Assembly: GCA_028869315.1 (NCBI GenBank)
Contig: JAGWSV010000076.1
Location: 1-50,093 of the forward strand
Length of the DNA stretch: 50,093 nucleotides
Direction: 5' to 3'
Source of the DNA: Rhodospirillales bacterium
GTDB lineage: Bacteria > Pseudomonadota > Alphaproteobacteria > Acetobacterales > Acetobacteraceae
The notes beneath the pieces are model-generated. The model was not told the origin of the DNA. It saw nothing but the letters and a program-made list of their open reading frames with translations, and searched no databases. Numbering within the stretch: the first letter of the stretch is position 1; each line of letters begins with the position of its first letter. Shown here one piece after another: positions 1 through 50,093 of this stretch. Made by a program: the position numbers and the translations under genes.

Positions 1-1
1 C

Positions 2-1410
<1,409 letters not shown>

Positions 1411-1414
<4 letters not shown>

Positions 1415-3735
1415 ACCAGGTGCCGCCCCGCGCGGCGCTGACGGAGGCCACCGCGCCCCACCATCCGCACGCCGGGGCGCCCGGGCCGGGTGGCGCGGGC
1501 GCGCCCGGACCGGGTGGCGAGCCGGGGCCGGGTGGCGAGCCGGGCCGGGCGTGGGCGAGCCGCGTCGCCGATTTCCTGCTCGGCCGGGCGGTCACTATCG
1601 GCCTCGTCGTGCTGGCGGTGGCAACCGGCATCGCCACCTTTGCGATCCTCGCCCGCGGCGCGCCGTTCGCGGCGCGGTCCGGCGCCGGCGTCGGGCTCGT
1701 CCTGGCCAACCTGTCGGTGCTGCTGCTGCTTGGCCTCGTGCTGGCCGGGCGGCTCACCCGGGTGGTGACGGAGCGCCGGCGCGGCGCCGCCGGCTCGCGG
1801 CTGCATGTCCGGCTCGTGCTGCTGTACAGCGGGGTCGCGGTCGCGCCCTCCATCGTCGTGGCCGGCTTCGCCGTCGCGTTCTTCCATTTCGGCATCCAGG
1901 CCTGGTTCAACGATCCGGTGCGGACCGCCGTCACCGAGTCGCTGCAGGTCGCCCGCGGCTATCTGGAGGAGCATCGCGACAACATCCGCGCCGTCGCGCT
2001 GGAGATGGCGAACGACATCAACCGCTCCGGCCAGTTGCTGGCGATCGATCCGCGCGATTTCGCCCGCGCGCTCGCGCAGCAGGCGGCGCTGCGCGGCCTG
2101 ACCGAGGCGGTGATCTACGACGCGGCGTCCGAGCAGGTCGTCGCCTCGGCCGGATTGTTCGGCGGGCTGGGGGTGATCCCGCCGGCGCGCTGGGCGATTT
2201 CCCAGGCGTTGCGCGGCGACGTCGTGGTGCTCGATTCCTCCCACGGATCGGGCGTGCGCGCGGTGGTTTCGCTGAATTCGGCCCCGGCGCTGGTGCTGAT
2301 GATCGGCCGGCCGGTCGATCCGCAAATCCTGAACTACATGAAGCGCACCGAACAGGCGGTGGCGCAGTACAAGCGCCTCGACGCCAACCGCTCCTGGCTG
2401 CAGATCGCCTTTGCCTGGATCTTCGCGATGGTGGCGCTGCTCGTGCTGTCGGCGGCGGTGCTGATCGGGCTCGTGATGGCGAACCAGATCGCGCGGCCGA
2501 TCGGCCGGCTGATCAACGCCGCCGAGCGGGTGCGCGGCGGCGATCTCGCGGTACGGGTGCCCGAAAAGCCCACCAACGACGAAATCGCCGGCCTGTCGCG
2601 CGCGTTCAACCGCATGACCGGCCAGCTTGCCGCGCAGCGGGCCGAACTGATGGCCGCCTATCGCCAGATCGACGAACGGCGGCGCTTCACCGAAACCGTG
2701 CTCTCCGGGGTCTCGGCCGGGGTGATCGGCCTAGACCCGCAGGGGCGGATCGAGCTGCCGAACCGGATCGCGGACCTGCTGCTCGGCTTGGACCTGCTGG
2801 CCGCGACCGGCCAGCGGCTGGCCGACCTGGTGCCGGAGTTCGCGCCCCTGCTGACCCAGGCGCTCGCCGCGCCGGAGCGGGCGCACGTGGCCGAAATCGA
2901 GCTTGGCCCGCCGGCGCGCCGGCGGACCCTTCTCGTGCGCATCGGCGCCGACCTGTCGGGCGAGCGGGCGGAGGGCTTCGTCGTCACCTTCGACGACATC
3001 ACCGAGCTGCAGGCGGCGCAGCGCAAGGCGGCCTGGGCCGACGTGGCGCGGCGCATCGCCCATGAGATCAAGAACCCGCTGACCCCGATCCAGCTCGCCG
3101 CGGAGCGCCTCAAGCGCCGCTTCGGCCGGGAGATCACCTCCGATCCCGAGACCTTCGCGCAGTGTGCCGAGACGATCGTGCGCCATGTCGGCGATATCGG
3201 GCGCATGGTCGACGAGTTCTCGGCCTTCGCCCGCATGCCGCAACCGGTGATCAAGCCCGAGGATATCGGCCGCATTGCGCGCGAGGCGCTGGTGCTGCAG
3301 AAAACCGCGCGTCCCCAGATCGCGTGGCGCAGCGACATCCCCGAGCAGGGCCCGGTGGCGCCTTGCGACCGACGGATGCTGCGCCAGGCGCTGACCAACC
3401 TGCTCGCCAACGCCGCCGATGCGGTCGCGATGCGGCTCCGTGGCGAGGCCGAGGGGGCAGGGCGGATCGCGCTGGAGGTCGCCGCCGCGCCGGGCGAGGT
3501 CCGCCTGACCGTCACCGATGACGGGATCGGCCTGCCGCAGGAAGACCGCGGGCGGCTGACCGAGCCCTATGTCACGCACAAGCCCAAGGGGACCGGGCTC
3601 GGGCTCGCGATCGTCAAGAAGATCATGGAAGACCATGGCGGGCGGCTCGTGCTGGAGGACCGTGCGGATCAGCCCGGCGCGGTTGCAACTCTGATCCTGC
3701 CAATGGGCACGGGGGGAACCGCCGATGGCGCATGA
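1411..3735 (+). CDS. ntrY: Two-component sensor histidine kinase NtrY
   Basis: 774 aa; N-terminal TM segments, HAMP, PAS, HisKA ([25 protein letters not shown]), HATPase ([18 protein letters not shown]); overlaps the ntrC stop. Confidence 0.93.
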
Positions 3736-5128
3736 CGTCCTTGTTGTCGACGACGAGCCGGACATCCGCCTGCTGATCGAGGGAGTGCTGCGCGACGAAG
3801 GATACGAGACGAACGGCGCCGGTGATTCCGATGCCGCTCTGGCGGCGCTGCGTGCGCGCCGCCCCTCGCTCGTGATCCTCGACGTCTGGCTGCAGGGCTC
3901 CAAGCTCGACGGGCTCGGCATCCTGGCCACGCTGCACCGGGAGGAGCCGCAGGTGCCGGTGGTGATGATCTCCGGTCACGGCACGATCGAGATGGCGGTG
4001 CAGGCGATCCAGCAGGGCGCCTACGATTTCATCGAGAAGCCGTTCGAATCCGACCGCCTGCTGCTGGTGGTGCGCCGGGCGCTGGAGGCGGCGGCGCTGG
4101 CGCGGGAAAACGCGGAACTCCGTCTGCGCGCCGGCCCGGAGACCCAGCTCACCGGCACCAGCGCGGCCATCGCCGCGGTGCGGACCCAGGTCGAACGGGT
4201 GGCGCCGACCGGGTCGCGGGTGCTGATCCAGGGACCCGCCGGCGCCGGCAAGGAAGTCGCGGCGCGGATGATCCACGCCCGTTCCCGCCGCGCCGACGGT
4301 CCGTTCGTGGCGCTGAACTGCGCCACCCTGGCGCCGTCGCGGTTCGAGGAGGAGTTGTTCGGCGTCGAGGCCGGCCCCGACCCGATGGTGCAGCCGCGCC
4401 GTGCCGGCGTGCTGGAACGCGCGCATGGCGGGACCCTGCTGCTCGACGAAGTGTCCGACCTGCCGATGGAAACCCAGGGCAAGATCGTGCGGGTGCTGCA
4501 GGATCAGGCCTTCGAGCGGCTGGGCGGCTCGGCGCGGGTCCGGGTGGACGTGCGGGTGCTCGCCACGACCAATCGCGACCTGGCAAGCGAAATCGCCGCC
4601 GGGCGATTCCGCGAGGACCTCTATTACCGGCTTGCGGTCGTGCCGCTGCGGATGCCGGCGCTGCGGGAGCGGCGGGAGGATATCCCGGCGCTGGCGCTGC
4701 ATTTCATGGCGCGCTCGGCCGAAGCGTCCGGCATGGTGGCGCGGGCGTTGTCAGCCGATGCGATGACCGCGCTGCAAGCCAATGATTGGCCAGGAAACGT
4801 GCGCCAGTTGCGCAACCTGATCGACTGGCTGCTGATCATGGCGCCGGGCGGCGCGGCCGATCCGATCCGGCCCGACATGCTGCCGCCGGAGCTTGCCGCC
4901 GGCGCCCCGGCGCTGCTCGCCACCGACCCCGACGCCGACGTGATGGGGCTGCCGCTGCGCGAGGCGCGCGACCTGTTCGAGAGCAAGTATCTGCACGCCC
5001 AGTTGCTGCGCTTCGGCGGCAATATCAGCCGCACCGCCCAGTTCGTCGGCATGGAGCGCAGCGCCCTGCACCGCAAGCTGAAGCAGCTCGGGGTCCACTC
5101 GGACGAACGCGAGCGGGTCGGCGGCTGA
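3725..5128 (+). CDS. ntrX: Response regulator NtrX
   Basis: Receiver domain (VLVVDDEPDIRLLIEGVLRDEGYE), degenerate sigma-54 AAA domain, Fis-type HTH; adjacent to ntrY. Confidence 0.92.
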   Translation: MAHDVLVVDDEPDIRLLIEGVLRDEGYETNGAGDSDAALAALRARRPSLVILDVWLQGSKLDGLGILATLHREEPQVPVVMISGHGTIEMAVQAIQQGAYDFIEKPFESDRLLLVVRRALEAAALARENAELRLRAGPETQLTGTSAAIAAVRTQVERVAPTGSRVLIQGPAGAGKEVAARMIHARSRRADGPFVALNCATLAPSRFEEELFGVEAGPDPMVQPRRAGVLERAHGGTLLLDEVSDLPMETQGKIVRVLQDQAFERLGGSARVRVDVRVLATTNRDLASEIAAGRFREDLYYRLAVVPLRMPALRERREDIPALALHFMARSAEASGMVARALSADAMTALQANDWPGNVRQLRNLIDWLLIMAPGGAADPIRPDMLPPELAAGAPALLATDPDADVMGLPLREARDLFESKYLHAQLLRFGGNISRTAQFVGMERSALHRKLKQLGVHSDERERVGG

Positions 5129-5337
5129 GGCCCCGCGCCCCAAGGGCCGGCGCGGCCTGGACCCGACGCCGGAGGCCGCGCGCCGGCTTGCGGCCCCGGC
5201 CGCAGGCGTGGCGGCGATCGCGATTTTCCCGCCGGCCGTTGCCGCCCTGACGGAAGCCGTCTATGGGTCCCCCACCCCCGACACGCACAAGGAATCAGGC
5301 CGCTTTGGCACATCGACCCGGATCCAGGCTGGCCGTG

Positions 5338-6834
5338 ATGAAGCGCGCTGCGCACCAGGCCGGCGCGCTCCTGCTGTCCGTGCTGGTCACGTCCTGCGGT
5401 GCCTCCCCGCCGCATGCGCCCGCGGCCGCTGCCGGCCCGGCGGCCGGTGCCGCGGCGAGTGCCCCCCGCGTCGTCAGTGCGGCGAAGGGTTTCGGCGGGA
5501 TGGTGGTGGCGCCCGAGCCCAACGCGGCGCAGGTCGGCCAGCAAATCCTCGCGGCCGGCGGCGACGCGGCGGATGCCGCGGTGGCCATGGGCTTTGCGCT
5601 CTCGGTGACCTTGCCGTCCCGGGCCGGGCTCGGTGCCGCCGGCGCCTGCCTGGCTTTCGAGGCCGGCGCCAAAGCCGCGAACGGCGGCACGCCGCGGGCG
5701 ATCCTGTTCACCCCCCAGGCTGCGGCGGTTCCGCCTTCCGCCGCCGCCGCCGATCGGCCGGCTGCCCTGCCGTTGCTGCCGCGCGGCCTTTATCTGCTGC
5801 ACCACATCTACGGGCACCTGCCGTTCGAGCAGCTGGTCGCGCCGGCGGCGGAGATGGCCCGGGCCGGGGTGCCGGCGTCCCGTCCCCTGGTGCGCGATCT
5901 CGACGTCGTGGCGCAGCCGCTGTTCGCCGATCCCGGAGCGCAGGCGGTGTTCGCGCCGGGCGGCCGCCGGCTGACGGTCGGCACCGTGCTCCGCCAGCCG
6001 GAACTGGCGGCGGTGCTGGCCCGGATCAAGCTCGCCGGCGTGGGGGATTTCTATCAGGGTGAACTGGCCAGGCTGATCGTCCAGGGTTCGGCTGCGGCCG
6101 GTGGGCCGATCGGCGAGCAGGCGCTGCGCCAGGCGCTGGCGTCGGTGGCAGCCCCGCTGGTGCTGCCGTACGGCACGGATCGCGTGGCTTTCCTGCCGCC
6201 GCCGGCTGATGGCGGCCTCGCCGCCGCCGCGGCCTTCGAGACCTTGGCGCAGCATCCCGCGGCGGTGCAGCAGGCCGCGGCCCGCGCGCTGGCGGTGGCC
6301 GCGGCGTGGCGGAACGGCGGCGGCTCGGCCGCGGCCTTGCTGCATGCCACCCCGCCCGCCGCTTCGCTGCCGCCGCTGCCGGCTTCGGCGACCTTCCTGG
6401 CCGTCGATCGCACCGGCGGCGCCGTGATCTGCGCCACCACGATGGACAATCTGTTCGGCACCGGGCGGATGGTGCCGGGGCTGGGCTTCCTGCTCGCCGC
6501 CTCGCCGGCGCGGACGCCGCCGCCGCTGCTGGCCGCGGCGCTGGCCTGGAACCCGAGGGCCCGCGCCTTCCGTGCCGCGGTGGGCGGCGCCGGCCAGGAT
6601 GGCGCGGCGCTGGCGGCGGCGGTCGCGATGGCGAACACGCTGCGCACGGGGCAAGCGATGCCGGTCACGGTGCCGGAGCCCGGGCGGGCCAACGTGATCG
6701 CCTGCTCCCGCTACCTGCCGGGGGGCGGCGGTCGTTGTGCCGCCATCGCCGACCCGCGCGGCTTGGGGATGGCGGCGGGGGCCATCCCGCCGCCACCGCA
6801 GAATTCAGAAGTTCATCCCATAATAATCAGATAG
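5338..6834 (+). CDS. Divergent gamma-glutamyltransferase-like lipoprotein, probably catalytically altered
   Basis: Lipoprotein signal MKRAAHQAGALLLSVLVTSC; GGT-like GGMVVAPEPNAAQVGQQILAAGGDAADAAVAMGFAL and SATFLAVDRTGGAVICATTMDNLFGTG. Confidence 0.75.
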   Translation: MKRAAHQAGALLLSVLVTSCGASPPHAPAAAAGPAAGAAASAPRVVSAAKGFGGMVVAPEPNAAQVGQQILAAGGDAADAAVAMGFALSVTLPSRAGLGAAGACLAFEAGAKAANGGTPRAILFTPQAAAVPPSAAAADRPAALPLLPRGLYLLHHIYGHLPFEQLVAPAAEMARAGVPASRPLVRDLDVVAQPLFADPGAQAVFAPGGRRLTVGTVLRQPELAAVLARIKLAGVGDFYQGELARLIVQGSAAAGGPIGEQALRQALASVAAPLVLPYGTDRVAFLPPPADGGLAAAAAFETLAQHPAAVQQAAARALAVAAAWRNGGGSAAALLHATPPAASLPPLPASATFLAVDRTGGAVICATTMDNLFGTGRMVPGLGFLLAASPARTPPPLLAAALAWNPRARAFRAAVGGAGQDGAALAAAVAMANTLRTGQAMPVTVPEPGRANVIACSRYLPGGGGRCAAIADPRGLGMAAGAIPPPPQNSEVHPIIIR

Positions 6835-7028
6835 AACGCGTCGCTCAGGTTTCGTTCGAGGATCGTCGGCTCGATCGGCGGTGCCGAGCGGGAACTGGGG
6901 CTTCGTTTTGTTCGGCATCTTTGTCGGCGTGCCGACGCGCTTATTGGCCGACGATGCCTTGTCGCCGCGCACGACCAGCGTCGTGCCGGATCGCGCAAGG
7001 TCGCGCCAAGGGACGATGGCCGCAGCCT

Positions 7029-7057
7029 CTTGACGCCGCCAGCCAGATTTCCCACTT
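7029..7057 (+). promoter_or_regulatory. Candidate RpoH-type promoter of hsp20
   Basis: CTTGAC (7029-7034), 16-nt spacer, CCCACTT (7051-7057); resembles CTTGAAA/CCCCAT-type heat-shock promoters. Confidence 0.35.
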
Positions 7058-7136
7058 CGATTTCTGTCCGGAATGCCCGATCGGGGTTCCGGGGTCTTGG
7101 TTGCGGGGCCGGCCCGTCCGGGCGGTCCATCCTATG

Positions 7137-7160
7137 AACCTTGCTCATTCCTGGAGGTTT
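7137..7160 (+). promoter_or_regulatory. ROSE-like RNA thermometer hairpin masking the hsp20 SD
   Basis: AACCTTGCTCATTCCTGGAGGTTT just before ATG 7163; AACCU pairs with AGGUU and a UUGCU motif faces the GGAGG SD, as in the SD hairpin of ROSE elements. Confidence 0.6.
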
Positions 7161-7162
7161 CC

Positions 7163-7639
7163 ATGACCACCATCGATTTTGCGCCCCTGTTCCGCACCGC
7201 GATCGGCTTCGACCGTCTCGCCCGGCTGATGGACACCGCCGCCGCCTCGGCCGAGGCCACCGGCTACCCGCCCTACAACATCGAGAAGCTTGGCGATGAA
7301 AGCTACCGCCTGACCATGGCGGTCGCCGGGTTCCGTCCGGACGATATCGAGCTCGTGGTGAAGGAGAACACGCTCACCGTGTCCGGCCGCGTGGCGCAGG
7401 ACGGCAGCCAGGCCGAGATGCTCTATCGGGGCATCGCCGGCCGGGCGTTCGAGCGGCGCTTCGTGCTCGCCGACCACATCGTGGTCGAGGGCGCGGACCT
7501 GCAGAACGGCCTGCTGCATGTCGGCCTCAAGCGCGTCGTGCCGGAGTCGCTGAAGCCGCGCCGCATCCCGGTCGGCGGGGCCGCACCGGCCTCCGGGCAG
7601 ATCGCCAACGATCCGGCGGCGGGCGTCCGCGCAGCCTGA
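7163..7639 (+). CDS. Hsp20/alpha-crystallin family small heat shock protein
   Basis: 158 aa; PPYNIEKLGDESYRLTMAVAGFRPDDIELVVKENTLTVSG...GIAGRAFERRFVLADHI is IbpA-type. Confidence 0.93.
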   Translation: MTTIDFAPLFRTAIGFDRLARLMDTAAASAEATGYPPYNIEKLGDESYRLTMAVAGFRPDDIELVVKENTLTVSGRVAQDGSQAEMLYRGIAGRAFERRFVLADHIVVEGADLQNGLLHVGLKRVVPESLKPRRIPVGGAAPASGQIANDPAAGVRAA

Positions 7640-7675
7640 CCGCGGCGGGGCTTTCCCGCGCGCGGAGCACGATCG

Positions 7676-7705
7676 AAGGGGCCGGCGTCGTCCGGCCCCT
7701 TTTTT
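7676..7705 (+). terminator. Rho-independent terminator after hsp20
   Basis: AAGGGGCCGG-CGTCGT-CCGGCCCCTT followed by T-tract. Confidence 0.9.
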
Positions 7706-7892
7706 GCTTGGAGCCTGCTTTGCCTGGCGCCTGATGTTCCGGCCCGTGGTGGTTCAGGCCGCGGGCGCGTGCCGCAACGGGGCCGGTCGCGGCGCGGCGG
7801 GCTTTCGTCGCCTGCCGGTTCCTGCCAGACTTTCCCCCGCCAGCACCGCGTTCCGGGCGACCGGAGCCGGCGGCGCCGCCTGGGGGGAAGCC

Positions 7893-8693
7893 ATGACCGA
7901 TCTGCCGACCTACGAGCTCTTTGCCATCCGCTACGCCACGCGCGACGCCCGCCGCGCCGATCATTTCATCGGCGGGGACCCGCATGACGGGCCGATGCCG
8001 ATGGATTACTTCGTCTGGGTGGCGAAGGGCGCCGGCCGGGCGGTGGTGATCGACGCCGGCTTCACCGAGCCGGTGGCGAAGAAGCGCGGACGCACCTTCC
8101 TGCGCTGCCCGGTGGAGGCGCTGGCCCTGGTCGGGGTCGATCCGGCCGAGGTGAAGGACGTGGTGCTGACCCATCTGCACTACGACCACGTCGGCAATTT
8201 CGACCGCTTCCCGAACGCCGAGTTCCATCTGCAGGAACCCGAACTGCACTACGCAGTCGGGCGCTACATGCGCTACGCCAAGCTGGCGCACTCCTTCGAG
8301 GTCGACGACGTGGTCGGCATCGTGCGGATGAACTACGCGCGGCGGGTGCGGCTCTATAACGGTCCGCAGGAGCTGGCGCCCGGCATCACCCTGCATCCCG
8401 CGCCGGGCCATTCCGCCGGGCTGCAGTTCCTGCGCGTGCACACCGCGCGCGGCTGGGTCGTCGTCGCCTCCGACGTGACTCATTATTATGAGCATATAGA
8501 AACGGAGCGGGTGTTCACCACCGCGCTTCATATCGGCCAGATGCTGGAAGGCTACGAACTGCTGCGCCAGGCGGCGCCGACGCCAGCGCACATCGTTCCC
8601 GGCCACGATCCGGAGGTGATGCGCCGCTACCCGGCGCCGACGCCGGAGCTGGAAGGGATCGTCGTGCGGCTGGACGTGCCGCCACGGCCGTAG
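7893..8693 (+). CDS. MBL-fold metallohydrolase, N-acyl homoserine lactonase-like
   Basis: HLHYDHVGNF (HxHxDH) metal motif, APGHSAGLQ, PGHDPEVM. Confidence 0.8.
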   Translation: MTDLPTYELFAIRYATRDARRADHFIGGDPHDGPMPMDYFVWVAKGAGRAVVIDAGFTEPVAKKRGRTFLRCPVEALALVGVDPAEVKDVVLTHLHYDHVGNFDRFPNAEFHLQEPELHYAVGRYMRYAKLAHSFEVDDVVGIVRMNYARRVRLYNGPQELAPGITLHPAPGHSAGLQFLRVHTARGWVVVASDVTHYYEHIETERVFTTALHIGQMLEGYELLRQAAPTPAHIVPGHDPEVMRRYPAPTPELEGIVVRLDVPPRP

Positions 8694-8719
8694 CCGCCCC
8701 GGCGCCGGGCACGGCACCG

Positions 8720-9733
8720 CTACCGGCCGGGCACGCCCGAGGTGGTGGAATACTCGAAATGCAGCGCCTGGCCGGGGCGCACGAGCGGGAAGATGGCGTG
8801 CGCCGCCATCGCCGCCTCGCTGAAGCCCTGCAGGATGAGCTTCAGCTTGCCCGGATAGGTGGCGACGTCGCCGATCGCGAAGACGCCCCGGACGCTGGTT
8901 TCGCAGCTCGCCGGATCGATACGGACCCGATGCTGGTCGAGCGCCACGCCCCACTCCGCGATCGGCCCCAGCTCGGCGGCGAGACCGAAGAAGGCAAGCA
9001 GCACGTCGGCGGGAAGCCGGCGCGCCTCGCCGGCCAGGGTCGCGACCTCGACGGCGGCAAGCTGCCCGTCCGTCCCATGCAGCGCGGCGAGCTGGTAGGG
9101 AATGACAAGCTCGAGCTCGCCGCGCGCGGCGGCGGCCTCCAGCGCCGCGGCGCTCTCCGGCGCGGCGCGGAAACGCGGGCGTCGGTGCACCACCGAGACC
9201 TGGGCGATGTCGCGCAGGGCGAGCGCCCAGTCGACGGCGGAATCGCCGCCGCCGGCGATCACCACCCGCTTGCCGCGCAGCGCCTCCCGTCCGCGCACGA
9301 AGTAGCGCACTGCGCCGGTCGCCTCGAAGGCGTCCAGCCCGGAGATCGGCGGCCGGTTGGGGCCGAAGGCGCCGGCGCCGGCGGCGATGATCACCGCGCG
9401 GGCGAGCACCTCCGTGCCCTGGTCGGTGCGCAGGCGGAAGGCGCCCGCCGCGCCCTCCAGCGCCACCACGCGCTGGCCGAGCAGCCGCGGCGCGGCGAAC
9501 GGTGCGATCTGGCGTTCCAGCGCCTCGATCAGGTCGCCGGCGTCGATCGCCGGATGGGCCGGGATGTCGTAGATCGGCTTTTCCGGATAGAGCGCCGCGC
9601 ATTGTCCGCCCGGCTCGGCCAGCGCATCGATCAGCACCGACGACAGTTTGAGCATGCCGAGCTCGAACACGGCGAACAGCCCGGCGGGGCCGGCGCCGAT
9701 GATGGCGACATCGGTTTCAAGCGGTGCGGTCAT
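8720..9733 (-). CDS. Ferredoxin--NADP reductase, TrxB-like flavoprotein
   Basis: 337 aa; VAIIGAGPAGLFAVFELGML, GGGDSAVDWAL, FAIGDVATYPGKLKLILQGFSEAAMAAHAI. Confidence 0.9.
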   Translation of the reverse strand: MTAPLETDVAIIGAGPAGLFAVFELGMLKLSSVLIDALAEPGGQCAALYPEKPIYDIPAHPAIDAGDLIEALERQIAPFAAPRLLGQRVVALEGAAGAFRLRTDQGTEVLARAVIIAAGAGAFGPNRPPISGLDAFEATGAVRYFVRGREALRGKRVVIAGGGDSAVDWALALRDIAQVSVVHRRPRFRAAPESAAALEAAAARGELELVIPYQLAALHGTDGQLAAVEVATLAGEARRLPADVLLAFFGLAAELGPIAEWGVALDQHRVRIDPASCETSVRGVFAIGDVATYPGKLKLILQGFSEAAMAAHAIFPLVRPGQALHFEYSTTSGVPGR

Positions 9734-9827
9734 GCAGGCTCCGGTTCGGCGGGGCGGAAGCGGACGGTTCTACCCATGCGGCGCCAGGGTGGCAAAAGGG
9801 CTCCGGCGGTCGCGTCCGGCGCCGGCC

Positions 9828-10052
9828 TCAGCCCGGCGCGGCCCCGGCCAGCCACCAGCGCCGCACCGCCACCAGCGACCAGACCGCCTCCACCAGGCCG
9901 AACGGCCAGGCGCCCTGGAGGAATCCGTAGATCGAGCCAAGCACGCAGGCGCCGGCGAAGGCGAGGATGAACCAGGGGCTGCGGCGTTCGAGCGCGTAGC
10001 ACACCAGCATCGCGGTGACCGCGAACAGGCCGAACAGGGTAAGCGGATCCAT
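9828..10052 (-). CDS. Small membrane protein of unknown function
   Basis: 74 aa from MDPLTLFGLFAVTAMLVCYALERRSPWFILAFAGACVLGSIYGFLQGAWPFGLVEAVWSLVAVRRWW; about 2 TM helices. Confidence 0.65.
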   Translation of the reverse strand: MDPLTLFGLFAVTAMLVCYALERRSPWFILAFAGACVLGSIYGFLQGAWPFGLVEAVWSLVAVRRWWLAGAAPG

Positions 10053-10126
10053 GCCAGGCCCTTGGATCGGGGTCCGCCCGTGCATCGGGCGCAGGCTCTC
10101 CGGGCGGCGCTATAAGCCGGGCGCCG

Positions 10127-12157
<2,031 letters not shown>

Positions 12158-12648
12158 CTAATGCCGGACCCCTTCTATACAGGCCGGGTGCGAGTCAGGA
12201 CAACGCTGGAGTCCCCGCGACTCCGGGGGACCCGCGCTCGGATAGCGGCGTGGCACGGGCGGGCGCTCGCGCGACCCGGCCCGCATGGAGCCAGCCGATG
12301 GGCGTGCGCACCGCGCCAGCGGCGGCATGCCTGGACCAGTGCGTGGCGCGGCGGGAGGAGATCCGGAAGTCCCGCACGGCAGCGATGCCAGCCTGCGCCA
12401 CGCCGGCGACGCGCCGTTCATCGTCCTTTGCACGGGTCCTGTCGGGCGAAGGGAACGGGGTGGAGATGGCGGCGTTCGCGCGGGCCGAGGAAACGTTCCC
12501 GCGTCGGGCTCTCATCCCGGCATCCGACCTCCCCGGTGCTCCGCACAGGAAAAACGAGGGCGCTTCAGGGGCGGCGCACCCGTGCCCCCTCGCGTTCGGA
12601 CGCTGCGGCATGTGCCCGGGCACGCGCTTGACGATGCGGGCCGCGTCA

Positions 12649-12674
12649 GCCGACGGGCGGGCGTGCCCGTCGGC
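12649..12674. terminator. Hairpin downstream of the 12684..13730 gene
   Basis: Perfect 10-bp inverted repeat GCCGACGGGC-GGGCGT-GCCCGTCGGC just past the stop; no U-tract. Confidence 0.4.
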
Positions 12675-12683
12675 ACCGGAGCC

Positions 12684-13730
12684 CTAGCTGTTCGGCCCGC
12701 GCTCCATCGACACCGGCTGCCAGCGGCGCAGCTCGGACGTCATCAGCACCGCCGGGTTCACGCAGCTCATCGGCCAGCGCCCGGCCAGGACCAGCGCCAG
12801 TTCCCGGCCGACATGGCGCTTGCGCGCCGGATCGAACCGGGCCGACGCCGAGGCGTTGTGCGGGCTCAGGGTGACGTTGTTCATCGACAACAGCGGGTTG
12901 TTGTGCCCCGGCGGCTCGGTTTCCAGCACGTCGAGCGCGGCATGCGCGATCCAGCCTTCCTGCAGCGCCTTGATCAGCCCGGCTTCCTGCACCGTCGGGC
13001 CGCGGCCGGTGTTGATGAAGATCGCGGTCCGCTTCATCTGCCGGAAATGCGCCTCGGTCAGCATGCCCTCCACCTCCGGCCGCGCCGGGGCGTGCATCGA
13101 AACGAAGTCGGACTGGCTCAGCACTTCTTCCAGCGTCGCCGGCAGCACGCCGTATTCCGGCATCACCAGCTCCTCGATGAAGGGGTCGTAGGCCATCATG
13201 CGCAGCCCGAACGGGCGGGCGCGGCGCGCCACCGCGCGCGCCACATGGCCGAAGGAGATGAAGCCGAGGGTCTGGCCCATCAGGCGCGGGATCTGCAGCA
13301 GCGCCGGGCGGCCTTCGCGCCACCGGCCCTCGCGCACCATGCGGTCCTGCTCGATCACCCGGCGGAAGCCGGCGAGCAGCAGGGCCATCGCGTGGTCGGC
13401 CACCTCCTCGATGAAGGTGTCGGGGCAGTTGGTCACCGGGATGCCGCGTTCGGTGGCGGCGGCGACATCGACGCTGTCGACCCCGACCGAGCCGAGCACG
13501 ATGGCGCGGCACTTCGCCGGCAGGCTGTCGATGATCGTTTTCGTGATCTTGATCCCCTTGGCATAGATCGCGTCGGCCTCGCGCGCGGCGGCGATGAAGC
13601 CGGCCTCGTCGGTCGGGCCCTCGACGATCTCGGCGTCCATGCCGGCGAGCGGCTCCATTTCGGTGTCGTAGCCACCGCCGGCGGTGGTGAAGCTGGCCCC
13701 CGCCGGGGTGACGATCCTGAACCTGGCCAT
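12684..13730 (-). CDS. D-2-hydroxyacid dehydrogenase family protein
   Basis: 348 aa; GQTLGFISFGHVARAVARRARPFGLRMMAYDPF, ADHAMALLLAGFR, VSMHAPARPEVEGMLTE, INTGRGPTVQEAGLIKAL. Confidence 0.9.
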   Translation of the reverse strand: MARFRIVTPAGASFTTAGGGYDTEMEPLAGMDAEIVEGPTDEAGFIAAAREADAIYAKGIKITKTIIDSLPAKCRAIVLGSVGVDSVDVAAATERGIPVTNCPDTFIEEVADHAMALLLAGFRRVIEQDRMVREGRWREGRPALLQIPRLMGQTLGFISFGHVARAVARRARPFGLRMMAYDPFIEELVMPEYGVLPATLEEVLSQSDFVSMHAPARPEVEGMLTEAHFRQMKRTAIFINTGRGPTVQEAGLIKALQEGWIAHAALDVLETEPPGHNNPLLSMNNVTLSPHNASASARFDPARKRHVGRELALVLAGRWPMSCVNPAVLMTSELRRWQPVSMERGPNS

Positions 13731-13776
13731 GACGTTTCCCTTCGTTCCTTGAACTGCAAGCCGCGACCTTGGTGTC

Positions 13777-14952
13777 TCAACCTTGGGGGGGACGCGCCCG
13801 CACCGCCTTCTCGTTCACCTCCACGCCCCAGCCGGGCTTCGTCGGCAGCACGTATTCGCCGTTCTCGATCACCGGGACGCTGTCGTAGAACTCGTCGCGC
13901 CACGGCGCGCTGTCGAGGTCGATCTCCATGATGCGGAAATTCGGCACGATGGCGGAGAAATGCGCGCTGATCGCGCTGCACAGGTGGCCGTAGAAATTAT
14001 GCGGCGCCACGTTCGTTTCGTAAACATCGGCCATCGCCGCCACCTTCAGCGATTCCGCCAGCCCGTTCCAGATCACGTCGACGATCGCGACGTCCATCGC
14101 GTAGGCCTCGAAATAGGGCCGGAACTCGCGTCGTGCATGCAAGGTCTCGCAGGAGGCGATGGGGCAGGGCGCGTCGCGGCGGATCAGCGCGAGCGAGGGG
14201 GCGTCATGGGTGTCGATCTCGAGCCAGGTGAGGTGCGCCGGCGCCACCGCCTCGGCGATGCGGCGGAAACCCTCGGTCTTGAAATGGAAATTGACGTCCA
14301 GCATCATGCCCATCTCGGGGCCGATCGCTTCGCGGATCGTCTGCAATTGCCGGGTCAGTCCGGCGGTCAGGCGGTTGTCCCAGTTCAGCTCCGGCCAGCC
14401 CGGGGTGCGGCCGAAGCCGGGGGTGAAGCTCACCGGCTTGCCGTCCACGATCGGCAGCATGTTGGTCTTGAGCGCCTTGAACCCGCGGGCCTTCACCTCC
14501 CCGGCATGGGCGGCGAGCGTGTCGTAGCTGTCGATCGCCGGCACGCCCATCAGCGCGGCGTTGCGTACCCGGTAGGTGCCGAAATGCGACCAGTAGACCG
14601 GGATGCGCTCGCGGATCGGTCCGCCGAACAAGGCCGAGACCGGCACGCCATAGGCCTTGCCGGTGATGTCCAGCAGCGCGTTTTCGATCGCCGCGATCGC
14701 CTGCTGGTTGATGCCGCCGCGGGACTGCCGGGTGAGCACGTGAAGATGCTGGGTGACCGCTTCGAACCGGCGCGGGTCCTTGCCGATCAGCACCGGAGAC
14801 AGGCCGTCGATCACATCGGCGAGACCGGTGGACCCGAAGCTCTCGTTGAACTCCGACCAGCCGGTGATGCCGCAGGCGGTGGAGATCTTGAGGTAGGAGA
14901 ACATCCGCCATCCGGCGTCGGCCCGCAGCGTCTCGATGCGTTCGATCTTCAT
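13777..14952 (-). CDS. Mandelate racemase/muconate lactonizing (enolase superfamily) protein
   Basis: 391 aa; MKIERIETLRADAGWRMFSYLKI, MMLDVNFHFKTEGFRRIAEAV, WLEIDTHDAPSLALIRRDAPCPIASCETL. Confidence 0.88.
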   Translation of the reverse strand: MKIERIETLRADAGWRMFSYLKISTACGITGWSEFNESFGSTGLADVIDGLSPVLIGKDPRRFEAVTQHLHVLTRQSRGGINQQAIAAIENALLDITGKAYGVPVSALFGGPIRERIPVYWSHFGTYRVRNAALMGVPAIDSYDTLAAHAGEVKARGFKALKTNMLPIVDGKPVSFTPGFGRTPGWPELNWDNRLTAGLTRQLQTIREAIGPEMGMMLDVNFHFKTEGFRRIAEAVAPAHLTWLEIDTHDAPSLALIRRDAPCPIASCETLHARREFRPYFEAYAMDVAIVDVIWNGLAESLKVAAMADVYETNVAPHNFYGHLCSAISAHFSAIVPNFRIMEIDLDSAPWRDEFYDSVPVIENGEYVLPTKPGWGVEVNEKAVRARPPQG

Positions 14953-15107
14953 GTTTTTCCCCCGGTCTGCGGTTTCCCCGGCGGCGCCGGGTGCGGTCGG
15001 GGGGCATCCTAGCCCAGTGGCGGCGGAGGGAAACCTCGTGCCCGTCGCGAGGCGGGTGCGCGCGGAGCGGGACGGTTGGCGCGGCGCCGTGCGAAGGCCC
15101 GCCGCCG

Positions 15108-16175
15108 TCACATGGCCGCCCCCAGCTCCGCCGGCCGGGCCGACCGCAGGATCATGCCGAACAGGTCGCGCGGCTCGTCGGGATCGGCCAGCATGTCGAG
15201 GTCCTGATAGAGCCCGGTGCCGGCGAGCACGTCGCGCAGGTAGCGCAGCGCCGAGAAATCCTCCGTCGCGAAGCCCACCGAATCGAACAAGGTAATCTGC
15301 TGCGCGTCGCGCCGCCGCCCAGCTGCGGCGCCGGTCATCACCTGCCACAGCTCCGTAACTTGGTGATCGGCGGGGAGCTGCTGGATTTCGCCCTCGATCC
15401 GGGTCTGCGGCGCGTATTCGACGAAGATGTCGGAGCGCAGCAGGATGTCGCGGTGCAGCTCGGTCTTGCCGGGGCAGTCGCCGCCCACCGCGTTGATGTG
15501 CAGTCCGGCGCCGACCATGTTGTCGGTCAGGATGGTGGCGCGTTGCTTGTCGGCGGTTGCCGTCGTGACGATCTGGGCCCCCGCCACCGCCTCCTCGGCC
15601 GAGCGGCAGGGCACGGTCTCGACGCCCTGGCCCGCCAGGTTGCGGACGCATTTGGCGGTGGCGGCGGGATCGATGTCATGCAGCCGGAACCGGCGGATGC
15701 CGAGCAGGGCCTTGAAGGCCAGCGCCTGGAACTCCGCCTGCGCGCCGTTGCCGATGATCGCCATGCAGCCGGCATCCCGCGGCGCCAGATGCCGCGCGGC
15801 GACGGCGGAGGTGGCGGCGGTGCGCAGCGCGGTCAGGATCGTCATTTCCGACATCAGGACCGGGTAGCCGGTGCCGACATCGGACAGAACGCCGAAGGCG
15901 GTGACGGTCTGGCGCCCCTCGCGCGCGTTCTTCGGGTGGCCGTTCACGTATTTGAAGCCGTAGGTGCGGCCGTCGCTCGTCGGCATCAACTCGATGACGC
16001 CCTCGGCGCTGTGGGAGGCGACGCGCGGCGTCTTGTCGAAGCAGGCCCAGCGGCGGAAGTCCGCTTCGACGTACTCCGCCAGCCCGGCGATGAAATTCTC
16101 CACGCCGACCCGCAGCACCAGCTTCATCATGTTGTCGACGCTGACGAAGGGAACGAGGTTCAGGTTCGGGATCAT
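15108..16175 (-). CDS. Ornithine cyclodeaminase family protein
   Basis: 355 aa; MSEMTILTALRTAATSAVAARHLAP, IIGNGAQAEFQALAFKALLGI, INAVGGDCPGKTELHRDIL. Confidence 0.92.
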   Translation of the reverse strand: MIPNLNLVPFVSVDNMMKLVLRVGVENFIAGLAEYVEADFRRWACFDKTPRVASHSAEGVIELMPTSDGRTYGFKYVNGHPKNAREGRQTVTAFGVLSDVGTGYPVLMSEMTILTALRTAATSAVAARHLAPRDAGCMAIIGNGAQAEFQALAFKALLGIRRFRLHDIDPAATAKCVRNLAGQGVETVPCRSAEEAVAGAQIVTTATADKQRATILTDNMVGAGLHINAVGGDCPGKTELHRDILLRSDIFVEYAPQTRIEGEIQQLPADHQVTELWQVMTGAAAGRRRDAQQITLFDSVGFATEDFSALRYLRDVLAGTGLYQDLDMLADPDEPRDLFGMILRSARPAELGAAM

Positions 16176-17116
16176 GATCGGAAGCTCCGCGTGGGGGTGT
16201 CGAGGACACGACGGCCGAGCAGGCTCGCGAGCAGATCCACCATCAGGATCGCGGTCCGGCCGCGCTCGTCGAGGAACGGGTTCAGCTCCACGAGATCGAC
16301 GCTGCCGACGAGCATGCTGTCGTGCAGCATCTCCATCACGAGATGCGCTTCGCGGAAGGTGGCGCCGCCGGGCACCGTGGTGCCGACGCCCGGTGCGATC
16401 GTGGGGTCGAGAAAATCGACGTCCAGGCTGACATGGAGCCGGCCGCCGGCGTCCGCCACCCTTCGCAGGAAGGCGCGCAGCAGCGGCGCGATGCCGAATT
16501 CGTCGATCGCCCGCATGTCGTGGAGGGTGATCCCGGAGGTTTCGAGCAGCCGCCGCTCCGCCGGATCGACGCTGCGGATGCCCAGCATGCAGACGTTCTC
16601 CGGCCGGATGCGGGCGGGGGGCGGCGGGAAATAGCCCGCGAACCCGGCCCGGCCGGTGGCATAGGCCATGGGGACGCCATGCAGGTTGCCGCTTTCGGAA
16701 CTGTCGAGCGTGTGGAAGTCCGGGTGGGCGTCCAGCCACAGGACGAAGAGCGGCCGGCCCGTCTCCTCGGCCCGGCGGGCGAGGCCGGTCAGCGTCCCCG
16801 CCGCCAGGCTGTGGTCGCCGCCCAGGCAGATCGGCAGCGCGTCCGCCCCCGCGCTCGCTTGGTAGGCGGCCTCGGCCAGGGACAGGGTCCAGCCCGCCAC
16901 TTCCGGCAGGCATTTGAGCGCGGCGTTGCCATGGACCATCGGGCGCGCCGGCGCCGGGGCCAGGTTGCCCAGATCGGTGACGCGGTGGCCGAGCTCGGCG
17001 ATCGCCGCGGCGATGCCGGCGGCGCGGAAGGCGCTCGGCCCCATCTCGCAGCCGCGACGCCCGGCGCCGTCCTCGACGGGCGCGCCGATCAACCGGCACT
17101 GCTTCGGCGTCATCAT
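16172..17116 (-). CDS. Arginase
   Basis: CLGGDHSLAAGTL, LWLDAHPDFHT, SLDVDFLDPTIAPGVGTTVPGG metal motifs; ATGA overlap with the OCD gene. Confidence 0.92.
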   Translation of the reverse strand: MMTPKQCRLIGAPVEDGAGRRGCEMGPSAFRAAGIAAAIAELGHRVTDLGNLAPAPARPMVHGNAALKCLPEVAGWTLSLAEAAYQASAGADALPICLGGDHSLAAGTLTGLARRAEETGRPLFVLWLDAHPDFHTLDSSESGNLHGVPMAYATGRAGFAGYFPPPPARIRPENVCMLGIRSVDPAERRLLETSGITLHDMRAIDEFGIAPLLRAFLRRVADAGGRLHVSLDVDFLDPTIAPGVGTTVPGGATFREAHLVMEMLHDSMLVGSVDLVELNPFLDERGRTAILMVDLLASLLGRRVLDTPTRSFRS

Positions 17117-17179
17117 CGGCCCGCCCTCCTCTGCTCCCGCGATCTGAGCATGGTCGGGTGGCAGAATGGACGGGAAGGA

Positions 17180-17208
17180 TTGACAAAACTGCCAGGAGTT
17201 CCTATCAG
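17180..17208 (+). promoter_or_regulatory. Sigma-70-like promoter for the Lrp/AsnC gene
   Basis: TTGACA (17180-17185), 17-nt spacer, TATCAG (17203-17208). Confidence 0.5.
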
Positions 17209-17216
17209 ATTGCGCA

Positions 17217-17693
17217 ATGCTTCCTGTCGAATTGGCGATCCCGGCGATGGCGACCCTCGATCCGTTGGACGAGAAGCTGATCACCCTGCTGCGCCATGAC
17301 GGCCGCCGCAGCATCTCCGACCTTGCCGTGGCGCTCGGCGTGTCGCGGGCGACGGTGCGGGCGCGGATCGACCGGCTGGAGCGCGGCGGCGTCATCATCG
17401 GCTACACGGTGATCCTGCGCGCCGACACGGTGGCGGCGGCGGTGCGCGGCATCACGCTGATCGAGGTGGAGGGCCATGCCGCCGACCGGGTGATGCGGGC
17501 GCTGAGCGGCTTCCCCGAAGTGATCGAGATGCACACGACGAATGGCCGCTGGGACCTGATCGTGGAACTGGCGGCGCCTGGCCTGCCCGATCTGGACGCG
17601 ATCCTGCGGCGCATCCGCCTGATCCCCGGCATCACCCGAAGCGAAACCAACCTGCTGCTGAACACCCCGCGCAGCGCGCGGGCGCGGCTTTAG
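17217..17693 (+). CDS. Lrp/AsnC family transcriptional regulator (start possibly 17247)
   Basis: ATLDPLDEKLITLLRHDGRRSISDLAVALGVSRATVRARIDRLERGGVIIGYTVILR; divergent from arginase/OCD genes. Confidence 0.93.
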   Translation: MLPVELAIPAMATLDPLDEKLITLLRHDGRRSISDLAVALGVSRATVRARIDRLERGGVIIGYTVILRADTVAAAVRGITLIEVEGHAADRVMRALSGFPEVIEMHTTNGRWDLIVELAAPGLPDLDAILRRIRLIPGITRSETNLLLNTPRSARARL

Positions 17694-17816
17694 CAGTCGG
17701 CCTGCGGCGGCACGTGCCGCGGGGCCGCGAGAAGTGCCATACTGGTGGCCTCACTGGCCGGTTGCCCTACTGGCTGGTTGCCCCATTGGCCCCCATCCAC
17801 GGAACGGAGCCGCCAC

Positions 17817-18596
17817 ATGCTGCCCACCTTGTTCCTCAGCCACGGCTCGCCGATGACGGTGCTGACCGACACGCCCGGACACCGCTTTCTTGCGGGGCTC
17901 GGCGCCGCCGTGCCGCGGCCGAAGGCGATCCTGATGGCCTCGGCCCATTGGCTCACCATCGGCCCCGCGCTCAGCGCGCCCGCGGCGAACGAGACGATCC
18001 ACGACTTCTCCGGCTTCCCGCCGCCGCTCTATGCGTGCCGCTATCCGGCCCCGCCGGCGCCGGACCTGGCCCGCCGCGCCGCCGGGCTGCTCGACGACGC
18101 CGGGCTGGGCGCGGCGATCGATCCCCGGCGCGGGCTCGACCACGGCGCCTGGGTGCCGCTGCTGCTCGCCTGGCCGAAGGCGGACATCCCGGTGGCGCAG
18201 CTGGCCATCCAGCCGCGCCGCGATCCCGCGCACCATCTGGCGGTGGGCCGCGCGCTCGCCCCGCTCGCCCAGGAAGGCGTTCTGGTGATCGGCTCCGGCA
18301 GCTTCACCCATAATCTTGGCCGCATCCGGCGGGAGGCGGCGGGCGCGACGGACGCGCCCGACGTCGCGGCGTTCTCGGAGTGGATGGACGCGGCGCTGGA
18401 ACAGGGCCGCACCGAGGACCTGCTCGCCTACCGCACCCGTGCGCCCTACGCGGCGGAGCAGCACCCGACCGACGAGCATTTGCTACCCCTGTACGTCGCG
18501 CTGGGCGCCGCCGGGGAAGGGGCGAAGGCGGAGCGCCTGCACGCCAGCGTCGATTACGGCGTGCTGCGGATGGATGCCTTCGCGTTCCGGCAATGA
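17817..18596 (+). CDS. LigB-type extradiol ring-cleavage dioxygenase (DODA-like)
   Basis: MLPTLFLSHGSPMTVL, KAILMASAHWLT, LDHGAWVPLLLAWPKADIPVAQLAIQP, IGSGSFTHNL. Confidence 0.9.
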   Translation: MLPTLFLSHGSPMTVLTDTPGHRFLAGLGAAVPRPKAILMASAHWLTIGPALSAPAANETIHDFSGFPPPLYACRYPAPPAPDLARRAAGLLDDAGLGAAIDPRRGLDHGAWVPLLLAWPKADIPVAQLAIQPRRDPAHHLAVGRALAPLAQEGVLVIGSGSFTHNLGRIRREAAGATDAPDVAAFSEWMDAALEQGRTEDLLAYRTRAPYAAEQHPTDEHLLPLYVALGAAGEGAKAERLHASVDYGVLRMDAFAFRQ

Positions 18597-18659
18597 CGAG
18601 CGGGCGATGATGCCCTTGCCCCTCTGCTGTCCCTTGCTCCTCTGGCGTCCCTGGAAGGA

Positions 18660-19790
18660 ATGCTGATGCTGCAACTGCCCCCCGCCGAGCCCGGCGCCCC
18701 GGAATCGGAGATCGACACCCCGGCGCTGGTCCTCGACCTCGACGCCTTCGAATATAATCTCGACCACATGGCCGCGCTGCTCGCGCCCACCGGCACCAAG
18801 CTGCGGGCGCACGCGAAGACGCATAAATCCCCGGTCATCGCGCATCTGCAGATGGCGCGCGGCGCGGTCGGGCAATGCGTGCAGAAGGTCGGCGAAGCGG
18901 AAGTGCTGGCCTGGGGCGGCGTGCCGGACATCCTGGTCAGCAACGAAGTGGTGGGCGCGGCGAAGCTCGCCCGCTTCGCCGCGCTGGCGCGGATCGCGAA
19001 GGTGGCGATCTGCGCCGACGATCCCGCGCAGATCGCCGCCATCGAGGCGGCGGCGGCCGCTGCCGCCCAGCGCCTGACGGTGCTGGTGGAGATCGACACC
19101 GGCGCCGGCCGCTGCGGCGTCGCGCCCGGTCCCGACGCCGTGGCGCTGGCCCGCCGCATCGCCGATTCCCGCTACCTGTGCTTCGGCGGCCTGCAGGCCT
19201 ATCACGGCAGCGCCCAGCACAAGCGCACCCACGCGGAACGGCGGGCGCTGATCGACGGCGCGGTGGAGGGCGCGCGGCGCACGGTGGAGCAGTTGCATCA
19301 GCAAGGGATTTCCTGCCCGATCGTCGGCGGCGGCGGCACCGGCACGTTCATGCTGGAAGCGGCGTCCGGCGTCTACAACGAGATCCAGGCCGGCAGCTAC
19401 GCCTTCATGGACGCCGACTACGCGCGCAATTTCGATGAAGCCGGGCAGCCGGTGGGCACGTTCCGCCACGCCCTGTTCGTGCTGGCAACCGTCATGAGCG
19501 CGCCGCAGCCCAGCGTCGCGGTGCTCGATGCCGGGCACAAGGCGGTGGCGGTCGACAGCGGCCTCCCCACCGTCTGGCAGCGGCCCGATATCCGCTACGT
19601 CGGCGCCTCCGACGAGCACGGCAAGCTGGAGGTGGGCTCCGAGACCACCATGCCGAAGCTTGGCGAGAAGTTGCGTCTGGTGCCGGGCCACTGCGACCCG
19701 ACGATCGACCGCTATGATTGGTTCGTGGGCGTGCGCGACGGGCGGGTGGAATGCCTCTGGCCGGTGGCGGCGCGGGGCGCGATGGCGTGA
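18660..19790 (+). CDS. D-threonine aldolase-like, DSD1-type PLP enzyme (alanine racemase N-terminal domain)
   Basis: EIDTPALVLDLDAFEYNLDHMAALL, LRAHAKTHKSPVIAHLQM, IVGGGGTGTFMLEAASGVYNEIQAGSYAFMDADY. Confidence 0.9.
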   Translation: MLMLQLPPAEPGAPESEIDTPALVLDLDAFEYNLDHMAALLAPTGTKLRAHAKTHKSPVIAHLQMARGAVGQCVQKVGEAEVLAWGGVPDILVSNEVVGAAKLARFAALARIAKVAICADDPAQIAAIEAAAAAAAQRLTVLVEIDTGAGRCGVAPGPDAVALARRIADSRYLCFGGLQAYHGSAQHKRTHAERRALIDGAVEGARRTVEQLHQQGISCPIVGGGGTGTFMLEAASGVYNEIQAGSYAFMDADYARNFDEAGQPVGTFRHALFVLATVMSAPQPSVAVLDAGHKAVAVDSGLPTVWQRPDIRYVGASDEHGKLEVGSETTMPKLGEKLRLVPGHCDPTIDRYDWFVGVRDGRVECLWPVAARGAMA

Positions 19791-20252
19791 TCAGCCCGGC
19801 TGCCGCCGCGGCATCAGCACCGTGGTGGTGAACTCCTGCACCGGCGCATCCTCCTGGTTCAGGGTGGTGCAGCGGTAGGTCACCACCCCGGCGTCGGGGC
19901 GGGAGCGGGACGGGCGGGCGGCCAACACCTCGATCTTCACCCGCAGCGCGTCGCCGGGGCGGACCGGGCGGAGCCAGCGAAGCTGCTCGATGCCGGCGCC
20001 CATGCCGCCGCGGGCGATCCGCAGGGTCTCGAAGATCAGCCGCATGGTGGTGACGCCGGTCTGCCAGCCGCTGGCGCAGAACAGGCCGAACTGGCTGTCC
20101 TTCGCGGTTTCCTCGCCCAGATGGGCGGGCTGCGGGTCATATTGCCGGGCGAAGGCGATGATCGCGTCGCGATCGAGGGTGATCGCGCGCGCCGAGTGCA
20201 GCACCTGGCCGGCTGCCATGTCTTCGAACCAGAAAACGTCCTGCTGGGTCAC
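19791..20252 (-). CDS. MaoC-like hotdog-fold dehydratase (GTG start inferred)
   Basis: FWFEDMAAGQVLHSARAITLDRDAIIAFARQYDPQPAHLGEETAKDSQFGLFCASGWQTGVTTMRL. Confidence 0.82.
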   Translation of the reverse strand: MTQQDVFWFEDMAAGQVLHSARAITLDRDAIIAFARQYDPQPAHLGEETAKDSQFGLFCASGWQTGVTTMRLIFETLRIARGGMGAGIEQLRWLRPVRPGDALRVKIEVLAARPSRSRPDAGVVTYRCTTLNQEDAPVQEFTTTVLMPRRQPG

Positions 20253-20326
20253 CGGGAAGATCCGTCCTGCCGTGGTCGAAGCGACGATTCTAGCCGATAA
20301 TCGGGACTTCGCATCCTTGGGGAGAC

Positions 20327-21853
20327 GTGCGCATGCCGATCGATCCGGCCGTCGTGGTGGCGGGCCTCGCGTTGCTGGCCACGCTCGCCGCGCTGGCGGT
20401 GGCACTGCGTCAAGGCGGCGGCGCAGCACAGGCGGCGGCGTTGGAGCGGCTGCGCCTGCTGGTCGAGCAGGCCGTTGCGGGCGCGCGGGCCGAAGCGGAG
20501 ACCACCCGCCGCGGCGTGACCGCGCTCGGCAGCGACCTGGCGGACCGCATCGCCCTGCTGCGCGGCGCGCAGGAAACCGGGCTGGAACAGGTGCGCACCG
20601 TGCTGACGCAGGAGCAGGGCGCGCTGCGGGCGGCGCTGGCCGAGGCGCAGGCGAAGGACGTGGCCGTGCTGACGGCGCAGTTCGAGACCGTGCGCGGCGC
20701 GCTCGACGCCCGGCTGCGCGAGGTGCGGGACGGCAACGAGGAGCGGCTGGAAGCGATCCGCCGCACCCTGAACGAGCAACTGCGCCTGGCGCAGGAGACG
20801 CAGACCCGCGAGCAGGCCGAACTGCGCGCCGCGCTCGCCGAATCCCAGCGCAAGGCGACCGAGGCGATGGGCACCCAGTTCGAGACCACCCGTTCCGTGC
20901 TGGACGCCAAGCTGCGTGAGTTGCGCGAGGGCAACGAAGCCAAGCTGGCCGAGATCCAGAAGACCGTGAACGAACAGCTTCACGCCGCGGTGGAGAAGCA
21001 GATGACCGAGAGCTTCGCCCGGGTCATCGACCAGTTCGCGGCGGTGCAGAAGGCGATGGGCGAGTTCGCCGTGCTGAACGCGCAGATGGGCGATCTCAAG
21101 CGGCTGTTCTCGAACGTGAAGACGCGCGGCGGCTGGGGCGAGGCCCAGGTGCGGGCGATGCTGGACGACATCCTGCCGGCCGGCGCCTACGAGACCAACT
21201 GCAAGGTGCGGCCCAACTCCGACGACGCGGTGGAGTTCGCGGTGCGCATGCCCGGCCGCGGCGCCGACCGCCCGCTGCTGCCGATCGACGCCAAGTTCCC
21301 GGTGGAGGATTACGAGCGGCTGCTGGCGGCGTCGGAGGCTGGAGACGTGGACGCCGAGCGCGCCGCGGCCCGCCGGCTGGAGGCGGCGGTGAAGCTGCAG
21401 GCGAAGAAGATCGCCGAGAAATACATCAACCCGCCGGTGACGGTGGAGTTCGCGGTGATGTACCTGCCGACCGACGCGCTGTTCGCCGAGGTGGCGCGGC
21501 TGCCGGGGCTGATCGACGCGATCGGGCGGGAGAGCCGGGTGCTCGTGCTGGGGCCGAGCCTGTTCCCGGCGCTGCTGCGGACCATCCATCTCGGCTTCAT
21601 TACGCTGGCGCTGGAGCAGAAGGCGGACCAGGTGCGCAGCCTGCTCGGCGCCACCGTCACCGAGATGCGCAAGATGGACCAGGTGCTGGAGCGGCTGGCG
21701 AAGAACGCCGGCACCATGAGCAACACGATCGACGCCGCCCGGCGGCGCACCCGCGCCGTCAGCCGCGCGCTGCGCGGCGTCGAGGCGGTGGAGGACGCGG
21801 CGGCGGAGCAGTTGCTGGAACTGGAAGCGGAAACCGCCGCCGAGGAGGAGTGA
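20327..21853 (+). CDS. rmuC: DNA recombination protein RmuC
   Basis: N-terminal TM + coiled coil, then GGWGEAQVRAMLDDILPAGAYETNCKV, LPIDAKFPVEDYERLL, KKIAEKYINPPVTVEFAVMYLPTDALFAEV. Confidence 0.93.
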   Translation: MRMPIDPAVVVAGLALLATLAALAVALRQGGGAAQAAALERLRLLVEQAVAGARAEAETTRRGVTALGSDLADRIALLRGAQETGLEQVRTVLTQEQGALRAALAEAQAKDVAVLTAQFETVRGALDARLREVRDGNEERLEAIRRTLNEQLRLAQETQTREQAELRAALAESQRKATEAMGTQFETTRSVLDAKLRELREGNEAKLAEIQKTVNEQLHAAVEKQMTESFARVIDQFAAVQKAMGEFAVLNAQMGDLKRLFSNVKTRGGWGEAQVRAMLDDILPAGAYETNCKVRPNSDDAVEFAVRMPGRGADRPLLPIDAKFPVEDYERLLAASEAGDVDAERAAARRLEAAVKLQAKKIAEKYINPPVTVEFAVMYLPTDALFAEVARLPGLIDAIGRESRVLVLGPSLFPALLRTIHLGFITLALEQKADQVRSLLGATVTEMRKMDQVLERLAKNAGTMSNTIDAARRRTRAVSRALRGVEAVEDAAAEQLLELEAETAAEEE

Positions 21854-21916
21854 AACCCGGCACGCCATGCCATTCCGCCGAAAAGGCGAAACGGTCGCCC
21901 GTTTGGCGCACTGGTG

Positions 21917-22822
21917 TCAGCCCGGCTTCATCGCGTCGAACACGATCGCGCCGGCGCCGATGATGCCGTAGCGCGGTTCGTGCAGCCGCAGCACCTGGGT
22001 CCGGAACCCGAGTTCTTCGAGCTTCCCGGTCATCTCCCGCCCGAAGATGGTCCATACCAGGATGCCGTCGCCGTCCGGGTTCACCGGGTCGCCGTGGTAG
22101 AGCCGCTCGGCCAGATAGGTGATCTTATCGTTCAGAACCTGGGCGCGGACATCATCGTGCGCCGCGCCGGCGTTGTACGGCACGGTGAAAATATGGCGCC
22201 CGCCCGGCCGGAGCACCCGCAGGATCTCCCGATGGGCGTCGTACGGGTTCGGCATGTGTTCGAGCACGTCGCTGGACAGGACGAGATCGAGCGCGCCGGC
22301 GGCGTAGGACAGGTTCCGGAGATCCTCGTGGCGGATTCCGCCGACCTGTTCCGCCGGCGCATGGTCCGGCCCGAAATATTCCGATCCGGCATATCCCGGA
22401 TGCGCCGCCAGCGCGCGGTGCAGCGCGCCGTTCGCTTCCGCGTTGTGGATCCTGAAGCCTGCGGAGAAGCGGAAGCTGCCCCGCATCGGCAGGCGATGCA
22501 GGCGGCGGATCGCGCAGGCCATCTGCCGCTGTCGGTTGAACGATTGGCAGATCGCGCAACGCCCGGATTCGCGCGGGTTTTCGGTGAACCCGGAAAACGT
22601 GGTGCGCGCGCCGCAGACCGGGCAGACCGGCCGCGCGAGCGCGCGGTGCAGCCGCCCGCCCAGGCCGCGCGCCAGGCGCGCAAGCCCAGGGACACGTGAG
22701 TGGCCGGCGCTGCCCTGGCGCGGGCGCTCGGCCGGAGATTGAGCGACGGTGCCCGACTGGGCGGATGTCACGGCGGAGCGAGCCGCGTCCGATCGCAGGC
22801 CGGATCCTGACACGTACCCCAT
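21917..22822 (-). CDS. Class I SAM-dependent methyltransferase with N-terminal CxxC pairs
   Basis: CPVCGARTTFSGFTENPRESGRCAICQSFNRQRQMA; LDLVLSSDVLEHMPNPYDAHREILRVLRPGGRHIFTVPY. Confidence 0.85.
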   Translation of the reverse strand: MGYVSGSGLRSDAARSAVTSAQSGTVAQSPAERPRQGSAGHSRVPGLARLARGLGGRLHRALARPVCPVCGARTTFSGFTENPRESGRCAICQSFNRQRQMACAIRRLHRLPMRGSFRFSAGFRIHNAEANGALHRALAAHPGYAGSEYFGPDHAPAEQVGGIRHEDLRNLSYAAGALDLVLSSDVLEHMPNPYDAHREILRVLRPGGRHIFTVPYNAGAAHDDVRAQVLNDKITYLAERLYHGDPVNPDGDGILVWTIFGREMTGKLEELGFRTQVLRLHEPRYGIIGAGAIVFDAMKPG

Positions 22823-23275
22823 TTGGTCTACCCGTTTCGGCTGACGAAGGCGTAGCGGGCAAAGCCTAAGGTTGTGCTAATTCCGGCGCCGATGGGTCGC
22901 TGGCGGACGCGGCGGGAGACGACGGGGCCGCCGGGGAACGTCGCGCGGACAGCGCGGGAAGGCACCGGGCACGTCGTCTTCGCGGCCACGCCGCGGCGCA
23001 GGCACGGCCCCCTGTCCCGCGGGGAGCCCGCCGCGCCGTCGTGCACAGCTTCGTCCGATTGCTGAAAAATGCGACATGCGTATTCATTTCATGCTGCGGC
23101 CACCTGCCTGATACGACCGCCGGCGTCCGGTGGCGACAGGTTGGACATGGTTCCGCCATAAGCACTTGTCTACAACAAGTCTTGATGGAACCGACAGCTG
23201 ATCCTGGTTGCCCGGCCGGAGGCGTGGCGCCACCTTGGCGCCGGTCCTCGCAACAGCCGGAGGCGCGTTTCCGCC

Positions 23276-24559
23276 TTGTCACCACGTCCGCCGAAACCGA
23301 AGAAGCAGGAATTCAACCGCTCGGTACATGGTGCCCGAGGCCTGTTCTCAAGCGCGGTTTATGTCTTCCATGTCGTGAACTCCGGACTGCCCACGTTTTC
23401 CCTGCTCGCGACCCCGCTCGCCCTCTTCGGCCTGCGCACGACCGAATTCGGGGTGGAGGCGTTCTTCTGCATCAGTGGCTTCGTGATCAGCGGCGCGCTG
23501 CGCCGGGCACGCAGCCCCGCCAGCTTCCTGACCGATCGCGCGATCCGCATTTTTCCCGTGCTGTGGGCGACGATCCTGACTATCGGCCTGCTCGGGTTCG
23601 TCACGCGCCTGGAAGGGTTCGCCGGCCGCTCGGTGGGATGGTTCCTGCTCTGGCTGCCGGCGAACCTGCTCGCCTTGCCGGGCTTCTTCCATCTGCCGCT
23701 CTATCATCCTGCGGCATGGTCGCTCAGCTACGAGGCGATGTTCTATCTTGCCTGCAGCGGCGGATGGTGGCTGGCCTCGCGGCGCGGAAGGGCAACGTTC
23801 TGGCTCGGCGTGCCGCTCGCGTGCCTGGTCCTCGCTTTGTATCCTCGCGCGATCTATTTCCTGGCCGGCGTGATCGTCGCCGAAGGCCTGATCGATGGCC
23901 GCTGGGCGGCGCCGTTCACCCGCTACCCTGTCGCGATGCTGCTGGCGTTCCTGGCCTGCTGGCGGGGGGTGCAACTGTTGTCGCGGCCGACGCCGCTCAC
24001 CATGTCGACCATGTTCGAATGGACGCATGACATGCGTCTGCCGCTCGCGGTGCTGGCGTTCGCGGCGGCCACGTTCGGCCTCGCCGGGCTGGCATCCGGG
24101 CGTGGCCTGTTCGGGCGGTTCCTGCGCCTGCCGGTGATGCAGTATCTCGGCACCATCAGCTACAGCTTCTATCTCTGGCATCCGATCGTGATGGCGGGCG
24201 TCAAGCACGAGATGATGGTGACCGGGGTGGTCCGCGCGGTGGGCCCGGGGGCGCAGGCGGTGTTTTTCGTCCTGGCACTGCCCCCCTCGCTGATCGTCGC
24301 CCATTACAGCCAGATCGTGCTGGAACGCGGCGCCGGACGTTGGTTGCGCGCCCGGCTGCATCATCCCGCCCCGCTGGTCGTGCGCGCCCAGGCCGTCCAC
24401 CCGACCTTGACCGGCGTGGCCCCGGCGGGGGCGGAACCGCTCGGGGCTGTCGCTGCCGTATCTGGCGGCGGGTTGGACGCCACCGCTGCTGCCGCTGCTG
24501 TTGCCGCTGCCGTCACCGGTGGGTCGGACACCGCCGCCGCGCCGTTCTCCGGTCGCTGA
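23276..24559 (+). CDS. Acyltransferase 3 family membrane protein
   Basis: VEAFFCISGFVISGALRRARSPASFLTDRAIRIFPVLW; about 10 hydrophobic segments; YLGTISYSFYLWHPIV. Start codon uncertain. Confidence 0.87.
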   Translation: MSPRPPKPKKQEFNRSVHGARGLFSSAVYVFHVVNSGLPTFSLLATPLALFGLRTTEFGVEAFFCISGFVISGALRRARSPASFLTDRAIRIFPVLWATILTIGLLGFVTRLEGFAGRSVGWFLLWLPANLLALPGFFHLPLYHPAAWSLSYEAMFYLACSGGWWLASRRGRATFWLGVPLACLVLALYPRAIYFLAGVIVAEGLIDGRWAAPFTRYPVAMLLAFLACWRGVQLLSRPTPLTMSTMFEWTHDMRLPLAVLAFAAATFGLAGLASGRGLFGRFLRLPVMQYLGTISYSFYLWHPIVMAGVKHEMMVTGVVRAVGPGAQAVFFVLALPPSLIVAHYSQIVLERGAGRWLRARLHHPAPLVVRAQAVHPTLTGVAPAGAEPLGAVAAVSGGGLDATAAAAAVAAAVTGGSDTAAAPFSGR

Positions 24560-24593
24560 ACCCGCGCCGCCGCCGACCCCGCGGCCGCCGGGA

Positions 24594-25595
24594 TCAGGAG
24601 GCCTCTTTGACTTTGACCGGCTGGCGGCTGCGGTGGTAGCCGCCCCGCGCCGCCTTGCCGAGGATGATCGGCGCCTGGACCGCGCTTTCCAGCGCAATGT
24701 GGCGCAGGCTGTTGCCGCTTTCGCACAACAGGGTCAGGGCGTCCGAAAAAGCTTGCGCCTTCAGCGCGTCGGTGAACGCGCGGTAGTAATAGCGCCGTTC
24801 GATCCCGGCCTTGTGCCGGCGCAGCACGCGCGGCAGCGCCGGGTCGGGCCAGCGCCGGGTGCGCTCCAGCAGGTGCTGCTCGGCCAGGCGAATGCGGTTC
24901 AGGTCGGCGGCCGTCTGCACCTCGGTCAGCGATCCCGGCCGGATCGTGTAGCGATAGAGCGCAGCCGGAGTGATCCACCAGGCGGCGCCGCGCATCAACC
25001 CCGCCAGGTAGAACAGGAAATCCTCGCCGAACCGGTTGCGCGCGTCGTAGCGAAGCGCATGCATCGCCAGGAACTGGCGGCGGATCATCGGGTGCATGAA
25101 GCCGTAGCTGAACCGGGGCGCGCGTCGTCGGCCGATATTGCCGGCGACGAATTCGGAAGCCGTCATGCGGCGCGGCTCGGGCAGCGCGTCGCGCGGGATC
25201 ATCGGGCTCGCCGGCGCGTCGTCGTCGGTCGCCAGCAGCAGATTGTCGGACACCATGTCGGCGCCACGGCGATCGCCCAGCGCCGCGAGGGTCTCGATCC
25301 GGTGCGGCGCGAAGCTGTCGTCGGCGTCGAGCAGCGCGATCCACTCCCCCCGTGCCTCGGCGATGGCGCGGTTGCGTGCCGCGCCCGGTCCGGAATTGAC
25401 CTCCTGGCGCATCAGGCGGACCCGCGGGTCCCGGGCGGCGATGCCTGCCACAAGGGAAGCGGTGGCGTCGGTGGACGCGTCGTCGACGACCAGAACCTCC
25501 ACCGCCGGCTCGGTCTGGCCGAGAACCGAGGCAATGGCCCGTTCGACGAAGGCTTCGGCATTGTAGGCCGGCAACACGACCGAGGCACGGATCAT
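24594..25595 (-). CDS. Glycosyltransferase family 2
   Basis: MIRASVVLPAYNAEAFVERAIASVLGQTEPAVEVLVVDDASTDAT...WIALLDADDSF. Confidence 0.92.
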   Translation of the reverse strand: MIRASVVLPAYNAEAFVERAIASVLGQTEPAVEVLVVDDASTDATASLVAGIAARDPRVRLMRQEVNSGPGAARNRAIAEARGEWIALLDADDSFAPHRIETLAALGDRRGADMVSDNLLLATDDDAPASPMIPRDALPEPRRMTASEFVAGNIGRRRAPRFSYGFMHPMIRRQFLAMHALRYDARNRFGEDFLFYLAGLMRGAAWWITPAALYRYTIRPGSLTEVQTAADLNRIRLAEQHLLERTRRWPDPALPRVLRRHKAGIERRYYYRAFTDALKAQAFSDALTLLCESGNSLRHIALESAVQAPIILGKAARGGYHRSRQPVKVKEAS

Positions 25596-25744
25596 TGCGC
25601 AGGCACCCTCGTTCCGGTTCGCATGTATCGTATGTATGGATGCCCCGTACAAGGGCAGGACGGCCGGCGCTGCAAGCGACGGGGAAGGCACAAAGCCGTG
25701 TACGTCCGTAAACCAGGCGTGTGGCGATCAGCGCAGGATCGGGG

Positions 25745-26047
25745 TCAGCGCCGGGCCGGCGGCGACCCGACGGTGGAAGGGAGCGAGCCGGACCGGGCCG
25801 GCGCTTTGTCGGCCTCCGGGTGATCGGCATGCAGCCGCCCGTGCCGCACCACCCGCACCGCGACGGCATACAGCACGGCGATGGTCAGCGCGTAGTCGAG
25901 CGCGGCCGCAGTGAGCCCCACCTCGACCCATAGCACGGAGGCGCTGCCGGCGCCGAGCGCGCTCAGCAGCACGAGAAGCCGGGCGCCGCGTCGCGCCAAC
26001 CCATCCGGCACCGCGCGGTCCGCTCGCGGCCGAGAGGTCTCCGACAT
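25745..26047 (-). CDS. Small membrane protein of unknown function
   Basis: 100 aa; hydrophobic ARLLVLLSALGAGSASVLWVEVGLTAAALDYALTIAVLYAVAVRVV. Confidence 0.55.
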   Translation of the reverse strand: MSETSRPRADRAVPDGLARRGARLLVLLSALGAGSASVLWVEVGLTAAALDYALTIAVLYAVAVRVVRHGRLHADHPEADKAPARSGSLPSTVGSPPARR

Positions 26048-26203
26048 CCTGGGCGTCCTACCCGCGTTTCTGTGCGGCCTAGTTTACGCCTGTTCCGCCG
26101 GGGGACAAGAAGAACCTGCCCGGTTTTCGCCACAATTCCCCGCTGCCGGGACAACACGCCGCGGGGGCAACATGTCACGGAGGCAGGAGATCGGAGCCTG
26201 GGC

Positions 26204-27505
26204 TCAGCCGCGCACGCGCCTTCGTGCCATCGGCGCCGGGCGCGACGCGGCCGTGGTGTCACGCAGCGCGGCGACCGTCGTGATCAGCACGACCGGAAAC
26301 AAGATCGGCGGGAAATCCTGATAACCGCCGGTGAACATCAGCAGCACCATCAGCGGCGCGACCAGCAGGTTCTGCCGCGCGGTCCGCCGCGCCGCGAGCA
26401 GCAGGCCGAGATAGGTCGCCAGTCCGAACGCGCCGTATTCGATCACGATCTTTACTGGCGTATCGATATCATAATGGAACGGCAGCAGCATGCTCTGGCT
26501 GGCGCCGGGGCCAAGGCCGGTCAGGAGGCTCCATGGCGCATCGTGCAGCACCCAGCCGAGCGCCATGAAGGGCGTGACAAAGCGCGCATAGCCGCTGCTG
26601 CCGGTTTCCGAAAGTTCGTTCGTGCGGCTGAGCAGGACGCTGGTCGCATCGGGCAGGATCAGGCTTGCGGCGACCACGGCAAGCACGCAGACGGCGACCA
26701 GGATCAGGGCGCGGGTCACGTTGCGCGACGACGTCGTCAGCATCGAACGGACCAGGAATGCCGCCAGCACCAGCCATCCGGTGCCGGAGACCGATGCCAG
26801 CAGCCCCGCCGCGTACAGCGCCATCCGCCACGTCCGGCGGAAATACAGCAGCTCCACGATGATCCCGACCGCCATGAACTGGGAAAACACCGACGGTTCC
26901 ACCAGGAAGAACCCGTTGGCGCGCAGGAATCCACTGCCGGGCAGCGGGATCACCACCGCGTATTGGTATTCGATCAGCAGCTTCGCCGGCACCAGGTGGC
27001 GGAACGTGAACAGCGTCAAGCCGACGAACTGTCCGACGAAGGCCAGCACCCCGGCGGCGGCCACCACTGTCAGCCAGCGCGATACCACGGCGAAGAACTG
27101 CTCCTCCGGCATCGGTTCGCGCAGGCGCAGCACCGCGAAGCCGGTGATCGCCAGCCAGTAGATCAACGAGTGGAAGCTGGTGCGCGGGGCGATCGCCACC
27201 GGAATGTTGGCATGCACGGCGGTGGCGACCAGCGCGATCGCGCAGAGCCCCAGGAAGCAGGCGGAGCGGCGCCGATCGATCGACAGCACGCCGGAGGCCA
27301 GCCCCCAGGCCCCCAGCAGCAGCCCGAGCGGCGCGGCGACGCTGAGCGCGAGGTCGCTCACCGGCAGGGCGAACCGCTGCAGCACCAGGCAGACGAAGAG
27401 GATCGCCGCGACGAACCGCTCGGGCGTCAGCAGGCGCGGTCGCCGGAACGGCCGGGCGGCGGGACCGGCCAAAGCGACCCGGGCAGGGCTCAGGGTTTGC
27501 GCCAT
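26204..27505 (-). CDS. O-antigen ligase/Wzy-polymerase-like membrane protein
   Basis: 433 aa, ~10 or more TM segments, large periplasmic loop (EPSVFSQFMAVGIIVELLYF), position inside the EPS locus. Confidence 0.75.
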   Translation of the reverse strand: MAQTLSPARVALAGPAARPFRRPRLLTPERFVAAILFVCLVLQRFALPVSDLALSVAAPLGLLLGAWGLASGVLSIDRRRSACFLGLCAIALVATAVHANIPVAIAPRTSFHSLIYWLAITGFAVLRLREPMPEEQFFAVVSRWLTVVAAAGVLAFVGQFVGLTLFTFRHLVPAKLLIEYQYAVVIPLPGSGFLRANGFFLVEPSVFSQFMAVGIIVELLYFRRTWRMALYAAGLLASVSGTGWLVLAAFLVRSMLTTSSRNVTRALILVAVCVLAVVAASLILPDATSVLLSRTNELSETGSSGYARFVTPFMALGWVLHDAPWSLLTGLGPGASQSMLLPFHYDIDTPVKIVIEYGAFGLATYLGLLLAARRTARQNLLVAPLMVLLMFTGGYQDFPPILFPVVLITTVAALRDTTAASRPAPMARRRVRG

Positions 27506-27685
27506 AGGGCCAGTCTACCAGGTTTGATCGCGGCCTGAGGCACGCCAGACCTGCTGCTTGATCCGCTCGCCGGGACGCCTCGCCCACACGTGACTGCGGG
27601 ACGCCGGTGCGGACGGTATGCAGGCGGGAACGCCGGTGCGGGGCTGTCCGTATCCCGGCCCTCCAGCCCGGGTGTCGCTCGTTCC

Positions 27686-28765
27686 ATGACAAAGCGTGAC
27701 GTTCCTGCGGAGCCGGCACGGCGTCGCTTCGGCCTGCTTGCCATTGCTGGCGTCGCCGGCCTTGCCGGCGCCACTTGGCCATATTCCGGCCTTGCCGGCG
27801 TCACTTGGCCATATTCCGGCCTTGCCGGCGCCTCCAGGCACCATTTCGGCCTTGCCGGCGCGCTCTCGCAGGATGGGGGCGGGCCGGCCGGCCGGCGCAT
27901 CCCGCTCGGCGTCTACGGCGGCGCCGGCTGTACCGGGGTTCCCGCCGTCGAGGCGTTCCAGGCCTGGCTTGGCCGTCCCGTGCAGGTCGTGCTCGACTTC
28001 CTGCAGATGGACAGCTGGCCCGGCATGCTGAACGAGGCCGGGTGGATCACCGGCTGCTGGAAGCAGTTGCCGGGCCGCACCCTGGCGATTTCGGTGCCGA
28101 TGCTGGTCGGTGCGGGGCATCCCACCCTGAACCAGGGCGCGGAGGGGCGGTTCGACGCGCATTTCCGTACTCTCGCGCACCGGCTGGTTTCTGGCGGCGA
28201 CGCCGACGCTTTCGTTCGGATCGGTTGGGAATTCAACGGCGGCTGGTACCCCTGGACGGCGCGCGGCCATGCGGCGGCGTTTGCGCGCTACTGGCGCCGG
28301 ATCGCGCTCGCGATGCGCAGCGTGCCTGGCGCGCGGTTCCGGTTCGACTGGTGTCCGGCGATGATCGACGGCCCGACGGCGGCGGCCTATCCGGGCGACG
28401 ACGTCGTCGATGTGATCGGCCTCGACGTGTACAACCAGTCCTGGCCGCTGATCACCAGCCCGCTCCGGCGCTGGGACTATCTGTTGCATCATGCGGCAGG
28501 CCTGATCTGGCATCGCGATTTCGCCAAGGCGCACGGCAAGCCGCGCTCCTTTCCGGAATGGGGCACCGGGACCCGTCCGGACGGGCACGGCGCCGGGGAC
28601 GACCCACTGTTCATCCGCAACATGATCGGCTGGATGCAGGAGGGCGGGCCGGTGGCTTATGAATGCTACTGGAATTATCGCGCTCCCGACTATGATGCCA
28701 AGGTTACGGATGGCCGCCTGCCGGCGGCGGCGGCGGCGCTTCGGCGCGGCCTGCGCGCGCTGTAG
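27686..28765 (+). CDS. Secreted glycoside hydrolase, GH26-like
   Basis: 359 aa; RRRFGLLAIAGVAGLAG export signal (Tat-like), FVRIGWEFNGGWYPWTARGHAAAFARYWRRIALAMRSV, DVVDVIGLDVYN, SFPEWGTG. Confidence 0.75.
   Translation: MTKRDVPAEPARRRFGLLAIAGVAGLAGATWPYSGLAGVTWPYSGLAGASRHHFGLAGALSQDGGGPAGRRIPLGVYGGAGCTGVPAVEAFQAWLGRPVQVVLDFLQMDSWPGMLNEAGWITGCWKQLPGRTLAISVPMLVGAGHPTLNQGAEGRFDAHFRTLAHRLVSGGDADAFVRIGWEFNGGWYPWTARGHAAAFARYWRRIALAMRSVPGARFRFDWCPAMIDGPTAAAYPGDDVVDVIGLDVYNQSWPLITSPLRRWDYLLHHAAGLIWHRDFAKAHGKPRSFPEWGTGTRPDGHGAGDDPLFIRNMIGWMQEGGPVAYECYWNYRAPDYDAKVTDGRLPAAAAALRRGLRAL
27758..27860 (+). repeat. 30-bp tandem repeat, about 3.4 copies, in the 5' end of the glycosidase gene
   Basis: GGCCTTGCCGGCGCCACTTGGCCATATTCC at 27758, 27788, 27818 (diverged), 27848 (partial); encodes GLAG(A/V)TWPYS. 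Confidence 0.9.
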
Positions 28766-29936
28766 CCGCCGCAAGCGGCCCTGTGGCCCGGCTGCGCGCC
28801 GCCGCGTCATACACCGACGTCGTCAGGCGGGCGATGTCGGTCCAGTCGGGAACGTCGTTCGCCCTGGTGGCGATCGCGCGCGCGCAGGCAGCGGCAAACG
28901 CCGGCGCGGCCAGGAAGCGCGCCATCGCGTCGGTCAGCGCGGCCACGTCGTCGGGTGGCACGAGCAGGCCGTCCTCGCCGTGGCGGATCGTTTCGCCGAA
29001 CCCGCCCAGCCGGCTCGCGAGCACCGGGCGCGCATGCGCGACCGCCAGCGACAGCACGCCGCTCGCCTCGATCTCGCGATAGGGGAATGCAGCGATGGTC
29101 CCCGGGCCGAACAGAGTGGGGATCTCCGCCTCCGGCACGAAGCGCGCGGCGATCGTCACCCGCTCGGCGACGCCGAGGCGCTGCGCCAACTGGTGCAGCG
29201 GGGCGAGGTCCATGTAGGGCTGGCCGATGATGTGGACGCGCGCCCGATTCCGCAGCTGCGGCGCCAGCCGGGCCAGGGCCGCGATCAGCAGGTCGGCGCC
29301 CTTGTACGGCTTGATCTTGCCGAACAGCAGGAAGGTGATCTCCCCGTCCATCGCCTCGCCGGCGGCCGGCCCGGCATGCGGGCGCGCCAGCAGGCCGTGC
29401 GGCACGACGGCGATCCGCTCGCCGGCCACGCCGTGCGCGCAGAGGCGCTGGCGCCCTTGCGCCGTGTGGACGATCAACCGATCGAAATGGCGAAAGCCGG
29501 CAAATGCGCCGCGGCGTTGCAGGCCGGCCGCCGGGTTGCCGTTGAACGGATTGGAATCATGCACGGTCAGCACCAATGGTGCTAGCGTGCGCAGCGTGGG
29601 CAGGAAATGGCGGTCGACCATCGGCAACGGCAGCCACTGGAAATGAATGACGTCCGGCCGCTCCTGGCGCAGCCGCCTGCCCAGGCGGTTCATCGACACG
29701 ATGTGGTCCAGCCCCTTGATGCCGAGCCGCAACGCCCGCGGCAGCGCCTGCGCCGCCGCCAGGCTGGCGACCGGATAGAAGCTCGCGGTGACCGGCTGGC
29801 CCGCAGGGCCGGCATCCTCGGCGCGCGCGCGGCGGGCGTGCAGGCTTACCTCGTGGCCGACGCTGCGCAACCCGGCGGCGAGGGCCGCGTCATACGGCGC
29901 GGTGAACAAAGACGGGTCGATCAGGGCGATCCGCAT
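28704..29936 (-). CDS. Glycosyltransferase, GT4/GT1 type
   Basis: GEITFLLFGKIKPYKGADLLIAALARLAPQL...GTIAAFPYREIEASGVLSLAVAHARPVLASRLGGFGETI. Confidence 0.9.
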   Translation of the reverse strand: MRIALIDPSLFTAPYDAALAAGLRSVGHEVSLHARRARAEDAGPAGQPVTASFYPVASLAAAQALPRALRLGIKGLDHIVSMNRLGRRLRQERPDVIHFQWLPLPMVDRHFLPTLRTLAPLVLTVHDSNPFNGNPAAGLQRRGAFAGFRHFDRLIVHTAQGRQRLCAHGVAGERIAVVPHGLLARPHAGPAAGEAMDGEITFLLFGKIKPYKGADLLIAALARLAPQLRNRARVHIIGQPYMDLAPLHQLAQRLGVAERVTIAARFVPEAEIPTLFGPGTIAAFPYREIEASGVLSLAVAHARPVLASRLGGFGETIRHGEDGLLVPPDDVAALTDAMARFLAAPAFAAACARAIATRANDVPDWTDIARLTTSVYDAAARSRATGPLAAATARAGRAEAPPPPPAGGHP

Positions 29937-30043
29937 CTAGTGTCCTGCCCGCGAAACGCTATCGCCGTTCGGGAACCCGCAGGTCACTGAAAGCAAAGGG
30001 ATCGCGTTCCGGAACATGATGAAAACATTCCTGCGACGAGACA

Positions 30044-30952
30044 TCACGCCACCTGCGGCAAGGTCGTGCGCCGTTCCTCGCCGCGCGGCGCGGAGACGCA
30101 CCGTCCGTCCGCGCCGGCGATGGCGCGCGCCAGCGCCGGGGCGATGCGGTCGTCGACTGACGGATCAAACTTGCGGGCGTAGAAAGCCGGGCTTCGTTGC
30201 AGGTCGTCCCAGTCTGCCATGGTCATCACCCGCGGGCCGGGCCACACGATCTCGCGACCGAAATGGGGCGCGACCCGCTCGCGCCAGGGGCCGTTGCGCA
30301 CCAGGGTCTGCATGAGCAGTTCGTCGGACAGGAACAGGCCGCTCAGATAGCGCCGGATCTCCTGCGCCACCGGCGCCTCGCGCTGCCAGGCGCAGAAGGC
30401 GCGCGGCAGGATGCACCATTGCGAGCCTTTGTAGTCCAGCTCGAAGCCGTCCGGCCGCCGGCGCGGGCCACGCAGCCGCACCGCGCGGTGCGGCAGTTCG
30501 ATCATCGGGTTCCAGCGCAGGTGCCAGTCGTCGGCGGGCAGGCTGGAGAAATGACGCAATTCGACGAACGCCGCGTCGCCGGCCGCGCCGATCCCGGCAC
30601 GGATGCTGTCCAGCGGCTTGATCGGAAAACATTGCCCGCTGAGGTTGACGAGATGCGTCCAGCCGGCATCCAGCGCGAGCGCCCGGTCAATTGCGTCAAG
30701 CATCACCTGGCACAGGCTCCAGCCTCCCCAATTGGTGAAGCGTGAGCGCAGCAGGTGTACGTTCGGATACGTCCGCGCGAGACGGCGCGCCATCGCCCAG
30801 GTGCCGTTGCGGTCCGCCCGCAGGCCAAGCCGTGATTTCAGGTCGACATGCAGGATCACGAAATCGCGCGGATCAGCGATCGTCTCCACCAGCAGGCGAA
30901 GCTGCTCCGGGTGCCGGTGCGCAAGGATGAAATAGGCGAGCCTCGCTTTCAC
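30044..30952 (-). CDS. Beta-1,6-N-acetylglucosaminyltransferase-like (GT14, core-2/I-branching type); GTG start inferred
   Basis: ARLAYFILAHRHPEQLRLLVETI...RSRFTNWGGWSLCQVMLDAI...HLVNLSGQCFPIKPLDSI...FELDYKGSQWCILPRAF. Confidence 0.85.
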   Translation of the reverse strand: MKARLAYFILAHRHPEQLRLLVETIADPRDFVILHVDLKSRLGLRADRNGTWAMARRLARTYPNVHLLRSRFTNWGGWSLCQVMLDAIDRALALDAGWTHLVNLSGQCFPIKPLDSIRAGIGAAGDAAFVELRHFSSLPADDWHLRWNPMIELPHRAVRLRGPRRRPDGFELDYKGSQWCILPRAFCAWQREAPVAQEIRRYLSGLFLSDELLMQTLVRNGPWRERVAPHFGREIVWPGPRVMTMADWDDLQRSPAFYARKFDPSVDDRIAPALARAIAGADGRCVSAPRGEERRTTLPQVA

Positions 30953-31259
30953 ACGCGCTTGCACTGGGGGCTTTCTCCATGATCCGTAGCTCTGTTGCCG
31001 TCGCCGGGTGCCGCCCTCGAACGGTTCCCCTCGACATCGGCCCCCCTCGACATCGGTGTCGGAACGCTTCTGCGGCATGCTTGCCTGGCTCCCGTTGGCC
31101 CCTATCTACGATCGCGCCGCGGGGAATGCATGGCGTCGTGTGCGTCGATACGGGGTCCTCACGGCATCGTGGCCGGGCGAACCGGTCCTGTCCTGATAAT
31201 GTCGTTCCCAGGGAATGGTCGCGCCGCCATCGTGCGCGACCACGGAGGTGCCGCGACGA

Positions 31260-33446
31260 ATGCCGGATTGGACGATTGCCCCGCGGCTGGAGGCGGCGGA
31301 CCGGGAACCCCAGGTGGCCGAAGCCATCGGCCCGGCACAGGTGCTCAAGGCGCTGCGCCGGCGGTGGCGCCTGCTGCTCGTCTGCGGCCTGGTCGTCGGC
31401 GGTGCTGGTTACATCGGTGCCAAGACGTTGCTGGCCGAGCAGTTCACGGCGACGGGAACCGTGGCGGTCGACAACCGCAGCGTGGCCATTCCGGCGCTGG
31501 AGGGCGCGCTCAAGAGCCCGGTGCTGGCCGATCCGATGCCGGTGGTTCGCAGCGAAATGGCGATGCTGCAATCGCCGACGCTGATCCGCAAGGTGGTGCG
31601 CGACCTGAAGCTCGCACGCTATCCAGACTTCAATCCTACCTTGCGGCCGGCTTCGCTGTCGTCGCGGGTGAAGCTTTTTCTCGCGCGTCACCTGCCGGCG
31701 GCGCTTGGCCGCGTCGCGATCGGACTCAAGCTGCTGCCAGATCCGGCGTTGGCGGGGCCGCCGACCCCGGCGCTCGTCGATGCGCTCGTGGTCGGGACGA
31801 TCGAGCATCGTCTCGCGGTCTCCAATTACGGCCAGAGCATGGTGATCACGGTCGACTTCCGCGCCGCCTCGGCGGGCATGGCGGCAGCCGTGGTGAACGA
31901 CCTGCTGCATCATTACATCGAAGACAAGCAGGCCGCTGTCGACGCCGCCAACACGGCGGCGAACGCAACCTTGACCAATCGCCTGAAGCGGGTCTCCGAC
32001 CAGATCCACAGGCTCGCGCAGAAGATCGATCGCACCCGCCAGGCCTATGAAATCGTGCGCACCCAGTCGGGCACGGTCGGCCAGCAGCAGTTGCAGGAAT
32101 TGTCGGCCGCGCTGACCCGGGCGCAGACGGAACGATCGGCGCTGGAAGCCCAGTATGCGCGCGCCGCCATCCTGGCCCCGCTCGGCGGCGGCGTGCCCGG
32201 CGGCGCGGAAGGGTTGAACACCGGCACGATCTCCGTGCTGCGCGAGCGCGAGGCGGACGCCGCCCGCCGGGTCGCCGACCTGTCGCAGACCTATGGCCCG
32301 CGCTACCCGGCGCTGCGCGCGGCGGAGGCGCGGCTTGCCTCGGCCCGCGCGGCCGTGGCGCGGGAGACCCATCGCGCGGTGGCCGGCCTCGCGGCGCAGG
32401 TGCAGGCCGCGGGCCAGCGGGAAAGGGCGCTGGCGAAGCAGTTCGCCACCGCCCAGGCCAAGGCGAGCCGGCTGGCAACCGTGCAGGCGCAGCTCGACCA
32501 GTACCAGAAGGACATGAAGGCGCAGCAGAGCCTCTATCAGTCGCTGCTGGTCAGCGCCGACCAGACGCAGAGCGACCGCAGCGGCCTTGATGCGGTGAAC
32601 GCGCGGATCGTCAGCCTGGCGACGCCGCCGGCGTTTCCGTCCAGCCCCCGGCCCAAGCTTGCAGGGGCGCTTGGTCTGCTGGGCGGCGTGGCGTTCGGCG
32701 GCTTCGTGACCCTGCTCCGACGCCGCAACCATGGCGCCTTCGTCGACCCCGAGGACCTTGCCGAGGAAGTCGGCGTGCGGCCGATGGCCGGGATTCCGCG
32801 GCTGCAGGGTCATGGCCGCGCCGCCTCGCTTGCCTTGGAGGTCGCGGATGCGCCCTGGGGAGAATTGACCGAATCGCTGCGGCTGCTGCGAACCCAGCTA
32901 CAGGCGGCCGGCCGCGGCGCCATGCCGCGCACCCTGCTGTTCGTCTCGACCGCCGGCGGCGAGGGGTGCTCCAGCGTCGCCGCCGCGTTTGCCCGGCTGG
33001 CGGCGCTCGACGGGCTGCGCACCCTGCTGATCGAAGGCGATCTCGCGCATCCCTCGCTCTCCGAGCTGCTTGGGATACCGGACAGCAACGGACTGGTCGA
33101 TGCGCTGCTGGGCCAGGAGCACTGGATGGAGGTGATCCGGACCGACGCCCGGTCCGCCCTCGATTGCCTGCTGGTGGCAGATCCGGCGGTGGCCGCCAGC
33201 CGGTTGTTGCAGACGACCCATCTGCAGAACCTGCTCGCCGAGGCGCGCGAGGAATACAACCTCGTGGTGCTGGACGCGCCGCCACTCGACGTGTCCGCCA
33301 ACGCACTGACCCTCGCCTGTGCGGTCGATGCGATCCTGCTCGTGCTGGCGGCCGGGGAATCGACGTCCGCGCATCTGCACCGGGCGCTCGATGCCATTAC
33401 CAACGCCGCGGCGCGGCCTCTCGTCCTGGTGCTCAACAAGGTCTGA
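31260..33446 (+). CDS. Polysaccharide co-polymerase / BY-kinase-like (Wzc/ExoP type) with degenerate ATPase domain
   Basis: N-terminal Wzz domain (QVLKALRRRWRLLLVCGLVVGGAGYIGAKTLL), long coiled coil, second TM, then LLFVSTAGGEGCSSVAAAFARLA / TLLIEGDLAHPSLSELLG / NLVVLDAPPLD. Confidence 0.88.
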   Translation: MPDWTIAPRLEAADREPQVAEAIGPAQVLKALRRRWRLLLVCGLVVGGAGYIGAKTLLAEQFTATGTVAVDNRSVAIPALEGALKSPVLADPMPVVRSEMAMLQSPTLIRKVVRDLKLARYPDFNPTLRPASLSSRVKLFLARHLPAALGRVAIGLKLLPDPALAGPPTPALVDALVVGTIEHRLAVSNYGQSMVITVDFRAASAGMAAAVVNDLLHHYIEDKQAAVDAANTAANATLTNRLKRVSDQIHRLAQKIDRTRQAYEIVRTQSGTVGQQQLQELSAALTRAQTERSALEAQYARAAILAPLGGGVPGGAEGLNTGTISVLREREADAARRVADLSQTYGPRYPALRAAEARLASARAAVARETHRAVAGLAAQVQAAGQRERALAKQFATAQAKASRLATVQAQLDQYQKDMKAQQSLYQSLLVSADQTQSDRSGLDAVNARIVSLATPPAFPSSPRPKLAGALGLLGGVAFGGFVTLLRRRNHGAFVDPEDLAEEVGVRPMAGIPRLQGHGRAASLALEVADAPWGELTESLRLLRTQLQAAGRGAMPRTLLFVSTAGGEGCSSVAAAFARLAALDGLRTLLIEGDLAHPSLSELLGIPDSNGLVDALLGQEHWMEVIRTDARSALDCLLVADPAVAASRLLQTTHLQNLLAEAREEYNLVVLDAPPLDVSANALTLACAVDAILLVLAAGESTSAHLHRALDAITNAAARPLVLVLNKV

Positions 33447-33468
33447 CGATGGCGTCCGCCGCACGGCC

Positions 33469-34647
33469 TCATCCGCGCGCGCGGGCGGAGGCCGGCGGCG
33501 TCCAGACCTGGAAACGATCGCCGCGCAGCGAGCGCAGCACGCCGAGCGAGGTGGCGGCGAAGGCGCCGGCGATGTCGAGCAGCTTGCCCGCGGCGCTCGC
33601 CGGGCGCGCCAGCCCGAGCGCCAGCACCCCGGCGCCGGCCGCGGCGCTGAGCGCCAGCAGGATCCAGTCTCCCATGGCCGCCAAGCCGGCGGCGTAGCAC
33701 AGCGCGGCTCCCGCCAGCAGCCAGCCCGACAGCCAGCGCAGCAGCTTGTGCGAGGCGTATTTGTAGCGGTTCCAAAGCGACAGCCGGCGCAGCCGGGGCC
33801 ACAACAGACGGTGCACGTTGAACGCCTGGCAGGCGATGCGGGTCTTGCGGCGGAACTCCTCGCCGGGGCGCGACACGGTCGCCTCGTACGCCAGCGCGTC
33901 TGCCGCCCGCACCACGCGCCAGCCGTCACATAATATTGACATAGACACGAACATGTCGTCGATGATGTCGGGCGGGGGAGGGCGGTGCAGGCGGCGGCGG
34001 ATCGCGAAGATCGAGCCGTCGGCGCCCATCGTCGATCCGGTCCGGCTCTCCAGATCCTTGATCCGCTCCTCCAGCCGCCAGTAGATCGATCCGGTCTCGG
34101 CGGTCGCGCTGGCTGCCTCGCTCGTGTAGATCAGGTGTCCGCAGACGCATCCCACCGCGGGGTCGGCGAAGCGGGCGAGCAGGCGCGGGATCGCATCCGG
34201 CGCGAAACGTACATTGGCGTCGGAGAACACGACGAACTCCGCCTCGGTCAGCGACACCAGCGTGTTCATGCCATGGGTCTTGCCGTGCCGGGCGGTGCCG
34301 ACGACGACGGTGACGCGGTCCTGGTATTCGCCCGCGATCTCGGCGGTGCGGTCGCTCGCGGCATCGACATAGACCAGCAGTTCCAGCTGCGGCAGCGTGG
34401 CGCGCAACGCCAGCATGTTCTCGATGCGGGCGCGGATCGCATGCTCCTCGTTGTAGGCCGAGACGCACAGCGCAACCCGCGCCTCGGGCCCGGGGGCCGC
34501 GCTCGGTGTCATCCCCTGGGGCGGCCACGGCGCCTCGCGCGCCGCCCTGCCGCGCGCCGCCAGAAACAGGCTCGCGGGGTAGGTCGTGAAGGGATGGGCA
34601 GCCAATACGGCGAGCACGCCGCTCGCGGCCAGCAGGTCAGGTCCCAT
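33469..34647 (-). CDS. Glycosyltransferase family 2, membrane-associated
   Basis: ARVALCVSAYNEEHAIRARIENML...EFVVFSDANVRFAPDAIPRLLARF; C-terminal TM segments. Confidence 0.9.
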   Translation of the reverse strand: MGPDLLAASGVLAVLAAHPFTTYPASLFLAARGRAAREAPWPPQGMTPSAAPGPEARVALCVSAYNEEHAIRARIENMLALRATLPQLELLVYVDAASDRTAEIAGEYQDRVTVVVGTARHGKTHGMNTLVSLTEAEFVVFSDANVRFAPDAIPRLLARFADPAVGCVCGHLIYTSEAASATAETGSIYWRLEERIKDLESRTGSTMGADGSIFAIRRRLHRPPPPDIIDDMFVSMSILCDGWRVVRAADALAYEATVSRPGEEFRRKTRIACQAFNVHRLLWPRLRRLSLWNRYKYASHKLLRWLSGWLLAGAALCYAAGLAAMGDWILLALSAAAGAGVLALGLARPASAAGKLLDIAGAFAATSLGVLRSLRGDRFQVWTPPASARARG

Positions 34648-35935
34648 GCAGCACCTCGGTTGTACCGGCGCGTCGGGGTCGCGATCCGGGGGGGGCGCGC
34701 CACACCTCCCCGGCATCCTCCGGAATGGCTTGGCCCGCCGCGGCGGCGCGCAGCACGGCCTCGTACTGGGCGGCGATGCGCTCGGCGTCGTAGGCGGAGG
34801 CCGCGGCGCGGCAGCGCGCGCGCATCGCTGCCCGGTCCCATCCTTGCGCCAGCAGGGCGGCGAGCCCGGCGCGCAGCCCGGCCGCATCGGCGCCGGGGGC
34901 GACGAACCCCGTCTCGGCGACGCGGATGACTTCGCGGAGGCCGCCGAGCGGGGTCACCAGGCTGGGGACGCCGTAGGCCAGGGCCTCGTGGAACACGCGC
35001 GGGAACGGGTCCTCCCACACCGAGGGGATGACCAGCACGTCGATGGTCGGGAAGAAGTCAGCGGGCCGGGCATGGCCAAGGAAGGCGATGGCGCCGCAAC
35101 CGGCCGCACGGAGCTTGAGGCGGGCGACGTAGTCGCTGCGGCCGGTTCCCGCGACCGCAAGGCTTGCCGCGCCGGCGGGCGCCGCGCGCACCGCGTCGAG
35201 CAGGTTTTCCAGCCCCTTGGTCGGTTCCAGCCGGCCCATGAAGCCGATCCTGAGCGGCACGGCGGGGTGCTCCGGCGCCGTCGGCGGGACGATGGCGGCG
35301 TTGTTGCCGCGGATGATGCGCACCGGCTGCGCGCCCGCGGCCGCGGCCGGAAACGCTCCCGCCGCCGCCAGCCGGTCGAACAGGCGGTGGCTGACGGCGG
35401 TCACCGCGGCCGGGATCGACGACAGCCGTCGCCGCGGCAGCGAGAAGAGGCGGCATTCGGGGCACGGGCTCCGGCAGTTTCCCGCCTCCGGTTTCCACAT
35501 CGCGCTGCGTGGGCAGGCCGGATAGTAGTCGTGGACGGTCTGCACCACCGGAATGTCCTGCCGCGCTGCGGCGAGCCAGGCCGCGGCGGAGAACCCCTGC
35601 AGGTTGTGACAATTGACGACATCGGGCTTCCGTTCCGCGAGCATTGCGGACATCCGCCGCAGCATGAACGGATTGAACGCATCCAGGAGCTGGAACGCCG
35701 GCCGCAGCGCGCGGGGCCGATGTCCGCCATGCGGCCAATAGACATTTGCCAAGGGCAGATAATCGACCGGAATGCCGTCCACTTCGCCGTGTTCCGGCCG
35801 TGCCGACGGGGTCAGGGTGACCACCGAACAGGCGTGCCCGCGGGCCTGGAGGCTGCCGGCGAGGAGGCGCAGGCTGTTCTCCGCCCCGGCGTTGCCGTGC
35901 GGTGGATACAGACCATTCAAGAATGTGATGCGCAT
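34637..35935 (-). CDS. Glycosyltransferase family 4
   Basis: MRITFLNGLYPPHGNAGAENSLRLLAGSLQARGHACSVVTL...RIGFMGRLEPTKGLENLLDAV...PSVWEDPFPRVFHEALAYGVPSLV. Confidence 0.92.
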   Translation of the reverse strand: MRITFLNGLYPPHGNAGAENSLRLLAGSLQARGHACSVVTLTPSARPEHGEVDGIPVDYLPLANVYWPHGGHRPRALRPAFQLLDAFNPFMLRRMSAMLAERKPDVVNCHNLQGFSAAAWLAAARQDIPVVQTVHDYYPACPRSAMWKPEAGNCRSPCPECRLFSLPRRRLSSIPAAVTAVSHRLFDRLAAAGAFPAAAAGAQPVRIIRGNNAAIVPPTAPEHPAVPLRIGFMGRLEPTKGLENLLDAVRAAPAGAASLAVAGTGRSDYVARLKLRAAGCGAIAFLGHARPADFFPTIDVLVIPSVWEDPFPRVFHEALAYGVPSLVTPLGGLREVIRVAETGFVAPGADAAGLRAGLAALLAQGWDRAAMRARCRAAASAYDAERIAAQYEAVLRAAAAGQAIPEDAGEVWRAPPGSRPRRAGTTEVLHGT

Positions 35936-36011
35936 TCTGGTGTCAGTGCGCGGCGCTGCCGCGATATAGACACGCGCGGGAGATGCCGCCGACGGTGCAA
36001 CGCCCTCCCGC

Positions 36012-37340
36012 GTGCCTCGACCCCGCATCAACCACGGAACGATCGTAACGATGTTCAGGCTGTTCAGCCATCGCAAGCGCGCCCCGATCCGTCGCCGGAG
36101 CCCCCGCCAGATGCCGCCGCTCGTCTCCCGGCCGGCGACGCCGCCGGGCCCGCCGCCCGCGGCGGATTTCGGCCATCGGGGCCACGCCGCCCTGCGCGAG
36201 GCGTTCACGCCGACGCAACCGCAACGTAACCCCCGGCGCCTCGCCGGGCGCACGTCCGAGCTGGCGTTGATCGTGCAGGCGGTTTCCTACAACCGTGCCC
36301 ATGTGGTGCTGTACGGAGACCGGGGCCGGGGCAAGACGTCGCTCGTCAATCTCGTTGCCGCCGCCGCACGGACCGCGGGCTACATGGTCGGACGTTACGC
36401 CTGTTCCCACGGCAGCGACTTCGACGAAATCATCCGTGGCCTGGTGCGCGATCTGCCGAAACCGTTCCTGAGCCTGCCGGCGGTGGACGACCCGGGGCTG
36501 GAGGGGTGCGAGGCGGCGCTGCCGCAGCGTCCGCTGCACCCGCGCGACGTCGCGCTGCTGCCCGGACGCCTGTCCGGCCGGCGGCTCGTGCTGATCGTCG
36601 ACGAATTCGACCGCGTGGCCGATTCCGACACGCGCACCCGCCTCGCCGATACGATCAAGCAAGTGTCCGACCGCGGCGCGCGGCTGAGCATCGTCGTGGT
36701 CGGCGTGTCGGACAGCCTGGAGGAATTGCTCGGGCGGCATCCGTCGATTCAGCGCAACATCATCGGCGTCCATCTGCCGTTGCTCTCCGATTACGAGGTG
36801 AAAGAGATCCTGGCGGCCGGCGCGCGGCACGCCGGCATCGAGTATCCCGCCCATATTCAGGAGGGGATTGCCGCCCTGGCGCGGGGCGTGCCCTACATCG
36901 CCCATCTGCTGGGCCTGCACGCCGGGGAGAACGCGCTGCAGCGGCGTGCGGCGGTGGTGACCAATGCCGACCTGCGCGCCGCGATAGCCCGCGCACGGCT
37001 GGAGATCGATCCGCGCGTCGCCGTGACGTTTGCGGAACTGACCCGCGATGGGCAGGATCGACAGGTCCAAGCCCTGCTGGAGGCGATCGCCGCAGCCGGT
37101 CACGATCTTTTCGGCCGCTTCGCGGTGCAGGAGGTGGATGGCGCGGTGCGGATCGGCGGGCGGGTGATCGAGCCGGAGCCGTGGGCCCGCCTGGGCGCCG
37201 CCGGCGTGGTGCGCCGGTGCCACCATGCGGGCTTCGGGCTTTACACCTTCGCGGAGCCGATGCTGCTTCATTACATCCTGCTGAATGTTGCGGCCAGCGC
37301 GGAGCCGGCGGTCCTGCGCGCCACGGAGCCCGTCGCCTGA
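36012..37340 (+). CDS. AAA/Orc1-like ATPase with C-terminal winged-helix-like region (alternative start 36051)
   Basis: HVVLYGDRGRGKTSLVNLV (Walker A), RLVLIVDEFDRVAD (Walker B), IVVVGVSDSLEELL sensor-like strand. Confidence 0.8.
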   Translation: MPRPRINHGTIVTMFRLFSHRKRAPIRRRSPRQMPPLVSRPATPPGPPPAADFGHRGHAALREAFTPTQPQRNPRRLAGRTSELALIVQAVSYNRAHVVLYGDRGRGKTSLVNLVAAAARTAGYMVGRYACSHGSDFDEIIRGLVRDLPKPFLSLPAVDDPGLEGCEAALPQRPLHPRDVALLPGRLSGRRLVLIVDEFDRVADSDTRTRLADTIKQVSDRGARLSIVVVGVSDSLEELLGRHPSIQRNIIGVHLPLLSDYEVKEILAAGARHAGIEYPAHIQEGIAALARGVPYIAHLLGLHAGENALQRRAAVVTNADLRAAIARARLEIDPRVAVTFAELTRDGQDRQVQALLEAIAAAGHDLFGRFAVQEVDGAVRIGGRVIEPEPWARLGAAGVVRRCHHAGFGLYTFAEPMLLHYILLNVAASAEPAVLRATEPVA

Positions 37341-37355
37341 GATTCCCATCGCCGG

Positions 37356-37383
37356 CCGGTGGGCCGACCGGTCGGCCCACCGG
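37356..37383. repeat. 28-bp perfect palindrome between convergent genes
   Basis: CCGGTGGGCCGACC|GGTCGGCCCACCGG, no spacer, 16 nt after the AAA ATPase stop. Confidence 0.9.
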
Positions 37384-37435
37384 TGGTTGCCGCGTTCTGC
37401 GGTTCCGAGCCGGCGGTGGGACCTGACCTGCCTGC

Positions 37436-38962
37436 CTACACGGCGCCATCGCGGCGCAGCACGGCGGGGATCGTCTTCAGCAGGATCGCGACGTCGTGCC
37501 ACAGGGTCCAGTTGCGCGCGTACCACCGGTCGAGCCGCACCCGTTGCGCGTAGGCCGTGTTGCTGCGGCCGCTGACCTGCCAGAGGCCGGTGATCCCGGG
37601 CTTCGTGCTGTAGTAGTCGGCGATATCGAGGCCGTAGCGCGCGATTTCCGCCTCTACGATCGGGCGTGGGCCGACCAGGCTCATTTCCCCGCGCAGCACG
37701 TTGATGAGCTGGGGCAGTTCGTCGAGGCTGGTCTTGCGCAGGAAGCGGCCGATCGGGGTCACCCGCGGGTCGTCGTGCAGCTTCTGGGTCTCCTGCCATT
37801 CCCGCGCCGCCGCCGGGTCCCGCGCCAGCAGATCGCAGAGCAGCGCGTCGGCATCGGTCGCCATGGTGCGGAACTTCAGGCAGCCGAAGCTCTGCCCGCC
37901 GGCGCCCACCCGGCGCTGGCGATAGAACGCCGGGCCGCCGTCGCGGCGCACCAGCGAGGCGAGCACCAGGAACAGCGGCGCCAGGAGAAACAGCAGGATG
38001 GCGGCCCCTGTCTGGTCCAGCACGAGCTTGACGAGCCGAGCCGCGGGCCGGCCTATCCCCCGGCTGCAGGTCAACATCAGAACGTCGTGGCTGATGAAAT
38101 AATACGGGTTGAAGCCGTGCACCGGGAGCCCGTCCATGGCCGGCACGACGGCGAGCGGCACCCGGGCCTGCGCCAGGGTGGCCGCGATGGCGCGCATCTC
38201 CCGCGCCTGCGCGCCGCCCAGCAGCATCACCACCAGCTGTACCCGGCGTGCGGCCAGCAGCCGCGACCAGCCCGATGCGTCGTCGGCCCGCGGCGCGGCC
38301 CCGGGCGAAAGCCGTCCGATCAGTTCATAGCCGAGCGCCGGTTCGGAGCGAAGTGCGGCTTCGACCTCGTTGGCAAGTTCGTGATCGCCGACCACCAGGG
38401 TCCGCAGGCTGCCGAAACCATACATGCCGAGCAACGAGCGCACTGTCTGGCGAAGCGCCAGCGCGGCCGGAACGAATATCAGCCAGCGCAACATGCACTC
38501 GACGCCGAACTGGGCGTGGTAGAGGGCGACGCTGGTCAATCCATCCGCAACGAACGCGAATGCCGTGCTGCACAGTACCGTTCTCGACTCGATCCAGAAC
38601 GGGATGCGCGAGGTGTAGTGCCCGCGGCCGCCGAAATAGGCGAGCAGGCAGGCCAGCACGAGCAAGGTCGCCCAACCGTGCCAGGCGACGCCGGCCTCGG
38701 TGATCTCGGCGTAGGCGCGCAGGAACGGTCCGGGTTCGACGGCCAGGGTCAGCGAGAACGCCACCACGGCGGCGATGGCGAAGGCCGAGAAGTCGGCCGC
38801 CACCAGGGTCACGGGCCGCAGCGCCCGGCACGGACTGGCCGGGGACGGGCCGGTCGGCGACGGGATCGCCTCCCGCGTTACGGCCTGCCTGGTCGGCGCC
38901 AAGGTTTCGTACATGGTCGATATCATCCGCGGAGTTTCCATCAAGACCGTCCTCTGTGGCAT
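37436..38962 (-). CDS. Exopolysaccharide biosynthesis polyprenyl glycosylphosphotransferase (GumD/AceA-like priming enzyme)
   Basis: Multi-TM N-terminus, LVVGDHELANEVEAALRSEPALGYELIG, then KLVLDQTGAAILLFLLAPLFLVLASLVRRDGGPAFYRQRRVGAGGQSFGCLKFRTM...LPQLINVLRGEMSLVGPRP...PGITGLWQVSGRS. Confidence 0.93.
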   Translation of the reverse strand: MPQRTVLMETPRMISTMYETLAPTRQAVTREAIPSPTGPSPASPCRALRPVTLVAADFSAFAIAAVVAFSLTLAVEPGPFLRAYAEITEAGVAWHGWATLLVLACLLAYFGGRGHYTSRIPFWIESRTVLCSTAFAFVADGLTSVALYHAQFGVECMLRWLIFVPAALALRQTVRSLLGMYGFGSLRTLVVGDHELANEVEAALRSEPALGYELIGRLSPGAAPRADDASGWSRLLAARRVQLVVMLLGGAQAREMRAIAATLAQARVPLAVVPAMDGLPVHGFNPYYFISHDVLMLTCSRGIGRPAARLVKLVLDQTGAAILLFLLAPLFLVLASLVRRDGGPAFYRQRRVGAGGQSFGCLKFRTMATDADALLCDLLARDPAAAREWQETQKLHDDPRVTPIGRFLRKTSLDELPQLINVLRGEMSLVGPRPIVEAEIARYGLDIADYYSTKPGITGLWQVSGRSNTAYAQRVRLDRWYARNWTLWHDVAILLKTIPAVLRRDGAV

Positions 38963-39011
38963 GGCCCGGCGGCGTTCGGCCGCGTTGTCGCGACCACGCG
39001 CCACCGGAGCG

Positions 39012-39033
39012 GCGCTCTGCCTGGGCAGAGCGC
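39012..39033. repeat. Near-perfect hairpin in the leader of the priming glycosyltransferase gene
   Basis: GCGCTCTGCC-TG-GGCAGAGCGC. Confidence 0.8.
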
Positions 39034-39289
39034 GCTCGACCCCTGACGTCACGGTCCTGGTAATACGGGATGTCGGCCGCACGCAGACTCACGTTCACTC
39101 GACTGCCCGCTGAAGATACCGCGAGCGGATGACCGATCGCGGTGGCGACGGCTGTCACACGGACATGGCCCCGCCGCACGCGGGAAGGCCGGCGCGGCGC
39201 CGGCGAGATTCGGATCTCGATCGGCTCAAGCTGGCCTGATCATGGTCCGCAACGCATTGGCCGCATTGTCGGATCCCGCCATTCGCGCC

Positions 39290-39898
39290 TTAGAAGTGGC
39301 GCTCGAACACGGTGATCACGTCACCGGGTTGCAACAGCGTCTGCCGCACGGCATGGCCCTCGATCGTCTTGTTATTTTCCGTACGGACGATGGAGAAGGA
39401 ATCCTCCACTGCGCGATACGTGAAGCCACCCGCGATGGCGGCGGCGGTCAGGACGGTCATTCCCGGTTGATACGGGTACTGGCCGGGCTTCTTGACCTCG
39501 CCAAGGATGAAGATGGGGCGGTATCTGACGACCTCGATCGCCACGCTGGGCTGCTTGAACATCCCGGTATGCATCAGGGCTGCCGTCATCTTCGCCTGCA
39601 GCTGCCGGGCGGTCAGGCCGACGGCCTGCACGTTGCCCAACAGGGGAACGGCAACGTCGCCGCTGTCGCCGACCGTGAACTCCCCGGTCAGTTGTTCCGC
39701 CCCGAACGTGATGACCCGGATGGTGTCGCCGGGGCCGAGGACGTATCGCCCGGTCGACACCGGCGGCAAGGGGGGCAGATCAGCGCCGGGTGTGGTGCAG
39801 CCGGCGAGGACGGTCGCGGCCAGCGCCAGGGGCGCATAGATGCGCCAGCGCATGCCCGGCGCGGGAGCTTCAGCCGGGGATCTGCGATCTGTTGTCAT
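39290..39898 (-). CDS. Polysaccharide export (OPX) outer-membrane lipoprotein, short GumB-like
   Basis: 202 aa; lipobox LAGC; YVLGPGDTIRVITFGAEQLTGEFTVGDSGDVAVPLLGNVQAVGLTARQLQ...PIFILGEVKKPGQYPYQPGMTVLTAAAIAGGFT. Confidence 0.93.
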   Translation of the reverse strand: MTTDRRSPAEAPAPGMRWRIYAPLALAATVLAGCTTPGADLPPLPPVSTGRYVLGPGDTIRVITFGAEQLTGEFTVGDSGDVAVPLLGNVQAVGLTARQLQAKMTAALMHTGMFKQPSVAIEVVRYRPIFILGEVKKPGQYPYQPGMTVLTAAAIAGGFTYRAVEDSFSIVRTENNKTIEGHAVRQTLLQPGDVITVFERHF

Positions 39899-40226
39899 AG
39901 TGGACTCACCTGCTACTGGGCGGATGCATCTGGGTCTGGAAGTCGAGTCGCCGGACGTCGTTCGGTTGATTGTCGGGCCACAACGGCGCTATCTCTCATT
40001 TCCGAAGAGATCACAGCACGATATACTTGCGGGCAACAGTCCTGTCGCGTAAATGTGATCCTGAAGTATCAACTTCAAGATGCCGGTTGCGGCGTACAGC
40101 GCTTGCGGCGGTTCCCGGCGTGCTAGATTGGCTCTCCGGTGTTGACGGAACCAGAACAGGTCGGGAACTGCACCAGATGGAGGCGCAGCTTTGGCGGACA
40201 ATGTTGACAGGTGGAGACCGATCGTA

Positions 40227-41552
40227 ATGTCTCGACCGAGATGGCTCCGGGCAGGCGTCGTCGGCGCGATCGTCGGCTGCGCCGGCGTGGCACCGTTGCG
40301 TGCCCATGCGCAATACGTTCCGGGAGAGTTTCCCGTAGGCGTGCCCGGCTACGGGGAGGAGCTGGGGGTCACCGTCGTCTCGCGCGTCCGGCCCCTGTAC
40401 GAGCAGCCGGGCGCGCGGATCGGCGATTTCATCGTTCGCGCCAACCTCGACGAGTCGGTGGGATACAACAGTAACGTGCTCGGCCTGAGCGGCGGGAAAG
40501 GCAGCCCGGTGATCGAGACCCGCCCGAGCCTCGAAGTGAACTCCGACTGGGCGCGGGATACCATTGGCGCCAGCGTGAGCGCCGACAACTACCAGTACCC
40601 TTCGGTCTCCGACCAGAACCGCACGGACTGGACCGCGGCGATCGGCGGCGGCTACACGATCGGGCGGACCGATCTCACCCTGTCCTATGCGCATTTGCAG
40701 CAGCATCAGAGCCCCACCGCGGTCGGCGCCCCGCCGACCTCGACCCCGATCCCCTTCACCGTGGACGACATGCGGGTGTCCTACCCGTTCGAGCTCGGCC
40801 GGTTGCAGATAACCCCGAATTTCGAGGTGTCCCTGTGGCGTTACGGCGAGACCACGATCGGCGGCGTCACCTCCGACCAGAGCTTCCGCAACACCAACGA
40901 GTACCGCGGCGGCGCGGCGTTTCGTTATGCCTTGAGCGGCGCGACGTCGCTGATCTTCACCGCGCAGGGGATCCGCTCGGAGTTCAACAACCAGCCGGCG
41001 GGCACCGCCTCGCTCAGTTCGACCAGCGTCCTCGCGCTGGGCGGAATCGACTATCAATACGACGGCATCTGGCGGTACCAGGCGCTGGTCGGCCTGGAAG
41101 TGCGGAGCTTCGATGCCGCGCAGTTCAATACCCAGGTCGCGCCGATCGCCCGGGCGGCGGTCATCTGGACCCCGACCGAACTGACGACCGTGACGGCCAC
41201 CCTGCTGCGGGCGATCGAGGACCCGACCCAGGCGGGCACCAGCGGCTACACCTATACGGCGGCGGAACTCAGGGTCGATCACGAATATGCCCGGAACCTG
41301 CTCCTGCGCGCCAGGACCGGGGTGGACGTTGCGTCCTATCTCCAGAACGGCGGCACGCAGACGGCGGTCTATGCCGGCGTGGGTGCCACCTGGCTGATCA
41401 ACCGCCATCTGCGGCTGAGCGCCGATTACACCTATACCACCCAGAACAGATTCACCAGCCAGGCGCCGATCGATGGCGGGCCGGCAGCGGGAACGGTCAC
41501 GCCGGGATACAGCCAGAACTTGTTTCTGGTAACCTTGCATATCGGCCTTTGA
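40227..41552 (+). CDS. Outer membrane beta-barrel protein (BBP2-like) of the EPS locus
   Basis: Signal peptide ...GVAPLRAHAQ; ANLDESVGYNSNVLGLSGGKGSPVIETRPSLEVNSDW; alternating beta-strand pattern to the C-terminus. Confidence 0.85.
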   Translation: MSRPRWLRAGVVGAIVGCAGVAPLRAHAQYVPGEFPVGVPGYGEELGVTVVSRVRPLYEQPGARIGDFIVRANLDESVGYNSNVLGLSGGKGSPVIETRPSLEVNSDWARDTIGASVSADNYQYPSVSDQNRTDWTAAIGGGYTIGRTDLTLSYAHLQQHQSPTAVGAPPTSTPIPFTVDDMRVSYPFELGRLQITPNFEVSLWRYGETTIGGVTSDQSFRNTNEYRGGAAFRYALSGATSLIFTAQGIRSEFNNQPAGTASLSSTSVLALGGIDYQYDGIWRYQALVGLEVRSFDAAQFNTQVAPIARAAVIWTPTELTTVTATLLRAIEDPTQAGTSGYTYTAAELRVDHEYARNLLLRARTGVDVASYLQNGGTQTAVYAGVGATWLINRHLRLSADYTYTTQNRFTSQAPIDGGPAAGTVTPGYSQNLFLVTLHIGL

Positions 41553-41563
41553 GGTGGAGTGCC

Positions 41564-41959
41564 ATGTGCCAGCCGCGCAATCATCCGCTACCTCGGCGTC
41601 GTCATCGGCACCGCCTGCAGCCGCATCGGCGCCGGGGCTGGCGGTCTGGCGCCGCCGCGCTTCTGCTGCTCGGGCTTGCGAGTGCTCCATCCTATGCCCA
41701 AGGTGGCGGGAACCAGAACGGCGGGACCCTTCCGGTCGGGCGCGGCGCGGCGGTGCAGCGGGCCTGCCGGCCGGAACTGGCCAACTACTGCCCGGGCGTC
41801 GGCGACATCGGGGCCGTGGTCAAGGCTTGCCTGCGCCAATACTACGTCAACCTCTCCCTGGCGTGCCGGGCCGCGATCGAACAGGGCGCTCAGCCGTCCG
41901 GGGAAGCCGCCGGGGCAGGGGAAGCAGCCGGGGCAGGGGACGAGGGTCAGGCCCGATAG
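41564..41959 (+). CDS. Small secreted cysteine-rich (GLG1-like Cys-rich repeat) protein
   Basis: Signal LLLLGLASAPSYAQ; AVQRACRPELANYCPGVGDIGAVVKACLRQYYVNLSLACRAAIEQ; follows the beta-barrel gene. Confidence 0.75.
   Translation: MCQPRNHPLPRRRHRHRLQPHRRRGWRSGAAALLLLGLASAPSYAQGGGNQNGGTLPVGRGAAVQRACRPELANYCPGVGDIGAVVKACLRQYYVNLSLACRAAIEQGAQPSGEAAGAGEAAGAGDEGQAR
41900..41940 (+). repeat. 18-bp tandem duplication in the C-tail of the Cys-rich protein
   Basis: GGGGAAGCCGCCGGGGCA / GGGGAAGCAGCCGGGGCA / GGGGA. Confidence 0.85.
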
Positions 41960-41981
41960 CGCCGCCCGGCTGGCCCGCAGG

Positions 41982-42920
41982 CTACCTGCCGGGCCGAGCT
42001 CTCGCAGCGTAGCGCGCCATGCCTCTCGCCATGCCTCGGAGGCAACCGGCGACATTGTCGCGAAACGTCAGGCCGAGGGACCGATCCATCGGCGCGCCGC
42101 CGCAGAGTTCACGCACGCAGCCTTTCAGGTCCCAATAGAGATGGCGCAGCAACTTCCGGTCGCGAAGATATTTCGCATAGAGCGCACCGTTGCCCTCGGC
42201 GTAGGTGCGCGCCAGCTTCAGGATCTCCTCCCGCCGCCGGCGGCCGTGATGGTGATGCACGACACAGTCCGGGTCATAGGTGACGCGGAGGCCCGCGCGA
42301 TGGGCGCGGTAGATGTATTCGGTATCCTCGGCCGCCTTGAAGCGCGCGCCGGCGCCGAATTCGGGGTCGAAGGGGCCGATCCGGCCAACAACCTCGCGGT
42401 GCATCGCCATGTTGCAGCCATGGATGAAGCCGCCGGGATGTGACGAGCCGTCATAGACTTTCGGTTCGGGATCGGTCTTGATCGTGTAGGGCAGGTCCTG
42501 CGGATCGCCCAGCTCGATGCGTCCGCCGCGGATCACCGGCGCATCGTCGTCGCGGTAATGGGCCAGCAGCCGGGCGGCATAGGCCCGGTCGAGCCGGCAG
42601 TCGTCGTCGGTAAACGCCAGGATCGTCCCGCTCGCGACCGCAAGGGCCGCGTTGCGTGCGGCGGCGAGGCCCGGGCGCGGCTCGTGCAGCAAGGTCACCG
42701 GCAGGGCGGCCTGCGCGGCCCAGGCGGCGACGACCGCGGTCGTGGCGTCACGCGATCCGTTGTCCACGACGACCAGGTCGCACGCCGTCTCGGGCGTTTC
42801 GCGGGCTGCCGCCGCGATCGAGCGCAGGGTCGGCGTGATGCGCGCCGCGCCGTTGCGGGTGCACAGGATGAATGTCAGCGACGGCGTCTCCACATCACCT
42901 CCAACCAGCGCGTCACACAT
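41982..42920 (-). CDS. Glycosyltransferase family 2
   Basis: SLTFILCTRNGAARITPTLRSIAAAA...CDLVVVDNGSRDATTAVVAAW...ILAFTDDDCRLD. Confidence 0.92.
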   Translation of the reverse strand: MCDALVGGDVETPSLTFILCTRNGAARITPTLRSIAAAARETPETACDLVVVDNGSRDATTAVVAAWAAQAALPVTLLHEPRPGLAAARNAALAVASGTILAFTDDDCRLDRAYAARLLAHYRDDDAPVIRGGRIELGDPQDLPYTIKTDPEPKVYDGSSHPGGFIHGCNMAMHREVVGRIGPFDPEFGAGARFKAAEDTEYIYRAHRAGLRVTYDPDCVVHHHHGRRRREEILKLARTYAEGNGALYAKYLRDRKLLRHLYWDLKGCVRELCGGAPMDRSLGLTFRDNVAGCLRGMARGMARYAARARPGR

Positions 42921-43096
42921 CGAAGCGCGCGTCGCCCTCGCCCCGTTACGTCCGTACCGCCGATCTGGAGCAGGCGGCGCCGGGACACCAGCGGCATCAA
43001 GCAGGATTGATGCGGCTCGCCTGCCATTGCGACCGGCTTTTTGCCGCGCTCCGTGAGCATAACCGCCCGCGGCAGCAACCCGGAGAGAGAGTGCGG

Positions 43097-44614
43097 ATGG
43101 CGGAAGCGAAGTGGGACCGGCACGGCGACGGGCCGCAGGACGACGCTCCGGTGGTGGACGTCGATCGCAGCGAGTGGCGCCGCCGCTCGGTCCATGGGGC
43201 CGCCGCGTCCATGGTCTCGCAGGGCATCCGCCTTGTCGTGCAGACCGGCACGCAGGTCATGCTCGCCCGGCTGCTGACCCCGAGCGCCTTCGGTCTGGTG
43301 GCGATGGCCGCGCCGGTCATCGGGTTCGCGCAGCTGTTCGGCCGCCTCGGGCTGCTGGAGGCGGTGGTCCAGCGGCCGAAGATTTCGCAGGCCGAACTGT
43401 CGGGCCTGTTCTGGATCAATGTCGGCGCCGGCGCGGTGCTGGCGGCGCTGCTGTTCGCCGCCTCGCCCCTGGTGGCCTGGGTCTACGCCGAGCCGCGTAC
43501 GGCAACGATCACGCAATGTCTCGGCGGGCTGCTGATCGTCGGCGGGTTTTCCGCCCTGCCGATGGCGCTGATGAACCGCCGTCTGCGCTTCGTTTCCTTG
43601 GCGGCGATCGACGTCGGTTCCGCGGTGGTGACCGCCGCGGTCGGTATCGGCGCGGCGCTCGCCGGGTGGGGCTACTGGTCGCTGGTGTGGATGCAGATCG
43701 CCAATGCGTTCGTCACCTTGACGATGTCCTGGTGGTTCGCCGGCTGGCGGCCGTCCTGGCCGCGGCGGGTCGCCGGCATCGCTTCCCTGTTGCGGTTCGG
43801 CTCCCAGGTCACCGCGTCCTCGCTGGTGCTGTCGCTGTCCTATACGCTGGACGACGTGCTGGTCGGCATGGCCTGGGGCACCGTGCCGCTCGGCCTGTAC
43901 GACCGCGGCTTCCGGCTGATGCTGCGCCCGGTCATGCAGATCGCGACGCCGTTCCAGCGGGTGGCGGTGCCGCTGCTGTCGCGGCTGCAGGGTGAGCCGG
44001 ATGGCTACCGGGCCGCCTATACCCGCCTGCTGCAAGCGGTGCTGTTCGCCACCACGCCGGTGATCCTGTTCGCCATCTGCATGGCGCACCGCCTGGTGCC
44101 GCTGGTGCTCGGCCAGCGCTGGGACGCGGCGGTGCCGTTCTTCGTCTGGTTCGGGCTGGGCGCGCTGCTCACCCCGGTGAACGCCAGCACGAACTGGCTC
44201 TTCATCAGCCAGAACCGGACCCATCACGAGGTCCGGTGGAATGCGATCGGCGCGACCATCTCGCTCCTCGCGTTGCTGTCGGGGCTGCCCTGGGGGGCGA
44301 CCAGCGCGGCGGCGACCAAGGTCACTGTCGGCGCGTTGCTCTGGACGCCCTTGCTGTGGCGCGCGGTCACGCGGGAGGGGCCGGTCCGGCTGACCCACCT
44401 CGTCCGCGCGCTCTACCCCACCGCACTCGCCGGCACGGCGGTCGCCGTGGCCCTGTCGGTCACCGCGCCGTTGCTGGCGCGACAGGGGCTGGTGGGGTTG
44501 GCCGGGGCGCTGGCGCTGTCCTACGCGGTCTATGCGCTGTGCTACGCCTGCGTCCCGGAGGGCAACCGCGCCCTGCATGCCTTGTTGCCGCTGTGGCGCC
44601 GCGCCCAGGCGTAA
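43097..44614 (+). CDS. Lipopolysaccharide/oligosaccharide flippase (Wzx, WzxC-like)
   Basis: RRRSVHGAAASMVSQGIRLVVQTGTQVMLARLLTPSAFGLVAMAAPVIGFAQLFGRLGLLEAVVQRPKIS; about 12 TM segments. Confidence 0.92.
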   Translation: MAEAKWDRHGDGPQDDAPVVDVDRSEWRRRSVHGAAASMVSQGIRLVVQTGTQVMLARLLTPSAFGLVAMAAPVIGFAQLFGRLGLLEAVVQRPKISQAELSGLFWINVGAGAVLAALLFAASPLVAWVYAEPRTATITQCLGGLLIVGGFSALPMALMNRRLRFVSLAAIDVGSAVVTAAVGIGAALAGWGYWSLVWMQIANAFVTLTMSWWFAGWRPSWPRRVAGIASLLRFGSQVTASSLVLSLSYTLDDVLVGMAWGTVPLGLYDRGFRLMLRPVMQIATPFQRVAVPLLSRLQGEPDGYRAAYTRLLQAVLFATTPVILFAICMAHRLVPLVLGQRWDAAVPFFVWFGLGALLTPVNASTNWLFISQNRTHHEVRWNAIGATISLLALLSGLPWGATSAAATKVTVGALLWTPLLWRAVTREGPVRLTHLVRALYPTALAGTAVAVALSVTAPLLARQGLVGLAGALALSYAVYALCYACVPEGNRALHALLPLWRRAQA

Positions 44615-44649
44615 GGCCTGGGAGGCCATCTACCTACCGGCTGGGCCAT

Positions 44650-45624
44650 CTACCGGTTGGGGGCGTCCTTCGCCCGATTGGGCGCGACCCGTGCCAGCAC
44701 CCGCGGCGCCGCCCGCAGGCCCTCCCCGAGGATGTGGGTGATGGTGCCCGGGTCGCGGACCATCTGCACGGCCGCCGCCGCGGGCCCCTGCCGCTTGAGC
44801 GCTTCGGCGAACCGGAACCAGGCCAGCGCAAGCTCTACCGTTCGGAGATGGCGGCGCAGCGCGCGGCGGAGCGCGGCCTGCTCCGCCCCGCTGGCCGCGT
44901 CGAGCAGGGCGCGCTCGCGCGCGATCAGGCGCGCGAGATCGCCGGCGCTATGGGTCGTGGTTCCCGAGCCGTCGCGCACCGTGTAGTCGTACAGCGCCTC
45001 CGGCGTTAGCACCCAGCGCGCGCCGCGGAGCAGGCAGCGCAGGGAGAACATGAAGTCCTCGGCGAAACGATCGTCGTCGTAGCGCAGGCCGGTCTCTTGC
45101 AGGAAGCCGCGGCGGATCAGCGGCTTGAGGTAGCCGAACCCGCGCCGGCCGCGACCCTGGCGCGACGTGTTGCCGGCGAGGAACGCGGTCGGGTCCAGGA
45201 GCGTCTCCGCCGGCAGCCAGGTGGACGAAAACATCACCGTCCCATCGGGCCGACCGTTGGGGCACAGGCGCTGGTTGTCGGCGACGATGTCGGAGCCGTG
45301 TCTTCCGGCGAGGTCGAGCAATCGTTCCAGGCGCTGCGGATGGAAGCGGTCGTCGGCGTCCAGGATGGCGATCCAGTCGCCTCGCGCAGCCGCCAACCCG
45401 AGATTGCGCGCCGCGCCCGGGCCGGCGTTGACCGGCGCGCGCACCAGGCGGATGCGCGGGTCGCGGGCCGCGCGTGCCGCAACGATCTCGGCGGTCGCGT
45501 CGGTGGAGGCATCGTCGACCACCAGGACCTCCAGGTCCCGCTCAGTCTGTGCCGATATCGAATCGACGGCGACGTTGAGGTACTGCGCCGCGTTGTAGGC
45601 GGCGACGATGACGGATACGCGCAT
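44650..45624 (-). CDS. Glycosyltransferase family 2
   Basis: MRVSVIVAAYNAAQYLNVAVDSISAQTERDLEVLVVDDASTDAT...WIAILDADDRFHPQRLERLL. Confidence 0.92.
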   Translation of the reverse strand: MRVSVIVAAYNAAQYLNVAVDSISAQTERDLEVLVVDDASTDATAEIVAARAARDPRIRLVRAPVNAGPGAARNLGLAAARGDWIAILDADDRFHPQRLERLLDLAGRHGSDIVADNQRLCPNGRPDGTVMFSSTWLPAETLLDPTAFLAGNTSRQGRGRRGFGYLKPLIRRGFLQETGLRYDDDRFAEDFMFSLRCLLRGARWVLTPEALYDYTVRDGSGTTTHSAGDLARLIARERALLDAASGAEQAALRRALRRHLRTVELALAWFRFAEALKRQGPAAAAVQMVRDPGTITHILGEGLRAAPRVLARVAPNRAKDAPNR

Positions 45625-46108
45625 GGCAGGGATGTTCGGACCATTCTGTGGCGCAACCACGGCGCGCCCGGTCAGGAATACGTGAGCGAACGATGCGACA
45701 ACGGAACACCGAATGGACGTGCCCCGGCCGATCGACGTTGCGTCGCAGGTTGTATTCCGGTCGTGTCCAGCCGCGCGCTGGGGCCCGGCGGTCGCTCCCG
45801 TCACGATGGGTTTTGCTGCGCGGCCTGGCCGAGCGCGGTAGCCGGGAGGGGCGGCTTCGCTCATGTTTGCGCGAGCGGCGGTCAGTTGCCGTCATGCGTC
45901 ATGCGTCATGCGTAGGTGCCGGGCCACTCGGCGGCCGCGGCGCGCGCGAGCCGGACCCGCAAGCGCAGAATCGACCGGCCGGATGCGTCGGACCGGGCAA
46001 CCGCCGACGCCAATGCTGCCCCCTCCCTCGCGCCGACCCATGGCCGCGCCGCGTCGCCGCCGTGTCGTTCAGTCGCGAAGACGCCCGCGCTCGGGGCGTG
46101 GCCATCGT

Positions 46109-46122
46109 TTGATTCAGATCAA
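46109..46122. promoter_or_regulatory. FNR/FixK/ANR-type binding site
   Basis: TTGAT-TCAG-ATCAA, exact match to the family consensus. Confidence 0.7.
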
Positions 46123-46156
46123 GGAAGCGGCGAGGCATGTCCCGTAGCGTTCGTCT

Positions 46157-46235
46157 CGGCCTTCCCTGGCCCCCTCCGCTTTCTGACGCCGGAGGGTGGG
46201 CCGCTCCTTCGCCCATCCCGGGAGCGGCCCTCTTT
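46157..46235 (+). ncRNA. Candidate FNR-controlled small RNA
   Basis: Possible -10 TAGCGT (46145-46150) placing a TSS 41.5 nt from the FNR box centre; stem CCCTCCG/CGGAGGG (46172-46196); hairpin GGGCCGCTCC/GGAGCGGCCC (46198-46230) then TCTTTC. Confidence 0.4.
46198..46235 (+). terminator. Hairpin with short pyrimidine tract
   Basis: 10-bp perfect stem GGGCCGCTCC...GGAGCGGCCC followed by TCTTTC. Confidence 0.55.
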
Positions 46236-46249
46236 CGGGGGTAGCTGGC

Positions 46250-46438
46250 CTACGACCTGGCCAGCAGGTGCATTCCCAGCCAGATCGCCACGACCACGGT
46301 TCCCCAGAAGGGGAGGACGATCAGCAGCCCGCGCGCGATGCCGCGGGGAGCGCGGAGGAATTCCGGGATCGGCGGACCGGAGGAGATTTGCTGCGGCGAC
46401 CGCTGCGTGCCCGGGGGCGTCGGCAACACGCTGTTCAT
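46250..46438 (-). CDS. Small single-TM protein of unknown function
   Basis: 62 aa; GLLIVLPFWGTVVVAIWLGMHLLA. Confidence 0.45.
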   Translation of the reverse strand: MNSVLPTPPGTQRSPQQISSGPPIPEFLRAPRGIARGLLIVLPFWGTVVVAIWLGMHLLARS

Positions 46439-46444
46439 GGTTGC

Positions 46445-47035
46445 TTATAGCAACTTTGTTCCTGCAAACTGGTTTCGCGCCGCTTGCCCCGCCGCTTGCC
46501 CTGTGACGTCCCCTGGAATGCCCCCTGGAATGCCCCCTGGAATTCCCCCTGGAATTCCCCCTGGGGCGTGCCCGACCGCCTGCGGGCCGTACGAAAGTGC
46601 CCGCAAGCCGGCCCGCAGCCGGTCGGAAGCGTCGGGTTGCAGCAGTTGCTCGATCTCCGCATGGGTGCGCCGCCATACCGGGGCTGCGGCTGCCAGTGCC
46701 AGCCGGCCAGGCTCCGTCAGGCGCAAGCGGCGGGCACGTCGGTCAGCCGGATCGACGCTGATCTCCACCAGGCCCCGGCGCCGCAGCGGCTTCAGGTTTG
46801 CGGTCAGCGTAGTACGGTCCATCGCGAGCAGGGACGACACGCTGGCGATTGCCGGCGGTTCCGGCCGGTTGAGCGACATCAGCAGGGAGAACTGGCCGTT
46901 GGTCAGCCCCAGCGGGCGCAAGGCGGCGTCGAACCGCCGGCCCACCGCCCGCGCCGCGCGCTGCAGGTGCAGACAGAGGCAGGTATCGCGAACCTCAAGC
47001 GTAAGTGAAAACGGAATCGCGTCTTGCGTTGACAT
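46445..47035 (-). CDS. MarR family transcriptional regulator
   Basis: LRPLGLTNGQFSLLMSLNRPEPPAIASVSSLLAMDRTTLTANLKPLRRRGLVEISVDPADRRARRLRLTEPGRLAL. Confidence 0.92.
   Translation of the reverse strand: MSTQDAIPFSLTLEVRDTCLCLHLQRAARAVGRRFDAALRPLGLTNGQFSLLMSLNRPEPPAIASVSSLLAMDRTTLTANLKPLRRRGLVEISVDPADRRARRLRLTEPGRLALAAAAPVWRRTHAEIEQLLQPDASDRLRAGLRALSYGPQAVGHAPGGIPGGIPGGIPGGIPGDVTGQAAGQAARNQFAGTKLL
46511..46564 (-). repeat. 12-bp tandem repeat in the C-tail of the MarR gene
   Basis: CCCTGGAATGCC x2, CCCTGGAATTCC x2, CCCTGG partial; encodes (GGIP)n. Confidence 0.92.
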
Positions 47036-47048
47036 GCGGGGATATATG

Positions 47049-47058
47049 TTGATATCAA
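47049..47058. promoter_or_regulatory. Candidate MarR operator in the divergent MarR/MoaD promoter
   Basis: Palindrome TTGATATCAA between divergent starts 47035 and 47085. Confidence 0.45.
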
Positions 47059-47084
47059 TGTATTGCGTCAAGGGTGGAACCGCC

Positions 47085-47354
47085 ATGCCGACGGTCGCTT
47101 TCACCACGGTCCTGCAGCGATTTCTTCCGGCGCCGGACATGCGGGTAGCGGGCGCCACGGTGAGGGAGGCGCTGGATGCCGTGTTCGCCGCGCATCCCGC
47201 GTTGCGCGGCTACGTGCTGGACGACCAGGGCGCCGTGCGGCGGCACGTCATCGTCTACGTCAACGGCGTGCCGGCCCGCGACCGCACCCGCCTGACCGAC
47301 CGCGTCGGGCCGGCGGACGAGATTTACGTCTTCCAGGCGCTGACGGGTGGTTGA
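47085..47354 (+). CDS. MoaD/ThiS family ubiquitin-like protein
   Basis: 89 aa; ends ...VGPADEIYVFQALTGG; VNGVPARDRTRLTDRV. Confidence 0.88.
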   Translation: MPTVAFTTVLQRFLPAPDMRVAGATVREALDAVFAAHPALRGYVLDDQGAVRRHVIVYVNGVPARDRTRLTDRVGPADEIYVFQALTGG

Positions 47355-47366
47355 GGGAAGCGGCCG

Positions 47367-48455
47367 ATGGACGAACATCTGCATGTCGGAACCCGCAAGG
47401 GTCTGTTCGAGCTTTCCCGCCGCGGCGGCGGGTGGGAGGTGACGGACGCGTGGTTCCTCGGCGATCCGGTTTCGGCGGTGCTCGCCGATCCGGAGGGCGG
47501 TCTCCTCGCGGCGCTCGATCTAGGGCATTTCGGTGCCAAGCTGTGGCGGCGCGCGCCCGGCGAGGACTGGCAGGAGGTCGCCGCGCCGGCATTCCCGTCG
47601 AAGCCGGACGGCGTCGGAGACGACCCGCATCCCTGGTCTCTCGGCAAGGTCTGGGCGCTGGAACCGGGCGGCGTGCCGGGGCGGATCTGGGCCGGCACCA
47701 TGCCGGGCGGCCTGTTCCGTTCCGACGACGGCGGCGCGACCTGGGAATTGAACGCGCCCTTGTGGCACATGCCGGTACGGCGCGAATGGACCGGCGTGGC
47801 CGGCGGCGAGCAACCGGGCTTGCATTCGGTGCTGGTCGATCCCCGCGACCCGGCCGATCTCCGCATCGGGGTTTCCACCGCCGGCGTCTGGGCGAGCACC
47901 GATACCGGCGCGTCCTGGCGCCTGATCAATCGCGGCATGTACGCCGAGTACATGCCGCCGGAGCGGCGGGAGGACCCGATCGTTCAGGATGTGCATCGCC
48001 TTGCGCGCTGCGTGGCGCGGCCGGAGGTGATGTGGTGCCAGCACCATAACGGCGTGTTCCGCTCGATCGACGCCGGCGCCACGTGGCGCGAGGTGACGGC
48101 GATCCGGCCGTCCAAATTCGGCTTCGCGGTGGCCGCCCACCCGCATGATCCCGACACCGCCTGGTTCGTGCCCGCAATCAAGGACGAGCGGCGGATCCCG
48201 GTGGACGGCCAGGTGGTGGTGGCGCGCACCCGCGACGGCGGGCGTAGCTTCGACGTGCTGCGCCACGGCCTGCCGCAACGCCACGCCTACGATCTGGTCT
48301 GGCGTCACGCCCTCGCGGTGGACGCGAGCGGGGCGCGCCTCGCCTTCGGCTCGACCAGCGGCGGGGTGTGGACGTCGGAAGACGGCGGCGAGGACTGGAG
48401 CATGCTGGACGCGCGGCTGCCGCCGGTCGCGGTGGTGCGGTTCGCGCCGGCGTAA
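47367..48455 (+). CDS. BNR/sialidase-like beta-propeller repeat protein
   Basis: LFRSDDGGATWELNAPLW, VWASTDTGASWRLINRG, VFRSIDAGATWREV, VWTSEDGGEDWSML repeats. Confidence 0.9.
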   Translation: MDEHLHVGTRKGLFELSRRGGGWEVTDAWFLGDPVSAVLADPEGGLLAALDLGHFGAKLWRRAPGEDWQEVAAPAFPSKPDGVGDDPHPWSLGKVWALEPGGVPGRIWAGTMPGGLFRSDDGGATWELNAPLWHMPVRREWTGVAGGEQPGLHSVLVDPRDPADLRIGVSTAGVWASTDTGASWRLINRGMYAEYMPPERREDPIVQDVHRLARCVARPEVMWCQHHNGVFRSIDAGATWREVTAIRPSKFGFAVAAHPHDPDTAWFVPAIKDERRIPVDGQVVVARTRDGGRSFDVLRHGLPQRHAYDLVWRHALAVDASGARLAFGSTSGGVWTSEDGGEDWSMLDARLPPVAVVRFAPA

Positions 48456-48480
48456 GGGCTGGTTCGGAGAGGGCGGAACG

Positions 48481-49505
48481 ATGGATGGGAGCGGGTTGTC
48501 CACACCACGGCTCGCGCGCCTGCACGACGTTATGGCTGGGTATGTCGCGCGCGGCGAGGTGCCCGGACTTGTCGCCCTGGTCTGCCGGCGGGGCATGGTG
48601 CATGTCGACGTGATCGGCGCCCAGGCGTTCGGCGGACCGCCGATGCGGCGCGACACGATCTTCCGCGTCAGTTCGATGACAAAGCCCATCGTCGCCGCCG
48701 TGGCGATGATCCTGGTGGAGGAAGGGCGGCTGCGGCTTGACGACCCGGTGCACGACCTGCTGCCGGAACTGGCCGACCGCCAGGTGCTGGTCCGGCCCGA
48801 CGCGCCGCTGGACGAGACCGTTCCGGCGGCACGGCCGATGACCCTGCGCGACCTGCTGACCTTCCGCCTGGGCATCGGCATCGTCATGGCACCGCCCGAC
48901 ACCACCTCGATCCAGCGCGCGATGGGCGAGCAACGCCTCGGCCAGGGAGCGCCGTCGCCCCAGCTGCCGCCGCCGCCGGACGAGTGGATCCGCCGCCTCG
49001 GCACTCTGCCGCTGATCCACCAGCCCGGCGAGCGGGGCGGCTTCGGTCTACGACCCGGCGGTGGACGGGCAATGGAACCGACCGTCGGCGTTTCCTTCGG
49101 GCGGGGCCGGGCTGGTCTCGACCGTCGATGACGTTCTGGCGTTCGGGCGGATGATGCTGGGATCAGGCCGCCACGGCAGCGCCCGCATCCTGTCGCGCCC
49201 GGCGGTCGAAACCATGACGAGCGATCACCTGACCGACGCGCAGAAGGCCGTTTTCGGGCTGGTGCCCGGCTATTTCGACAGCAACGGCTGGGGCTTCGGC
49301 CTTTGCCGTGGCGACGCGGCGCACCGACCTCGCGACCACGCCCGGCCGATTTGGCTGGGACGGCGGGCTGGGTACCTCGTGGTACGCGGACCCGCGGGAG
49401 GACGTGCCCGGCATCCTGATGACCCAGCGCGCCTGGACCTCTCCGATGCCGCCGCCGGTGTGCCGCGATTTCTGGACTCTGGCCTACCAGGCGATCGACG
49501 ACTGA
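48481..49505 (+). pseudogene. Serine hydrolase (class C beta-lactamase family), disrupted
   Basis: Frame 1 with SSMTKP SxxK motif up to LIHQPGER; then SVYDPAVDGQWNRPSAFPSGGAGLVSTVDDVLAFGRMML in frame 2; then ATRRTDLATTPGRFGWDGGLGTSWYADPREDVPGILMTQRAW in frame 3. Confidence 0.85.
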
Positions 49506-49552
49506 CGAAGCCTGACCGCACCATTCATCCTGCTTCGAAGGAGACCTGACCC

Positions 49553-49966
49553 ATGCAGATCCAGCCCTATCTGTTCTTCAACGGCACCTGCGAGGAGGCG
49601 ATCGCCTTCTACCGCATGGCGCTGGGGGCCGAGGTGACGATGCTGATGCGTTTCAAGGATTCCCCCGAGCCGCTCGATCCCGCCCGGGTCCCGCCGGGCA
49701 TGGAGAACAAGGTGATGCACGCAAACCTGCGCATCGGAGACTCGGCGGTGCTGATGTCCGACGGCGGCTGCATGGGGGGCGCGGACGTCCGGGGCGTCCA
49801 CCTCTCGCTCACCGTGCGTGACGCGGCGGAGGCCGATCGCAGCTTCGCTGCGCTGGCCGACGGCGGGGCGGTGGAGATGCCGCTGGCGAAGACGTTCTTC
49901 TCGCCGCGCTTCGGGATGGTCCGGGATCGTTTCGGTATTGGCTGGATGGTCTACGTCGCCGCCTGA
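49553..49966 (+). CDS. VOC family / PhnB-like protein
   Basis: 137 aa; MQIQPYLFFNGTCEEAIAFYRMALGAEVTMLMRFKDSPEP...MSDGGCMGG...FFSPRFGMVRDRFGIGWMV. Confidence 0.93.
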   Translation: MQIQPYLFFNGTCEEAIAFYRMALGAEVTMLMRFKDSPEPLDPARVPPGMENKVMHANLRIGDSAVLMSDGGCMGGADVRGVHLSLTVRDAAEADRSFAALADGGAVEMPLAKTFFSPRFGMVRDRFGIGWMVYVAA

Positions 49967-50093
49967 GTGCGCGTCGCGGACGGAGCGCTGGAGAGACGCC
50001 GCCGTGCTAGGCTGCGGTCTCCCCGGCTGATCGTCCCGATCCCATCGGCGGCGATCACCCCATCGCGAAGGCCCCGGCCGCCATGCTGCACAG

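Follow-up and report, generated by a model that had tools for sequence, protein, structure and literature searches.

What an exact FNR/FixK box might control from within an intergenic gap is the question raised by a 50,093-nucleotide contig (C337; hereafter referred to as the window) of a Rhodospirillales genome (G000; 3.95 Mb in 360 contigs, 89% complete). The box, TTGATTCAGATCAA (positions 46109–46122), is an exact TTGAT-N4-ATCAA match and lies within a 625-bp gap, which is bordered on one side by a glycosyltransferase gene (44650–45624, minus strand) and on the other by a 62-amino-acid frame (46250–46438, minus strand) that comes directly after marR (46445–47035, minus strand). The preliminary description of this DNA had proposed that the box precedes an oxygen-responsive small RNA. 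For comparison, we used five congeneric genomes (G001–G005), 60 relatives and 300 genomes of the family. Coding-like codon use was absent from all six frames of the segment 45625–46250, in agreement with the earlier impression that no good open reading frame follows the box rightward. A 35-codon frame beginning under the box (46137–46244) was rejected on account of a codon score of −0.65 and of an ATG located before the predicted transcription start. The gap also contains 3.4 perfect copies of CGTCATG (45890–45913).

The box, noted before as an exact consensus site in a gap of about 600 bp, is the sole FNR/FixK box in the window. With up to one mismatch allowed, 0.24 matches are expected in the window by chance and at least one was present in 20 of 100 shuffled windows, a frequency that would be compatible with a site bound by no regulator. 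The observed box is exact, however, and the genome contains 21 perfect boxes as against none for the reversed-pattern control; by our own estimate, base composition at 70% GC would yield about 0.1. Given in addition a −10 element at the right offset (see below), we regard a chance box as very improbable. Genes directly downstream of other boxes, which we take by unscored sequence recognition to be hemN-, TauE/SafE- (cco region), nirK-, htpX- and sulfide:quinone-type oxidoreductase-like, look like an FNR-type regulon. The same genome encodes an FnrN-like regulator of the FNR type (L054), with an N-terminal CxxC-x7-C motif and the recognition helix ETVSR, and a FixK-type regulator (L053) with ETVCR; the two are encoded on contigs C347 and C326. 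As a separate observation, the start codon of the hemN-like gene lies 34–36 nt from the end of the FNR box in five of five genomes (L014, L124, L128, L152 and L169). This places it on, or immediately beside, the class II start, which suggests a leaderless FNR-driven mRNA.

The preliminary description had picked out the hexamer TAGCGT (46145–46150, plus strand) as a −10 element giving a transcription start near 46157, with the caution that the hexamer had been chosen partly for its spacing. We evaluated this element using the sequences downstream of perfect boxes in the five congeners, read in both directions (126 directed sequences) and excluding the source genome. In these sequences, A peaks at position +24 from the box end (50/126, p = 2e-13) and T at +28 (47/126, p = 4e-9), with T raised at +23 as well, and no other offset in the +20s and +30s of the 126 directed boxes showed a peak close to these. 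TAGCGT, which occupies +23 to +28, agrees with T23, A24 and T28. The hexamer is thus confirmed by a positional signal from genomes other than its own, which settles the worry about circularity, and the class II spacing holds: the box centre (46115.5) is 41.5 nt from the predicted start at 46157, with the −10 element at the matching offset. Since TAGCGT falls on the genus-wide A(+24) and T(+28) positions, a rightward class II FNR/FixK promoter with a predicted start near 46157 is well supported. More generally, where a promoter has been guessed from spacing, related genomes offer a check through the positions at which bases peak behind their own boxes.

The box, being palindromic, could instead act leftward, where the nearest downstream gene is that of the glycosyltransferase, and it might serve this gene from a distance or in a class I arrangement. 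The likelihood ratio under the congener-derived profile was 7.4 rightward but 0.47 leftward (the mixture weight of the profile fit is loose, and we rely on the ratios), and 1.9% of random window positions scored as high as the rightward match. Moreover, the glycosyltransferase start codon is about 490 bp away, with no coding frame in between. A leftward promoter is not supported by these values, and control of the glycosyltransferase gene from this box appears quite unlikely. In the rightward direction, the box belongs to a recognizable set: of the 181 directed boxes in the six genomes, 22 have YANNNT at +23, compared with a mean of 2.1 at other offsets, and nearly all 22 have a gene immediately behind. 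By the criteria used, only three of the 22, the window box included, have none, and for one of the other two (L130) an ATG lies close behind and may have escaped the coding filter. A transcription unit is therefore expected behind the window box too.

The segment 46157–46236 (plus strand), without coding signal and about 75–80 nt long, is predicted to fold into three hairpins. RNA starting at 46157 has a minimum free energy of −44.8 kcal/mol (z = −3.5); none of 200 shuffles was equally stable, and none of 250 random 80-mers from the window reached this z value. On the opposite strand, the fold stands out less (z = −1.8). Both structures described earlier are present, namely the hairpin at 46172–46196, in which CCCTCCG (46172–46178) pairs with CGGAGGG (46190–46196), and the GC hairpin at 46198–46236, in which a perfect 10-bp stem (46198–46207 with 46221–46230) is followed by TCTTTC. 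Perfect 10-bp hairpins per se occur in the window about as frequently as in shuffles and are not rare at its GC content. The loops are open but the CCCUCCG segment is fully paired, and the idea that its pyrimidine-rich CCCUCC acts as an anti-SD seed is thus not favoured.

The GC hairpin with its tail resembles an intrinsic terminator of a weak kind. Its tail has four T residues in six, whereas a clear terminator elsewhere in the window (7676–7701) has a T run, by comparison with which the tail is weak; the hairpin at 46198–46236 was also absent from the output of a consensus terminator scan that allowed loops of up to 8. A further hairpin of terminator-like form on this strand, GGTTGCTTATAGCAAC followed by TTTGTT (46439–46455), could provide a read-through end. 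The useful product might then be a longer RNA that passes the first hairpin and runs antisense to the 62-amino-acid frame and the marR end. The coding-like composition of the frame, which also has one hydrophobic stretch, would fit such a role, but among 36 relatives it has no homologue beyond a marginal 38% partial match, and we consider an antisense function improbable. DNA matches to this frame were located in other genes and frames and were rejected as homologues.

The conservation searches bear most directly on the small RNA. A DNA search of the gap against the five congeners, the 60 relatives and the 300 family genomes, in which the first pass of the large search scored the two best candidates per genome, returned only short chance matches. 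A single-sequence covariance model gave nothing convincing in 60 genomes, the best foreign match (E 0.16) being at a locus without an FNR-like box, and a scan of contigs for the exact sequence, leaving out the source genome, gave no match. The window candidate matched no Rfam family, RF00519 included. As far as these genomes go, all of them from outside the species, the box and hairpins are not conserved in close relatives, an outcome that the preliminary description had listed as evidence against its proposal. Nor does synteny extend beyond marR, even in the congener G003: the marR-thiS-BNR block is kept there, but the other flank differs, and the gene adjoining the block is SNF2-helicase-like, judging by its sequence. 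Concerning marR itself, its 3′ end (46510–46564) contains 4.6 copies of a 12-bp unit encoding a GGIP repeat, and the alignment with the MarR of G003 stops at residue 150, before this tail.

The locus would thus represent a small RNA of recent origin or else a promoter left stranded. The latter, our main rival explanation, supposes a real FNR class II promoter whose gene was lost when marR came to lie beside the exopolysaccharide cluster, leaving a functionless, short-lived transcript. The non-coding nature of the 625-bp gap, the different gene abutting the block in G003 and the lack of conservation all fit this supposition, but the box and the −10 element are intact and show no decay, and the 80 nt that follow the start have more structure than usual. 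We regard a stranded promoter as the less likely of the two. A small RNA, against which the missing homologues, synteny and Rfam match and the weak terminator tail must be counted, is plausible, and we assign a probability of about 0.55 to a lineage-specific, species-limited candidate small RNA activated by FNR/FixK. Of the original proposal, the box, the promoter geometry with its −10 hexamer and the structured non-coding segment stand, and FNR- and FixK-type regulators are present in the genome; conservation is not supported.

A better example of a small RNA behind an FNR box emerged from the covariance search itself. Among 89 FNR-box loci of the genus, the model found only weak matches, and the best (E 0.12) led to a different RNA, a copy of mmgR lying directly behind a perfect FNR box, TTGATCCAGATCAA, after which come GCTTGCGTTTCCTCCCTGAACTTGGCGGCG and a terminator of canonical form. 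This copy (C139:23258–23390 of the source genome, L017 1501–1633; also L131, L151, L149 and L166) is found in four of the six genomes of the genus (G000, G005, G002 with two copies, and G004) and, at the two loci with a flank read (G000 and G005), adjoins msrB. Four of the five FNR-linked copies exceed the threshold of Rfam RF00519 (mmgR/suhB), the fifth having an E value of 3e-4. mmgR occurs in 32 of 40 family genomes, with four copies in G000, and no FNR box stood upstream of those further family copies that were inspected. The FNR-linked copy in the source genome shows that small RNAs do come to lie behind FNR boxes in this lineage. We found no report of FNR control of mmgR in the openly accessible papers searched; in Sinorhizobium meliloti, it is under NtrC and AniA control (PMC7143759, PMC8401924).

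If the favoured small-RNA explanation is correct, the box would work as an FNR/FixK-family site, and the class II promoter to which it belongs would be active at low oxygen, starting rightward transcription at about 46157. The product would be a structured, untranslated RNA of about 80 nt ending at the GC hairpin near 46230; some transcripts might continue towards 46455 and there overlap the end of the marR transcript in antisense. It would act on its targets post-transcriptionally, and the accessible loops UUUCUGACG and UUCGCCCAUCCC, together with the 5′ loop CUUCCCUGG, would most likely do the pairing, not the buried CCUCC. Enterobacteria are known to have small RNAs that FNR activates directly. 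We tentatively raise the possibility that, in this genus, two small RNAs with no relation to each other came under the direct control of FNR/FixK: the conserved extra mmgR copy by msrB and the species-limited RNA of 46157–46236. The two would then form a minor riboregulatory branch of the oxygen response, recently arisen in the lineage, in which an FNR class II promoter before a small RNA and a recruited mmgR copy tie oxygen sensing to riboregulation. They would offer two clean, testable loci for riboregulation in this group.

Comparison with known systems places the candidate as follows. Like mmgR (alpha-r8; RF00519 'suhB'), it would be a short alphaproteobacterial RNA with a CCUCC motif and a GC hairpin, which is a terminator in mmgR and weakly terminator-like in the candidate; in mmgR, the CCUCC is an anti-SD motif, whereas that of the candidate is within a stem, and the candidate differs further in having no RF00519 match and in that 39.6% of shuffles align equally well to the FNR-linked mmgR copy. 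FnrS of E. coli is a verified FNR-dependent small RNA with more than 30 targets (Durand and Storz 2010, reviewed in PMC8139620). The candidate, a predicted RNA, would share with FnrS the intergenic location and activation by FNR at low oxygen; we claim no sequence similarity between them. PcrZ of Rhodobacter sphaeroides is low-oxygen-induced and FnrL-dependent, but it is apparently under direct control of PrrA, and its control by FnrL may be indirect (PMC8139620). The candidate would resemble PcrZ as an alphaproteobacterial small RNA with predicted low-oxygen induction, and differs from it in having a direct class II FNR/FixK box.
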